Shown: positions 1-48,170 of the stretch, in pieces
Layout: each line of letters begins with the position of its first letter
How positions within the stretch are numbered: the stretch's first letter is position 1
Translations under genes and position numbers: made by a program
Assembly: GCA_937928005.1 (NCBI GenBank)
Contig: CALFVD010000004.1
Location: 1-48,170, forward strand
Source: an uncultured Neomegalonema sp.
GTDB taxonomy: Bacteria; Pseudomonadota; Alphaproteobacteria; Rhodobacterales; Rhodobacteraceae
DNA length: 48,170 bases
Reading direction: 5' to 3'
The notes under the pieces: generated by a model
What the model saw: only the letters and a program-made list of their open reading frames with translations
What the model was told of the DNA's origin: nothing
The model's database searches: none

Positions 1-61
1 GCGCCGCCACGAACCGCAGCAGCACCTTCCGATTGATCTCGATAACGATGTCCCAGTCCAT
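1..61 (-). CDS. Partial hypothetical protein (N-terminus only)
   Basis: An ATG on the minus strand at 61 opens a frame that runs off the left edge, giving about 20 residues beginning MDWDIVIEI. A strong Shine-Dalgarno sequence (GGAGGT) lies just upstream at about 70-76, which supports this start. The visible part shows no signal peptide or motif, so the function cannot be stated. The gene points away from the repeat array that follows, so its promoter should lie in or near that array. Confidence 0.6.
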   Translation of the reverse strand, partial: MDWDIVIEINRKVLLRFVAA

Positions 62-279
62 TCGCGCTATACCTCCGTGAAAAACAAATCACGAACATCA
101 ACACGCATTATAGGCAAAAAGTCAACCGCGCGCTGCACACCGCGCCAAATGACTGTTCCGCATCCCCGGCCAATGCGCCGGGGTCTCGATGGGCAGCACG
201 CCCCGATCATCGAGACGCCGGATCAAAGCCTACCTGCTGCACATTGCGCGCTGCACACCGCGTGCAACACATCTCCGCC

Positions 280-310
280 ATCTATGGAATATGTGACGTA
301 TTCCATAGAT
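280..310. repeat. AT-rich hairpin, copy A (12-bp perfect inverted repeat)
   Basis: ATCTATGGAATA (280-291) pairs perfectly with TATTCCATAGAT (299-310) around a 7-base loop. The same hairpin recurs at 451-481, 621-651 and, further away, at 7877-7915. There is no U tract behind it, so it does not look like a simple intrinsic terminator. Confidence 0.85.
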
Positions 311-450
311 GAGCGATAAAGGGTCACCCCTTCGCACCAAATGATTGCTCCGCAGCCCCGGCCACCGCGCCGGGGTCTCGATAGACAACACGCCGACCAT
401 CGGGACGCCGGATCAAAGCCTACCCGCTGCACACCACACTCCCTTCACTC

Positions 451-481
451 ATCTATGAAATACGTAACATATTCCATAGAC
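451..481. repeat. AT-rich hairpin, copy B (imperfect)
   Basis: Same hairpin as at 280-310, with left arm ATCTATGAAATA (451-462) and right arm TATTCCATAGAC (470-481). Two positions are A-C mismatches on the plus strand (T-G wobbles on the minus strand). It is intermediate between copy A (G-C at the variable position) and copy C (A-T). Confidence 0.8.
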
Positions 482-620
482 GAGTGATAAAGAGTCACCC
501 CTTCGCACCAAATGACTGCTCCGCAGCCCCGGCCACCGCGCCGGGGTCTCGATAGACAACACGCCGATCATTGAGACCCCGGATCAAAGCCTACCCGCTG
601 CACACCACACTCCCTTCACC

Positions 621-651
621 ATCTATGAAATACGTAACATATTTCATAGAT
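621..651. repeat. AT-rich hairpin, copy C (12-bp perfect inverted repeat)
   Basis: ATCTATGAAATA (621-632) pairs perfectly with TATTTCATAGAT (640-651) around a 7-base loop. Compared with copy A, one G-C pair has become A-T through changes in both arms, so pairing is kept. Confidence 0.85.
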
Positions 652-725
652 GAGCGATAAGGAGTCATCCTTCGCACCAATTGACTATTCCGCAGCCCCG
701 GCGGCAGGTCTATAAATGCATACCC

Positions 726-1409
726 TCAAACCAGATGCAGGTTCACCCGCCGGTTCCGCTTGCCTTTCTTCTCGATCTTGCCGATCCGCACCGCCCCTAT
801 CTCCCCCGTCCGCGCGACATGGGTGCCCCCGCAGGGTTGCAGATCAATATCACCAATACGGATCAACCGAACGCGCCCCTGCCCCGATGGCGGCATCACC
901 GACATGGTCTTCACCAAACCCGGATTCGCCGCTAGTTCCGCATCGGTAATCCATTCCTCGCTGATTGGATGATCCGCCGCGATCATGGCGTTCAGCGCGT
1001 CTTCAATGGCCTGCTTATCCTCCGGCGCGTCGGGCATATCGAAATCCAGCCGCGATTTCTCTGCGCCGATAGCCCCGCCCGAAACCGGCAGCGGAATGGC
1101 CACCGACAACAGGTGCAGCGCCGTGTGCATCCGCATATGCGCAAATCGCCGATCCCAATCGAGCGTTGCCGTCACCGTCTCGCCCACACCGGGCAATTCC
1201 CCTTCGCAGAGGTGCAGAACCGCCCCGTCCTCGCCCTTCACCGTGTCATGCACCTTTGCATTGTCCAACGTGCCGACATCGCCCGGTTGCCCACCACCAG
1301 CGGGATAAAAGACCGTCCGGTCCAGCACGATTCCAGCGGAAGACACCGCCACCACTTTCGCTTCACAATGGTCGAGGGCGGCATCGTCGCGGAACAATAG
1401 CTCGGTCAT
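726..1409 (-). CDS. Alanyl-tRNA editing protein (AlaX family)
   Basis: A 227-residue stand-alone homologue of the alanyl-tRNA synthetase editing domain, expected to hydrolyse mischarged Ser- or Gly-tRNA(Ala) in the cytoplasm. The zinc site is visible: HTALH (H95, H99) and CGGTH (C193, H197). The glycine-rich YPAGGGQPGD segment at 35-44 is typical of the longer AlaX forms. The reading frame is open further upstream, but the ATG at 1409 has a GGAGAT ribosome site and overlaps the upstream channel gene by four bases (ATGA), so the two genes are probably translationally coupled. It is the last gene of this minus-strand run and ends beside the repeat array. Confidence 0.9.
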   Translation of the reverse strand: MTELLFRDDAALDHCEAKVVAVSSAGIVLDRTVFYPAGGGQPGDVGTLDNAKVHDTVKGEDGAVLHLCEGELPGVGETVTATLDWDRRFAHMRMHTALHLLSVAIPLPVSGGAIGAEKSRLDFDMPDAPEDKQAIEDALNAMIAADHPISEEWITDAELAANPGLVKTMSVMPPSGQGRVRLIRIGDIDLQPCGGTHVARTGEIGAVRIGKIEKKGKRNRRVNLHLV

Positions 1410-3985
1410 ACGCTCATATCTCCTTCTGGTCGGGTGGCGGGCGGTTGCCCCATTGCTGCGCCACGGCCCATTAATTCGATCATTTCGGCGGCATTCTTGA
1501 CCGTCACTTCGGTCTGGCCAAACGGAATTTCGATCCCTTCCTCGCAAAAGCGGCGATCGATCTCAAAATTAACATCTGACCGCACCGAAATGACCCAGTT
1601 CACATCGCGCAAAAACGCCCGCAGCTCAAAATCCAGCGAGCTGGCCCCAAACCCCTGAAACACCACCTGCGGCGGCGGGCGGCGCAAGGTCATCGGATGC
1701 GCCCGCGCAATCTCCAGCAGGATACGCTCCACCTTGCGTACATCCGTGCCATAGGCGACCCCGATGGGACAGATGACCCGCCCCATTACATCTTCATGGG
1801 TATAATTCGTCACTGCGCCAGAGATCAGTTCGGAGTTCGGAACGATGTAACTCGCCCGGTCAAAAGTCTGGATTTCGGTCGAGCGCACATTGATCTTGCG
1901 CACCGTGCCATGGATGCTGGCCACCTCGATCCAATCCCCGATCTTGATGGGCCGCTCGATCAACAGGATGATGCCGCTGACGAAATTGTTGACGATATTC
2001 TGCAAGCCAAAGCCGATACCCACGCCCAGCGCCGCACCGAGGAAGGCTAGGTTCGTCAGGTCCAGCCCACCATAGGAAATCGCCGTCAGCGCGGCGATAA
2101 AGAACCCCAGATACCCCAGCCCCGACACGATAGACGACCGCGCGCCCACATCCAGCTTCGTGCGCGGCATCACCGCCCGCCGCACAATCGATTGCAGCAC
2201 CCGCGTCAAGAACAGGCCCAGCGCAAATACCAGCGCCGCGATCAGGATATCGCCGGGCCGAAACACTGTCTCCCCGACCGCAAACCCCTCGGTCAGCCCG
2301 AAATACGCCTCCCGCAAATCGCCAGTTGTCGCGCCCCAGATCAGCGCCAGAACCGGCACCACCGCCAGTGCCAGCACAAAACCGATAAAGACCGGAAACA
2401 GGCCGACGCCCTCTTCCGCCCCGCCTTCATCGCGCTTGCTTCCCGCTTCGTACAGCGTCTCCGACGCTTCGCGCGCCACAAGGAACAGAACAACCGCAAA
2501 CCCGATCACAGCAACGCTAAGAACCCCGCTTTGCAGCAAGTATCGCGATAGCGCATAATACCCCGCCACCGCCGCCACCGGCGTAGCAACCGCCAATATA
2601 TAGGCCGCGCGCCGCCCCGTAACGATCAGGTTTTCCGCAAACCAGTTATCCTCGCCCGCCTCATCCTCGTCAATCGGCTGTGCCGTCAGATACGAGGTCT
2701 GGCCCCAGATCCCCCCCACCTGCCACAGGCCCCATGCGGCGAGTAAAACGGTGCAGAGATTGATAACCGCCAGCGTCGCGACCGACAGGCCGAGTTTCTC
2801 GCCCGCCCCCAGAAAGCCGATATTCAGCGCCAGCGCCAAAGCAATGGTCATCGCATAGAACGAGGCCCGCCGCGCGGTTTTGTCATCGAACCCCGACAGG
2901 CGCAAATCCGGTGTCCGGGGCGCAAAGAACGCAAAGCCCAGCGCATAGGTCGCGGCAATCACCAGCAACCCGCGCGACATCTCATCGACCACGATCTGCC
3001 CGGTTGGCCCCAGCAATTCCATGGCGTTCAGCGCATAGCGCGCAATCAACAATGCGCCCAACGGTATCAACAGCCGCGTCAGCGTTACCCCAATACCCAC
3101 CGCCAGACGCCGCGCCCGGTTCGGCGGCGGCCCCAGATATGGCTCCGGCACCCCCTCCACTGACGCATTGAAACCATCGAGAGGCGCATGGGCATTTAAT
3201 CCGCCGAATGCCGACATTTCCGTCTCGGCATTAATCTCGCTTGCGGGCCGCCGCCGAATTGCATTAGCCAGATAGGACAGCGCATAGCGCCGAACGAAGA
3301 CCAGCAACACAATGGCCAAAACCAGCGCCGCAATCCCGCTTAGCCCTTTTTCCTGCCATGTTTCGCTGCGGTGCGCGCGGGCCTCTGGCGTCATCACCTC
3401 ATTAACCGTCTGCCGCCCAATCGCCCCAAGACCGATACCAGTGCTGACCCAATGGCGCGGATCAATCGGCGAAGGACCGCGTTGCAACAATTGATCGGTA
3501 AATCTCTGGCGCTGCATATCGGCGGCGGCATCAATCAAGCGGTCGGCGCGGGTAAAGGCCAGATCAGACTTACTAACGACCGCGCGCAGGGTCGCGATGC
3601 GCTTGTTGATATCGGTCCGTTCGACAGTAATGGCCGCGTCCTCGCTCGCCCCATCCTCTGGGGCGGGGCCAAGGGCTTCAAGCTGGGCAATGAGGGGCGC
3701 AAGCTGCGTTTTCGCCTGCTCCGCCAGCGTTCGGGCATGGGTACGCTGCGGGTCGAGGGTCAGGCGGATTTCCGACAAAGCCTTGGGGTTTACATCCTTT
3801 GACTGCAACCGCTCGTCGATGGCTTGTGCGTCTTTCTCCCATTTGTCGAACAGGCGCTCGGCATTATCCAGCGTGACCGCTGCGGCGGCCATTTCCGCAG
3901 GGGTCAGTGCGGGTATATCCTGTGCGCTGGCGGCCCCCGGCAAGGCAAGCATCAAAACCAGCAGCAGGCGGCGCATGATCATCAT
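1406..3985 (-). CDS. DUF3772 / MscS-type mechanosensitive ion channel
   Basis: A large (859 aa) inner-membrane protein with a cleavable signal peptide (RRLLLVLMLALPGAASAQD), a periplasmic helical DUF3772 region over about residues 20-190, many membrane segments, and a C-terminal MscS domain. The MscS pore helix shows as a Gly/Ala-rich stretch (GAALGVGIGFGLQNIVNNF) followed by the beta-domain segment with IKIGDWIEV. Proteins of this kind release solutes on hypo-osmotic shock; the periplasmic part suggests extra gating. ATG codons lie at 3985, 3982 and 3976; 3985 is preceded by AGGTG about ten bases away. An ATG at 4018 is in frame but lacks a ribosome site and would put a charged stretch before the signal peptide. 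Confidence 0.88.
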   Translation of the reverse strand: MMIMRRLLLVLMLALPGAASAQDIPALTPAEMAAAAVTLDNAERLFDKWEKDAQAIDERLQSKDVNPKALSEIRLTLDPQRTHARTLAEQAKTQLAPLIAQLEALGPAPEDGASEDAAITVERTDINKRIATLRAVVSKSDLAFTRADRLIDAAADMQRQRFTDQLLQRGPSPIDPRHWVSTGIGLGAIGRQTVNEVMTPEARAHRSETWQEKGLSGIAALVLAIVLLVFVRRYALSYLANAIRRRPASEINAETEMSAFGGLNAHAPLDGFNASVEGVPEPYLGPPPNRARRLAVGIGVTLTRLLIPLGALLIARYALNAMELLGPTGQIVVDEMSRGLLVIAATYALGFAFFAPRTPDLRLSGFDDKTARRASFYAMTIALALALNIGFLGAGEKLGLSVATLAVINLCTVLLAAWGLWQVGGIWGQTSYLTAQPIDEDEAGEDNWFAENLIVTGRRAAYILAVATPVAAVAGYYALSRYLLQSGVLSVAVIGFAVVLFLVAREASETLYEAGSKRDEGGAEEGVGLFPVFIGFVLALAVVPVLALIWGATTGDLREAYFGLTEGFAVGETVFRPGDILIAALVFALGLFLTRVLQSIVRRAVMPRTKLDVGARSSIVSGLGYLGFFIAALTAISYGGLDLTNLAFLGAALGVGIGFGLQNIVNNFVSGIILLIERPIKIGDWIEVASIHGTVRKINVRSTEIQTFDRASYIVPNSELISGAVTNYTHEDVMGRVICPIGVAYGTDVRKVERILLEIARAHPMTLRRPPPQVVFQGFGASSLDFELRAFLRDVNWVISVRSDVNFEIDRRFCEEGIEIPFGQTEVTVKNAAEMIELMGRGAAMGQPPATRPEGDMSV

Positions 3986-4046
3986 CCCAGACAGACACCT
4001 GTCATCTCGATGATCCATGGATTGGCTCTATCGCTGAAAAACCGCA

Positions 4047-4505
4047 TCAATGCCCGCCTTCGATCACGTAATCGTACCATTCATCCTCGTCGACATCGTA
4101 TTCAGGCACCGTGGCATCTTTCATCGAATTCCCTGATTCATGAGTCGAATCCGCGTTTCCCGTCACCAGCGGGTGCCAATCGGGCAAGGCATCACCATCG
4201 GCCAATAGGCGATACGCACAGGTCACGGGCATCCATTCCCGCGCCTCACCGATGCTGTCAGGCGTCAACTGTATACAGGTCGGCACCAATACCGAACGCA
4301 GCGGATAGCTTGTGCATTTACAGGTCTTCTCGTCAAAAAGACGGCAGGCGATATTGGTATAGGCGATCAGCCCCGGCTCATCCTCATCTTCCATCTTTAA
4401 CATGCAGCATTTGCCACAGCCATCGCACAAAGCCTCCCATTCGGGCGTCGTCATCTCGGCAAGGGGCACTTTCTCCCAAAAACGCGCGCGCAGCGGTGCC
4501 GTCAT
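4047..4505 (-). CDS. YcgN-family cysteine cluster protein (UPF0260)
   Basis: A 152-residue soluble protein with the family's cysteine pattern: CDGCGKCC at about 28-35, then further cysteines in ACRLF, CKC and TC segments. It is thought to bind a metal or Fe-S centre, but no reaction is established for the family. The C-terminus is acidic (DVDEDEW). Its ATG overlaps the stop of the upstream 90-residue membrane protein (ATGA), so they form a coupled pair, about 60 bp before the mechanosensitive channel gene. Confidence 0.88.
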   Translation of the reverse strand: MTAPLRARFWEKVPLAEMTTPEWEALCDGCGKCCMLKMEDEDEPGLIAYTNIACRLFDEKTCKCTSYPLRSVLVPTCIQLTPDSIGEAREWMPVTCAYRLLADGDALPDWHPLVTGNADSTHESGNSMKDATVPEYDVDEDEWYDYVIEGGH

Positions 4506-4774
4506 CGGTTTAACACCTCACCGAACCCACCAAAGAATGCCGTCAGCAAGAACCACAGGACGGCCAGAAAAATCGCCACCACCACCGCCTGAATTGCGAC
4601 GTTTTTCGGCGTCATCCGCCAGTCCAACGGCGGATCTTCCGGTGCATCCGGCGCATTGATCCCGGCGCGCGTGCGCAATTCTTCGCCCGTCAGCGCGCCG
4701 CCCGCTTCCTGCCGCATCTGATCCAGCCGCGCCTGCGCTTCGCGCGTCCGCTGCTTATCATCGGGTTTCGCCAT
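4502..4774 (-). CDS. Small single-pass membrane protein, unknown function
   Basis: A 90-residue protein starting MAKPDDKQRT. The first ~55 residues are charged and probably cytoplasmic. A single hydrophobic segment (about 59-80, VAIQAVVVAIFLAVLWFLLT) follows, with a short glycine-rich tail. The frame extends upstream, but the ATG at 4774 has a GGAG about eleven bases ahead and the upstream extension has no protein-like features. It is translationally coupled to the YcgN gene by a four-base overlap. I do not recognise a named family. Confidence 0.75.
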   Translation of the reverse strand: MAKPDDKQRTREAQARLDQMRQEAGGALTGEELRTRAGINAPDAPEDPPLDWRMTPKNVAIQAVVVAIFLAVLWFLLTAFFGGFGEVLNR

Positions 4775-4955
4775 GCTACTGCCCCACTCCTGCTGTATCC
4801 ATACGTCATGTCTCGTTGCGGCAGAAACTAACGCAGCCGTGACCTCACCGTTAGGGATTTGTCCACTTTCCTCAGCGAATTGTGAACCGTACTTACTGGA
4901 CATGGTCAGGGTCCGGCGGGCAAGGCGCTGAACGACACACATCAGGAGAACGCGC

Positions 4956-5549
4956 ATGTTCAGGAAATTTTCTGCTTTTGCCCTTGCCATGCTCGTGGCA
5001 ACCCCCGCTATCGCGTGTAACAGGCCAGGTATGGATTCCCTATACCGGGATATCATCGCGGGCGGCGAGCGCAGTTGGCACGAACCTGTCCCCCTCGACC
5101 TACCGAACTTTTCGTGGAAAGATGCGGACGGTAAGACAGTTTCGCTACAGGAACGTCGCGGCAAGGCCCAGATCATCACCTTCTGGCACCCCCAATGCGC
5201 GGGCTGCAAAATCGACCTTCCCCGGCTTGACGCCTATTTAGGCGAGGCATCCGGCATCGACCCCGATCAGCTCGTCCAAATCTCCGTCGAACGGCTTGAA
5301 GAAGGATTGCGCGGCGTGGAAGTGGGCACCGCCGAAGTGAAAGATTTCCTCGCCCGCCGTTCCTACGACAAGATCACCGCCAATCTCGACCCCGATAATG
5401 CCACCTTCAATTCCATGTGCCTTGTCGCCACGCCCTCACATCTGATGATCGACAGCGAAGGCCGGTTGACAGACGTATTATTCGGCCCGCTCCGCTGGTC
5501 CGAGCCGCCCTTCGTCGATATCGCCCGCAACTATCTCACCAATTACTAA
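4956..5549 (+). CDS. Exported thioredoxin-fold protein (TlpA-like), CAGC active site
   Basis: A 197-residue protein with an N-terminal signal peptide ending near A20-C21; the AIAC site does not fit the lipobox well, so cleavage by signal peptidase I is more likely. The thioredoxin-like fold has WHPQCAGCK, putting a redox CxxC at C81-C84. It probably acts on periplasmic thiols or disulfides as TlpA/ResA proteins do; its partner is unknown. AGGAGA lies just upstream of the ATG. A second protein of the same type follows after 27 bp, so they are likely co-transcribed. Confidence 0.82.
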   Translation: MFRKFSAFALAMLVATPAIACNRPGMDSLYRDIIAGGERSWHEPVPLDLPNFSWKDADGKTVSLQERRGKAQIITFWHPQCAGCKIDLPRLDAYLGEASGIDPDQLVQISVERLEEGLRGVEVGTAEVKDFLARRSYDKITANLDPDNATFNSMCLVATPSHLMIDSEGRLTDVLFGPLRWSEPPFVDIARNYLTNY

Positions 5550-5576
5550 CCACCCCGTCTCACACGGAGCCAATTC

Positions 5577-6143
5577 ATGCGTCTCGCCTCCTTCCTCGCT
5601 GCCGCGCTCGCGGCCACCCTCTCCCTCGGCACGCCTGCAATGGCGCAGGAGGAGGAGAAGACCGCCTTCGCCAGTAACGTCATTTTCTCGGCCCCCGGCA
5701 TCACCGTCCCGCGCGAGGAATTGCGCTATCCCGATGGCTCGACCGGCACGCTGGCCGATTATGAGGGCGACGTACTGATCGTCACGCTATACCAAAAGAA
5801 TTGCCCCTATTGCGTGCGCGAAATGCCTGTCCTCAACCGTTTATCCGGTGAAATGAAAGACGAGGGCGTGCGCGTCGTGGCGCTCAGCATGGATCAGGAT
5901 ATGGGCATGGTCACAGGTTTTCTGGAACAACACGAATTGTCCAACCTCGAACCGATCATGGACTGGGAAAAGGTCAACGGCTCGCTCTTCTCCATCGAAC
6001 ATTTTGGCCGCTTTTCCATCGCCACCCCGACCAGCTTTATCGTTGATAAAAAAGGCACTGTCGTCGCCCGTGTCTGGGGTCTCGTGGATTGGGATGGCGA
6101 CCCCGCCCGCGCCTTCCTCCGCTCGCTCGTCCTGCAAGGGTAG
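5577..6143 (+). CDS. Exported TlpA-family thiol-disulfide oxidoreductase, CPYC active site
   Basis: A 188-residue protein with a clear signal peptide (residues 1-23, ending AMA) and a TlpA/AhpC-type redoxin fold. The active site is NCPYCVREMP, with C76 and C79, and the later TSFIVDKKGTVV strand carries the cis-proline region and typical beta-hairpin. It is predicted to be a periplasmic reductant, for instance for cytochrome c maturation or repair of oxidised envelope proteins. It follows the CAGC paralogue and precedes an unknown exported protein with several cysteines, a possible substrate (inference). Confidence 0.87.
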   Translation: MRLASFLAAALAATLSLGTPAMAQEEEKTAFASNVIFSAPGITVPREELRYPDGSTGTLADYEGDVLIVTLYQKNCPYCVREMPVLNRLSGEMKDEGVRVVALSMDQDMGMVTGFLEQHELSNLEPIMDWEKVNGSLFSIEHFGRFSIATPTSFIVDKKGTVVARVWGLVDWDGDPARAFLRSLVLQG

Positions 6144-6205
6144 TCCTTCAACTAATTTCAACCTTACCCGCGTATCTTCTCCCCTAAACCTTGGGGGAGG
6201 AAAGA

Positions 6206-7645
6206 ATGCGCAAAGCAATGATGAGAGCGGTCGTGGTACTGGCCACGGTGGGATATGCGAGCGAGGCAACGGCGGGGAAATTCTCCTTCTTCACGGGCGG
6301 TTCCAAGAAAATCTCACGCACGGCTGATGACGCGCCCAAAGTCGATGAGGATGCCGTCGAACATGGTGCCATCGCCGATGGCCTTGATGCGGTCGGCGAT
6401 ATTGGCGGGGCCATCTATGACCACGCCACCGGAGACGAAGCCCCTACTGAAACCACACAATCGACCGGCGGCGACCTGCCCGATCTCGACGAAGACCCCG
6501 CCCGCCATATCGATTTCGGCGGCGGCATCACCGCCATGTTTCAGGATGGCCCCTTCGGGCGCACCACACTGACCATCAAGACTCCAAGCGGCACGATCAA
6601 GAGCTTTGGGATACGCGGCACCATGACCATCGCGCAGGAAGTCGCGCGCACCCTAAACCTGCGCACCCTGCCCGCCACCGGACAGGTCGAGCGCGATGCC
6701 TTGCTGGCCAGCGGTGCCCTGCGCCCCGCCACAGAAGCCGATATCGACGCATGGAAAGCAACGGCCCTGCGGCGTAGCCCCCACGCCTCGACCCGCATTA
6801 AGCGCGACCGGCGCAAACTCTACGTCCAGACGCGCCCGCTCAACGGCACCGAACTCCTGATCGGCGGGGCGTCTCGCTCGATCATCTTCCTCGCCCCCGG
6901 CATCCCGCTCGACCGGGCACCAATGGGGGCAAGCGCCTATTACACGATGGATGACGGGCGCTGCATGGGGATAGGTTCCGGCTGTCGCCGCTTTCACGAA
7001 CAGACCCACGAAACCGATACCGCCGCCTGCTTCCCCGATCTGCCCCGCAACGTGGAATTGCACGCTTTTGGCACCTATGAGGCAACCCCGAAACGTAAAT
7101 CCGACTTCAAGGTAGGGCGTAGCGATACAGATAAAACCGGCCAGATCGACATCTATGTCGCCCCCACATCCGATCCCGTCGTCTTGTTACTCGGCTCCCA
7201 TCGCCCGGTCGTCTGGGCGATCCATCGCGCCGAAGGGGCCAAAATCGCCGCAATCCTCGCCCGTGGCCATCATTCACAGGCCGTGGCGGGCGTGACCGAC
7301 GTACCCGTCCGTTTTTCCACGAGAAAGGACGGCCTCGCCCCCGGCTGCGGCGGCTATGCACATGATTACAATGCCAGCGCCAAACGCGATGAATGGTTCG
7401 AGGAAGCCAAAGCCATCTTCGGGCGCGCCGTGCATAATATAGACGGCGAGTATTACGGCGATGTCTTCGCCGTGGGCGAATGGGAAGGTCTCGACAATGT
7501 CGCGCCCCTGCCCGTCAGCTTGGACGATATCCGCGCCAGTGGTAAAGTCGAGGAACGCGGGATCGACATCCCCAAAGGCAAGCTAATGCTCCTCGGCTTC
7601 TTCGCCTTCATCTTCCGCAAACAGCTCATCAATGCGGTGACATGA
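6206..7645 (+). CDS. Exported protein of unknown function
   Basis: A 479-residue protein. ATG 6206 is preceded by GGGGGAGG, and the N-terminus looks like a signal peptide (RAVVVLATVGYASEATAG). Residues about 40-110 are acidic and low in structure; the middle is a mixed fold with no motif I recognise. Four cysteines sit in the exported part (GRCMGIGSGC, AACF, GCGG), which could form disulfides. A hydrophobic stretch near the C-terminus (GKLMLLGFFAFIF) may anchor or retain it in the membrane. Its position behind two thioredoxin-like genes suggests an envelope role. A TTG at 6191 is in frame but lacks a ribosome site. Confidence 0.75.
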   Translation: MRKAMMRAVVVLATVGYASEATAGKFSFFTGGSKKISRTADDAPKVDEDAVEHGAIADGLDAVGDIGGAIYDHATGDEAPTETTQSTGGDLPDLDEDPARHIDFGGGITAMFQDGPFGRTTLTIKTPSGTIKSFGIRGTMTIAQEVARTLNLRTLPATGQVERDALLASGALRPATEADIDAWKATALRRSPHASTRIKRDRRKLYVQTRPLNGTELLIGGASRSIIFLAPGIPLDRAPMGASAYYTMDDGRCMGIGSGCRRFHEQTHETDTAACFPDLPRNVELHAFGTYEATPKRKSDFKVGRSDTDKTGQIDIYVAPTSDPVVLLLGSHRPVVWAIHRAEGAKIAAILARGHHSQAVAGVTDVPVRFSTRKDGLAPGCGGYAHDYNASAKRDEWFEEAKAIFGRAVHNIDGEYYGDVFAVGEWEGLDNVAPLPVSLDDIRASGKVEERGIDIPKGKLMLLGFFAFIFRKQLINAVT

Positions 7646-7660
7646 TGCAAAGCCAGAAAC

Positions 7661-7848
7661 TTGTAGCGATTTGCGCATTTATTGAATCAGGTTTCCCGCC
7701 CAGACTCGCGTGAAACCTGATGCTTTGTGGCTCAACGTTTGCGCAATTCGCTTTATAGCGATTTGCGATAAACCTGAGCCATATTTTGCGCCAAGAGCCG
7801 CGCAAAATATGGCGCTTGATGATTCAGGATAATCGCAATTCGCTTTAA
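7661..7848. repeat. Two tandem nested palindromic elements (~93 bp each)
   Basis: Two adjacent elements each begin with TAGCGATTTGCG (7664, 7756) and end with CGCAATTCGCTTTA (ends 7755, 7847), which are imperfect inverted repeats of each other. Inside the first is ATCAGGTTTC/GAAACCTGAT (7686-7695, 7712-7721). Inside the second is a perfect 13-bp stem, CCATATTTTGCGC/GCGCAAAATATGG (7779-7791, 7800-7812). A further copy of the right end lies at 8856-8870. With the hairpin at 7877-7915 this fills most of 7646-8091, where I see no protein gene. Confidence 0.8.
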
Positions 7849-7876
7849 TGCACCCAAAAGACTGACGATCACCCCC

Positions 7877-7915
7877 TCCATCTATGAAATATGTGACATA
7901 ATACATAGATGGAGG
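7877..7915. repeat. Distant copy of the AT-rich hairpin found at 280-651
   Basis: CTCCATCTATG (7877-7887) pairs perfectly with CATAGATGGAG (7905-7915), and the loop side holds the ATATGTGACATA sequence seen in the array at the window start. It belongs to the same repeat family, about 7.2 kb away. Confidence 0.75.
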
Positions 7916-8091
7916 AGAGCGAAAAACACATGGCGCATAATACCAAAGCAGATCGGTTCAAAAGCCAATATTGCGTCGCAAAAGCGGAAATCTGCAAATG
8001 GCCAAGTGCAGCCATTTGATGGAGTCGCAAAACGATAGAGGTCGTGACAGATGTTAAAAACCGCCCCGCATTACCAGGGCGATCGCCGAGA

Positions 8092-8553
8092 TTATTTCAA
8101 AGATTTCCAGAATACGATTTTATCATCCCCCGCCGCCCAGAAATCCCTAATCCGGGCTTCCTCAGTGTAGCCATTCTTACGATAGAATTCCCGCGTCTGG
8201 GTAAAATCATCCTTTCCAGATGTATCCGCGATTAGCACTCGATGCCCTTGCTTTAAGAGCTGATTTTCGAGTTCAGCGACGATTGCACCGCCTTTTCCGC
8301 TCCCCTGTTTTGATGGAAGCACTGCTATAGCGAGCATATTCCAAGTGCCCTCCGTGAGAACCTCAGGGGCAGCGTAACAAAAGCCGATAGCTTCGCCATC
8401 ATCTTCACAGGTTAACCAAACGTCTTCACTGTCATCATTCGACAGAAAGCCTCTCATCATGTCTGGTAGCATTTCACTGGGAAACAATCGGGTGCCATCA
8501 AGCACCAGCTTTAGTAATGGAATATCTACGGATTTTGTAGGTCTGATAATCAT
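8092..8553 (-). CDS. GNAT-family N-acetyltransferase
   Basis: A 153-residue protein of the usual length for a single GNAT domain. The beta-strand and pyrophosphate-binding loop of motif A are visible as MLAIAVLPSKQGSGKG, and the C-terminal part has the common FYRKNGY segment. The substrate cannot be predicted. I chose the ATG at 8553 (MIIRPTKSVD), which starts directly at the first strand of the fold; the frame is open to 8640 but the extra 29 residues are not typical. The gene is flanked on both sides by palindromic repeats and is less GC-rich than its neighbours, suggesting acquisition. Confidence 0.85.
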   Translation of the reverse strand: MIIRPTKSVDIPLLKLVLDGTRLFPSEMLPDMMRGFLSNDDSEDVWLTCEDDGEAIGFCYAAPEVLTEGTWNMLAIAVLPSKQGSGKGGAIVAELENQLLKQGHRVLIADTSGKDDFTQTREFYRKNGYTEEARIRDFWAAGDDKIVFWKSLK

Positions 8554-8767
8554 AGTCAGCTCGTCTTTCAATTTGCCGATACTCAAGCAACTTCGCTCAA
8601 AACAACGGGCTTTAAGCCTGTCGCTCACGGTCAATTTCAATGGTTAATGAGACAGTTCAGGCCGCAAAAGAATGAAGACTGCGCCAAGTAATCGGCGGCC
8701 TTATCTAATCGGCAATCCCATCAATGGGATTAGCTGTTTTCCGCAATCGTGAACATCAAATCTCCTA

Positions 8768-8787
8768 ACCCGTTCATATGAACGGGT
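8768..8787. repeat. Perfect 20-bp palindrome
   Basis: ACCCGTTCATATGAACGGGT is identical to its own reverse complement with no spacer. This symmetry fits a dimeric regulator's operator or a remnant of a palindromic repeat; no neighbouring regulator gene is visible to decide. Confidence 0.7.
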
Positions 8788-8855
8788 ACGAGAAGAATAG
8801 CATTTTGAAACATCGACTACAACTCGGTTTGACCGTCGCAAAGTGTATTAGCTTA

Positions 8856-8870
8856 TCGCAATTCGCTTTA
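8856..8870. repeat. Solo copy of palindromic-element end
   Basis: TCGCAATTCGCTTTA matches the right ends of the two nested palindromes at 7661-7848. No matching left end was found close by, so it looks like a fragment. Confidence 0.65.
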
Positions 8871-9027
8871 GCGAACTTCCTTAATGACGACTCCGCGCAT
8901 ATAGCAGGCCGATACAGCACAAAACCTGTGTTTTCAAATCCGCCGCCACTGCCTATGGCCCCATACGCTTGCATGGTGAGGCGCTTCGCCTGTACCAAGA
9001 CGATCATCAGTCTGGAGCCGCCCCACC

Positions 9028-9858
9028 ATGCGCATTCTGCTCGCCCTCCTCCTGTTCGCGGCCAGCCCCCTTGCCGCCGAACCCGCCTCTAAAATCTTCG
9101 GCAAAGCCAAGACCCCCGCCCCCGGCGCGGCACAGGTGTTCGGCTCCTATGCCAAGGGGTGCCATGCGGGCGCGGTCGCCTTCCCGGTGGATGGGCCGAA
9201 CTGGGCCGGAATGCGCCTATCGCGTGATCGGCACTGGGCGCATCCCTCCCTCGCCGATTTCCTCGTTCGCCTCTCGGATCGTGCGACCGAGGCGGGCCTG
9301 ACCGGCCTGCTCATCGGCGATATGGGTCAGGCGCGCGGCGGCCCGATGCGTAGCGGACACCGCTCGCACCAGACCGGCCTCGATGTCGATATCTGGCTAC
9401 GCCCGATGACCACCCGCCCCGACGCAAAAGCCCGCGAAAACCTGTCCTCCTATGATGTGGTCAAGGGCCGCCGCACGCTTGACAAGACCCTCTGGGCCAA
9501 ATCCTCCGCCCGCGCGATCCCATTGGCTGCCGCCGACCCCGCCGTCGCGCGTATCTTCGTCCATCCCGTCATCAAGCGCGCCCTGTGCGAGGCTACCCAA
9601 CCCGGCGCGCGCCCGTGGATATCAAAGATCCGCCCGTGGTGGGGCCATGACGCTCATTTCCATGTTCGCCTCGCCTGCCCCGCCGGATCACCCGAATGCA
9701 AGAACCAGCAACCGCCCCCCGCTGGCGATGGCTGTGGCAAGGAACTGGACTGGTGGTTCACCAATGAGCCGTACAAACCCTCCGACACCCCCCCGAAACC
9801 ACCGCTGACATTGGATGATCTGCCCAAGCAATGCCGCGCCGTGGTCGCCGCCCAGTGA
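9028..9858 (+). CDS. mepA: Penicillin-insensitive murein DD-endopeptidase MepA
   Basis: A 276-residue periplasmic peptidoglycan hydrolase that cleaves D-Ala-meso-DAP cross-links. A signal peptide covers residues 1-17. The LAS-type metallopeptidase motifs are intact: SGHRSHQTGLDVDIW gives H114 and D121, and GHDAHFHVRL gives H212, equivalent to the His-Asp-His zinc ligands of E. coli MepA. Paired cysteines in the C-terminal half fit a disulfide-stabilised exported enzyme. TGGAG lies upstream of the ATG. The stop overlaps the GTG start of the following lipoprotein gene. Confidence 0.93.
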   Translation: MRILLALLLFAASPLAAEPASKIFGKAKTPAPGAAQVFGSYAKGCHAGAVAFPVDGPNWAGMRLSRDRHWAHPSLADFLVRLSDRATEAGLTGLLIGDMGQARGGPMRSGHRSHQTGLDVDIWLRPMTTRPDAKARENLSSYDVVKGRRTLDKTLWAKSSARAIPLAAADPAVARIFVHPVIKRALCEATQPGARPWISKIRPWWGHDAHFHVRLACPAGSPECKNQQPPPAGDGCGKELDWWFTNEPYKPSDTPPKPPLTLDDLPKQCRAVVAAQ

Positions 9859-10820
9859 TTCAAAAGTCAGTGATCAGACGCCTCGTTCTCCTCGCCGCCC
9901 TCGTCATCGCCCTCGCCGCCTGCGCCTTCTTCGCCCAAAAGGAATCGCGAACAGCTCAGATGCGCCAGACCATGCCGCTAGGCCAGCGCCTCGGCAATCT
10001 CACCTTGCTCGGCGCGGTCGAATGGTCATCCCCGCGCGCGGATTTCGGCGGATTCTCAGGGTTGGAACTGGAAGAGGACGGCGCGTTCACAGCCCTTACC
10101 GACAAGGGCCATTACGCCCGCGCCCGCCTGAAACTCGACCCCACCGGCGCACTCATCGGCATAGATGGCCTTGATGTCGCGCGCCTACACGGCGCAGATG
10201 GCGCATACCTGCAATCCCCCAATACCGATTCCGAAGCCCTGCGCCGGGGGCCAGATGGTGCTTGGTATGTCTCCTTCGAGCATATGGACCGCATCTCCCG
10301 TTTCAGCGCACTTGACGCCCCCGAAGAAGTCATCATCCGCGACCCCGGCCTCGACGCGCTCAATGACAATGGCGGGTTGGAAAGCATGATGGTCCTGCCC
10401 GATGGCCGCTTCATCGGCATCGCGGAGATTACCGACGATTGGAAAAAGGGTTATGAGGGCTGGATATTCGACGGCGAACAGGTCGAAACCTTCCGCCTCG
10501 CCCGCCATGGCTGGTTCGCCCCTACCGATATCGCCTTGGGACCGAATGGCGAATGGGTCTATGTGTTGGAGCGCCGTTTCACCCTGATCGGCGGTTTCGC
10601 CATGCGCATCCGCCGCTTTCCCCTCACCGCGTTACGCGCGGGCGCAAAGATCGACGCCGCCCTGCTGCTCGACACCCCCGCCGCCCCCCTGACCGAAAAC
10701 ATGGAAGGCTTGGCCGCGACGTCGGATAAGCAGGGCCGGACGATCCTCTACGCCATCTCCGACGACAATTTCCTTGCGCTCCAACGCACCCTGCTATTGC
10801 AATTCCGGGTGGAAAACTGA
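9855..10820 (+). CDS. Lipoprotein, esterase-like activity of phytase family (PF13449-type)
   Basis: A 321-residue exported protein. The signal sequence ends in a lipobox, ALAAC, with C23 as the lipidated residue if translation starts at the GTG at 9855, which overlaps the mepA stop by four bases (GTGA). Alternatives are an ATG at 9831 and a GTG at 9870; none has a good ribosome site, so coupling to mepA seems likely. The body resembles the phytase-like beta-propeller family: GGFSGLELEEDGAFTALTD, DTEA-type and ENMEGLA segments. Substrate unknown; the family is annotated from weak similarity to phytases. Confidence 0.82.
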   Translation: MIQKSVIRRLVLLAALVIALAACAFFAQKESRTAQMRQTMPLGQRLGNLTLLGAVEWSSPRADFGGFSGLELEEDGAFTALTDKGHYARARLKLDPTGALIGIDGLDVARLHGADGAYLQSPNTDSEALRRGPDGAWYVSFEHMDRISRFSALDAPEEVIIRDPGLDALNDNGGLESMMVLPDGRFIGIAEITDDWKKGYEGWIFDGEQVETFRLARHGWFAPTDIALGPNGEWVYVLERRFTLIGGFAMRIRRFPLTALRAGAKIDAALLLDTPAAPLTENMEGLAATSDKQGRTILYAISDDNFLALQRTLLLQFRVEN

Positions 10821-10834
10821 GAAAGAAGCCGACA

Positions 10835-11818
10835 ATGCCACAGGTATCGCTGGACGAGATCGAGACCACCACCCGCACCGCCCTCGAAGCCCATGGCGCG
10901 GCCCCGTGGATCGCGCAGCACGTCGCCCATGCCGTCCGCGAGGCGGAGAGTTACGGCAACCGCATTTGCGGTCTTTACTACCTCGAGAGCTACTGCACGC
11001 AGCTATCCACGGGCCGCGTGAAAGGCGATGTCGAGCCACTCGTCACCCGCCCCCGCCCCGGCGCAGTCCATGTTAATGCCCGTTTCGGCTTTGCCCAGCC
11101 CGCCTTCGCCCGTGGCCTGCCCGATGCCATTACCGCCGCCCGCGAATGCGGTGTGGCCAGCCTCGCCGTGGGGCACGCCCATACCTGCACCTCGCTGGGC
11201 TATTTCACCGCCCAGATCGCCCGCGCGGGGCTGATCGGCCTCGGCATGACCAACGCCTCCCCCATCGTTGCCCCGCCGGGGGGCCGCACCCGCGTGCTCG
11301 GCACCAACCCCATCGCCTTCGCCGTGCCGGACGGCACGGGCGGCATCGCCATGCAGTTCGACCAATCCACCACCACGGTTGCCTTGGGCAAGATCACGAT
11401 GGCGAAAGCGGCGGGCGAGTCGATCCCCGAAGGCTGGGCCGTCGATGCGGATGGCAACCCCACCACCGACCCGGCGGCGGCCCTGACCGGATCGCTGGTC
11501 AGCATGGGCGGCTACAAGGGCTGGGGCTTCGGCCTCATGGCCGAACTCTTGGCCGCAGGCATGACCGGCGGCCTCGCCAGCCGCGACGTCAAGCCCCTGA
11601 AGACCCCCGAAGGCCCGCACCACGACCTCGGCCAATACTACCTGCTGATAGACCCCGACACCTCCGGCGATTTCTTCGCTCGCGTGGCGCAAGTCGCGGA
11701 AGGCGTCGCCCTAGACGAAGGCGCAAGAATGCCCGGACAGGGCAAGACCCCGACCGACCCGGTCATGCTGGAGGACGCGGTATGGGCGCAGGCGCGGGAC
11801 TTGGCGGGGGTGCTCTAA
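10835..11818 (+). CDS. Ldh-family oxidoreductase (malate/L-lactate dehydrogenase type 2)
   Basis: A 327-residue NAD(P)H-dependent 2-oxoacid or imino-acid reductase of the YlbC/DpkA/DlgD family, unrelated to Rossmann-fold lactate dehydrogenases. The family signature is seen as NASPIVAPPGGRTRVLGTNP at about 140-159, and the conserved GYKGWGFGLMAELL segment lies at about 226-239. The true substrate (malate, piperideine-2-carboxylate, pyrroline-2-carboxylate, diketogulonate) cannot be read from sequence. Only a weak AGAAAG ribosome site is visible, 14 bp after the preceding lipoprotein gene. Confidence 0.88.
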   Translation: MPQVSLDEIETTTRTALEAHGAAPWIAQHVAHAVREAESYGNRICGLYYLESYCTQLSTGRVKGDVEPLVTRPRPGAVHVNARFGFAQPAFARGLPDAITAARECGVASLAVGHAHTCTSLGYFTAQIARAGLIGLGMTNASPIVAPPGGRTRVLGTNPIAFAVPDGTGGIAMQFDQSTTTVALGKITMAKAAGESIPEGWAVDADGNPTTDPAAALTGSLVSMGGYKGWGFGLMAELLAAGMTGGLASRDVKPLKTPEGPHHDLGQYYLLIDPDTSGDFFARVAQVAEGVALDEGARMPGQGKTPTDPVMLEDAVWAQARDLAGVL

Positions 11819-11904
11819 CCACCATACCCAATAGCTAAATCTGAATGCTTGCAGACTACTAGAGATTTGCTAAACTACTTTAAGCGATATCCTCTGGAGG
11901 ATTC

Positions 11905-12291
11905 ATGTCTTCAACATTATTATCTCCAATTGAAAAACCCGGCGACATCCCCGATGTCGTACGCGACATGATTGAGGCACGTCGTCAAGAAGCGACGCGA
12001 CATTTGGTTTATGCAGTCACAGTATGCACGGTTGTTGTAATTGCGATATGGTTCATGATCACGTTTTTTCCTGATGCCAAGGGCGTACTTTACGAAGAAA
12101 TAGTCTCGATGGCAGGCGGAGGAACCACTCTATGCGGTGTCGGCTACTTTCTTCACGAGTACCGCGCTCTCCACAAAACGATACCGCCTGCGGAGGGATA
12201 TCTGCGTATTCATGCACACCAAGCAGGACCACCACCGAAACCCGATCTTGGATTAGTACGTGAGGAAATGTTAAAATGGTTGAAAAGGTAG
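11905..12291 (+). CDS. Small membrane protein of unknown function (first gene of AT-richer pair)
   Basis: A 128-residue protein with a strong TGGAGG ribosome site. A hydrophobic helix spans about residues 33-55 (YAVTVCTVVVIAIWFMITFF), and a weaker one about 66-84. The N-terminal 30 residues and the proline-rich C-terminal part are probably cytoplasmic. Its codon use is visibly less GC-rich than that of the neighbouring Ldh and acyl-CoA dehydrogenase genes. It overlaps the next gene by 16 bases, so the two are made together. No family recognised. Confidence 0.75.
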   Translation: MSSTLLSPIEKPGDIPDVVRDMIEARRQEATRHLVYAVTVCTVVVIAIWFMITFFPDAKGVLYEEIVSMAGGGTTLCGVGYFLHEYRALHKTIPPAEGYLRIHAHQAGPPPKPDLGLVREEMLKWLKR

Positions 12292-12995
12292 CGGGTAGTG
12301 ACCGGCAGGAAATTATCTGGCTTGCGAACGAGGCAGAGCGCGCTGTCCGCAACCGTGGACGCTCCCGCATACTAATAGCCATGACGATTGGCGCGGCATT
12401 ATTGACAGTCGCGCTACTGGTCTTACGATCAAGTGAGTATCAAAATGAAAAGAAATTACTTGAATCGCACGTTGCGGATCAAAAAGCACAAGCATTAATA
12501 CTTAAAGAATCGAATATAAATTTACGTGTCGAACTTGACGAAGTCCAAGAGTCCTACGCATCACTTGAAGCAGAACACGAAACACAGACAATGTCGCTCC
12601 TCGCATCTGCAGCCAGCAGAGAGGAAGAACAAGTTGCAGCACTCGAAGCCAAACTTGAAAGTTTGCAGGCAGCTTACGAACAGACGCAGTCCGAAACCGC
12701 TGCTCTAAAGACGCAACTGGACACTGCCCAACGTGATCTGGACATTGCACAGAGGTCTATAGTAATTGCCAATGAAGAGAATACATTATTGGAAAGTAAA
12801 GTCACAGAATTAGTCGAAGCTAACGTCTCTTTGGCAAGCGAAGTGGCTACGGCAAGTGCCGCCGTTACCGAAGCAATACAGGTCGCACCTGCTGCGGTTC
12901 GTACTCAACCGACTTTTCAGAATCTTCGAGACGTGCAGCAATCTTTAGATAGCATTAAGCGCGCCAATCCGGTTCGTCGGTTCGCCATACCGTAA
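12276..12995 (+). CDS. Membrane-anchored coiled-coil protein of unknown function
   Basis: A 239-residue protein: a short cytoplasmic N-terminus, one membrane helix at about 31-50 (ILIAMTIGAALLTVALLVL), then a long Glu/Gln/Ala/Leu-rich heptad region (about 55-200) that must form a coiled coil, and a basic C-terminal tail. A GAGGAAA site inside the preceding gene precedes the ATG. Such a layout suits a scaffold or tether across the periplasm or, in the opposite topology, in the cytoplasm. It shares the low-GC character of its partner. No family recognised. Confidence 0.75.
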   Translation: MVEKVAGSDRQEIIWLANEAERAVRNRGRSRILIAMTIGAALLTVALLVLRSSEYQNEKKLLESHVADQKAQALILKESNINLRVELDEVQESYASLEAEHETQTMSLLASAASREEEQVAALEAKLESLQAAYEQTQSETAALKTQLDTAQRDLDIAQRSIVIANEENTLLESKVTELVEANVSLASEVATASAAVTEAIQVAPAAVRTQPTFQNLRDVQQSLDSIKRANPVRRFAIP

Positions 12996-13043
12996 TAATC
13001 TTCCATTAACCTGCGCCTAATCGACGCTTTGTTGCGCGTCCTG

Positions 13044-13070
13044 TTGACGACTGCCGCATTGCGGTATACT
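13044..13070 (+). promoter_or_regulatory. Possible promoter of the acyl-CoA dehydrogenase gene
   Basis: TTGACG at 13044-13049 and TATACT at 13065-13070, with a 15-base spacer (shorter than the usual 17), about 40 bp before the ATG at 13110. The boxes are good but the spacing is not, so this is tentative. Confidence 0.35.
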
Positions 13071-13109
13071 TGTTCGCACCTGCAACAAACGCCCGCACGG
13101 AGACGCCCC

Positions 13110-14804
13110 ATGAGCGCCAATACCGCCCTGACCGAGACCGTCGAGGATACCCTGATCCCCGACCTGATCCCGACCTGCGCGGAGGCGGTGAAGGCGGTCG
13201 AATCGATCCTTGGAGCCGCCCGCACGGGCCTCGCCGCCCGCATCCCCCGCGACGAAAAGGGCCGCGTTTCCGGGGCCGCGCTGGAGCGCGAACAGCACGC
13301 CGCTCATTCCCTCGCATGGCTCGCCACCTACGCCGAAGCCCTGCGCCAGATGCACGGCTGGGCCGAGCGCCTGACCGCCGCAGACCGCTTCGGCACGCTC
13401 GAAGCCCTGATCCTGCAAGCCGCATTCGGCGAATACCTCGCCCAGATTGGCGGCGGCATTCCGATGTCTCAGGGCGAATACGCCCGCCTTGATGATATGG
13501 GCGCAGGTGAAACTGCCCGCCGCGCCCTCGACGCCGCCCCCGTCCGCGCGCTGATTACAGGCGGCGCAACTTCCCTGATCCGTGAACAGATTGCCCATAT
13601 CATTGCGGGCCGCGATGCGGTCGCCACCTATGGCGATTGTGGTCTGGATGAAGATTACGACATGATCCGCGAGCAATTCCGCCGCTTCGCCGACGAAAAG
13701 GTCATCCCCCACGCCCATGAATGGCACCTCAAGGACCAACTCGTCCCCATCGAGATCGTTCAGGAAATGGCAGATCTGGGCGTCTTCGGCCTCACCATCC
13801 CCGAAAACCTCGGCGGTTTCGGCATGTCCAAGACCGCCATGTGCGTCGTCTCCGAAGAACTCTCGCGCGGCTATATCGGCGTCGGTAGCTTAGGCACCCG
13901 CTCCGAAATCGCCGCCGAGTTGATCTTGGGTGGCGGCACCGATGAGCAGCGCGAAGAATGGCTCCCCAAACTCGCCAGCGGCGAAATCCTGCCCACCGCC
14001 GTCTTCACCGAACCCAATACCGGCTCCGACCTCGGCGCTCTGAAAACCCGCGCAAAGCAAGACGGCGACGACTGGGTTCTCAGCGGCAACAAGACATGGA
14101 TCACCCATGCCGCCCGCGCCGATGTGATGACGGTGCTGGCCCGCACGGTGCCGGACACCACCGACCATCGCGGCCTGTCCATGTTCCTTGCCCCCAAGAT
14201 ACGCGGTGATTGCGAAAACCCCTTTCCCAACCCAGAGATCAGCGGCGGCGAAATCGAAGTCCTCGGCTATCGCGGCATGAAGGAATACACCCTCGCCTTT
14301 GACGATTACCGCATCCCCAAAGACGCCCTCCTCGGCGGAGTCGAGGGTCAGGGCTTCAAACAGTTGATGAAGACCTTCGAGAGCGCGCGCATCCAAACCG
14401 CCGCCCGCGCCGTTGGCGTAGCCCAGAACGCGCTGGAGCTTGGCCTGCAATACGCGAAAGACCGCGAACAATTCGGCCAAGCTCTCCTCGCCTTCCCCCG
14501 CGTTTCCGGCAAGATCGGCGCGATGGTGGTCGAGATCATGGTCACGCGCCAGCTCACCTATTTCTCCGCCCGCGAGAAAGACGCCGACCGCCGCTGTGAT
14601 TTGGAGGCAGGTATGGCCAAGCTGCTCGGTGCCCGCGTTGCATGGTCCGCCGCCGATAACGCGCTGCAAATTCACGGCGGCAACGGTTTTGCCCTCGAAT
14701 ACCCCATCAGCCGCGTTCTCTGCGACAGCCGTATCCTCAACATCTTCGAGGGTGCCGCCGAGATTCAGGCGGGCGTCATCGCAAGGCGCGTCCTCGAAAG
14801 CTGA
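13110..14804 (+). CDS. mcd: Acyl-CoA dehydrogenase with N-terminal extension, probable (2S)-methylsuccinyl-CoA dehydrogenase
   Basis: A 564-residue flavoenzyme: an N-terminal helical extension of about 170-180 residues, then a full acyl-CoA dehydrogenase (DEDYDMIREQFRRFADEKV onward). FAD/substrate motifs are seen: TEPNTGSDLGALKTRA, GNKTWITHA, and near the C-terminus IHGGNGFALEYPISRV and FEGAAEIQ, whose Glu may be the catalytic base. The long extension is the mark of Mcd of the ethylmalonyl-CoA pathway, which oxidises methylsuccinyl-CoA to mesaconyl-CoA; that pathway is common in Rhodobacterales. No other pathway gene is in the window, so a different acyl-CoA substrate is possible. CGGAGA precedes ATG 13110; an ATG-like upstream extension to 13029 lacks support. 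Confidence 0.82.
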   Translation: MSANTALTETVEDTLIPDLIPTCAEAVKAVESILGAARTGLAARIPRDEKGRVSGAALEREQHAAHSLAWLATYAEALRQMHGWAERLTAADRFGTLEALILQAAFGEYLAQIGGGIPMSQGEYARLDDMGAGETARRALDAAPVRALITGGATSLIREQIAHIIAGRDAVATYGDCGLDEDYDMIREQFRRFADEKVIPHAHEWHLKDQLVPIEIVQEMADLGVFGLTIPENLGGFGMSKTAMCVVSEELSRGYIGVGSLGTRSEIAAELILGGGTDEQREEWLPKLASGEILPTAVFTEPNTGSDLGALKTRAKQDGDDWVLSGNKTWITHAARADVMTVLARTVPDTTDHRGLSMFLAPKIRGDCENPFPNPEISGGEIEVLGYRGMKEYTLAFDDYRIPKDALLGGVEGQGFKQLMKTFESARIQTAARAVGVAQNALELGLQYAKDREQFGQALLAFPRVSGKIGAMVVEIMVTRQLTYFSAREKDADRRCDLEAGMAKLLGARVAWSAADNALQIHGGNGFALEYPISRVLCDSRILNIFEGAAEIQAGVIARRVLES

Positions 14805-14875
14805 CCTTGGCGAGGCACGCCGCCGACCCAGCTCCCGCTATTTATCGGGGGCCGGGGAGTCAGACTTGCTGATCG

Positions 14876-15409
14876 TCATCGCTTTTTACCTTTACCGACC
14901 GGCTTCATGCCAGGGCAGGACAGCGACCGTTTCAGAACCGGCAGAACAACATCCGACCGCTTCTGACCGAGCTGCCCCATCATCGTGAAGGACGCCATGA
15001 GGAATTCCTTCTTTGCCGCCTTGCGGTCATCGGCGCTCCCGATCTGTGCCGCCGTCGCGCTTTCCACCATCGGTTTGAGTGCGCGGTTCAGCATGACCAG
15101 TTCCTTGTCGCTGACACCGCCCGCGACGATCTTCTCCACAGCGCAACCACAGGCTTTCTGAGGCGTATTACCCTTGCCGAAATCAGCATTCGGCTTGTTC
15201 TCCCGCGTCCGTGTTCCGATCCTGACGCAGGTATCGTAATAGGCGGTCTGGGCAGGGGAGCGCTTGATCACCGGCTCTGTCGCGGCGACCGTCACCGTGG
15301 GTTTCACGCCCGTCTGCGCCACTACCGACGGCGAGGAAGGGCCGGAGGTGATAACGTAGCCGCCGACGAATGTGATGCCGATAATGGCTGCTGTGATGAT
15401 CCGTTCCAT
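14876..15409 (-). CDS. Small exported or membrane-anchored protein, unknown
   Basis: A 177-residue protein starting MERIITAAII, directly behind an excellent GGGAGGA site, which rules out the longer start at 15460. Residues 4-21 are hydrophobic and act as a signal peptide or anchor. The exported part has four cysteines (DTCVRIG, KACGCAVEK, LSCPG) and a strongly basic C-terminus (GKGKKR). I do not recognise a family; the cysteine arrangement suggests disulfides or a small metal site. Confidence 0.75.
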   Translation of the reverse strand: MERIITAAIIGITFVGGYVITSGPSSPSVVAQTGVKPTVTVAATEPVIKRSPAQTAYYDTCVRIGTRTRENKPNADFGKGNTPQKACGCAVEKIVAGGVSDKELVMLNRALKPMVESATAAQIGSADDRKAAKKEFLMASFTMMGQLGQKRSDVVLPVLKRSLSCPGMKPVGKGKKR

Positions 15410-15630
15410 GGTGGTGTTCCTCCCGACATACCGTTTTCCGAGAAATAAACCCCATTGCACTTTCGATCACGTTAAGAGAGGACTACCCGCAAAAGCTGCC
15501 AAAATGTGCGCGCCATCACGCCAGAGTTGTTGAAACGACGCCACAATCACTCGAAATCGTACATTGTTGGCTCTCATATTCGTGCCGATATGATACGCTG
15601 CATTTTGGTAAACATTAACGGAGTAGTCGG

Positions 15631-16626
15631 ATGAAACTTTCATGGTGTGTACTTGCCGTTGGCCTTCTTGGCTCGACGGCGGCGATGGCGGATGGCCTCG
15701 AATGTCAGGCTAACATCATCTATGGTGACAACCCGACGGTGCGCGATGTGGCGACCGGCGAAACCGTGACGATTGTGCCCGAAGCCTATCTGCCCCGAAC
15801 GCAAGTCTTCCAGAACTATGACTTCAACCTCAGCGGAAGCTACAGCCGCCCTATCCCTGCAACCGCGACAACCTACGAGCCTGTGCCCGTGACGCCGCCA
15901 GAGCCAACCTATACGCCCGCCCCGGCGGCATCGCCCTCCACTTTTCTCGATGGCACGATGTGGCGACTCGCCACCCTTGACGGACAGCCGGTTATCGCCC
16001 CTGCAACGCTGAATTTTGAGGCGGGCGGGCGCTATGGCGGGCGGGCGGCCTGCAACACTTATGGCGGCGATGTCACCGCTTTCACCAATTTCAAGATCAA
16101 CTTCCGCGCCCCCTTCTCCACCCGCCGTGCGTGCCCTCAACTAAGCGAGGAGCAATCCTATTTCTCGATCCTTGAGACCGCGACCGATTTCCGTCCGGGC
16201 CGCGAAGGCGACACCCTCGCCCTGCTCGACTCGACTGGCGTCACCCGCGCGACCTTCCAGCGTGACGGCGATGTCCCCGGCCAAGTCGGCGCATCCCTTG
16301 TGGGCATGTGGTCAATCGCCGGTGTGCTGAGTGACGGCGCGCTCAATACCGATGCGGGCTTTGGCTCGCCCACCATCGAGTTCCTCGACAATGGCAACTT
16401 TGTCGCCTCGCTCGGCTGTAACAATGCACAGGGCAGCTACACCCAATCTGGTTCGTCGCTAAGCTTCGGCACAATCGCCGTTACTGCGCGTCAATGTCTG
16501 GTCGCTGCTCCGTTTGAAGGCCCATTCCAGCGCCACATACCAAACATTACGACCGTACAAGCCATTGGCGGCGGCGTCAGCCTACGCGATGCCAGCGGTA
16601 TTGAATTGATCCGCCTGACCCGCTGA
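15631..16626 (+). CDS. Exported protein with two META/HslJ domains
   Basis: A 331-residue protein with a signal peptide (residues 1-20, ending AMA), a proline/threonine-rich linker (about 75-102), and two tandem META domains: the first from about 103 to 210 (LDGTMWRLATLDG, then GGRAACNTYGGD), the second from about 221 to 328 (LVGMWSIAGVLSDG, then LGCNNAQGSY). META domains occur in HslJ-like envelope stress and novobiocin-resistance proteins. A GGAG site precedes the ATG. The gene ends at a bidirectional terminator shared with the convergent PEP-CTERM gene. Confidence 0.85.
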   Translation: MKLSWCVLAVGLLGSTAAMADGLECQANIIYGDNPTVRDVATGETVTIVPEAYLPRTQVFQNYDFNLSGSYSRPIPATATTYEPVPVTPPEPTYTPAPAASPSTFLDGTMWRLATLDGQPVIAPATLNFEAGGRYGGRAACNTYGGDVTAFTNFKINFRAPFSTRRACPQLSEEQSYFSILETATDFRPGREGDTLALLDSTGVTRATFQRDGDVPGQVGASLVGMWSIAGVLSDGALNTDAGFGSPTIEFLDNGNFVASLGCNNAQGSYTQSGSSLSFGTIAVTARQCLVAAPFEGPFQRHIPNITTVQAIGGGVSLRDASGIELIRLTR

Positions 16627-16638
16627 TCATCAAAAAAA

Positions 16639-16666
16639 GCGGGGGCGTAATCGAATACGCCCCCGC
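16639..16666. terminator. Bidirectional intrinsic terminator
   Basis: Perfect 11-bp stem GCGGGGGCGTA/TACGCCCCCGC with a 6-base loop, preceded by seven A and followed after a few bases by five T (16672-16676), between two convergent genes. Confidence 0.9.
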
Positions 16667-16699
16667 CCTCGTTTTTCTTCTCAAGGATCGCCAGATCCC

Positions 16700-17491
16700 T
16701 TATTTCCGGCGGCGGCTTAGGCCAAAACCCGCAAGCCCCATCAGGATCAGCGCCAAACCACCCGGAGCGGGAACCGAACCGCCACCACCCGGAGTAGGAG
16801 CCGTGCCACCCGGAATGGGAGTGGAACCACTATTCCCGGTAGGGGCGGTGCCTGCTGCACAATAATATGCCGTTAGCCTGTCACAGACAGAATTGTCACG
16901 ACCAAGCGTCGTTTCAAATGCGCTGTCGAGCCACATCTGGCTATCAAAGCCAAAGTTAGAGATCGAACCATCGGCATTGTAAGTGATATCGGTCCCAGCG
17001 GTCTGGTGGAACCAGATGCCCGCCTGTTCCCCTAGCTGAACCCCGTCCCAATCGGCATCAGAAAACGCGCTATTGATCGCGCCAACATCAATCGAGAACA
17101 TGGTCATGTCATACCCATACCGATCATGCTTTCCACCATCGACAAAAGCGTTGTCAAATGTACCGAGCAACGTACCGTTGCGATAGCTGTTGGGGTTGTT
17201 CCGACCGTTATAGTTATAGGCGGTGATGCGGTTCGTCTCCCGATCACCATATAGTACAGCATATTCATTCGCGTTGGTCTTAGGGTTCATACCGCTAGAG
17301 ACGACCAGCCAGAAACCATCCTTCGTACCATCGTCCTTGAACTTCATCGAATACGTCTGGTTCACATCGTCATACGAGTTCCAAACGCCATCATCATGGT
17401 AATCAATCGAGAAGATCGTTGCGGAAGCCGTATTGACGGTCAGAAGCGTTGCGAGGGAAAATGCAACGGCGGTCATTGTTTTGCGGGTCAT
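16700..17491 (-). CDS. PEP-CTERM-type sorted exported protein
   Basis: A 263-residue protein with a signal peptide (MTRKTMTAVAFSLATLLT onward, ending SASA) and a C-terminal sorting signal: a short VPAPGG motif, a hydrophobic helix (LALILMGLAGFGL) and the basic end SRRRK. This is the tripartite PEP-CTERM form cut by an exosortase. The sorting signal is preceded by a glycine/proline/threonine linker. The mature domain, rich in Tyr, Asn and Asp, probably is a surface or extracellular domain of unknown function. ATG 17491 has GGAG upstream. No exosortase gene is in the window. Confidence 0.82.
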   Translation of the reverse strand: MTRKTMTAVAFSLATLLTVNTASATIFSIDYHDDGVWNSYDDVNQTYSMKFKDDGTKDGFWLVVSSGMNPKTNANEYAVLYGDRETNRITAYNYNGRNNPNSYRNGTLLGTFDNAFVDGGKHDRYGYDMTMFSIDVGAINSAFSDADWDGVQLGEQAGIWFHQTAGTDITYNADGSISNFGFDSQMWLDSAFETTLGRDNSVCDRLTAYYCAAGTAPTGNSGSTPIPGGTAPTPGGGGSVPAPGGLALILMGLAGFGLSRRRK

Positions 17492-17743
17492 TGTTCGTGT
17501 CTCCAGTATGTGTGGTTTTGTCTGCGTATGCACCGATATGAGCAATAGACACGCCAAATCTTGAAAAACATAAAATTTGCAAATAATTACAGTGATTTAT
17601 ATAGTTTTAACTTTTGGTTAATCACGATCACGCTCCCGTGATGGGCCTTTCCGGCACAATGCGCCACCCAGAACAGGACAGATGTATCATCCATAGAAAA
17701 TCGCGATATCGCCGGGATTAAGAACCGGTAAAATCGTCGGGGT

Positions 17744-18493
17744 TCACCTCATCGCCCGGTGAAATCGACCCCGTTCGCCGCGCATCTCTAGCAGCGTCAG
17801 CACCCCGGTATCGTAGCATCCACTATCTACACCGATCCGATGGTGATCGACCCCGAACGCATAGGGCGTATGCCCATGCACCACCACACAGCCGAACGGC
17901 CATTCCCCATCCGCACAATCCAGAAACGGCCCGCGCACCCACATCAGGTCACGCGCCCCCTGCTCCGCCATCTCACGCTGCGGGTTCAGCCCCGCATGGG
18001 CGAAGACAATATCCCCCTCGCGGTGCCGCAAAACCGTCGAACGCAGAAAATCTGCACGCGCCTCCCCTAGCGCCGCCCGCAAAGCCGCCCCTCGCGCTTC
18101 TGGTGACAATGCCGGATCAACGCCGAGATCATCGAACGTGCTTTCCCCGCCATAGGTCAGCCAGTTATCGAAGGTGTCGGTCGAAACCCCGCCTTCCAGC
18201 CCCGCCCCATCGATCAGATATTGGTCGTGATTGCCGCGCAGGGCGACCACCTCTAGCTCCGCAATCCCCGGCCCAGCGGCAACCATCGACAGCGCCCCCG
18301 GTGAATCCCGCCCCCGGTCGACATAATCACCCAAATAGACCAGCAGCCCCGGCTCCCGCACCATATCGCGCAAGAACCGATGCAGCGCCTCTAACTGCTC
18401 AATGCAGCCATGCACATCCCCGATCGCCCAAAGGGGCCGCGCCGCCACAATCCCACGCGGCATGTCAAACCATTCATCGGTTCGCACATCCAT
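17744..18493 (-). CDS. Metallophosphoesterase (PPP-type serine/threonine phosphatase fold)
   Basis: A 249-residue cytoplasmic protein with all metal-binding motifs of the PPP phosphatase family: GDVHG (D26, H28), GDYVDRG (D56), RGNHD (N88, H89), then FAHAGL and VHGHTP. Bacterial members act on phosphoproteins or on small phosphorylated nucleotides such as Ap4A; the choice cannot be read here. It is the last gene of the ftsE-to-phosphatase run, with three bases between it and the upstream LysE gene. Start codon uncertain: ATG 18493 or 18463, neither with a clear ribosome site. Confidence 0.88.
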   Translation of the reverse strand: MDVRTDEWFDMPRGIVAARPLWAIGDVHGCIEQLEALHRFLRDMVREPGLLVYLGDYVDRGRDSPGALSMVAAGPGIAELEVVALRGNHDQYLIDGAGLEGGVSTDTFDNWLTYGGESTFDDLGVDPALSPEARGAALRAALGEARADFLRSTVLRHREGDIVFAHAGLNPQREMAEQGARDLMWVRGPFLDCADGEWPFGCVVVHGHTPYAFGVDHHRIGVDSGCYDTGVLTLLEMRGERGRFHRAMR

Positions 18494-18496
18494 ATA

Positions 18497-19129
18497 TCAG
18501 GGCCGTATCGTCGCGAGTTTCACACCAAAACCAACGAACACGATTCCGGTAACACCCTTGAGCCACCGCTGAAAACGATCCCCCCGCGCCGCCTGCGCAA
18601 GCTGCGAGAACAGCAACACCATCATAGCGAACCACGCAAAGTTCAGCATTGAATGGACGAAAACCAATAGGAACGACGCCCCAATCGCTCCATCCGCCTG
18701 CGAAATAAACTGCGGAAACGCCGCCAGATAGAACATCGACGTCTTTGGGTTCAGCACATTGGTCAAAAACCCCTCGATAAAGGCCGCACACAACGTTTGC
18801 CGTTCCCGCGCCGGAGTGATGGCCACGGCCATCGCCGCCCCTCTGACAGCGTCACGCAACGCTTTGAATCCGATCCAGCACAGATAGCCCGCCCCCAGCA
18901 TCTTCACCACAAAGAACGCCTGCGCCGATTGCACGAGAATCAACGAAATCCCCAAAATCGAGAGCGTGCCGTGGACATAAAACGCGGCGAGGAATCCAAA
19001 GACATTCGCAAACCCCGCTGCCTTGCCAGAAGTCGGCACCGTCTTGGCAACCAACACACCATTCGGTCCGGGCGACATGACCAGTAGCGATGCGATCAGG
19101 GCAAAGCTCAGAAGCGTGTCGATATCCAT
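18497..19129 (-). CDS. LysE/RhtB-family amino-acid exporter
   Basis: A 210-residue inner-membrane protein with about six hydrophobic segments and the family hallmark SPGPN near residue 21, followed later by NVLNPKTSMFYLAAFPQF. LysE/RhtB proteins export amino acids or their derivatives by proton antiport. The ATG at 19129 overlaps the tspO stop by one base (TGATG), so the longer frame to 19180 is unlikely. Confidence 0.9.
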   Translation of the reverse strand: MDIDTLLSFALIASLLVMSPGPNGVLVAKTVPTSGKAAGFANVFGFLAAFYVHGTLSILGISLILVQSAQAFFVVKMLGAGYLCWIGFKALRDAVRGAAMAVAITPARERQTLCAAFIEGFLTNVLNPKTSMFYLAAFPQFISQADGAIGASFLLVFVHSMLNFAWFAMMVLLFSQLAQAARGDRFQRWLKGVTGIVFVGFGVKLATIRP

Positions 19130-19620
19130 CAGTTCAGCCACCACACCATGAAATTCAGATAGGCCGCGAATCCGACCCACATTATATACGGCACCGTCAG
19201 CCAGAACGCGGGGCGAGACACCTCATGGTATTTCTTCGCCATCGCCACGATCAACAGCCAGAACGGTACGACGACGATCAATCCGCCCAACGGCGATTGC
19301 ATCCCAAAGAACACCATCGACCACAGCATATTGAACACGAGCTGCACGAAATAGAGCCATAGCCCTCGCTTCACCGCCTTAGGCTCGCGCCATCCCTCGC
19401 GCCAGACCAGCCACGCCGCAATCCCCATCATCAGGAACAACGCGGTCCACGCGATGGGAAACGCAGCATTCGGCGGATTCAGCGCCGATTTCTCAAGCGT
19501 CGGATACCAATCCTCCAACGCACTCTGCGTCGCCGCCCCGCCCACGCCTCCAATCAGAAACGCAAATCCGACGAAGACGCCCAGCGTGATCCCGCTCTTT
19601 ACGCCTTCTGAGGCTGCCAT
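19129..19620 (-). CDS. tspO: TspO/MBR family tryptophan-rich sensory protein
   Basis: A 163-residue integral membrane protein with five hydrophobic segments. Family motifs are LNPPNAAFPIAW, QLVFNMLWSMVFFGM and VPYIMWVGFAAYLNF. TspO binds porphyrins and, in Rhodobacter, modulates photosynthesis-gene expression in response to oxygen; this is known for the family and not shown here. The gene overlaps the upstream acyltransferase gene by 22 bases and the downstream lysE-like gene by one. Confidence 0.9.
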   Translation of the reverse strand: MAASEGVKSGITLGVFVGFAFLIGGVGGAATQSALEDWYPTLEKSALNPPNAAFPIAWTALFLMMGIAAWLVWREGWREPKAVKRGLWLYFVQLVFNMLWSMVFFGMQSPLGGLIVVVPFWLLIVAMAKKYHEVSRPAFWLTVPYIMWVGFAAYLNFMVWWLN

Positions 19621-20354
19621 TTGATGCCCTCGCCCTTGGCTGCCGCCTCGGCATATAACGCCTCACAGGCGGTTTCGATCTGCCCGCCGACTCCCTCAAG
19701 AAACGGTTCCGCCGCCAATCCTTTCTCGATTGGGTCGAGGAATTCCAGCACCATCGTACCGGGTGGCCGCAAAAAGCTGCCCTTACCCCAGAAAAGCCCC
19801 GTATTCAGCGCCACGGGAATGCAGGGCAAATGCGCAAACGTCTCGTATAGCCGCCACGAGCCGACTTTCCAGGGCCGCTCTACCCCCGGCGGCGTGCGGG
19901 TGCCTTGTGCAAAGATAGTGATCTGCCCCGGCTTAGCCTCATGTTCGGCGAGGAATTGGCGCGTCATCGACGCCACCGCCGAGCCGCCCTTGCCCCGATG
20001 CACCGAGACAGTGCCGATCCGCATCGCATACCAGCCAAGGAACGGCGTCCAGCGCAATTCCTGCTTCATCACGAATTTCACCTGCGGCAGCGCGACCATG
20101 AACATCATCATATCAATGAAAGATTGGTGCTTGCTGATAAGCAGAGCGGGTTCCGTCGGTATCGTCCCGCGCACCTCCCATTTCAGGCCGAGCAGGTGGC
20201 GCGCAACCCACAGGACATGGCGCGAATATGCTTTCATCACCCAATACCCGCCCGCGCGCGAGGTCAGGCCGATGGGTGATAGGCCGATGCCGTAAATCGC
20301 CATCGAAATATAGACCCAGATATTGAAGATCAGCGACCGGATGAACAGCATCAT
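19599..20354 (-). CDS. 1-acyl-sn-glycerol-3-phosphate acyltransferase (PlsC family)
   Basis: A 251-residue membrane-associated enzyme that would acylate lysophosphatidic acid or a related lysolipid. The HX4D catalytic motif is HQSFID (H76, D81), and the second PlsC motif appears as FAQGTRTPPG, where EGTR is more common. One hydrophobic N-terminal helix anchors it. ATG 20354 overlaps the ftsX stop by four bases (ATGA). The placement directly after ftsEX is common in this group of bacteria and links division with membrane synthesis only by position. Confidence 0.9.
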   Translation of the reverse strand: MMLFIRSLIFNIWVYISMAIYGIGLSPIGLTSRAGGYWVMKAYSRHVLWVARHLLGLKWEVRGTIPTEPALLISKHQSFIDMMMFMVALPQVKFVMKQELRWTPFLGWYAMRIGTVSVHRGKGGSAVASMTRQFLAEHEAKPGQITIFAQGTRTPPGVERPWKVGSWRLYETFAHLPCIPVALNTGLFWGKGSFLRPPGTMVLEFLDPIEKGLAAEPFLEGVGGQIETACEALYAEAAAKGEGIKWQPQKA

Positions 20355-21226
20355 GCCCGCCGCCTCAGCGTCGCCATTACCGCCAACCGCGCCGCCAACA
20401 GCGCGATTACACCACAGACGACCACGATCCCAACCCATACGAACGGCCAGTAATAGGGTGCCTCCAGCATCGGCAAAGCCGAGCGCACGCTCGCCAGCGT
20501 GTCAAGACCAACAAAAGCCGCCAGCGCCAACCCCGACCCAATCAATCCACCAATTGCGCCCAGCCAGAAGAACCGCTTCTGGTACAGCCCCGCGACGAAA
20601 CGATCCTCGGCCCCGGCCATACGCAACGCGCCGATGGTCCCTTGATGCGCGCTCATCGCAATGGAAACGACAACGAAAACCGCCGCCATAATCGCCACCA
20701 CGGTCAGACCTACGGCCCAGTAAGACAAGTTTGCAATGGCATGGGCCGCCTTGGCCGCCCGGTTACGCCACCGGCCATGGTCGTCATAGATTGCGCCCGT
20801 CGACGCTCCGTCCAGCCGCGCCTGAATCACCGATGGGTCTGGCTCGTTCAGACCATCAAGGGTCACGGCGACAATACTTGGCGCGGGCAATTCGCCCAGT
20901 TCCGGCGCTCCCCCAAACCACGGCGTCAACAGATCGGCCACATCCTTCTCGCTCAGGGGCCGCGCATCCTCGATCCCATCCGCATCACGCAAGATATCCA
21001 GCACCAGCGATATCCGCCGCGCGCGGTCATCCTCTCCCCCCGGTATCCGCACCGTGGCGGCCCCGGCCAACCCTTCGGTCCACGTCCCCGCAATCCGCGT
21101 CGTGCCCAGCGCGCCAGCCAGCGAGAAACAGGCCAGAAACGCCATCGCCGCGATCAACAGCACCATCATAAGCCCGCTTGCGGTGGTGAAGGGGATCAGT
21201 GCGCTTTTTCGTCCCAATGCACTCAT
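20351..21226 (-). CDS. ftsX: Cell division protein FtsX
   Basis: A 291-residue permease-like subunit of the FtsEX complex, which links cytokinesis to peptidoglycan hydrolase activation. One membrane helix near the N-terminus (about 16-38), an extracytoplasmic loop of about 130 residues (TRIAGTWTEGLAG onward), and three C-terminal helices fit the FtsX topology. The sequence is divergent, as usual for alphaproteobacterial FtsX. ATG 21226 overlaps the ftsE stop (ATGA). The periplasmic hydrolase partner is not evident nearby. Confidence 0.9.
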   Translation of the reverse strand: MSALGRKSALIPFTTASGLMMVLLIAAMAFLACFSLAGALGTTRIAGTWTEGLAGAATVRIPGGEDDRARRISLVLDILRDADGIEDARPLSEKDVADLLTPWFGGAPELGELPAPSIVAVTLDGLNEPDPSVIQARLDGASTGAIYDDHGRWRNRAAKAAHAIANLSYWAVGLTVVAIMAAVFVVVSIAMSAHQGTIGALRMAGAEDRFVAGLYQKRFFWLGAIGGLIGSGLALAAFVGLDTLASVRSALPMLEAPYYWPFVWVGIVVVCGVIALLAARLAVMATLRRRA

Positions 21227-21894
21227 GCCGCCCGTCCCATCCCGTCATCCACGGTGCCACCACGCAACGTTGTGATCGGCAACTTGTATCGCTCGATCAT
21301 CGGCACATCATGGCTGGCCAGCAAGATCGTCTTGCCCAGCCGGTTCATCTCCACGAACAACGCCATGATCCGCTCGGACATTGCCGGATCGACGCTGCCG
21401 GTCGGTTCATCGGCAAGAATGATATCCGGCGAAGCAACGACCGCCCTCGCAATCGCCACGCGCTGTTTCTCACCACCCGATAACTCAGGCGGGCGCACAT
21501 CCATCTTATCGCCCAAGCCGACCCACTGTAGCATTTCGGTCACATTATCCCGATACGCCATCTCGCGCGCACCCGCCACGATCAGCGGTAACGCAACATT
21601 CTCGGCGGCGGTCAGGTGGTCGAGCAATCGGAAATCCTGAAACACCACCCCAATTCGGCGGCGAAACCATGCGATTTCGTCACGGGTGAGCGTGGTCACG
21701 TCACGCCCAAAAAGCGAGATACGCCCGGAGGTTGGCTTCTCATCGAGATATAGCAACCGCAGCAGCGAAGACTTGCCCGCCCCGGACGCCCCGGTGATGA
21801 ACTGGAACGACCCGGCGGGTATCTCCAGATTCACGCTTTGCAGCACCTCAGCACCGCGATTGTAGCGGAATCCAACATTCTCGAACAGAATCAA
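21223..21894 (-). CDS. ftsE: Cell division ATP-binding protein FtsE
   Basis: A 223-residue ABC ATPase: Walker A GASGAGKSS, Q-loop VFQDFRLL, signature LSGGEKQR, Walker B IILADEPTG, and H-loop ASHD. The start I choose is a TTG at 21894, which has a GGGAG site seven bases upstream and yields the canonical N-terminus M-I-L-F-E-N-V-G-F-R-Y. An ATG at 21918 is in frame but would add eight atypical residues and has no ribosome site. Divergent from the zinc-ribbon gene at 22064, so both promoters lie in 21895-22063. Confidence 0.9.
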   Translation of the reverse strand: MILFENVGFRYNRGAEVLQSVNLEIPAGSFQFITGASGAGKSSLLRLLYLDEKPTSGRISLFGRDVTTLTRDEIAWFRRRIGVVFQDFRLLDHLTAAENVALPLIVAGAREMAYRDNVTEMLQWVGLGDKMDVRPPELSGGEKQRVAIARAVVASPDIILADEPTGSVDPAMSERIMALFVEMNRLGKTILLASHDVPMIERYKLPITTLRGGTVDDGMGRAA

Positions 21895-22063
21895 AGCGTC
21901 GCTCCCAAGCCATACCAATCGATACGATGCGCAACTTCGCAGAGCAAAGGGCTTGCGACAAGGTTTCCATGACCGTTAATGTAATTTCATATGACCCATT
22001 TTGATACAGGTCGTGCCGAGGTGGTCACAAGATCGCCTACCGGACCGGGCTGCGGAGACGAGA

Positions 22064-22864
22064 ATGTCCCAGAGCATCGTGCTGAATTGCCCCAACTGTG
22101 CCACACGGTTCAGCGCACCGGCTGAAAAGTTCATTCCCAATGGACGACAGGTGCGCTGCTCGAATTGCCAGCACACATGGTTCCACGCCGCCCCTACGGT
22201 TTCGCACGCAACGACACTGAAGGGCGGCGCGACCGTCAGTACCAAGGGTGCCACCACCGCAACGGCAACGGCCATGACCACCGCAACAGAAGCCACCGCC
22301 GCCACGGCGACAAATGTCATAGCGGCGGCACCGGAAAGCCAAACCATTCGCGATGAGATCGCCGAGCGTGAGCGGCAGCGCGGCGGCGGCTTTTTCTCAT
22401 GGCTACTCTGGGCTTTGGCCCTCTTTCTACTTGCCGCAATCCTCGCTTATATCTTCCGCGAACCGCTCAAGCGCGCCGCCCCCTCTCTCGCCCCCTATAT
22501 CGAGCAATATACAACCCGCGTCGATACCACCGCCCAACGGCTCGTGGGCACCGGTAAACCCGCCCCTGTTCTGATCCCCAGCAATATTCGCTACGATCTC
22601 AAAGGGTATGACGAGGGCGAAGAAGGCGAGAAAGCCATGCTGGTTGAAGCACAGCTCAAAAATATCGGCGATGAGGAACTACCCGCCCCCCAACTGCGCG
22701 TGCGCATCGTCGATGCGGATAACGAACAACTGCACGGTACGGTAATCGGCCCCGAAGACATGGACGCCATGACAATCAAGCCGGGCGAAAGCACCCGCTA
22801 TTTCGTCCGCATCCCCGAACCTCCGGTCGATTTCGACCGCGTGCTGGTTGATTTAGAGGAATAA
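22064..22864 (+). CDS. MJ0042-type zinc-ribbon membrane protein
   Basis: A 266-residue protein with an N-terminal zinc ribbon (C9, C12, C32, C35 in CPNC and CSNC), an Ala/Thr-rich linker (about 48-90), a single membrane helix (about 107-127, SWLLWALALFLLAAILAYIF) and a C-terminal extracytoplasmic domain of about 130 residues with beta strands. ATG 22064 has GGAGA ahead. The family often stands next to ftsE in alphaproteobacteria, as here; the role is unknown, possibly sensing or assembly at the envelope. Confidence 0.85.
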   Translation: MSQSIVLNCPNCATRFSAPAEKFIPNGRQVRCSNCQHTWFHAAPTVSHATTLKGGATVSTKGATTATATAMTTATEATAATATNVIAAAPESQTIRDEIAERERQRGGGFFSWLLWALALFLLAAILAYIFREPLKRAAPSLAPYIEQYTTRVDTTAQRLVGTGKPAPVLIPSNIRYDLKGYDEGEEGEKAMLVEAQLKNIGDEELPAPQLRVRIVDADNEQLHGTVIGPEDMDAMTIKPGESTRYFVRIPEPPVDFDRVLVDLEE

Positions 22865-22867
22865 CCC

Positions 22868-24019
22868 TCAAGCGCGGCCCAGTAGGTCGCGCGCAATCCG
22901 CTCGAATATGGCCGTGCCAACCGGGATCAGGTCATCCGGGAAGTCATAATCGGGATTATGCAGCGCCGCATAGTCTTCCCCCGGCCCCAAGCACAGCATC
23001 GCCGCCTTGGCCGTCCATCCAAAAACGCCAAAATCCTCTGATGCCCGCATCGGTAGACCGTCACTGCCATTCTCGACACCGATAGCGGTCATCGCCGCAA
23101 TCGCGATATCCGTGGCGTCGGGATCGTTGATCGAGGCTGCGAAATCGTCACAAACATCGAAAGTGATCTCCAACCCGGCTTCCCTAGCCGCCGCTATCGC
23201 CAACGCGCGGGCATCCCCGGCGATACCTTCCATCGCGTCATCGCGTGCCGTACGCAGGGTCGCATGAATCACTGCCTCCCCCGGCGCAATCCCAAAGGTC
23301 GGCTCCCCAATCCGAACATGGGTGATGGTCACGAGCCGGAAATCATCACCCAGCGCGCCACCATTCCCCAGCGCGTCAAGCACCGGGATCAGCTTGGCAA
23401 CGGCCTGCGCGGGCGAGACACCATCCTCAGGGTCCGCCGCATGGGCCGTCTTCCCGGTCAGCCGGATTGCCAGCCCTTGCGACGCACAATTAACCAGCCC
23501 CTTACGAATGGACACATACCCGAAAGGACGCCCCGGTTCGATATGGATCGCGAAGGCCCAATCCGCCCGAATATCGGCATAGGCGGGATCAGCCACAACC
23601 GCCCGCGCGCCGCTGCCATCTTCTTCGGCGGGCTGGAACATCAGCACCACACGCCCCCACGCAACGGGATGGCGCGCAATCAATCGGCCCAGCCCCAGCA
23701 GCATCGTCATATGGCCGTCATGCCCGCACAGATGCCCTTTGCCCGGCACTTCAGACACCCATGGCATATCGGATTTTTCCTGAATGGGCAGGGCATCGAG
23801 TTCGGCCCGGAACAGGACGGTCGGGCCATCCACGCCACTGTCGAACACGGCGGCGACTCCATGGCCACCCAAATCGGTCACGATCCGCGACGGTGACAGC
23901 GGTTCCAACGCCCCAACGATTGCACGCGCCGTCTCCACCTCCTCCCCGGAGATTTCAGGGCGTCGATGCAGCGCGCGGCGAAACCCGGTCAATTCCACCA
24001 AATCGGAATTCGTCAGCAC
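22868..24019 (-). CDS. M20-family amidohydrolase (hippurate hydrolase/IAA-amino acid hydrolase type)
   Basis: A 383-residue zinc peptidase-like amidohydrolase. Typical segments are RALHRRPEISGEE, RAELDALPIQE, HLCGHDGHMTMLLG (metal ligands), FQPAEEDGSGA and, at the end, ASEDFGVF and LHNPDYDFPD. It removes acyl or amino groups from N-acylated amino acids or similar amides. Translation almost surely starts at GTG 24019, because AAGGAGG lies nine bases ahead; the ATG at 24205 would overlap the upstream gene by almost 150 bases. It is the last gene of the lptM-lysA-DUF4175 run, 40 bp after it. Confidence 0.88.
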   Translation of the reverse strand: MLTNSDLVELTGFRRALHRRPEISGEEVETARAIVGALEPLSPSRIVTDLGGHGVAAVFDSGVDGPTVLFRAELDALPIQEKSDMPWVSEVPGKGHLCGHDGHMTMLLGLGRLIARHPVAWGRVVLMFQPAEEDGSGARAVVADPAYADIRADWAFAIHIEPGRPFGYVSIRKGLVNCASQGLAIRLTGKTAHAADPEDGVSPAQAVAKLIPVLDALGNGGALGDDFRLVTITHVRIGEPTFGIAPGEAVIHATLRTARDDAMEGIAGDARALAIAAAREAGLEITFDVCDDFAASINDPDATDIAIAAMTAIGVENGSDGLPMRASEDFGVFGWTAKAAMLCLGPGEDYAALHNPDYDFPDDLIPVGTAIFERIARDLLGRA

Positions 24020-24059
24020 GTTACCGGCCCTCCTTGGCGGCGGCGATACATTGGGGTCG

Positions 24060-26738
24060 TCAGAACCGATCCTGCAACCGGTCCAGATAATCCCGCTCAT
24101 CCGTTGGCCGCTCACGCTCACCCTGACGGCGGCGGATTTCGCGCTGAATTTCCTGCGCCCGATTGCGCGCCCGCTCACCCGGAACCTCAACGCCCTGACC
24201 GTCATCCGGCCCGAATGTGCGGCCTACCCGACCAAAGGGATCGAGCTGGTCCGGGTTCTGGCCTGCATCGGCATTGCTGCCCCGACCATTTTCCTGACCC
24301 TGCCCGCTTTCCTGCGCTTCGCGGCGGCCTTCCTCGGCCAACGCCTGCGCACCCTCACGCAGTCGGTCGAGGGCTTTGGCTTGCTCGTCCAGCGCCGAGT
24401 TAAGATCGCCTTCGGACAGGCGGTCACGGGCCGCTTCCATATCGCGTTCGGCCTGGTTCAGCGCCCCGCGTGCGTCGCCATCATCGGGCACGCCGGGGAT
24501 TATGCTGTCCAGATCACCGCGTAGACCTTCCTGCTGACGTGACAATCCCTGCCCGCCTTCACCGGATCGCTGCCCTGGCCGCTGACGTCCGCCCTGACCT
24601 TCTTGTCCGAATTGCTCACCACGACCTTGGCCGCCTTCGCGCTGGCCGTCACGGCCCCGCTGACCTTGTCCGCGCTGTGACCCTTCGCCAGACTGGCCTT
24701 GCCCCTCTTGGCCCTGCGGTTGCTGGCCTTGGCCTTGCTGACCCTGCTGTTGGCCCTGTTGTTGCTGGCCTTGCTCGCCCTCTTGACCATCTTGCTGGCC
24801 TTGCTGATTCTGGCCTTCCTGCAATTCACGAAACGTCTCATCGGCCAGATCTTGCTGGCGGCGCATCATCTCCTGCAACGCCTGTTCCTGCTGCTGCTGT
24901 TCGCCGCCCTGTCCGTTCTGGCTCTGACCCATTTGCAGGTTTTCGAGCATCTGCCCCAGTTGCGATAGCATCTGTTCGGCCTGCTCGCGCGCGCCATCTT
25001 TGGCCGATTGCTCCATCTGGTCGAGCATCCGTTCGAGGTCTTCGCGTGACAGGGTCCGTTGCTCTTGCTGCTGGCCCTGCTGCTGCTCGCCATTTTGCTG
25101 ATCGCGCTGGGCTTGGCGTATCATTTCGTCGAGATAATTGCGCATCGCCTGACGCATTTCGTCCATCAGACGCTCGATTTCCTCGTCCGACGCCCCGCGC
25201 TCTAACGCATCCTTCAACCGCCGCTGTGCCGCGCGCAACTGTTCCAATTCGTCCGAAAGATCACCTTCTTCCAGCCGAATCGCCGCCTGCCACAACAGAT
25301 CTAGGATATCGGCCCGCTCATCCAGCACCCGATCTTCGCCCAATGCATAGGTCAACCGCTTGATCGCGCTCGTCGTCATCAGCGCGGCTTTGGAATCGGT
25401 GAAATAATCGTCCGGGTAATCCGTCACGGCTTCCAGAAGGTCCAGCACGTCCCACGCATCGCGGATATCCCATGCCAGCGCCCGCCGCTGCTCGATCAAT
25501 GCTTTGGCCATCGGCTCGGTAAACACACGGGCGGGTAAGATGAACTGCACCACTTCCGACTCGCCGGTCTGTCCGGCGGCGTCCTCGACGGTAATCACCA
25601 TCTGCACCGGCGAACCGGCCAGCGGATGCTCGGTAAAATCCTCCTCAAAGGCGACCGGCTCCGGCTTATCGGCATATCCGATAAAGACACCCAGCTCCAG
25701 ATCGATAGGCGGGTCGATCTCCTCCGGCGCATCCGCCATCCCGCTACGATCCGCAATGACCGATGTCCGCGCGGCCATCACTCCGTAATCGTCGCGACCA
25801 ATATACGAAAAAGCCAGCGCACGCTCCGCACTCGGCTCCGGCATATCCGCAATTTCGGCAGAGGGGGGCAGGTCGGGCGTAATCGTAAAGCGCCAATCCG
25901 CCATAGGTGTCTCGCCAAACAATACCGCCACTTCCGCATTCGATATCAGATCATGCGTCAGGCCATAGATACCGGGCGCTTCCTCCGTAAATTCGGCTTC
26001 CATGCCCGTCAGCACCGGCATCGCCTCGATCCCGCTCGCCCGTAGGGTCAGCACGGACCCCGTTGGCACCGTAATCGCCTCACCCGACCGTTCCGTCAGG
26101 TATATCGGTGCAGCCCCGGTATAGGGCGGCGGTGCGGCCCAAGCCTCCAGCGCGGGGGCCAAGGTCGCGGCCTCGGCGGCGGGGGGTGTCGGGTCCAGCA
26201 ATGCGGCGATCCGGTCGACCCCGCCCACCTGCGCATAGCCCAGCGCGGCGAGGAACACCCCAAAAGCCGCAAATCGCAAATTCCACCCATCGAAAGGCGC
26301 CAGCCGCAAATCCGCATCCGGCGAGCGCGCCTCAGCCGCCTCCCGCGCCACCCGCTCCCGGTGTGCGCGCCACAAAGCCTCCGATGCCGCATCGCCCTGC
26401 CCAACCGCGATATCCTCGTCGAGCATCGTCACCGCGCGTGAGCCAAGGCTGTCATCCAGTCGCCGCATCGCATCCGCGCGCGTCGGCGCAGTCAGCGAGC
26501 GCACCCCACGCACCACCGTCCAGAGCAACGCCAGCCCGACTACTCCGGCCAGCACAGTCCCCCAAATTCCCGGCATAGAGCCAAAGACCCGAAGCACCAC
26601 CAACGCCAGCGCCACCAGCGCCACGCACCACAGCGGCCAGAATGCCCGTACAATCCGCTCTATCCATAGCGTCCGCCGCGCAGAGCCAAGCTTGCGCGTC
26701 AGAATGTCGGTCAGGCCAGATTTTGGCGTGGCATTCAT
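24060..26738 (-). CDS. DUF4175 / TIGR02302 family membrane protein
   Basis: An 892-residue protein of an alphaproteobacterial family. Three hydrophobic helices lie in the N-terminal 70 residues plus one at about 150-170; the rest is exported or cytoplasmic beta-rich sequence (to about 430), a helical Arg/Glu region, and then a long Gln/Gly/Glu low-complexity zone (about 550-750) with repeats such as GQQQGQQGQGQQ. The C-terminus is polar with a DDERDYLDRLQDRF-type end. Function is unknown; constant linkage to lysA hints at the cell wall. A GAGGAGAA site precedes ATG 26738. Confidence 0.88.
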   Translation of the reverse strand: MNATPKSGLTDILTRKLGSARRTLWIERIVRAFWPLWCVALVALALVVLRVFGSMPGIWGTVLAGVVGLALLWTVVRGVRSLTAPTRADAMRRLDDSLGSRAVTMLDEDIAVGQGDAASEALWRAHRERVAREAAEARSPDADLRLAPFDGWNLRFAAFGVFLAALGYAQVGGVDRIAALLDPTPPAAEAATLAPALEAWAAPPPYTGAAPIYLTERSGEAITVPTGSVLTLRASGIEAMPVLTGMEAEFTEEAPGIYGLTHDLISNAEVAVLFGETPMADWRFTITPDLPPSAEIADMPEPSAERALAFSYIGRDDYGVMAARTSVIADRSGMADAPEEIDPPIDLELGVFIGYADKPEPVAFEEDFTEHPLAGSPVQMVITVEDAAGQTGESEVVQFILPARVFTEPMAKALIEQRRALAWDIRDAWDVLDLLEAVTDYPDDYFTDSKAALMTTSAIKRLTYALGEDRVLDERADILDLLWQAAIRLEEGDLSDELEQLRAAQRRLKDALERGASDEEIERLMDEMRQAMRNYLDEMIRQAQRDQQNGEQQQGQQQEQRTLSREDLERMLDQMEQSAKDGAREQAEQMLSQLGQMLENLQMGQSQNGQGGEQQQQEQALQEMMRRQQDLADETFRELQEGQNQQGQQDGQEGEQGQQQQGQQQGQQGQGQQPQGQEGQGQSGEGSQRGQGQRGRDGQREGGQGRGEQFGQEGQGGRQRPGQRSGEGGQGLSRQQEGLRGDLDSIIPGVPDDGDARGALNQAERDMEAARDRLSEGDLNSALDEQAKALDRLREGAQALAEEGRREAQESGQGQENGRGSNADAGQNPDQLDPFGRVGRTFGPDDGQGVEVPGERARNRAQEIQREIRRRQGERERPTDERDYLDRLQDRF

Positions 26739-26760
26739 ACGGGTTCTCCTCGGTCGGATA

Positions 26761-28038
26761 TCAGTCCGAACTTAGCCAATCCGGCACTTTATCCCTACCC
26801 AACATATCGTCATATGTGAGGCGCGGGCGTGCAAGGGCGAATTCGTCGCGCTTCACGATTACCTCCGGCGCGGGCGGACGGGTATTATATTCCGATGACA
26901 TGACCGCCCCGTAAGCGCCCGCCGAGCGAAACGCAACAAGGTCTCCGGCCTTGAGTTCCGGCATTTTACGCGCCTTGGCAAAGGTATCGCCGCTTTCGCA
27001 GATCGGCCCAACCACGTCATACTCAAAGGTCGGCGTCCCCGGTGCAGGCTCCACCACAGGCACGATTTCGTGATAGGCATCGTAGAGCGCGGGCCGGATC
27101 AGATCATTCATCGCCGCATCCAGAATCGCGAACCGCCGCTCGCCTGCTTCCTTCACATAGATGACCTCGGCCACCAGAATACCCGCATTCGCCGCAATCA
27201 GCCGCCCCGGCTCGCACTCAAACTCACGGTCTTCCCATCCGGCAAAGACCTCCTGCACCACTTTGCCGTAATCCGTTGGCAGGGGCGGCATCTCATTCGT
27301 TCGCTCATAGGGCACCCCAAGCCCGCCCCCGATATCGAGGCGCGGCACGGGAATACCACCCGCCTCCAGTTGCTCTACGAGGCTACGCATCCGGGTATAG
27401 GCTTCACGAAACGGTTCCAGATCGGTTAGCTGCGAGCCGATATGCATGTCGATGCCGACCACCTCGATCCCCGGCATCGCGGCGGCGCGGGCATAGATAC
27501 GCGGCGCGTCTTCATAGGCGATGCCGAACTTGTTCTCCGCCTTGCCCGTGCTGATCTTCTCATGCGTCTTTGCATCGACATCAGGATTCACTCGGAATGA
27601 GACCGGCGCACGCACCCCCATCGCCACGGCAACGGCGTTCAGTGCATCCAGTTCCGGCTCCGATTCGACATTGATCTGCCGAACACCGTTTTCCAGCGCA
27701 AAGACTAGCTCCGCCTTGGTCTTGCCCACCCCAGAAAAGATAATCCTTTCACCGGGAATACCCGCTGCAAGCGCGCGTCGGAACTCCCCTTCGGACACCA
27801 CATCCGCCCCCGCCCCCAACCGTGCCAGCGTCGCCAGTACCGCCAGATTGGAATTCGCCTTAACCGCATAACAGATCAGCGGGTCCAACCCCGCCAATCC
27901 ATCCCGAAAAACCGTGAAATGCCGCTCTAGCGTAGCGGTCGAATAACAATAGAACGGCGTGCCGACATCATTGGCTATCGCCATGATATCCGCATCTTCG
28001 GCATGAAGCCGTCCATCACGGTATAGAAAGTGATCCAT
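26761..28038 (-). CDS. lysA: Diaminopimelate decarboxylase
   Basis: A 425-residue PLP enzyme that makes L-lysine from meso-diaminopimelate. The PLP lysine is K60 in CYAVKANSN; further family motifs are DMHIGSQL, DIGGGLGVPY, CEPGRLIAANAG and CESGDTFAKAR. Length and order are normal. The gene stands 33 bp after the small lipoprotein gene and 22 bp before the DUF4175 gene. The ribosome site is weak, so expression may depend on coupling. Confidence 0.94.
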   Translation of the reverse strand: MDHFLYRDGRLHAEDADIMAIANDVGTPFYCYSTATLERHFTVFRDGLAGLDPLICYAVKANSNLAVLATLARLGAGADVVSEGEFRRALAAGIPGERIIFSGVGKTKAELVFALENGVRQINVESEPELDALNAVAVAMGVRAPVSFRVNPDVDAKTHEKISTGKAENKFGIAYEDAPRIYARAAAMPGIEVVGIDMHIGSQLTDLEPFREAYTRMRSLVEQLEAGGIPVPRLDIGGGLGVPYERTNEMPPLPTDYGKVVQEVFAGWEDREFECEPGRLIAANAGILVAEVIYVKEAGERRFAILDAAMNDLIRPALYDAYHEIVPVVEPAPGTPTFEYDVVGPICESGDTFAKARKMPELKAGDLVAFRSAGAYGAVMSSEYNTRPPAPEVIVKRDEFALARPRLTYDDMLGRDKVPDWLSSD

Positions 28039-28071
28039 CGTCGGGTATCCGGGTTCGGGAAGGTCAGGTCG

Positions 28072-28200
28072 TCAGAAAAGCGTGCGGGTCGGGCGCTCCG
28101 CTTCGTTTTGGGTGCCGGGAGGTTGTAGCGCCCCCTTCTTACCACAGGCAGCAAGGCCCAGTGACAACGTAAGGGTGAGAATCAGTAGGACCGTTTTCAT
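28072..28200 (-). CDS. lptM: Small lipoprotein, LptM-like
   Basis: A 42-residue lipoprotein too short for many gene callers. The signal peptide ends with the lipobox GLAAC (C19), followed by the GKKGALQPP sequence typical of LptM/YifL, which helps mature the LPS translocon LptDE in enterobacteria. The GGAGAT site just ahead of ATG 28200 fixes the start. Lying directly upstream of lysA is its usual place in proteobacteria. Confidence 0.85.
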   Translation of the reverse strand: MKTVLLILTLTLSLGLAACGKKGALQPPGTQNEAERPTRTLF

Positions 28201-28370
28201 GGTATATCTCCATCGATACGACCCCGCCCTCTTCGCCCACCCATCGGGCGCGGTCAATGCGGAGGCATAGATGTATCCCCTATAACCTGCATTATTGCCT
28301 TGAACCGCGCCCGTACTAGCTTATTCCGTACACCTCGCACCTTAGTATTAGGTGCAGCGCACCATCGGTC

Positions 28371-28399
28371 TTGAAGAAAATGATGATTTGTGTTATAAA
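28371..28399 (+). promoter_or_regulatory. Probable sigma-70-type promoter of carD
   Basis: TTGAAG (28371-28376) and TATAAA (28394-28399) are spaced by exactly 17 bases. Transcription would start near 28406, giving a leader of about 200 bases before carD. A small palindrome, GGTGC-AGC-GCACC (28351-28363), lies just upstream. The rest of the gene-free stretch 28201-28607 shows nothing else I can name. Confidence 0.6.
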
Positions 28400-28607
28400 A
28401 CTTATGTCATTCAACACTGACCGAATCTAACTCATCGCGCTGGTACGGCTCCATTGCCGCTACTGGTTCATTTTTTGCGCGATATACCGATGCACGTCGT
28501 TCTTTTCTGGGACAGGCGCGCCTCCGGTCAGGTTAAGGCGTGGGTGAACGGGTTCGTCGCTTTCCGGGGCGAATCTGCAAAGAAACAACATCGGAGACGA
28601 AAAAACG

Positions 28608-29120
28608 ATGGCAAAAACCACGAAAAACGCCGCCTTCCGCGCCAACGAGTATATCGTCTATCCGGCTCACGGGGTCGGACGCATCACCTCGATCGAAGAG
28701 CAAGAGATTGCGGGCGCTAAACTCGAATTGTTCGTCATCTCGTTTGAGAAAGACAAGCTAACCCTGCGCGTGCCGACCGCAAAGGCGAAAAGCTGCGGAA
28801 TGCGCCCCCTGTCTGACAAAACCACGATCACCAAGGCGCTCGACACACTTCAGGGCCGCGCCCGCGTCAAGCGCGTGATGTGGTCACGCCGTGCGCAGGA
28901 ATACGAACAGAAGATCAATTCTGGCGACCTTGTCTCCATTGCCGAAGTCGTGCGCGACCTGCACCGGGGCGAAGACCAGCCCGAACAATCGTATTCCGAG
29001 CGTCAGCTTTACGAAGCCGCGTTCGAGCGCCTGACCCGTGAAGTTGCCGTCGTTGAGAAGATCGAAGAAACCGCCGCTGCTGAGCGTCTGTCTGATGTAT
29101 TGATCAAGCGGGCGGCCTGA
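28608..29120 (+). CDS. carD: CarD/CdnL family transcriptional regulator
   Basis: A 170-residue RNA-polymerase-binding regulator. The N-terminal Tudor-like RNAP-interaction domain holds EYIVYPAHGVGRI and EQEIAGAKLELFVI; the C-terminal half is all-helical (RRAQEYEQKINSGD onward) and binds DNA near the -10 element. CarD proteins stabilise open complexes at rRNA and other promoters. GGAGA lies ahead of ATG 28608. It is followed by rpmG on the same strand, which seems to have its own promoter. Confidence 0.94.
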   Translation: MAKTTKNAAFRANEYIVYPAHGVGRITSIEEQEIAGAKLELFVISFEKDKLTLRVPTAKAKSCGMRPLSDKTTITKALDTLQGRARVKRVMWSRRAQEYEQKINSGDLVSIAEVVRDLHRGEDQPEQSYSERQLYEAAFERLTREVAVVEKIEETAAAERLSDVLIKRAA

Positions 29121-29142
29121 TACCTGTGATAGTGGGAAAGGC

Positions 29143-29172
29143 TTGACTTTTCCCGCCATACGCCCCTATGCA
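29143..29172 (+). promoter_or_regulatory. Possible promoter of rpmG
   Basis: TTGACT (29143-29148) and TATGCA (29167-29172), spacer 18 bases, about 60 bp before the rpmG start. Confidence 0.5.
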
Positions 29173-29232
29173 CGCGCCTGATTTGCCGCTGGCTTTGCCC
29201 CACGGCCCCACATTACCAGATGGAGACGTTCC

Positions 29233-29400
29233 ATGGCCAAGCCAACCACGATCAAGATCCGCCTCAACAGCACAGCGGGCACCGGCTTCTTCTATGTTAC
29301 CCGCAAAAACGCACGCACAATGACCGAGAAGATGAGCGTTCGCAAATATGACCCTGTTGCGCGCAAGCATGTCGAATTCAAGGAAGGCAAAATCAAGTAA
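29233..29400 (+). CDS. rpmG: 50S ribosomal protein L33
   Basis: A 55-residue basic protein, [16 protein letters not shown] at its start and EGKIK at its end, matching L33 along its whole length. The zinc-binding cysteines found in some L33 paralogues are absent, so this is the zinc-free form. A GGAG site precedes ATG 29233. It is followed by an intrinsic terminator 28 bp after the stop. Confidence 0.95.
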
Positions 29401-29427
29401 GATTTGTCTTTTCGCGATAGTGGATTA

Positions 29428-29457
29428 AGTGCCGTCCTGCTGGGCGGCGCTTTTTTT
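29428..29457 (+). terminator. Intrinsic terminator of rpmG
   Basis: A stem of about ten pairs (29428-29437 with 29442-29451, two G-U pairs, loop TGCT) is followed by seven T (29451-29457). Confidence 0.85.
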
Positions 29458-29542
29458 GTGCCTGCATCCGCTCAATTCAGGCACGGAACCACACTTCCCA
29501 TAAGGGTGGAGGTCCGACCACCCCAACCGACAAGCGGCCCGC

Positions 29543-30763
29543 ATGCGCCTCATCCTCTCCTTCGCCGCCCTGTTCCTATCAATTATCTTCGTACAACTCG
29601 GCTCCGGCACGCTCAGCCCGCTCGACGCGCTATCGGGTCGCGTCATGGGCTTTTCGGCGCGAGAGATCGGCCTGCTCGGCTCGGCGCATTTCCTTGGCTT
29701 CATCGGCGGCTGCATCGCCACCCCGGCCATTATGGCGCGCGTGGGTCATAGTCGCGCTTTTGCCGCCTTTGCCGCCACCGGCGCAATCAGCGCATTGCTG
29801 CACCCTCTGTTCGAGACGGCGACCGCATGGGCCATCTTGCGAATCGCCACGGGTGCGACGGTTGCGGGTGCCTATACGGTTATCGAAAGCTGGCTACAGG
29901 CCAAGGCGACCAATCAAAACCGGGGCCGCGTTTCCAGCGTCTACCGCCTTGTCGATCTAACCGCCTCCCTCGGCGCGCAGGTAATGATCGCCGGGTTGGA
30001 GCCAGCGTCCTATGTCTCCTACAACATCATCGCCTGTCTCTTGTGCCTGTCGCTCTTGCCCCTCGTTATGACGACGGCCAAGCCTCCGCCCTCGCCAACC
30101 ACCCCGAAATTACGGGTATTGAAGGCGATTCGCCTCTCCCCCATGGCTGCGGCGGGCGTCGTGACTGTGGGCCTTTCGACCTCCAGCTTTCGCATGGTCG
30201 GCCCACTCTATGGCGACGTAAACGGGTTGGTGCCCAGTCAGATCGGCTTATTCCTCGCGGCGGCGGTCTTGGGCGGCGCAATGGCCCAGCCGGTCATGGG
30301 GTATTTCTCCGACAAATACGACCGGCGAAAACTGCTGATCGTCGTTTCGGTTCTCGCATTGGCGGCTTGCGCCTTCTTCGTCACCCGGCCAGAGGTACAG
30401 AGTTTTAACGAGCTACTCACCGCGTCTTTTCTGTTCGGTGCCTGCTCTTTTCCGCTCTATTCAGTCAGCGCGGCCCATGCGAATGACTACGCGGAACCCG
30501 ATTTCGTCGTCGAGCTAAACGCCTCACTGGTGCTGATGTATGGTCTTGGCGCGGTCGTCTCGCCGCTGGTCGCATCCGAGTTGATTGGGCGCTATGGCCC
30601 ATCGGCAATGTTCGCCTATATCGGCGCGGCCCATGCGGGATTGATGATCTTTGGCCTCTGGCGCATGACCCGCCGCCCGGCCAGCGACCGCAAGACCCCC
30701 CACACCTACCGCCCCCGCACCTCCATCGTATTGGAGCGGCTGCTTCGGCGGCGGGGACGCTGA
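29543..30763 (+). CDS. MFS transporter (YcaD-like)
   Basis: A 406-residue inner-membrane permease with about 12 hydrophobic segments, a central loop near residue 190 and the family segment YTVIESWLQAKA. YcaD-type MFS proteins have no established substrate. The A-motif region after helix 2 is weak, as in this subgroup. It begins about 85 bp after the rpmG terminator and probably has its own promoter; it is convergent with the spermidine-synthase-like gene. Confidence 0.88.
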   Translation: MRLILSFAALFLSIIFVQLGSGTLSPLDALSGRVMGFSAREIGLLGSAHFLGFIGGCIATPAIMARVGHSRAFAAFAATGAISALLHPLFETATAWAILRIATGATVAGAYTVIESWLQAKATNQNRGRVSSVYRLVDLTASLGAQVMIAGLEPASYVSYNIIACLLCLSLLPLVMTTAKPPPSPTTPKLRVLKAIRLSPMAAAGVVTVGLSTSSFRMVGPLYGDVNGLVPSQIGLFLAAAVLGGAMAQPVMGYFSDKYDRRKLLIVVSVLALAACAFFVTRPEVQSFNELLTASFLFGACSFPLYSVSAAHANDYAEPDFVVELNASLVLMYGLGAVVSPLVASELIGRYGPSAMFAYIGAAHAGLMIFGLWRMTRRPASDRKTPHTYRPRTSIVLERLLRRRGR

Positions 30764-30809
30764 AACGTTTTCAGCAGACCGAAGTTTGTTGAAAAAGCGA
30801 TGATGACTC

Positions 30810-32378
30810 TCATCGGAACCACTCTCCCCAGCCCTCCTCGTATAGACGCGGGAGGGGTTGATCGAACAAGGTGGCGGGGGGCATGTCTAGGCGGGACATA
30901 TCAGGGGGAAACCGGGTCATCGCTTGCCACGTTTCCTCATCGAGAAAGCGCAGGCCATCCGGTAAGGTGCGACGCGGCGCATCGCCTAGGCGCGGCCCGG
31001 CCATGACGAAGCCCCATTCGCCGAAGCTGGGGATATAAGCATGATAGCTTTGCGTGCGAAGGGTATCGCCGGGGGCAAGGGGCGCCTCAGTCGCGGCGAG
31101 GGTGGCGGCGATGGTCCAGTAAGTCTTGCGGGCGTATAGGGGCGAGGTTGCCTGCGTGACCAATATCCCACCCGCCGCCATGCGCTTGGTAAGCGTGGCA
31201 TAGAAAGCGCGGCTGTAGAGTTTTGCGACGGCCAGATCCTTTGGGTCCGGCAGGTCAAGGATGGCGACGTCAAACAGCGTGTCCTCAGCCTTCAGGAATT
31301 CCCACGCATCGGCGTTGACGATCGTGACGCGAGGATCGCTGAGCGCGCGGTCGTTGAGAGGGGCGAGCATGGGATGATCGCGAAAAAGATCTGTCACAGC
31401 GGCGTCAATATCGACCAAGGTCACGCGCTCTACCCCCGGATATCGGAGCACTTCACGGGCGGCCATGCCGTCGCCACCGCCGAAGATGACGACGGATTCA
31501 ATACGCGGAGCATGGATCATGGCGGGGTGAACGAGGGATTCGTGGTAGCGATGCTCATCAAGGGTATCGAACTGGATCGATCCGTTTAGGAATAGCTGAA
31601 TGCGCTTACCATTACGGGCGACAACAACGCGCTGATAGGGGGTATCTTGCGCCAGCACGATTTCATTTTCGTAGAGGCGGCGTTCCATACCGCCCAAGGC
31701 GTCTTCGCTCCAAAACGCCCCCGCCCCAATCGCTGCGATACCAGCGACCAATGCAAGGCGGATACCCATGCCGCATTGCGCGCGGAAGAGCCATAGGCCC
31801 ATCGCGGCAACGGCCAGATTAAGCGAGCCGAGCGCGAAGCCCGACCCCATCAGGCCAAGCTGCGGAACGAGGACGAGGGGGAAGAGAAGCGCCGCCGCGA
31901 GCGCGCCGATATAGTCAACGGTCAAGACGTTGGAGAGGGTAATCTTCAGGGCTTTGCGGCCTTCGAGGATACGGATGACCAGCGGGATCTCCAAGCCGAC
32001 CAACGTGCCGATCACGCCGCAAACGAGGAAGAGAAACGGCTGATAATTCTCGACCAACGCAAAGGCGGCAAAGAGGATCATGGCGGAGAAACCGCCCATC
32101 ACACCCAGCCCGATCTGTGCGGCGACAAAGGCGCTTTCCGGCTGCGTGATGTGCCGCGACAAATATGCCCCCGCACCCATCGCCGTCATAAAGAGGCCGA
32201 TGACGAGGGAGAAATGATAGACACTGTCACCCAACAGATAGCTGGATGCGGCCCCGGCTATTAGCTCATAGACAAGGCCGCAGATAGCCAACACAAAGGT
32301 CGCAATCAGTAGAGCGATATCCGTGCGATTATCGGACGATCCTGTCTCGTCTGGTGCTTCGGTATTCGGTGCCGTCAA
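30810..32378 (-). CDS. Membrane-bound spermidine synthase-like protein (polyamine aminopropyltransferase fold)
   Basis: A 522-residue protein. The N-terminal half (about 20-230) has seven or so membrane helices; the C-terminal half is a spermidine-synthase fold with the SAM/dcSAM motif VIFGGGDGMAAREVLRYP, LVDIDAAV, and the catalytic-type ILDLPDPKDLAVAKLYS. It may transfer an aminopropyl group to a polyamine or a related amine at the membrane. The start is a TTG at 32378 overlapping the DUF350 stop by four bases (TTGA). No decarboxylase for making dcSAM lies nearby. Confidence 0.87.
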   Translation of the reverse strand: MTAPNTEAPDETGSSDNRTDIALLIATFVLAICGLVYELIAGAASSYLLGDSVYHFSLVIGLFMTAMGAGAYLSRHITQPESAFVAAQIGLGVMGGFSAMILFAAFALVENYQPFLFLVCGVIGTLVGLEIPLVIRILEGRKALKITLSNVLTVDYIGALAAALLFPLVLVPQLGLMGSGFALGSLNLAVAAMGLWLFRAQCGMGIRLALVAGIAAIGAGAFWSEDALGGMERRLYENEIVLAQDTPYQRVVVARNGKRIQLFLNGSIQFDTLDEHRYHESLVHPAMIHAPRIESVVIFGGGDGMAAREVLRYPGVERVTLVDIDAAVTDLFRDHPMLAPLNDRALSDPRVTIVNADAWEFLKAEDTLFDVAILDLPDPKDLAVAKLYSRAFYATLTKRMAAGGILVTQATSPLYARKTYWTIAATLAATEAPLAPGDTLRTQSYHAYIPSFGEWGFVMAGPRLGDAPRRTLPDGLRFLDEETWQAMTRFPPDMSRLDMPPATLFDQPLPRLYEEGWGEWFR

Positions 32379-32599
32379 CTGTTGATGACGTTCGCGATTA
32401 GGATCGCGAGCGAAATCATCACCGACCCCATCACGATGGCAACCGCCGTGTTCGCCTTGCCCGACAGTTCCTCGTGGAGCGAAAAGGGGGTCAATGCGTC
32501 GATGACCACATAGCTGACGATCATCAACACCAATCCAAGAAAGGCGTAGAAGATCGTCGCGATCACCTCCGCCCCATGTATGCCCGCCAAGATTTCCAT
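32375..32599 (-). CDS. DUF350 small membrane protein
   Basis: A 74-residue protein with two hydrophobic helices (about 14-35 and 51-72) and a polar loop (DALTPFSLHEELSGKANTA), the pattern of DUF350 proteins such as YjfL. AAGGAAG lies before ATG 32599. It is coupled to the downstream spermidine-synthase-like gene. Function is unknown; the gene type recurs beside polyamine and DUF4178 genes. Confidence 0.85.
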   Translation of the reverse strand: MEILAGIHGAEVIATIFYAFLGLVLMIVSYVVIDALTPFSLHEELSGKANTAVAIVMGSVMISLAILIANVINS

Positions 32600-32633
32600 G
32601 CGTCTTCCTTTCCCGTTCATCCCGCCGCGCGGG

Positions 32634-32786
32634 TTATTTTACGCCGCCGATATAACCAACCCGACCGCTGCTACCAGAGCGGATGGATTTAGCGATTTGC
32701 TTATCCTCGCCGCCGATACCATAGACCCCGGCATAGGTAGCGCCAGCGGTGGCCAGCGCGAAGATGACGAATACGATCCTAGTCAT
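32634..32786 (-). CDS. 50-residue membrane microprotein
   Basis: A short frame that overlaps the stop of the DUF4178 gene by eight bases: its ATG 32786 lies six bases after GAGG. A hydrophobic helix or signal peptide (about 3-25, IVFVIFALATAGATYAGVYG) is followed by a charged tail ending GRVGYIGGVK. Its place between the DUF4178 and DUF350 genes, with no gap, makes it credible. No family recognised. Confidence 0.65.
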   Translation of the reverse strand: MTRIVFVIFALATAGATYAGVYGIGGEDKQIAKSIRSGSSGRVGYIGGVK

Positions 32787-34050
32787 CATCATCCTCATCT
32801 TCACCCCAGCGCCTACTCTCGAACCGTGCACCCCGCCACCAGAGGCTAATCCACATCAAGAGCGCGAAGCCCGCGAGCATAAAGAGATAGCGCGTAATCA
32901 TCACGTTACGCTTGACCTCGACCTTCAGCGGTACGGTAGAGGATTTTGGGTCGCCTGCTTTGACCGAAAGCCGATATGAGCCGGGGGCCGGGGGCTTGAA
33001 ACGGAAGGCGGCGAATTGCGAGCCTTCGGTCCATGCGCCATCGCTATCGCGGCCCGCATAGTATTCTACGCCGCCATCAAATTCGGCGATGGTCTCGTCG
33101 GTATCCTCATTGGTCAATTCCATATCGTACCAACTCCACGAATTATAGACATTCGCGGTGATGCCGACTTCGACGAGGCGGTGGCTGCTATCAAGCGGAA
33201 AGACGACAGAGCCTCCCGCAAAGGGGTCGGCGATGGTGGCTTCGGCGATTTTCTCGCCGCCACCGATGGCAAGCAAGATAAGGGCGATAACGGCGGCGAT
33301 GGGGGCGAAAACCTTACCCGCTTTGGCTAAAGCCGTATGGAACGCGCCGGGGATGAAAGGCTGAATCGCATGGACGGTATGGGCGCGGGTAAATTCATCA
33401 GTTACGCCGAATGCGGCGAGGGTTTCGGCCCGGTCGAGATAGGTCGAGAACTCAAACTCCGTCTCGCTATCGCCCAAAGCCACAGCATAACCGTAGGGTG
33501 GGTCGATTGCTTCGATCACCCGTGTTGCGTCGCCGAGGGCAGGTACCCATGTCAACTCGCCTTCGAGATAGGAGATACGGGCAACATATTCTTCGTACAT
33601 CTTGAACATGCGCCCAGCCGCCGCCAGCGGAGCCTTATAGGCGAAATTGCCACCCGTTTCAGGCAGGTCACGGGTCTTGCGCGAATGGGTGAGATGACCA
33701 TCAGACCATGTCATCCAGCTATAGCCATGGGTCGGGCTATAAAGCTGATAATTGGTCCAAGCGTAACCATGACCTTCGATGGTCGCGTTGATACCGACAA
33801 CCCCAACGATGGTGTGTTCCACACCGAATAGATCACCGCTCATGCCGATGGCAAAAGGACCGTCCGGGCGCTGCATATCGCGGTACTGGGCGAGAAGACG
33901 GTATTCGTCGTGGCGATCCATGACTGCGCCGCAATAATTGCAGATCAGGGATTTGGCGCGATGCCCCGCAAGCGCAGGCAGCGGCGAGCCGCAGGACGTG
34001 CAGTTGATCGAGGCAAGGCGCGCCGTGTTGGTATCAAACCCGTCCGTCAT
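32779..34050 (-). CDS. DUF4178 protein with zinc ribbon and two membrane helices (long form)
   Basis: A 423-residue protein with an N-terminal zinc ribbon (C17, C20, C37, C40), a central DUF4178 beta domain (FAIGMSGDLFGVEHTIVGVV; YAWTNYQLYSPTHGYSWM), a membrane helix at about 243-262 (FAPIAAVIALILLAIGGG), an extracytoplasmic beta domain with GSYRLSVKAG, and a second helix near the end, closed by an acidic tail. ATG 34050 overlaps the stop of the shorter DUF4178 gene (ATGA). Confidence 0.83.
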   Translation of the reverse strand: MTDGFDTNTARLASINCTSCGSPLPALAGHRAKSLICNYCGAVMDRHDEYRLLAQYRDMQRPDGPFAIGMSGDLFGVEHTIVGVVGINATIEGHGYAWTNYQLYSPTHGYSWMTWSDGHLTHSRKTRDLPETGGNFAYKAPLAAAGRMFKMYEEYVARISYLEGELTWVPALGDATRVIEAIDPPYGYAVALGDSETEFEFSTYLDRAETLAAFGVTDEFTRAHTVHAIQPFIPGAFHTALAKAGKVFAPIAAVIALILLAIGGGEKIAEATIADPFAGGSVVFPLDSSHRLVEVGITANVYNSWSWYDMELTNEDTDETIAEFDGGVEYYAGRDSDGAWTEGSQFAAFRFKPPAPGSYRLSVKAGDPKSSTVPLKVEVKRNVMITRYLFMLAGFALLMWISLWWRGARFESRRWGEDEDDDD

Positions 34051-34667
34051 GCCTGTGCGTTCTCAGAGCGGATCAGGTAAGGATCAACCCAAACGCCTTC
34101 AGATGCGGCAAATTCACCATCCGCGTATTCTAGGGTCACAAGACGCCCCATAGGGCCGGAAAGATGCCAATAATCATAGGTTTGGCCGACATGCAGCGTC
34201 TCCGGGAATTCACCGCGCAGGGCGGTGCAGGTCGCGTGGTCGGCCTCAGTGACGCGAAATGTCTCACCATTTAGGGAAACGGTTGCGCCGAGTTTCAGGC
34301 GGTCGGGCCTAAGCGGGATATCGATCTCATAGGGGCGCTCGACGGCGATTTCGCCCTCATCGACACTAACCCAGACCCCTTCGCCACCCCCATCAACGGC
34401 CCAGAATTCATCCCACCAGCCCTGCGCATAGGAAAAGCGAGCCTGCCCGACTGGCAGGAACGACTCGCGGCGGTAGTGCAACTCGCGGCCTAACACGAAG
34501 AGGGATGGCTCCTCGGCCATGACGCCCTTGGTTCCGGCGGTTTTGAGTGCGTCATCTTCGAGCAGAACCGTGGATTCGCAATATTCACAAGCGATCATCT
34601 TCGCGCGTGTCACAGCATGTGGCAGCTCAGACCCGCAATTGGGGCAGTTCATTCCATCGAATCCCAT
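34047..34667 (-). CDS. DUF4178 protein with zinc ribbon (short form)
   Basis: A 206-residue soluble protein: zinc ribbon (C8, C11, C27, C30), then one DUF4178 domain (FVLGRELHYRRESFLPVGQA; SYAQGWWDEFWAVDG). The GGGAGG five bases before ATG 34667 fixes the start; longer frames to 34739 have no support. First gene of a five-gene operon with the long DUF4178 protein, a microprotein, DUF350 and the spermidine-synthase-like protein. It is divergent from the DUF2794 gene. Confidence 0.83.
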   Translation of the reverse strand: MGFDGMNCPNCGSELPHAVTRAKMIACEYCESTVLLEDDALKTAGTKGVMAEEPSLFVLGRELHYRRESFLPVGQARFSYAQGWWDEFWAVDGGGEGVWVSVDEGEIAVERPYEIDIPLRPDRLKLGATVSLNGETFRVTEADHATCTALRGEFPETLHVGQTYDYWHLSGPMGRLVTLEYADGEFAASEGVWVDPYLIRSENAQA

Positions 34668-34826
34668 TGCCGCCTCCCGTAGCACTTGTAATTCACCCAT
34701 GTCGTGACTGGTGTGGGCTGCGTCAAGCGCAGGATGCACGAGGTACGGTTAACGCTTTCTTTCGCGGGATGCAAAAGCGCGGCTTCACTCTTGTCAAACC
34801 GACATTTGCGGCACAATATTGGCGGC

Positions 34827-35186
34827 ATGGCACCTGAGAGCAATATCGTACCCTTCCCGACCCGCAAGAATAGCGCGGATAATATCGTTTCATTCGACCG
34901 GCGGGAATTAAACTCGATTCTATCGAAATACGGGCAATTGGTGGCCGCCGGAGAATGGCGGGATTATGCACTGAATATGAGCGTGGATGCGGCTGTATTC
35001 TCAGTGTTCCGCCGCACGGGCGAGACACCGGCATATCGCATCGAAAAGCGCCCGAAGAATGCGGCTCGACAGGGTCAATATGCAATCATTGGCTCGGATG
35101 GCCGGATCGAAAAGCGCGGGCACGACCTAAAGCTTGCCCTGCGCATTTTCGACCGCAAGCTGTTGAAGCTAACCGAGAAAGAATAA
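34827..35186 (+). CDS. DUF2794 domain-containing protein
   Basis: A 119-residue soluble protein. The family signature is clear: LSKYGQLVAAGEWRDYALNM, AVFSVFRR, YRIEKRPKNAARQGQYAI and KRGHDLKLALRIFDRK. The function is not known; the family is alphaproteobacterial and near-ubiquitous there. ATG 34827 gives the normal length; the frame is open to 34704 without support. Its stop lies two bases from the stop of the convergent TPR lipoprotein gene. Confidence 0.88.
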   Translation: MAPESNIVPFPTRKNSADNIVSFDRRELNSILSKYGQLVAAGEWRDYALNMSVDAAVFSVFRRTGETPAYRIEKRPKNAARQGQYAIIGSDGRIEKRGHDLKLALRIFDRKLLKLTEKE

Positions 35187-35187
35187 T

Positions 35188-36192
35188 TCAGCCGTCACTA
35201 AGGAAGATCAGATCACCCGCCTGTGTGATGGTGTTGACATCCTTTGCGGCCACCGGCTCAGGCCGTGGCGTGCTGATGAGGTCGACCGGGTCTCCAAACG
35301 CCTGACCATATTGAAGGACGCGACCTGCAGGACCGACAGGCGTTGCGACCACTGTCTGGCTGACAGGTGCATAAGTTGGGTTGAGATTGGCGAGCGTTTC
35401 CGTCTGCACCGGCATGGTCAATTCATCATATGACAGTGATGCATCATAATAAGGCACATCTGTATAACTGGCAGGTTGAATATCGGGCACCGGTTCCGCC
35501 GCGACATAGGATGGTTCGGTATAAACGGTCGTCTCAATCGTCGTCGCCAATTCAGTATAGGTTAAATCTGCATAAGTAGGTTCAGCATAGACCGGCTCAG
35601 CCACATTACTGATAGACGCAATATAAGTCTCGTAAGAGCCAACGGATTGATAATTTTCACCACTGATATCGCCGACAATTTCTGGCTCAGGTGCGGTGTA
35701 GACTTCAGGAGCGATATCGGCGACTTCTGGTGTAGCCGTTGCTATGCCATCATCATAGGATACGAAGTCCGCAGGTTTGGGGGCGGCCGCTGCGGCCTGA
35801 CGAACGCTCAGACGAGCGAGATTTTCCTCCGCCAGCGATGCAACATCAATATTTGCAACCCGTTCGAGGCGTTGTTCTGTAATGTAGGTGTAGTTCGCCT
35901 GCGCTTCGGTTCCCGTACCTTTTGCAGCAGTGTAAAGTTGCCGGGCACCTTGGAGATCACCCGTATTCTCACGGACAGCACCAAGACCAAGCAGCGCGTA
36001 AGGATTGTCCGGCTCGCTGGAAAGAGCCGTTTCAAATTGGATTTCTGCCGTGGCGAGATCACCTTGTTTATAGGCATCATAGCCAAGCGCCGCTGCAACA
36101 TAAGCTGGCGATTGCGCAGGATTGTCAATGGCCTGCGTACAGCCCGCAAGAATTGCGAGAATGCTTGCGGTAGCGGTGAGACGGAACGACAT
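35188..36192 (-). CDS. TPR-containing lipoprotein
   Basis: A 334-residue lipoprotein: signal peptide ending LAGC (C18), then two to three tetratricopeptide repeats (about 33-110; GYDAYKQGDLATAEIQFETA and ALLGLGAVRENTGDLQGARQ), then a long Tyr/Thr/Pro/Glu-rich, repetitive and probably unfolded region (about 140-300). AGAGGT precedes ATG 36192. The TPR part resembles Flp-pilus-associated TadD-like proteins, though no tad genes are near. Divergent from modA. Confidence 0.8.
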   Translation of the reverse strand: MSFRLTATASILAILAGCTQAIDNPAQSPAYVAAALGYDAYKQGDLATAEIQFETALSSEPDNPYALLGLGAVRENTGDLQGARQLYTAAKGTGTEAQANYTYITEQRLERVANIDVASLAEENLARLSVRQAAAAAPKPADFVSYDDGIATATPEVADIAPEVYTAPEPEIVGDISGENYQSVGSYETYIASISNVAEPVYAEPTYADLTYTELATTIETTVYTEPSYVAAEPVPDIQPASYTDVPYYDASLSYDELTMPVQTETLANLNPTYAPVSQTVVATPVGPAGRVLQYGQAFGDPVDLISTPRPEPVAAKDVNTITQAGDLIFLSDG

Positions 36193-36353
36193 GGCGAACC
36201 TCTTACATGAGATAATCCTATTACGTGTAAACTTGCAAATTTTGCGCCTTTTTGGCAATCTCATTTGTCTTCGTTTGAGACATATACGCCCAGTCGATGC
36301 CTTGACACCACAGGCTATGTGATCTGGATGTATATCTGTCAAAGGGAGTCGGG

Positions 36354-37082
36354 ATGTCACGTACATGGCGGATGAGAGTGATTGTTGCACTGGGCATGGC
36401 CCTGCCCTGCCCTGCACTCGCCGATACCGCATTAGTAGCGGTGGCGACGAATTTCGCGGTTATCGCCGAAAAGCTGACCCAAGCATTCGAGGCGGCATCG
36501 GAGCATGAGGTGCGGCTGGTTTCAGGATCAACAGGTAAGCTGTATACGCAGATCGTGCGCGGGGCGCCCTTTGACGTATTCCTCGCCGCCGACCAAGCGC
36601 GGCCCGCGCGCTTAATCGACGAAGGGAAGGCGAGCGCACAGATGACCTATGCGGTCGGGCGGCTGGTTTTGTGGAGTAAGAACAGCACACCATCGGAGGC
36701 GGTGCTACAGGATGTGGAGCGGCTGGCCATCGCCAATCCAGCGTTAGCACCCTATGGCGTCGCGGCGATGGAAGCACTGGCGCATTATGGCCGGGAGGGC
36801 GAAGATGCGCCAGCACTGGTGATGGGCGAGAATGCGGGACAGGCGGTGGCAATGGTGGCGACGGGGAATGTAGCCTTTGGTTTGGTGCCATTATCGGTGA
36901 TGGCGGGTGATATGGGCGGCACGGCATGGACGGTGCCGAAGGAAGCACATGGGGCGATCCGGCAGGATGCGGTGCTGCTGGATGACGAGAATGTGGCGGC
37001 GGTGGCCTTTCTTGCGTTTCTTGGGTCTGAGGCAGCGGGGGAGATTATTGAAACAGGCGGATACGAGGTATCCGAACGATGA
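36354..37082 (+). CDS. modA: Molybdate ABC transporter substrate-binding protein
   Basis: A 242-residue periplasmic protein with signal peptide (1-23, ending ALA). Binding-protein motifs are VAVATNFAVIAEKL, LVSGSTGKLYTQI and APFDVFLAADQARP, typical of ModA, and FGLVPLSVM near the C-terminus. It captures molybdate or tungstate for uptake. A AAGGGAG site precedes ATG 36354. Translationally coupled to modB. Confidence 0.93.
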   Translation: MSRTWRMRVIVALGMALPCPALADTALVAVATNFAVIAEKLTQAFEAASEHEVRLVSGSTGKLYTQIVRGAPFDVFLAADQARPARLIDEGKASAQMTYAVGRLVLWSKNSTPSEAVLQDVERLAIANPALAPYGVAAMEALAHYGREGEDAPALVMGENAGQAVAMVATGNVAFGLVPLSVMAGDMGGTAWTVPKEAHGAIRQDAVLLDDENVAAVAFLAFLGSEAAGEIIETGGYEVSER

Positions 37083-37747
37083 GTGTCGATCTGGGGCCGC
37101 TCTGGCTAACGCTGCATCTGGCGGCGGTGACGACGGCGATATTGTTGATAATCGGGACGCCGCTGGCATGGTGGCTGGCGACAACCAAGGCACGAGGGCG
37201 GGCGCTGGTAGAGGCGGTCACGGCGCTGCCGCTGGTGCTGCCACCCACGGTACTGGGGTTTTACTTGCTGATCCTGTTCAGCCCAACCTCGCCTTTGGGT
37301 GGGGCGTGGGTTTCGGTAACGGGGGAGACGCTGACGTTCTCGTTTGTGGGGCTGGTGGTGGCATCGGTGATCTATTCCCTGCCCTTCATGGTACAGCCGT
37401 TACAGGCTGCGTTCGAGCGGGTAGGGCCGGGGCCAATGGAGGCGGCGGCGTCTTTGCGCGCGTCACGGCTGGATGCGTTCTTCACGGTGGCGGTGCCCCT
37501 ATCGGCGCGGGGGTTTCTGACGGCGACGGTGCTGACCTTTGCCCATACTATTGGCGAATTCGGGGTGGTGCTGATGGTGGGGGGGAATATCCCCGGCGAG
37601 ACGCGCGTGATCTCCATCGCGATTTACGAGCAAGTAGAGACGCTGAACTACATGGAGGCGCATGTATTGTCAGCGGGGCTGTTGGTGTTTTCGTTCATGG
37701 TGCTGGTGGTTGTGTATGCGCTGAACCGGCCCCGGATGATCGCATAG
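37079..37747 (+). CDS. modB: Molybdate ABC transporter permease
   Basis: A 222-residue permease with about five membrane helices and the ABC coupling (EAA) loop MEAAASLRASRLDAFFTVAVPL-like at about 120-141, plus LPLVLPPTVLGFYLL. The ATG overlaps the modA stop by four bases (ATGA). Unusually, the ATPase gene modC does not follow: modB ends in a hairpin and the next gene is on the other strand. Confidence 0.93.
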   Translation: MSVDLGPLWLTLHLAAVTTAILLIIGTPLAWWLATTKARGRALVEAVTALPLVLPPTVLGFYLLILFSPTSPLGGAWVSVTGETLTFSFVGLVVASVIYSLPFMVQPLQAAFERVGPGPMEAAASLRASRLDAFFTVAVPLSARGFLTATVLTFAHTIGEFGVVLMVGGNIPGETRVISIAIYEQVETLNYMEAHVLSAGLLVFSFMVLVVVYALNRPRMIA

Positions 37748-37750
37748 CAG

Positions 37751-37777
37751 AAGACCCGAAGCAAAGCTCCGGGCCTT
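37751..37777. terminator. Hairpin between convergent modB and carrier-protein operon
   Basis: AAGACCCGAAGC (37751-37762) pairs with GCTCCGGGCCTT (37766-37777) with two non-Watson-Crick positions, loop AAA. These two are G-U pairs if read as minus-strand RNA, so it fits best as the end of the carrier-protein operon. No long U tract. Confidence 0.55.
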
Positions 37778-37849
37778 GTATCCCCGATTGGGGAAATCTT
37801 GCGCCATTTCGAGAGATGCCCGTTTTCATGGGCATGACACATATGCGGA

Positions 37850-38086
37850 TCAGGCCGCCAGCGCGTCGGCACCTTTTTCTTCGAGCAAGACGCGCATGTC
37901 GCCTAGGTTCTGCATGCTCGTGATTTCGGGCATGGAGAACTGGACGCCGAAGGCCACTTCGACCGCGAGGAGCAGGTCGATATGACGGGCGCTATCCCAG
38001 TTGGGGGTGTTCTTGGCGTTGCTCTCGTCGGAGAGCAGGGTTTCGTCGACGTCGAGGACGTTGGCTACGAGCGTGGTGAGTTTCAT
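37850..38086 (-). CDS. Acyl-carrier-protein-like carrier protein
   Basis: A 78-residue acidic four-helix carrier. The phosphopantetheine site is S32 in NWDSARHIDLLLAVE, one residue pattern away from the usual DSLxxVE. AGAGGGA precedes ATG 38086. It is not the fatty-acid AcpP (different length and motif, no fab genes near). Lying behind the amino acid:carrier-protein ligase and MBOAT genes, it most likely carries an aminoacyl thioester, in the way DltC does. Confidence 0.85.
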   Translation of the reverse strand: MKLTTLVANVLDVDETLLSDESNAKNTPNWDSARHIDLLLAVEVAFGVQFSMPEITSMQNLGDMRVLLEEKGADALAA

Positions 38087-38150
38087 CTGAAGTCCCTCTT
38101 CAAGTATGCGGGGTCGCGATGCGCCCTGCTTTTTTTGTGTGTTTTTGTAA

Positions 38151-39365
38151 TCAGTCGAAAATCTGGTCACGCACGCCCGCAGGCCAGCGCATCGGGTCGA
38201 AGCCATGCTGCGTGAAGGCGGCGAGAATCCACCGCTCGATACCAAGACCGATGCAGCCGGTATGGGCAGGCTCGCCATCATTGGCGGTGATGTCGAACCG
38301 CTCGCCAAAGAAACGCCCGTGCAGGTTCACCGAACCACAGGCCATCTTCTTCGTGCCACCCTTGCCGTCGAGCACAGGGATAAGGATTTCGCTCTTCACT
38401 TCCATCGCCGCCTGGAAGAATTTCTTCGAGGCAGAGACAGTAGCAAAGAAGGGGTCCGTCGCGGTCTGGATCTGCATATCAAGATCGAAAGTCTTGGCCA
38501 GTTCCACCACCAGCGGCAGAGCGCGGCGGCGGCGGTCTGCGACGAAATCTTCTGTACCGACAAAGACGATCTCACGGACGTTGAATTCGTAGAGGCGGTC
38601 AAGACCTGAAGCATTGCGGGATTCGTAGCGGAACACGCGGCCCAACCAGCTCAATGCGAAGCCCGCATCATCGAGACGCTTGCCCTGAAGTGTCGGGTAG
38701 GCAGGGAAGCAGGCGGCGGGGTTCATGCACATGCCATCATGGTGCATATGCTCGCCTTTGGGCAAGATCGCACCTTCAGAGCAGGAGTTCGCAACGCGGA
38801 ATTCCTCAATCGCATCGAAGTCTTCCATCACGTTGCCAACGAAGGTGGCTTGGTTCGGATGGCTGTCGAAATACCCGCATTTATGCAGGACATCCGCATC
38901 GATGAAGCCGGGGAAGTGGCCGTCGACCGCGTCGAAGTTTTTCTCATACAGCTTGCCAGCCGTCTCGTTGACAAGGCGGGCGAGACGCAGGACGGGGCCG
39001 TTATAGGCAATCTGGCCTTTGCCGTAATCATGGACCCAGCCGCGACGGATGAATTCCTCGTTCACGCCAGACTGAAAGGGGCCGTCATCCTCGCGCACGT
39101 TCTCGGCGAAGGTCTTGATGTCGAAGCCGGTGCGCTGCTTGGCCATGACGGCGATGAAGCGGTGGGCTTTCTCGACGACTTCCTGTGTGTAAAGGCCGTC
39201 ACGAATTTCGAGAGCTGCGGTCTTACCGTCCTCGGAAATGCGGATGCGCTCCAGCTTGGGCGAGACGAAAACCGATTCCTTTTCGATATCGCTCGCAACC
39301 TCCACATCGACCACCATTGGCATGTCGATCTGTACGGTAACGGCACCGCCTTGCATCGTGTTCAT
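38151..39365 (-). CDS. Class II aminoacyl-tRNA-synthetase-like amino acid:[carrier protein] ligase
   Basis: A 404-residue homologue of the catalytic domain of atypical seryl-tRNA synthetases, lacking a tRNA-binding arm. Class II motif 2 is FRYESR-x(10)-YEFNVREIVFVG (R246 to E265), and motif 3 is GLGIERW (R378). C219, E265 and C371 have spacings close to the Cys/Glu/Cys zinc ligands of known amino acid:carrier-protein ligases, which activate Gly or Ala and load it onto a carrier's phosphopantetheine rather than on tRNA. This one has about 80 extra residues at the N-terminus. GGGGGA precedes ATG 39365; the carrier gene follows after 64 bp. Confidence 0.85.
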   Translation of the reverse strand: MNTMQGGAVTVQIDMPMVVDVEVASDIEKESVFVSPKLERIRISEDGKTAALEIRDGLYTQEVVEKAHRFIAVMAKQRTGFDIKTFAENVREDDGPFQSGVNEEFIRRGWVHDYGKGQIAYNGPVLRLARLVNETAGKLYEKNFDAVDGHFPGFIDADVLHKCGYFDSHPNQATFVGNVMEDFDAIEEFRVANSCSEGAILPKGEHMHHDGMCMNPAACFPAYPTLQGKRLDDAGFALSWLGRVFRYESRNASGLDRLYEFNVREIVFVGTEDFVADRRRRALPLVVELAKTFDLDMQIQTATDPFFATVSASKKFFQAAMEVKSEILIPVLDGKGGTKKMACGSVNLHGRFFGERFDITANDGEPAHTGCIGLGIERWILAAFTQHGFDPMRWPAGVRDQIFD

Positions 39366-39395
39366 AGTTGGTCCCCCAGTGTGGTTATTATCGAC

Positions 39396-39411
39396 GCGGT
39401 CCCCCGACCGC
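39396..39411 (-). repeat. Short hairpin in the MBOAT-ligase gap
   Basis: GCGGTC (39396-39401) pairs with GACCGC (39406-39411) across a four-base loop, in the 95-bp gap between the MBOAT gene and the ligase gene. No U tract follows; it may shield or separate mRNA segments. Confidence 0.45.
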
Positions 39412-39460
39412 TGCTCTTAGTAGGGCGCCCGGCTTACCGGATGCCCATGCTCTTGGATCG

Positions 39461-40981
39461 TTAGAAGCTGTAGTAGAGGAAGCTCGTATCGCCCCCCAGT
39501 GATGTGAAGCCGAGCACCATGATCAGCGCCGCAATTACGGCCCAAGCGGGCGTTGGCGTCCAACGAACGGGCGTGTCGGTGAAGGTTGCATCCTCAGGCT
39601 GCGGGTCAGAACTGATCCACGTACCGCGCAGGATTTGCTGCGAATTCGGTGCGAGCAGGACGATGGCACCCAAAACAACGATCATTGCGGTGGCCCCGGC
39701 TATGTCGAGCAGAACCAGATCGGAACCAAACCCCGCACCCGTGAGCGTCGTAATCCCCCACATGCTAGACAGCATGGTTATGGCGACATCCACCGATGGA
39801 GCGCGGAACATGACCAACCCGCTGACCACCACGGCCATCGTGAGGGTCCAGCCCAAGGGCGCGCCGAGCGAAGGCATCTTGAAGTGCTTCCAACCATTGT
39901 CGATGGCCAGCGCAAGACCGTGGATCAGGCCATAGACCACGAAGGTCCACCCTGCACCATGCCAGATACCCGCCATAACGAAGGTGTAGAAAATCGGCAG
40001 GGCGGAGGCTTGAAGCCATTTGCGTGACGAGGAATGGCCGTTTTTCATAGCCGAGCGCGTGTTGTTCATGGCCATGGGCGTGAACAGATACGTCGTGAAG
40101 AAGCGGGTCATCGTCATGTGCCAGCGACGCCAAAAGTCGGAGATGCTGGTCGCCTTGAAAGGCGAGTTGAAGTTAAGTGGCAGTTTCATGCCGAACATGA
40201 AGCCCAGCCCCACGGCCATGTCGGAATAGCCGGAGAAGTCGAAATAGAGCTGGAGCGTATAGGCCAGTGAGCCAACCCATGCCTCAACCGTGGCTATCGC
40301 CGCGCCCAGAGCCACGCCATCGAAAGCGAGATTGGCGTAGGGCGCGATGCTGTCGGCGAGGATAACCTTTTTGAACAGGCCGATACCAAACATCGTCAGG
40401 CCGACGGAGAGCATGGTCGCGCTGAAGGCGGAACCCTTGCGGTCTTCCATCTGGCCGAAAATATCGCGCTGAAGAAGCAGCGGGCCAGCAGTGACACAAG
40501 GAAAGAAGGTTGCGAACAGGGCGTACTTGGCCAGACCGACGCGCTTGACCTGACCATTCAACGCCTCGATCAGGAAACCGATCTGGGTGAAAGTGAAGAA
40601 CGACACACCAACAGGCACGATGATGTCCAGATGGGAAATCCCCGTTCCAGCCAATGAGTTCGCAATATCGATGAAGAAATTCGTGTACTTGAAGTAACCC
40701 AGTGCAAAGATGTTTGCCACGATGGCAGCGACGGCCAGCATACCCGCCGGTTTCTTCTGCTGTCGGCGCAGGCGGATCGCGGTGCCCATGATATAGTTGA
40801 ACAGGACTGACCCGACGAGGATTGCCGCCAATACGGGCGCAAACATCGCGTAGAAAGCCACCGATGCCGCTGCAAGATAAGCATAGACACCATTCCAGCC
40901 AAGCAGGCGATGCACGAGCAGAAACCCGACATAGCACGCAGGCAGGAACAGCAAGATGAATTGGAAAGACGTGAAAGTCAT
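39461..40981 (-). CDS. MBOAT family O-acyltransferase (DltB/AlgI type)
   Basis: A 506-residue polytopic membrane enzyme. The MBOAT histidines are H288 in FWRRWHMTMTRFF and H341 in GIWHGAGWTFVVYGLIHG; LYFDFSGYSDMAVGLGFMFG and PLNFNSPF are further family segments. MBOATs of this type carry acyl groups across the inner membrane onto an extracytoplasmic sugar or polymer: DltB passes D-Ala, AlgI acetyl. ATG 40981 with GGAGA ahead is chosen over 41059. It starts 20 bp after the membrane-anchored hydrolase-like gene. Confidence 0.92.
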   Translation of the reverse strand: MTFTSFQFILLFLPACYVGFLLVHRLLGWNGVYAYLAAASVAFYAMFAPVLAAILVGSVLFNYIMGTAIRLRRQQKKPAGMLAVAAIVANIFALGYFKYTNFFIDIANSLAGTGISHLDIIVPVGVSFFTFTQIGFLIEALNGQVKRVGLAKYALFATFFPCVTAGPLLLQRDIFGQMEDRKGSAFSATMLSVGLTMFGIGLFKKVILADSIAPYANLAFDGVALGAAIATVEAWVGSLAYTLQLYFDFSGYSDMAVGLGFMFGMKLPLNFNSPFKATSISDFWRRWHMTMTRFFTTYLFTPMAMNNTRSAMKNGHSSSRKWLQASALPIFYTFVMAGIWHGAGWTFVVYGLIHGLALAIDNGWKHFKMPSLGAPLGWTLTMAVVVSGLVMFRAPSVDVAITMLSSMWGITTLTGAGFGSDLVLLDIAGATAMIVVLGAIVLLAPNSQQILRGTWISSDPQPEDATFTDTPVRWTPTPAWAVIAALIMVLGFTSLGGDTSFLYYSF

Positions 40982-41001
40982 GCTGGTCTCCGTGAAGCGT
41001 T

Positions 41002-42231
41002 TCAGGAACGCTTCTGAGCGTCTAGTTCGAGGAATTGGTCGATGATCACCTGAAGGCATTCAGGGTTGGAATGTTCACCGTCGATATACTGATCAGGGCG
41101 GCAGCCGAGCGGGTAAGGGTCAAAACCACCGATGATCTTTAGGCCGTAGGTCGAGGCGAACTTGCGGGTCTGCTCCTCGATCTTCCTCAAGCCGTCTAGA
41201 TACGGGCTGTTCTGTACCGCATCCCAGTAGACCGGATTAAAAGGTGGATGAGCGAGGTAGATTTCGACACCTTGGGCGACGAGATATTCAAGCATCTTGT
41301 CCACCGCTTCAATGGCGGGCGGATAGAGTGGCGGCGGCGAATTACGCTTGGAATAGGCGAAAGATAGCGCATCGCCCTTGGCACGGCCCGGCGTGAAGGC
41401 TTCGTCATGGAGCATCGACCAAGAGATCGATCCATCGGGTAGAAGCGTATCGAGTGTTGGGTGCTTCTTGAGGTCTGACGCACCGGGTTGCACGGGCGAT
41501 TTAAGCCAGCGCATCACGTTTGCCTTTAGCAGCGGCAAAGACAACGTCTGTTGCAAGCGTGGTTTAAGCGGGTCGGTGAAGTGGTCATGCGCAGGAATAC
41601 CGAGGCGTTTGGCCATGGCACGATAATCATCCAGAATCGGAACCCAAAGCCAATCTGTACGATCTTCGACCTTCGTGAACATGTTGTCACGGATCGAAAT
41701 AATCATGCGCTTGGGCAATTTATCGTGCTGAATGAACATCTCAGGGACGCCGAGAATATCCTCGTAGTAATCGCGGTGGACATGGGCGTTATAGAGATCA
41801 ACGCCACGGCCCAGCTCTGCATGGGCTTCCTGCCAATGGCTCGCACCGAGGATGGCGACATAAGGTGTACGGTCGAGATTGGCGATGTGTTGGTGGCGCA
41901 GGCGGCGTGTCTCGATATTTAGATCGTAGGTCAGGTAACTTTTGCCACTGGCGAGAATTTCAGCTGTGCGTTCGATATGCGCATCATCATGCAGCAGAGG
42001 CGCGAGCGCCGTGTTGGCAGATCGCACGCCGAGAAGGCCGATGAGGAACAAGGCGAAAGTGAGAAGAATGTAGCGCGCTGCTGAATCGGTACGTCCTAGA
42101 CCCTGTTCGCCCTTAGCCGTGACAAGATCAGTCGTTGCGTGGTCCCGGTCACGCCGCCCTATCGCATTGCGAGGCAGCGCGCGGCGATCCGCGCTTTTCC
42201 GCTCCATGTAGTCTTCTGAAGTCGTGTTCAT
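41002..42231 (-). CDS. Membrane-anchored SGNH-like protein (DltD/AlgX-like partner)
   Basis: A protein of about 409 residues: charged cytoplasmic N-terminus, one membrane helix (about 52-69, YILLTFALFLIGLLGV), then a periplasmic SGNH-type domain. A nucleophile motif GASHW (S131) and a late DGEH (D384, H387) make up a plausible Ser-Asp-His set, as in DltD and AlgJ/AlgX partners of MBOATs. Start is uncertain: ATG at 42261, 42231 or 42207; only 42231 has an AGG close by. First gene of the operon. Confidence 0.82.
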   Translation of the reverse strand: MNTTSEDYMERKSADRRALPRNAIGRRDRDHATTDLVTAKGEQGLGRTDSAARYILLTFALFLIGLLGVRSANTALAPLLHDDAHIERTAEILASGKSYLTYDLNIETRRLRHQHIANLDRTPYVAILGASHWQEAHAELGRGVDLYNAHVHRDYYEDILGVPEMFIQHDKLPKRMIISIRDNMFTKVEDRTDWLWVPILDDYRAMAKRLGIPAHDHFTDPLKPRLQQTLSLPLLKANVMRWLKSPVQPGASDLKKHPTLDTLLPDGSISWSMLHDEAFTPGRAKGDALSFAYSKRNSPPPLYPPAIEAVDKMLEYLVAQGVEIYLAHPPFNPVYWDAVQNSPYLDGLRKIEEQTRKFASTYGLKIIGGFDPYPLGCRPDQYIDGEHSNPECLQVIIDQFLELDAQKRS

Positions 42232-42369
42232 GAATTGGAAACCTGTATAAGCATCGCGCATTAGAAGTTCTTTTTACCGAACCCCGATTGAGATTGAGTA
42301 AAACCACATTGTTTTGATGGCTCACTCGTTAGGTTTGACGTATTTTTTACTTTGAATTTTTCATTTTAT

Positions 42370-43893
42370 TTAGTTTCCACACCGCCCCGACTGCAAATTG
42401 GCTTCGGTCATGCCGTGTGTATCGGCAATCACGGGCAGCGTACGATCCAGTGGAAAGGCAACTGTGACTTGCGTGCCCTCACCCGGCACCGATGCAAGCG
42501 TGATTCGCGCGTCATGCGCGTTGGTCATTAGCCGCGCAAGAGGCAGACCCAGCCCAATACCTTCATAGGAGCGGCCTAGCGTATCGTCAGCCTGATAAAA
42601 AGCATCGAAGACGCGCTCTTGCTTTTCTTCAGCGATACCAATTCCGTCATCTACAATCATCAGAATTCCAGCACCATCAGACATGCGCTTACATGAAATA
42701 TTAATGCTTGCAGGGTCGGCAGTGAAACGAACGGCGTTATCGAACAGGTTATGGACAATCATTCGCAGCGCATATTGATCAATGCGTAGCGCATCGATTG
42801 ACGCATCGACATCGACCGAAACCTGAAGATCGCGTTCGGGGTTTGCATTCTGGATAGGCTTGATCACATCAAGAATAAAATGACGAATATCCGTGATTGT
42901 CTCATCGTTGAAAGTATGCTGACCCGACTCGATGCGGGAAAAGGAAATTACGGTGTTGATGATATCCAGCAGTGACTTGCCGCTCTGGTTGATTTGATCC
43001 GCATATTCCGTGAGGATCGGTGTTGGCGCTTCACGTACGATCAGATCAGAAAAGCCAATAATGCCATGCAGCGGGGTGCGCAGTTCATGGCTGATATTGG
43101 CAAAAAACGAGGATTTTGCGCGACTTACGGCTTCAGCATCGCTCTTGGCGCGCAGAATGGAGTTCTGCATCGCTTTTTGCTGTGTCACGTCAATAGAAAC
43201 ATAGACCGCACCACCACGCGGCGTGCGCGTGCGGCTGACGGCGTAAACGGCACCGTCATCCAGACCACCGATCTCAATTTCGCTTAATTCGGTCGTATCA
43301 AGGCTATCGGCAATACGATCAATTAGATGGGCGGCTTTATTCGTATCCTGTGCGGCCCCTTGCTCGCCCGCAACCGCATCAAGCATCTGATTAAAACGGC
43401 TGTTGCGAGCAGTGCAGACGCCATTTTGTTCGATAGCTGCAATTCCAGCACCAGCATTTTCCAGTGTGGTAGACAGCAGCTCGGTCTTGCTGGCCAGCGC
43501 CTTCATCGCATCGGCATGGGCGATAGAATATCGGATCGTGCGCTCAAGTGTGCGAGCATCCAGCTCCGACTTATCGAGGTAATCGGACGCACCAGCTTCG
43601 GTCGCCGCAACGTCGATATCATGCTGACCCACGCCCGTAAGCAAGACCAGAGGGACGATAACGCCATTGTCACGCGCCATACGAATGAACTCAAGACCCG
43701 TTCGCCCCCCGATCCGGTAATCGACAAAGCATATGTCAATTTCGGACGAAGAAAGACGTTCGAGACCCTGTTCATAGGCTTCGATCCATTCGAGGTTGAC
43801 GGAGACGCCGGAGATCTCTTCGAGGGTTTCTCGTGTGATCTCGTAGTCGTCTTCGTCGTCCTCAATCAGAAGGACAGTGAGGTCGCGTTTCAT
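42370..43893 (-). CDS. Receiver-histidine kinase hybrid
   Basis: A 507-residue cytoplasmic signalling protein with no membrane helix. An N-terminal receiver domain has acidic residues E11-D13 and phospho-acceptor D58 (CFVDYRIGG); a PAS-like region follows (about 130-235); then a HisKA domain with H269 (FFANISHELRTPLHG) and an HATPase domain with N-box NLFDNAVRF and G-boxes DDGIGI and GIGLGLPLA. It can both receive a phosphoryl group and act as a kinase. It follows the single receiver protein after 11 bp. Confidence 0.9.
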   Translation of the reverse strand: MKRDLTVLLIEDDEDDYEITRETLEEISGVSVNLEWIEAYEQGLERLSSSEIDICFVDYRIGGRTGLEFIRMARDNGVIVPLVLLTGVGQHDIDVAATEAGASDYLDKSELDARTLERTIRYSIAHADAMKALASKTELLSTTLENAGAGIAAIEQNGVCTARNSRFNQMLDAVAGEQGAAQDTNKAAHLIDRIADSLDTTELSEIEIGGLDDGAVYAVSRTRTPRGGAVYVSIDVTQQKAMQNSILRAKSDAEAVSRAKSSFFANISHELRTPLHGIIGFSDLIVREAPTPILTEYADQINQSGKSLLDIINTVISFSRIESGQHTFNDETITDIRHFILDVIKPIQNANPERDLQVSVDVDASIDALRIDQYALRMIVHNLFDNAVRFTADPASINISCKRMSDGAGILMIVDDGIGIAEEKQERVFDAFYQADDTLGRSYEGIGLGLPLARLMTNAHDARITLASVPGEGTQVTVAFPLDRTLPVIADTHGMTEANLQSGRCGN

Positions 43894-43904
43894 TCAGCGG
43901 TCAC

Positions 43905-44369
43905 TCAAGCTGCACGGTCAGTGCATTCAGGAGGCAAGGCGACGATTTCAACCCAGTAATGACCGATGGCTTTTACCACCTCGATCAAACCGTCAAAGGT
44001 AACGGGTTTGGTAATGAACGAGCTGACACCAAGGCCATAGGTACGAATGATGTCTTCCTCGGCTTTGGATGTGGTGAGGATAACCACAGGAATCCGGCAC
44101 AGCTCTGGGTCTTCCTTCATCTTGGCAAGCGCCGTACGACCGCACATGCGTGGCATGTTCAGATCCAGCAAGATAACGCCAGGATAGGCTTTACCCTTCA
44201 TATTCTCATACTTGCCCTCACGGCGCAGGTATTCGAGAAGTTGTTCGCCATCTTCGACAAAATCAACTGGATTTTGAAGCAGGCTTTCTTCAAACGCATC
44301 TTCAATCAACATGCGATCATCGGCGTCGTCATCGGCCACAAGAATTGTAATCGGTGCAGTATTACGCAT
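43905..44369 (-). CDS. Single-domain response regulator (Rcp1-like)
   Basis: A 154-residue receiver without output domain. Phospho-acceptor is D69 (ILLDLNMP), with acidic pocket D13-D15, T100 (ILTTSK) and K121 (ITKPV). The length and the YLRREGKYENMK loop resemble Rcp1-type partners of phytochrome-like kinases. It lies between the PAS kinase and the receiver-kinase, so a phosphorelay of the three is likely. Confidence 0.92.
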   Translation of the reverse strand: MRNTAPITILVADDDADDRMLIEDAFEESLLQNPVDFVEDGEQLLEYLRREGKYENMKGKAYPGVILLDLNMPRMCGRTALAKMKEDPELCRIPVVILTTSKAEEDIIRTYGLGVSSFITKPVTFDGLIEVVKAIGHYWVEIVALPPECTDRAA

Positions 44370-44380
44370 TGAATTGCCCC

Positions 44381-46372
44381 TCAGTCGTTTTCTGGCTGCT
44401 GTTTTTGCTGGATTGGGAGCGTAACGATGAACGTCGCTCCCTGACCTTCGATACCGTCGGCATCAATCAGGCCGCCATGGCGCTCCACAATCTTGCGAAC
44501 GGTGGCAAGGCCAATGCCGGTGCCCTCGTATTCGTTGCGTCCGTGAAGACGCTGAAAGATCGTGAATATTTGGTCTTTGTATTTGTTATCGAACCCGATC
44601 CCATTGTCAGCAACGCGCAACACGCACATATCTGGCTGATCATCGAAATGTTCATTTCGTATAATCTCTGCACTAACGGTGACGACGGGCGTAACGCCGG
44701 GCCGTTGAAACTTTAGGGCATTACCAACAAGATTTTGTAGAAGCTGGCGCATCTGGGTACGGTCTGCATCGATTACAGGCAGACGCTCGTAATCCACCCG
44801 CGCATTGGTCTCCTCGATACGGATTTGTAAATCTCCGACAACGCCATCTAGGCATTCGCCAAGGTCGATTTTCGAGAATGGCTTTGCATTTGTCGTAACG
44901 CGAGAATATCCGAGGAGGTCGTTGATAAGCAGGCGCATACGGCTCGTCGCATTCTGCATCCGCTCAACGTATTTCTTACCGCCATCAGGAAGATCATCGG
45001 CGTATTTGGTAGCAAGGCGGTCGCCGAAAGTTTCGATCTTCCGCAGCGGCTCCTGAAGATCATGCGAAGCCACATAAGCGAAATCCTGCAACTCTCGGTT
45101 GGATACCTCAAGCTGACGTGTATATTGGGTTAGGCGTTCTTGAGAGCGTTCAAGTTCGGTAACATCCTGATAAGTGGCGATGGAGCCGCCCATACCGATC
45201 GGTTGGTGCATCACGGCGATGATGCGGCCATCAGCTAGATATTGGTTCAGCGTTGCTTGGGTCTTGAGACGGGCATGATCGGGACGCGCTGCGCGGGCGC
45301 GGGCTGCGTCGGCGGCGGAATAATTGCCCAAACTGATCGAATATTCCATGATCTCGCCGAGCAGGATGCCCGGTTTCACCACTTCAGGCGAAAAACCGTA
45401 CATCTGAAGATAGCGTTTGTTGCAGACAAGAAGACGCTGATCTGGCCCGAACATGCAAAGCCCTTGGACCATATTGTCGAGGGCAGCTTCAAAATGGATA
45501 TTGCGGCTACGCAGTTCGTCTGAAACGCGCAGGATTTCTAGCTCGCGATTCTTTAGTTCAGTGATATCGGTGCGAATGCCGACAATGCCACCATCTGAGG
45601 TGCGCTTTTCATGGACGCGAATCCAGCGCCCATCGCTCAGTTGTATCTCGTGTGGCTCACCGGGATTGCGATGCTCATGCATCCGCCATTCAAAGAATTC
45701 CTTGGCGCTTGCCTTGTCGCACTCAAACCCTTGCCGCTCGATATTCACTTCGAGCATGTCGGCATATTTGCGACCTGGTGCGATAATATCGGCAATGTTG
45801 GGATTCATTTCGATATAGCGGCGATTGTAAGCAATCAGCCGATCTTCAGAATCGAAAAGCGCAAAGCCATCAGCCATCGAATCGAGCGCATGGGACATGC
45901 GCGCGCGCGCCGCACTCGCCATCATCTCCATGCGATCATTATCCGGCGCCCCAACACCGGGAGCGGCGACAGGGCGAACCGATTCGACGATTTGTCCATC
46001 CGCAAGCAGCCGACGATGAACGTAAATCTCTACCCCGGTCGGCGCAGTGAAGCGGAACGAAAAACCACCAGCGGATGATAGGCGCTCAAGACCACGGCGA
46101 ATCATCTCTTCAGATGACGACATATCGTCCGAAGTACGGGCGATACTGATGCGCGCAAGCTCTTCAAGGGTTACTCCGGGGCGCGTATCGGACAACGAAT
46201 ATCCGCAAAGATCCCTGTAGCGAGCATTACAATAGACCAGCCGGCGAACGGGGTCGAACATCGCCAAACCCGAATCAGTGCCCTCAAGAAGACCCTGCAG
46301 AATCGCACTGGGCACACCTTCGGATTCCTGCTCCGTATCACTGGAAAATCGAGCATCGCTCAGGCTTGTCAT
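44381..46372 (-). CDS. PAS-domain histidine kinase (phytochrome-like kinase module)
   Basis: A 663-residue soluble kinase. Three PAS-type sensor domains lie at about 25-120, 155-275 and 285-410 (segments GLAMFDPVRRLVYCN, GFALFDSEDRLIAYNRRY, GLCMFGPDQRLLVCNKRY), then a HisKA box with H437 (FAYVASHDLQEPLRKI), and an HATPase domain (NLVGNALKFQ, DNGIGFD, GTGIGLATV). No membrane helices. ATG 46372 is behind GGAGGA, so 46414 is not used. The ligand is unknown. Confidence 0.9.
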   Translation of the reverse strand: MTSLSDARFSSDTEQESEGVPSAILQGLLEGTDSGLAMFDPVRRLVYCNARYRDLCGYSLSDTRPGVTLEELARISIARTSDDMSSSEEMIRRGLERLSSAGGFSFRFTAPTGVEIYVHRRLLADGQIVESVRPVAAPGVGAPDNDRMEMMASAARARMSHALDSMADGFALFDSEDRLIAYNRRYIEMNPNIADIIAPGRKYADMLEVNIERQGFECDKASAKEFFEWRMHEHRNPGEPHEIQLSDGRWIRVHEKRTSDGGIVGIRTDITELKNRELEILRVSDELRSRNIHFEAALDNMVQGLCMFGPDQRLLVCNKRYLQMYGFSPEVVKPGILLGEIMEYSISLGNYSAADAARARAARPDHARLKTQATLNQYLADGRIIAVMHQPIGMGGSIATYQDVTELERSQERLTQYTRQLEVSNRELQDFAYVASHDLQEPLRKIETFGDRLATKYADDLPDGGKKYVERMQNATSRMRLLINDLLGYSRVTTNAKPFSKIDLGECLDGVVGDLQIRIEETNARVDYERLPVIDADRTQMRQLLQNLVGNALKFQRPGVTPVVTVSAEIIRNEHFDDQPDMCVLRVADNGIGFDNKYKDQIFTIFQRLHGRNEYEGTGIGLATVRKIVERHGGLIDADGIEGQGATFIVTLPIQQKQQPEND

Positions 46373-46665
46373 CGCGGTTCCTCCGGTCGTGTACCCGGAA
46401 TTCGATCCGGTCACAGAAGGTGTTTACCGCCTACGTTCATAAAAAACGGTGAAGCCGCAGCCTTTTTTGGATTTGGCCTGTGCTGGGTCGCGATTAGACA
46501 GCGCCACATGAAGGCATACAAAAAGTTCTTTTTTAAAACTATTCCTAAAGAATCTAATTCCATGCAAAATCTCGGATTCAGCGGAACGGCTTGTTCATAT
46601 TGCTGTGGTCTATTGTGACCTCTTGACGACATGCATCAAAGCGTATCTGCGAGCTGGAACCGATT

Positions 46666-47625
46666 TTGCGTACACCGATCATTTCCGAACAGGGACGGAC
46701 GTTTTCCTCACTCCTTATTGCTGGAGCGATCGGGGCAGGTCTGGTTATACCCGATCTTGCAGCGATGCTTGCACCGCATGTGCTGACAGCATTGTTCTTT
46801 GTCGTCGTATTTTCGCTCAACTCCCAGACACAGAGTCCGATATCCTTACTGCGCAAACCCGATTCTTTTACCGGATTGTTCATGCTGTGGCAGATGGCGG
46901 GCATTCCCATGATTGTCACTATCTTCGCCACCCTGTCAGGATGTAACCTGACCATAACGGCCATATTGATTGCAATCACAACCGCCGGATCAGTCTTTGC
47001 CAGCCCCGCTCTGGTGCAGATGGTGGGCCTTAACCGTCAGATCGCCATACGCGGCATGATCCTGTCGACATGTATGATGCCTGTTTCTCTGCTCGTGTTC
47101 GGCGAAATCAATGGCGTGCTACCGCTGGATCTGAACTTCGTCAATTATGGCATTCATATTCTGAAATTCATCGCACTGCCGCTCGTCATCTCCAGTGTGT
47201 TCTGGAGAATCAAGGCAATGATGCCGCGTGACGCCGCGATTGCGACGCAACGCGGGATGCACTGGGCATCAACGATTGCCTTGATGATTTTCTGCGCAGG
47301 CATGATGCAGGAAATTCACCTGAACCGCGAAAACCATTTCGACGATTTGCTTTTTTATGCAGCCGTTGCAATCACTATGGCCGTCATGATGTACGCCATG
47401 ACAGTTGCGGTTTTCTATCACTATGGCGCAGAACGGGCGATGACTGCTGGCCTATTGGTCGCGAACCGGAATGTGGCGTTAAGCTTTGCGCTGTTGAGTT
47501 CAGTATTTCCGCCCGAAGTGATGACATTTGTGGCCGTGTCACAGTTTCCAATCTTCCTAACGCCGTTCTTGATGCGGATATACACGTCAATGCGCACAGC
47601 CAATGGCGAGATTGTCACCGAATAG
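46666..47625 (+). CDS. Polytopic membrane protein, bile acid:sodium symporter (BASS)-like
   Basis: A 319-residue inner-membrane protein with nine to ten hydrophobic segments. The late segment AMTAGLLVANRNVALSFALL resembles the conserved helix 9 region of BASS-type transporters (GNRN/MQN-AL pattern), so it is probably a sodium-coupled organic anion transporter, though the substrate is unknown. The first codon is a TTG at 46666 with GGA about ten bases upstream; no better start is seen. The 293-bp gap before it, shared with the divergent kinase operon, shows no further clear element. Confidence 0.6.
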   Translation: MRTPIISEQGRTFSSLLIAGAIGAGLVIPDLAAMLAPHVLTALFFVVVFSLNSQTQSPISLLRKPDSFTGLFMLWQMAGIPMIVTIFATLSGCNLTITAILIAITTAGSVFASPALVQMVGLNRQIAIRGMILSTCMMPVSLLVFGEINGVLPLDLNFVNYGIHILKFIALPLVISSVFWRIKAMMPRDAAIATQRGMHWASTIALMIFCAGMMQEIHLNRENHFDDLLFYAAVAITMAVMMYAMTVAVFYHYGAERAMTAGLLVANRNVALSFALLSSVFPPEVMTFVAVSQFPIFLTPFLMRIYTSMRTANGEIVTE

Positions 47626-47707
47626 CTTTCATTCTTGCGTGTGAGCCCGCCCGCGTCCATAACCTGTTCTGAAATGTGAACCGGCGTTTTAGAAGGATCG
47701 GGCCAGC

Positions 47708-48040
47708 ATGAGCACGGAAAAACCAATCAGAATTTATGCAGTCGAACTGATTTTTGCGGTCGCGCTGATCGGCGGAATCATCGTATTCGCGATATTCGGG
47801 AATATTTGGGATAATGAGGGACTCATTACATCCTGGTTCTCACTTCAACGATTCATCGCAGTCTTTGCAGCTATCTTGCTCGGTCTTGTTATCGGGTGGA
47901 TGATTTTTCCGCGTGTTCCTGCGGATATAATGAGCGCCGTACTGGGCGACCCGGATATCGACCCTAAGGAAACGATGACTTGGGCAAACCGCCGGGAAGG
48001 CGTCAACCAAGATGGAAAGCTTGGATCTCAAAAGGACTAG
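47708..48040 (+). CDS. Small two-helix membrane protein, unknown
   Basis: A 110-residue protein with two hydrophobic helices (about 10-30 and 48-66) and a hydrophilic C-terminus. AGAAGGA lies ahead of ATG 47708. It follows the transporter gene on the same strand by about 80 bp. The stop codon TAG lies inside the stem of the hairpin that follows. No family recognised. Confidence 0.7.
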   Translation: MSTEKPIRIYAVELIFAVALIGGIIVFAIFGNIWDNEGLITSWFSLQRFIAVFAAILLGLVIGWMIFPRVPADIMSAVLGDPDIDPKETMTWANRREGVNQDGKLGSQKD

Positions 48041-48071
48041 TGGATTGTTTCCAACGAAACGAACCCACTAG
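48037..48071. terminator. Hairpin overlapping the stop codon of the last gene
   Basis: CTAGTGGATTGTTTC (48037-48051) pairs with GAAACGAACCCACTAG (48056-48071) with one bulge and one wobble, then ATTTTGG. It may serve as a terminator or be a repeat arm. Confidence 0.6.
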
Positions 48072-48082
48072 ATTTTGGTTTG

Positions 48083-48170
48083 GTGGATCAACTTATCTCG
48101 ACATTTGAGTAGCTTACATCAAACGTCTGTTTTTCAGAACCGGGACTCAAATGTCTCGGTCGATCCACTA
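48083..48170. mobile_element. MITE-like palindromic element at the window end
   Basis: The left arm (48083-48110, GGTGGATC ... CATTTGAGT) and the right arm (48145-48170, ACTCAAATG ... GATCCACTA) are inverted copies with a few mismatches, 34 bp apart. Such a small non-coding, terminally inverted element is typical of a MITE or the joined ends of an insertion sequence. The right edge may continue beyond the window. Confidence 0.55.

Follow-up and report, generated by a model that had tools for sequence, protein, structure and literature searches.

A candidate envelope aminoacylation relay in Neomegalonema, encoded by a SerRS-derived carrier-protein ligase gene beside MBOAT and SGNH genes

Ligases and carrier proteins are known to feed aminoacyl transfer in the Gram-negative envelope in AlmEFG, which places glycine on lipid A, and in the Bordetella dra system. 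The ligases of both are DltA-like, and AlmG is not known to be an MBOAT–SGNH pair. In the Dlt system of teichoic acid D-alanylation (DltA, DltB, DltC, DltD and DltX), the MBOAT is carrier-fed, as described in the accessible part of PMC12148441. The same part of that source presents PatAB, AlgIJX and WssH-type O-acetyltransferases as systems without a carrier that draw on an acyl-CoA donor, identifies FxYxxF as an acyl-shuttle motif that receives the acyl group on its Tyr in PatA and DltX, and describes no BASS-fold partner for MBOAT–SGNH systems. The biological role of the amino acid:[carrier protein] ligases is called unknown in the accessible text of PMC9437257. For their classic operon, PMC2922099 predicted that an amino acid is joined to a sugar derivative at the cell surface, so the general idea of surface aminoacylation is not new, and the MBOAT–SGNH route is what differs in the locus described here. 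Searches of open-access literature, largely at the level of listed entries, turned up no description of this combination of genes.

The window, the whole stretch of DNA analyzed, comprises 48,170 nt from an uncultured Neomegalonema sp. (GCA_937928005.1, contig CALFVD010000004.1), in which open reading frames not below 55–60 aa were considered. The sequence-only reading had placed four minus-strand genes at 37850..42231, with roles as an SGNH-like anchored protein (DltD/AlgX role), an MBOAT, a class II synthetase-like ligase and a carrier. These coordinates were correctly read, and the roles are backed by Pfam, PDB matches, a profile search and a model of the SGNH protein. The four genes stand, but the unit is larger than was proposed, taking in two histidine kinases, a receiver and a BASS-fold gene. 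The unidirectional run consists of a PAS kinase (46414-44381), a receiver (44369-43905), a receiver-kinase (43893-42370), SGNH (42231-41002), MBOAT (40981-39461), ligase (39365-38151) and carrier (38086-37850), with intergenic gaps, in that order, of 11, 11, 138, 20, 95 and 64 bp. The dN/dS values indicate purifying selection on the four cassette genes and, together with sequence conservation, rule out that their frames are chance frames. Beside the carrier, on the plus strand, 36354-37747 encodes an SBP_bac_11 substrate-binding protein and a BPD_transp_1 ABC permease that resemble modA and modB; two other loci (L043 671-3528 and L039 6252-7253) have TRAP transporter genes (DctP, DctM) in the vicinity of the cassette.

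The ligase (404 aa; 38151..39365, minus strand) is a long-form SerRS-derived amino acid:[carrier protein] ligase. Phmmer searches of the PDB match it to Bll0957 (3mey, 4.2e-34) and to type-2 SerRS (3w3s, 5.4e-31), and its Pfam match is tRNA-synt_2b, without an AMP-binding match. Judged by its score against the NCBIfam equivalog NF005479 (163.2 bits, with a cut-off of 357), it is a relative of that equivalog outside its membership. Residues C219, E248 and C371 align with the Cys/Glu/Cys set of Bll0957 and SerRS, which we take to be zinc-binding, and are invariant in 10 rows. In length, segment 306-326 equals its Bll0957 counterpart and falls three residues short of that in M. kandleri SerRS, and the engineered Bll0957 chain 4h2w departs from wild type at the aligned position; presumably this region is the carrier-recognition helix. 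On the loss of the N-terminal tRNA-binding domain of SerRS, a mark of the Bll0957 family, the picture is mixed: residue 52 pairs with residue 140 of 3w3s, a shortfall of about 88 N-terminal residues, yet residues 52-145 still align with SerRS, which makes the ligase intermediate in make-up between the short ligases and SerRS. The pocket residues were set aside as a guide to the amino acid, as F306, S345 and N347 are common to Bll0957 and an authentic SerRS and position 310 is variable; Gly, Ala and Ser therefore all remain candidates. A quick tree of 61 rows unites the 25 cassette ligases (SH-aLRT 96); since the program gives a long-branch warning, their deeper placement is unsure. In named genomes the closest ligase is 98% identical and belongs to a MAG labelled uncultured Neomegalonema sp.

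The adjoining carrier protein (78 aa; 37850..38086, minus strand) has its predicted phosphopantetheine site at Ser32 (codon 37993-37991), which is invariant in 14 rows. Its profile matches 2lml, a putative acyl carrier protein, in the PDB (8e-13). Pfam PP-binding is matched by 13 of 14 relatives; the window carrier itself, at 0.05, misses the Pfam cut-off. Two PPTase matches are present in its own genome.

The MBOAT acyltransferase (506 aa; 39461..40981, minus strand; PF03062, 8.8e-18) contains H288 and H341, the latter presumably the catalytic His of the MBOAT family. It scores 182.7 bits against the DltB model TIGR04091, below the cut-off of 375; DltB is nevertheless the nearest model, and the MBOAT profile matches only the DltB structures 6bug and 8jem in the PDB. 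The protein ends in FLYYSF (residues 501-506; 39464..39481, minus strand), a C-terminal acyl-shuttle motif with Tyr503 as predicted acceptor. F501, Y503, Y504 and F506 are invariant in 13 rows, and FxYxxF forms the C-terminus of all 23 cassette MBOATs seen and of 26/26 among all MBOATs listed. By sequence, then, the cassette MBOAT looks carrier-fed as in Dlt and Pat/Alg-like at its C-terminus. A second MBOAT in the same genome (G000:C86 54305-55531) is 42% identical to that of the window and ends in FLYFQF. Because this paralogue, for which no ligase neighbor is known, also ends in the motif, FxYxxF is no proof of a carrier donor.

The SGNH protein (409 aa; 41002..42231, minus strand) is DltD-like and predicted to be membrane-tethered by a TM helix at about 51-69. 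Its Ser131, Asp384 and His387 are invariant in an alignment of relatives. The predicted model matches DltD and PatB and is best covered by DltD; by sequence, the alignment profile found no match in the PDB. The DltD family PF04914 has no match in the same genome or in 141 further genomes of the class. Fusions tie the SGNH protein to other members of the locus: a BASS-fold domain stands at its N-terminus at three loci (L040, L042 and L051) and a receiver domain is joined to it at L054 (PF00072, 5e-9).

A search with two peptide patterns found 23 cassette loci, a lower bound given that search; with the window and L054, these make 25 loci that are mutually non-independent. Eight of the 23 are Neomegalonema MAGs, and the remainder are labelled Hyphomicrobiales, Rhizobiales, Hyphomicrobiaceae, Rhodobacteraceae, Alphaproteobacteria or Proteobacteria. 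The order SGNH-MBOAT-ligase-carrier, as originally read, is conserved across the 25 long-ligase loci, with SGNH, MBOAT and carrier each present at 23, the PAS kinase and the single receiver each at 19, and BASS at 16. Of four loci with an incomplete cassette, three are cut by contig ends (the L037 contig starts 52 bp before the ligase, and those of L050 and L051 end inside it), and L035 is truly without SGNH and MBOAT. The carrier is absent at 2/25 loci, only where the contig ends inside the ligase. MBOAT and SGNH are both present at 23/24 loci having upstream sequence, and there the MBOAT directly adjoins the ligase. The long-type ligase is rare, occurring in 2/385 genomes of the class sample, one of them the window's own, in 10/14 genomes of the genus and in 12/61 relatives overall. 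In the order sample, 2/292 genomes match, the own genome and one whose match is short-type (G817). In one of the ten genomes of the genus, G013 (L013, G013:C318), the ligase match consists of two adjacent pieces, as if the gene were interrupted.

Upstream of the cassette lie its putative regulators. The receiver-(PAS)-histidine kinase (507 aa; 42370..43893, minus strand) has Response_reg, HisKA and HATPase_c above the Pfam cut-off and PAS_7 below it. It is preceded by a single-domain response regulator (154 aa; 44369 to 43905, minus strand; PF00072, 7.4e-19; 19/25 loci) and by a histidine kinase with three PAS_7 stretches (677 aa; 44381..46414, minus strand; PF12860, HisKA, HATPase_c; 19/25 loci). 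The contigs of the six loci without the PAS kinase and the six without the single receiver are too short to hold these genes, assuming the gene order of the nearest relatives. A receiver occupies the second kinase slot at 23/25 loci; the one fused to SGNH at L054 belongs to this slot, and at L043, the one Hyphomicrobiales locus scanned there, the slot holds a receiver-GGDEF-EAL protein.

Divergent from the run is a bile-acid-symporter-like membrane protein of the BASS fold (319 aa; 46666..47625, plus strand), assigned from its model and Foldseek (AlphaFold pLDDT 81.9; ASBT 8oyf, TM 0.75). Pfam gives no match for the window protein and a weak Mem_trans match for 5/15 members (best 4.9e-4). The gene lies near the ligase at 16/25 loci and is unseen there at nine: L033, L037, L038, L039 and L050 (cut short), L031, L036, L041 and L035. 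The L031 contig ends about 750 bp past the kinase, and its edge holds only a chance-level BASS match; the genomes of L036 (G004) and L041 (G012) carry the BASS gene elsewhere. Among 18 chosen, related genomes, BASS occurs in 9/11 with a cassette-type MBOAT and in 0/7 without one; the two cassette-MBOAT genomes lacking it are G006 (78% complete) and G013. The kinase-receiver genes may switch the relay proposed below, and the BASS-fold protein may work with the SGNH protein.

Ligases in other settings provide the controls. Stretches with flanks were taken for 15/15 non-own matches of the class sample, 19/43 of a further sample and one of the order sample; minus one cassette locus, these give 34 stretches, some short on one side. 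The sequence-only reading had agreed to count it against itself if ligase and carrier were found mostly without MBOAT and SGNH genes. Within the ligase clade they are not, with both genes at 23/24 loci; among other ligases that concern is borne out, an MBOAT being present in 3/34 stretches (L055, L056 and L099) and, at L099, on the strand opposite to the ligase. At L055 (5499-10155) and L056 (8214-12509), from genomes G409 and G220, genes for a carrier, a shorter-type ligase, a GNAT, an MBOAT ending in FIYFRF and an SGNH-like protein run in one direction, with the GNAT gene between ligase and MBOAT. Because these two ligases form a separate tree branch, ligase–MBOAT coupling seems to have arisen more than once. 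Genome G220 has both this parallel run and a window-type cassette. The cassette SGNH protein gave no meaningful match to the two SGNH-like proteins of these loci by hhalign with shallow profiles. The classic operon, as in Azospirillum, encodes a carrier, an acyl-CoA dehydrogenase, the ligase, DUF1839 and a glycosidase. Together with the Streptomyces cluster described next, this operon shows the ligase–carrier pair to be a loader used in several settings.

Two further observations concern other ligases. On a plasmid of Streptomyces sp. NBC_00557 (L119 6275-8912), a ligase relative annotated as a hypothetical protein lies in an NRPS/PKS-type cluster with genes for a carrier, an acyl-CoA dehydrogenase and a 3-hydroxyacyl-CoA dehydrogenase-like protein and NRPS genes; we presume that it is perhaps a serine loader for an aminomalonyl unit. 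In other members of the phylum (L101-L110), a ligase of roughly 400 aa has a carrier after it at 8/10 loci, without an MBOAT, and at some loci a conserved gene of 371 aa that lacks a Pfam match is convergent with the ligase gene.

The exceptional locus L035, in genome G003, keeps the ligase, carrier and sensors and lacks SGNH, and neither the cassette MBOAT nor BASS has a match anywhere in that genome. Its 598-bp gap (5611-6209) was considered as a remnant of SGNH and MBOAT and set aside, since nothing in it exceeds chance: shuffled copies of the gap match at least as well as its best hits (SGNH, E 0.021; MBOAT, E 0.63). Constraint on the G003 ligase is similar to that on the others (dN/dS 0.06-0.09 versus 0.05-0.08). 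Because this ligase is nested among Neomegalonema ligases, the lack of MBOAT and SGNH reads as loss. The case leaves room for a second ligase–carrier function or for an assembly fault.

The cassette probably encodes a signal-controlled transmembrane aminoacylation relay that runs from ligase to carrier, to Tyr503 of the MBOAT, to the SGNH protein and on to an envelope acceptor. By homology, the SerRS-derived ligase would use ATP to activate a small amino acid (Gly, Ala or Ser) and attach it as a thioester to the carrier's phosphopantetheine arm. The MBOAT would then take the aminoacyl group off the carrier and place it on its own Tyr503 in FLYYSF, and the tethered SGNH protein would take it on Ser131 and pass it to an extracytoplasmic envelope molecule. 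This is read from observed features: the protein families, the conservation of their catalytic residues, the shuttle motif, the gene order and the BASS–SGNH and receiver–SGNH fusions. The relay is favored because gene order is kept, the Cys/Glu/Cys set and the carrier Ser are conserved, segment 306-326 of the ligase agrees in length with Bll0957, the MBOAT profile matches DltB, all 23 cassette MBOATs end in FxYxxF and the SGNH model matches DltD and PatB, and also because of the parallel coupling at L055 and L056, the purifying selection and the two PPTase matches. Counted against it are G003 without MBOAT, SGNH or BASS, the 31/34 other ligases without an MBOAT, FxYxxF in the paralogue, the window carrier's miss of the Pfam cut-off and the fact that no acceptor or polymer-synthesis gene was recognized as conserved at the cassette loci, whose flanks were scanned in part.

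Some of these points would suit an operon in which two functions share one regulation, the MBOAT and SGNH proteins O-acetylating an envelope polymer from acetyl-CoA in the manner of PatAB or AlgI and the ligase and carrier serving something else. The C-terminal motif is common to acetyl-CoA-fed MBOATs, G003 retains ligase and carrier under similar constraint without an MBOAT, and most other sampled ligase–carrier pairs also lack one. We nonetheless consider this unlikely, given the MBOAT that directly adjoins the ligase at 23/24 cassette loci with upstream sequence, the second ligase branch with the same MBOAT coupling, and the DltB matches of the MBOAT profile and DltD coverage of the SGNH model. 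A less probable variant still is that the amino acid undergoes a change on the carrier before export, such as N-acylation or oxidation, so that the envelope receives a derivative. The GNAT gene between ligase and MBOAT at L055 and L056, the acyl-CoA dehydrogenase and DUF1839 of the classic operon and the dehydrogenase and NRPS genes around the Streptomyces relative are consistent with such chemistry, but no amino-acid-modifying enzyme was recognized among the conserved cassette genes.

If the favored relay from ligase to SGNH protein is correct, one orphan branch of synthetase-like ligases gains a physiological role in envelope aminoacylation, for which the cassette supplies a hypothesis at residue level. 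An MBOAT–SGNH relay whose shuttle is part of the MBOAT would then accept an amino acid from a carrier, and a kinase-receiver system (with a GGDEF-EAL protein in one scanned relative) would be linked to Gram-negative surface decoration. Some alphaproteobacteria appear to use an enzyme repurposed from protein synthesis to load an amino acid, which then crosses the membrane and ends on a molecule of the cell surface; the loader of the known bacterial system is unrelated. More tentatively, and with some doubt on our part, the cassette might be a third way to power transmembrane acylation, combining a synthetase-derived ligase, a carrier and a Pat/Alg-type MBOAT with built-in Tyr shuttle, under kinase-receiver gating able to act directly on the SGNH protein and with BASS-fold assistance.

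Compared with the described systems, the cassette follows the Dlt scheme of a ligase, a carrier, an MBOAT and an SGNH protein. It differs in its loader, a class II SerRS relative where DltA is AMP-binding (ANL-type), in carrying the shuttle motif on the MBOAT itself where Dlt has its Tyr on the separate DltX microprotein, and in its BASS and kinase companions. Identity with a Dlt operon was rejected, as the cluster has no DltA-type ligase and its MBOAT falls below the DltB cut-off. With the PatAB, AlgIJX and WssH-type O-acetyltransferases it shares an MBOAT ending in FxYxxF and a separate SGNH protein with Ser/Asp/His; unlike these, it has a ligase and a carrier in the same gene run. Bll0957-type ligases resemble that of the cassette in their SerRS-type core, Cys/Glu/Cys set and adjacent carrier, whereas the cassette ligase has 404 aa, a SerRS-alignable N-terminal part and a separate tree branch, and its neighbors are MBOAT and SGNH genes in place of the acyl-CoA dehydrogenase, DUF1839 and glycosidase of the classic operon. 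Most likely the cassette operates as Dlt does, with a loader of the synthetase type and an MBOAT of the Pat/Alg type, and it lies outside both the Dlt and the Pat/Alg families as they are defined.
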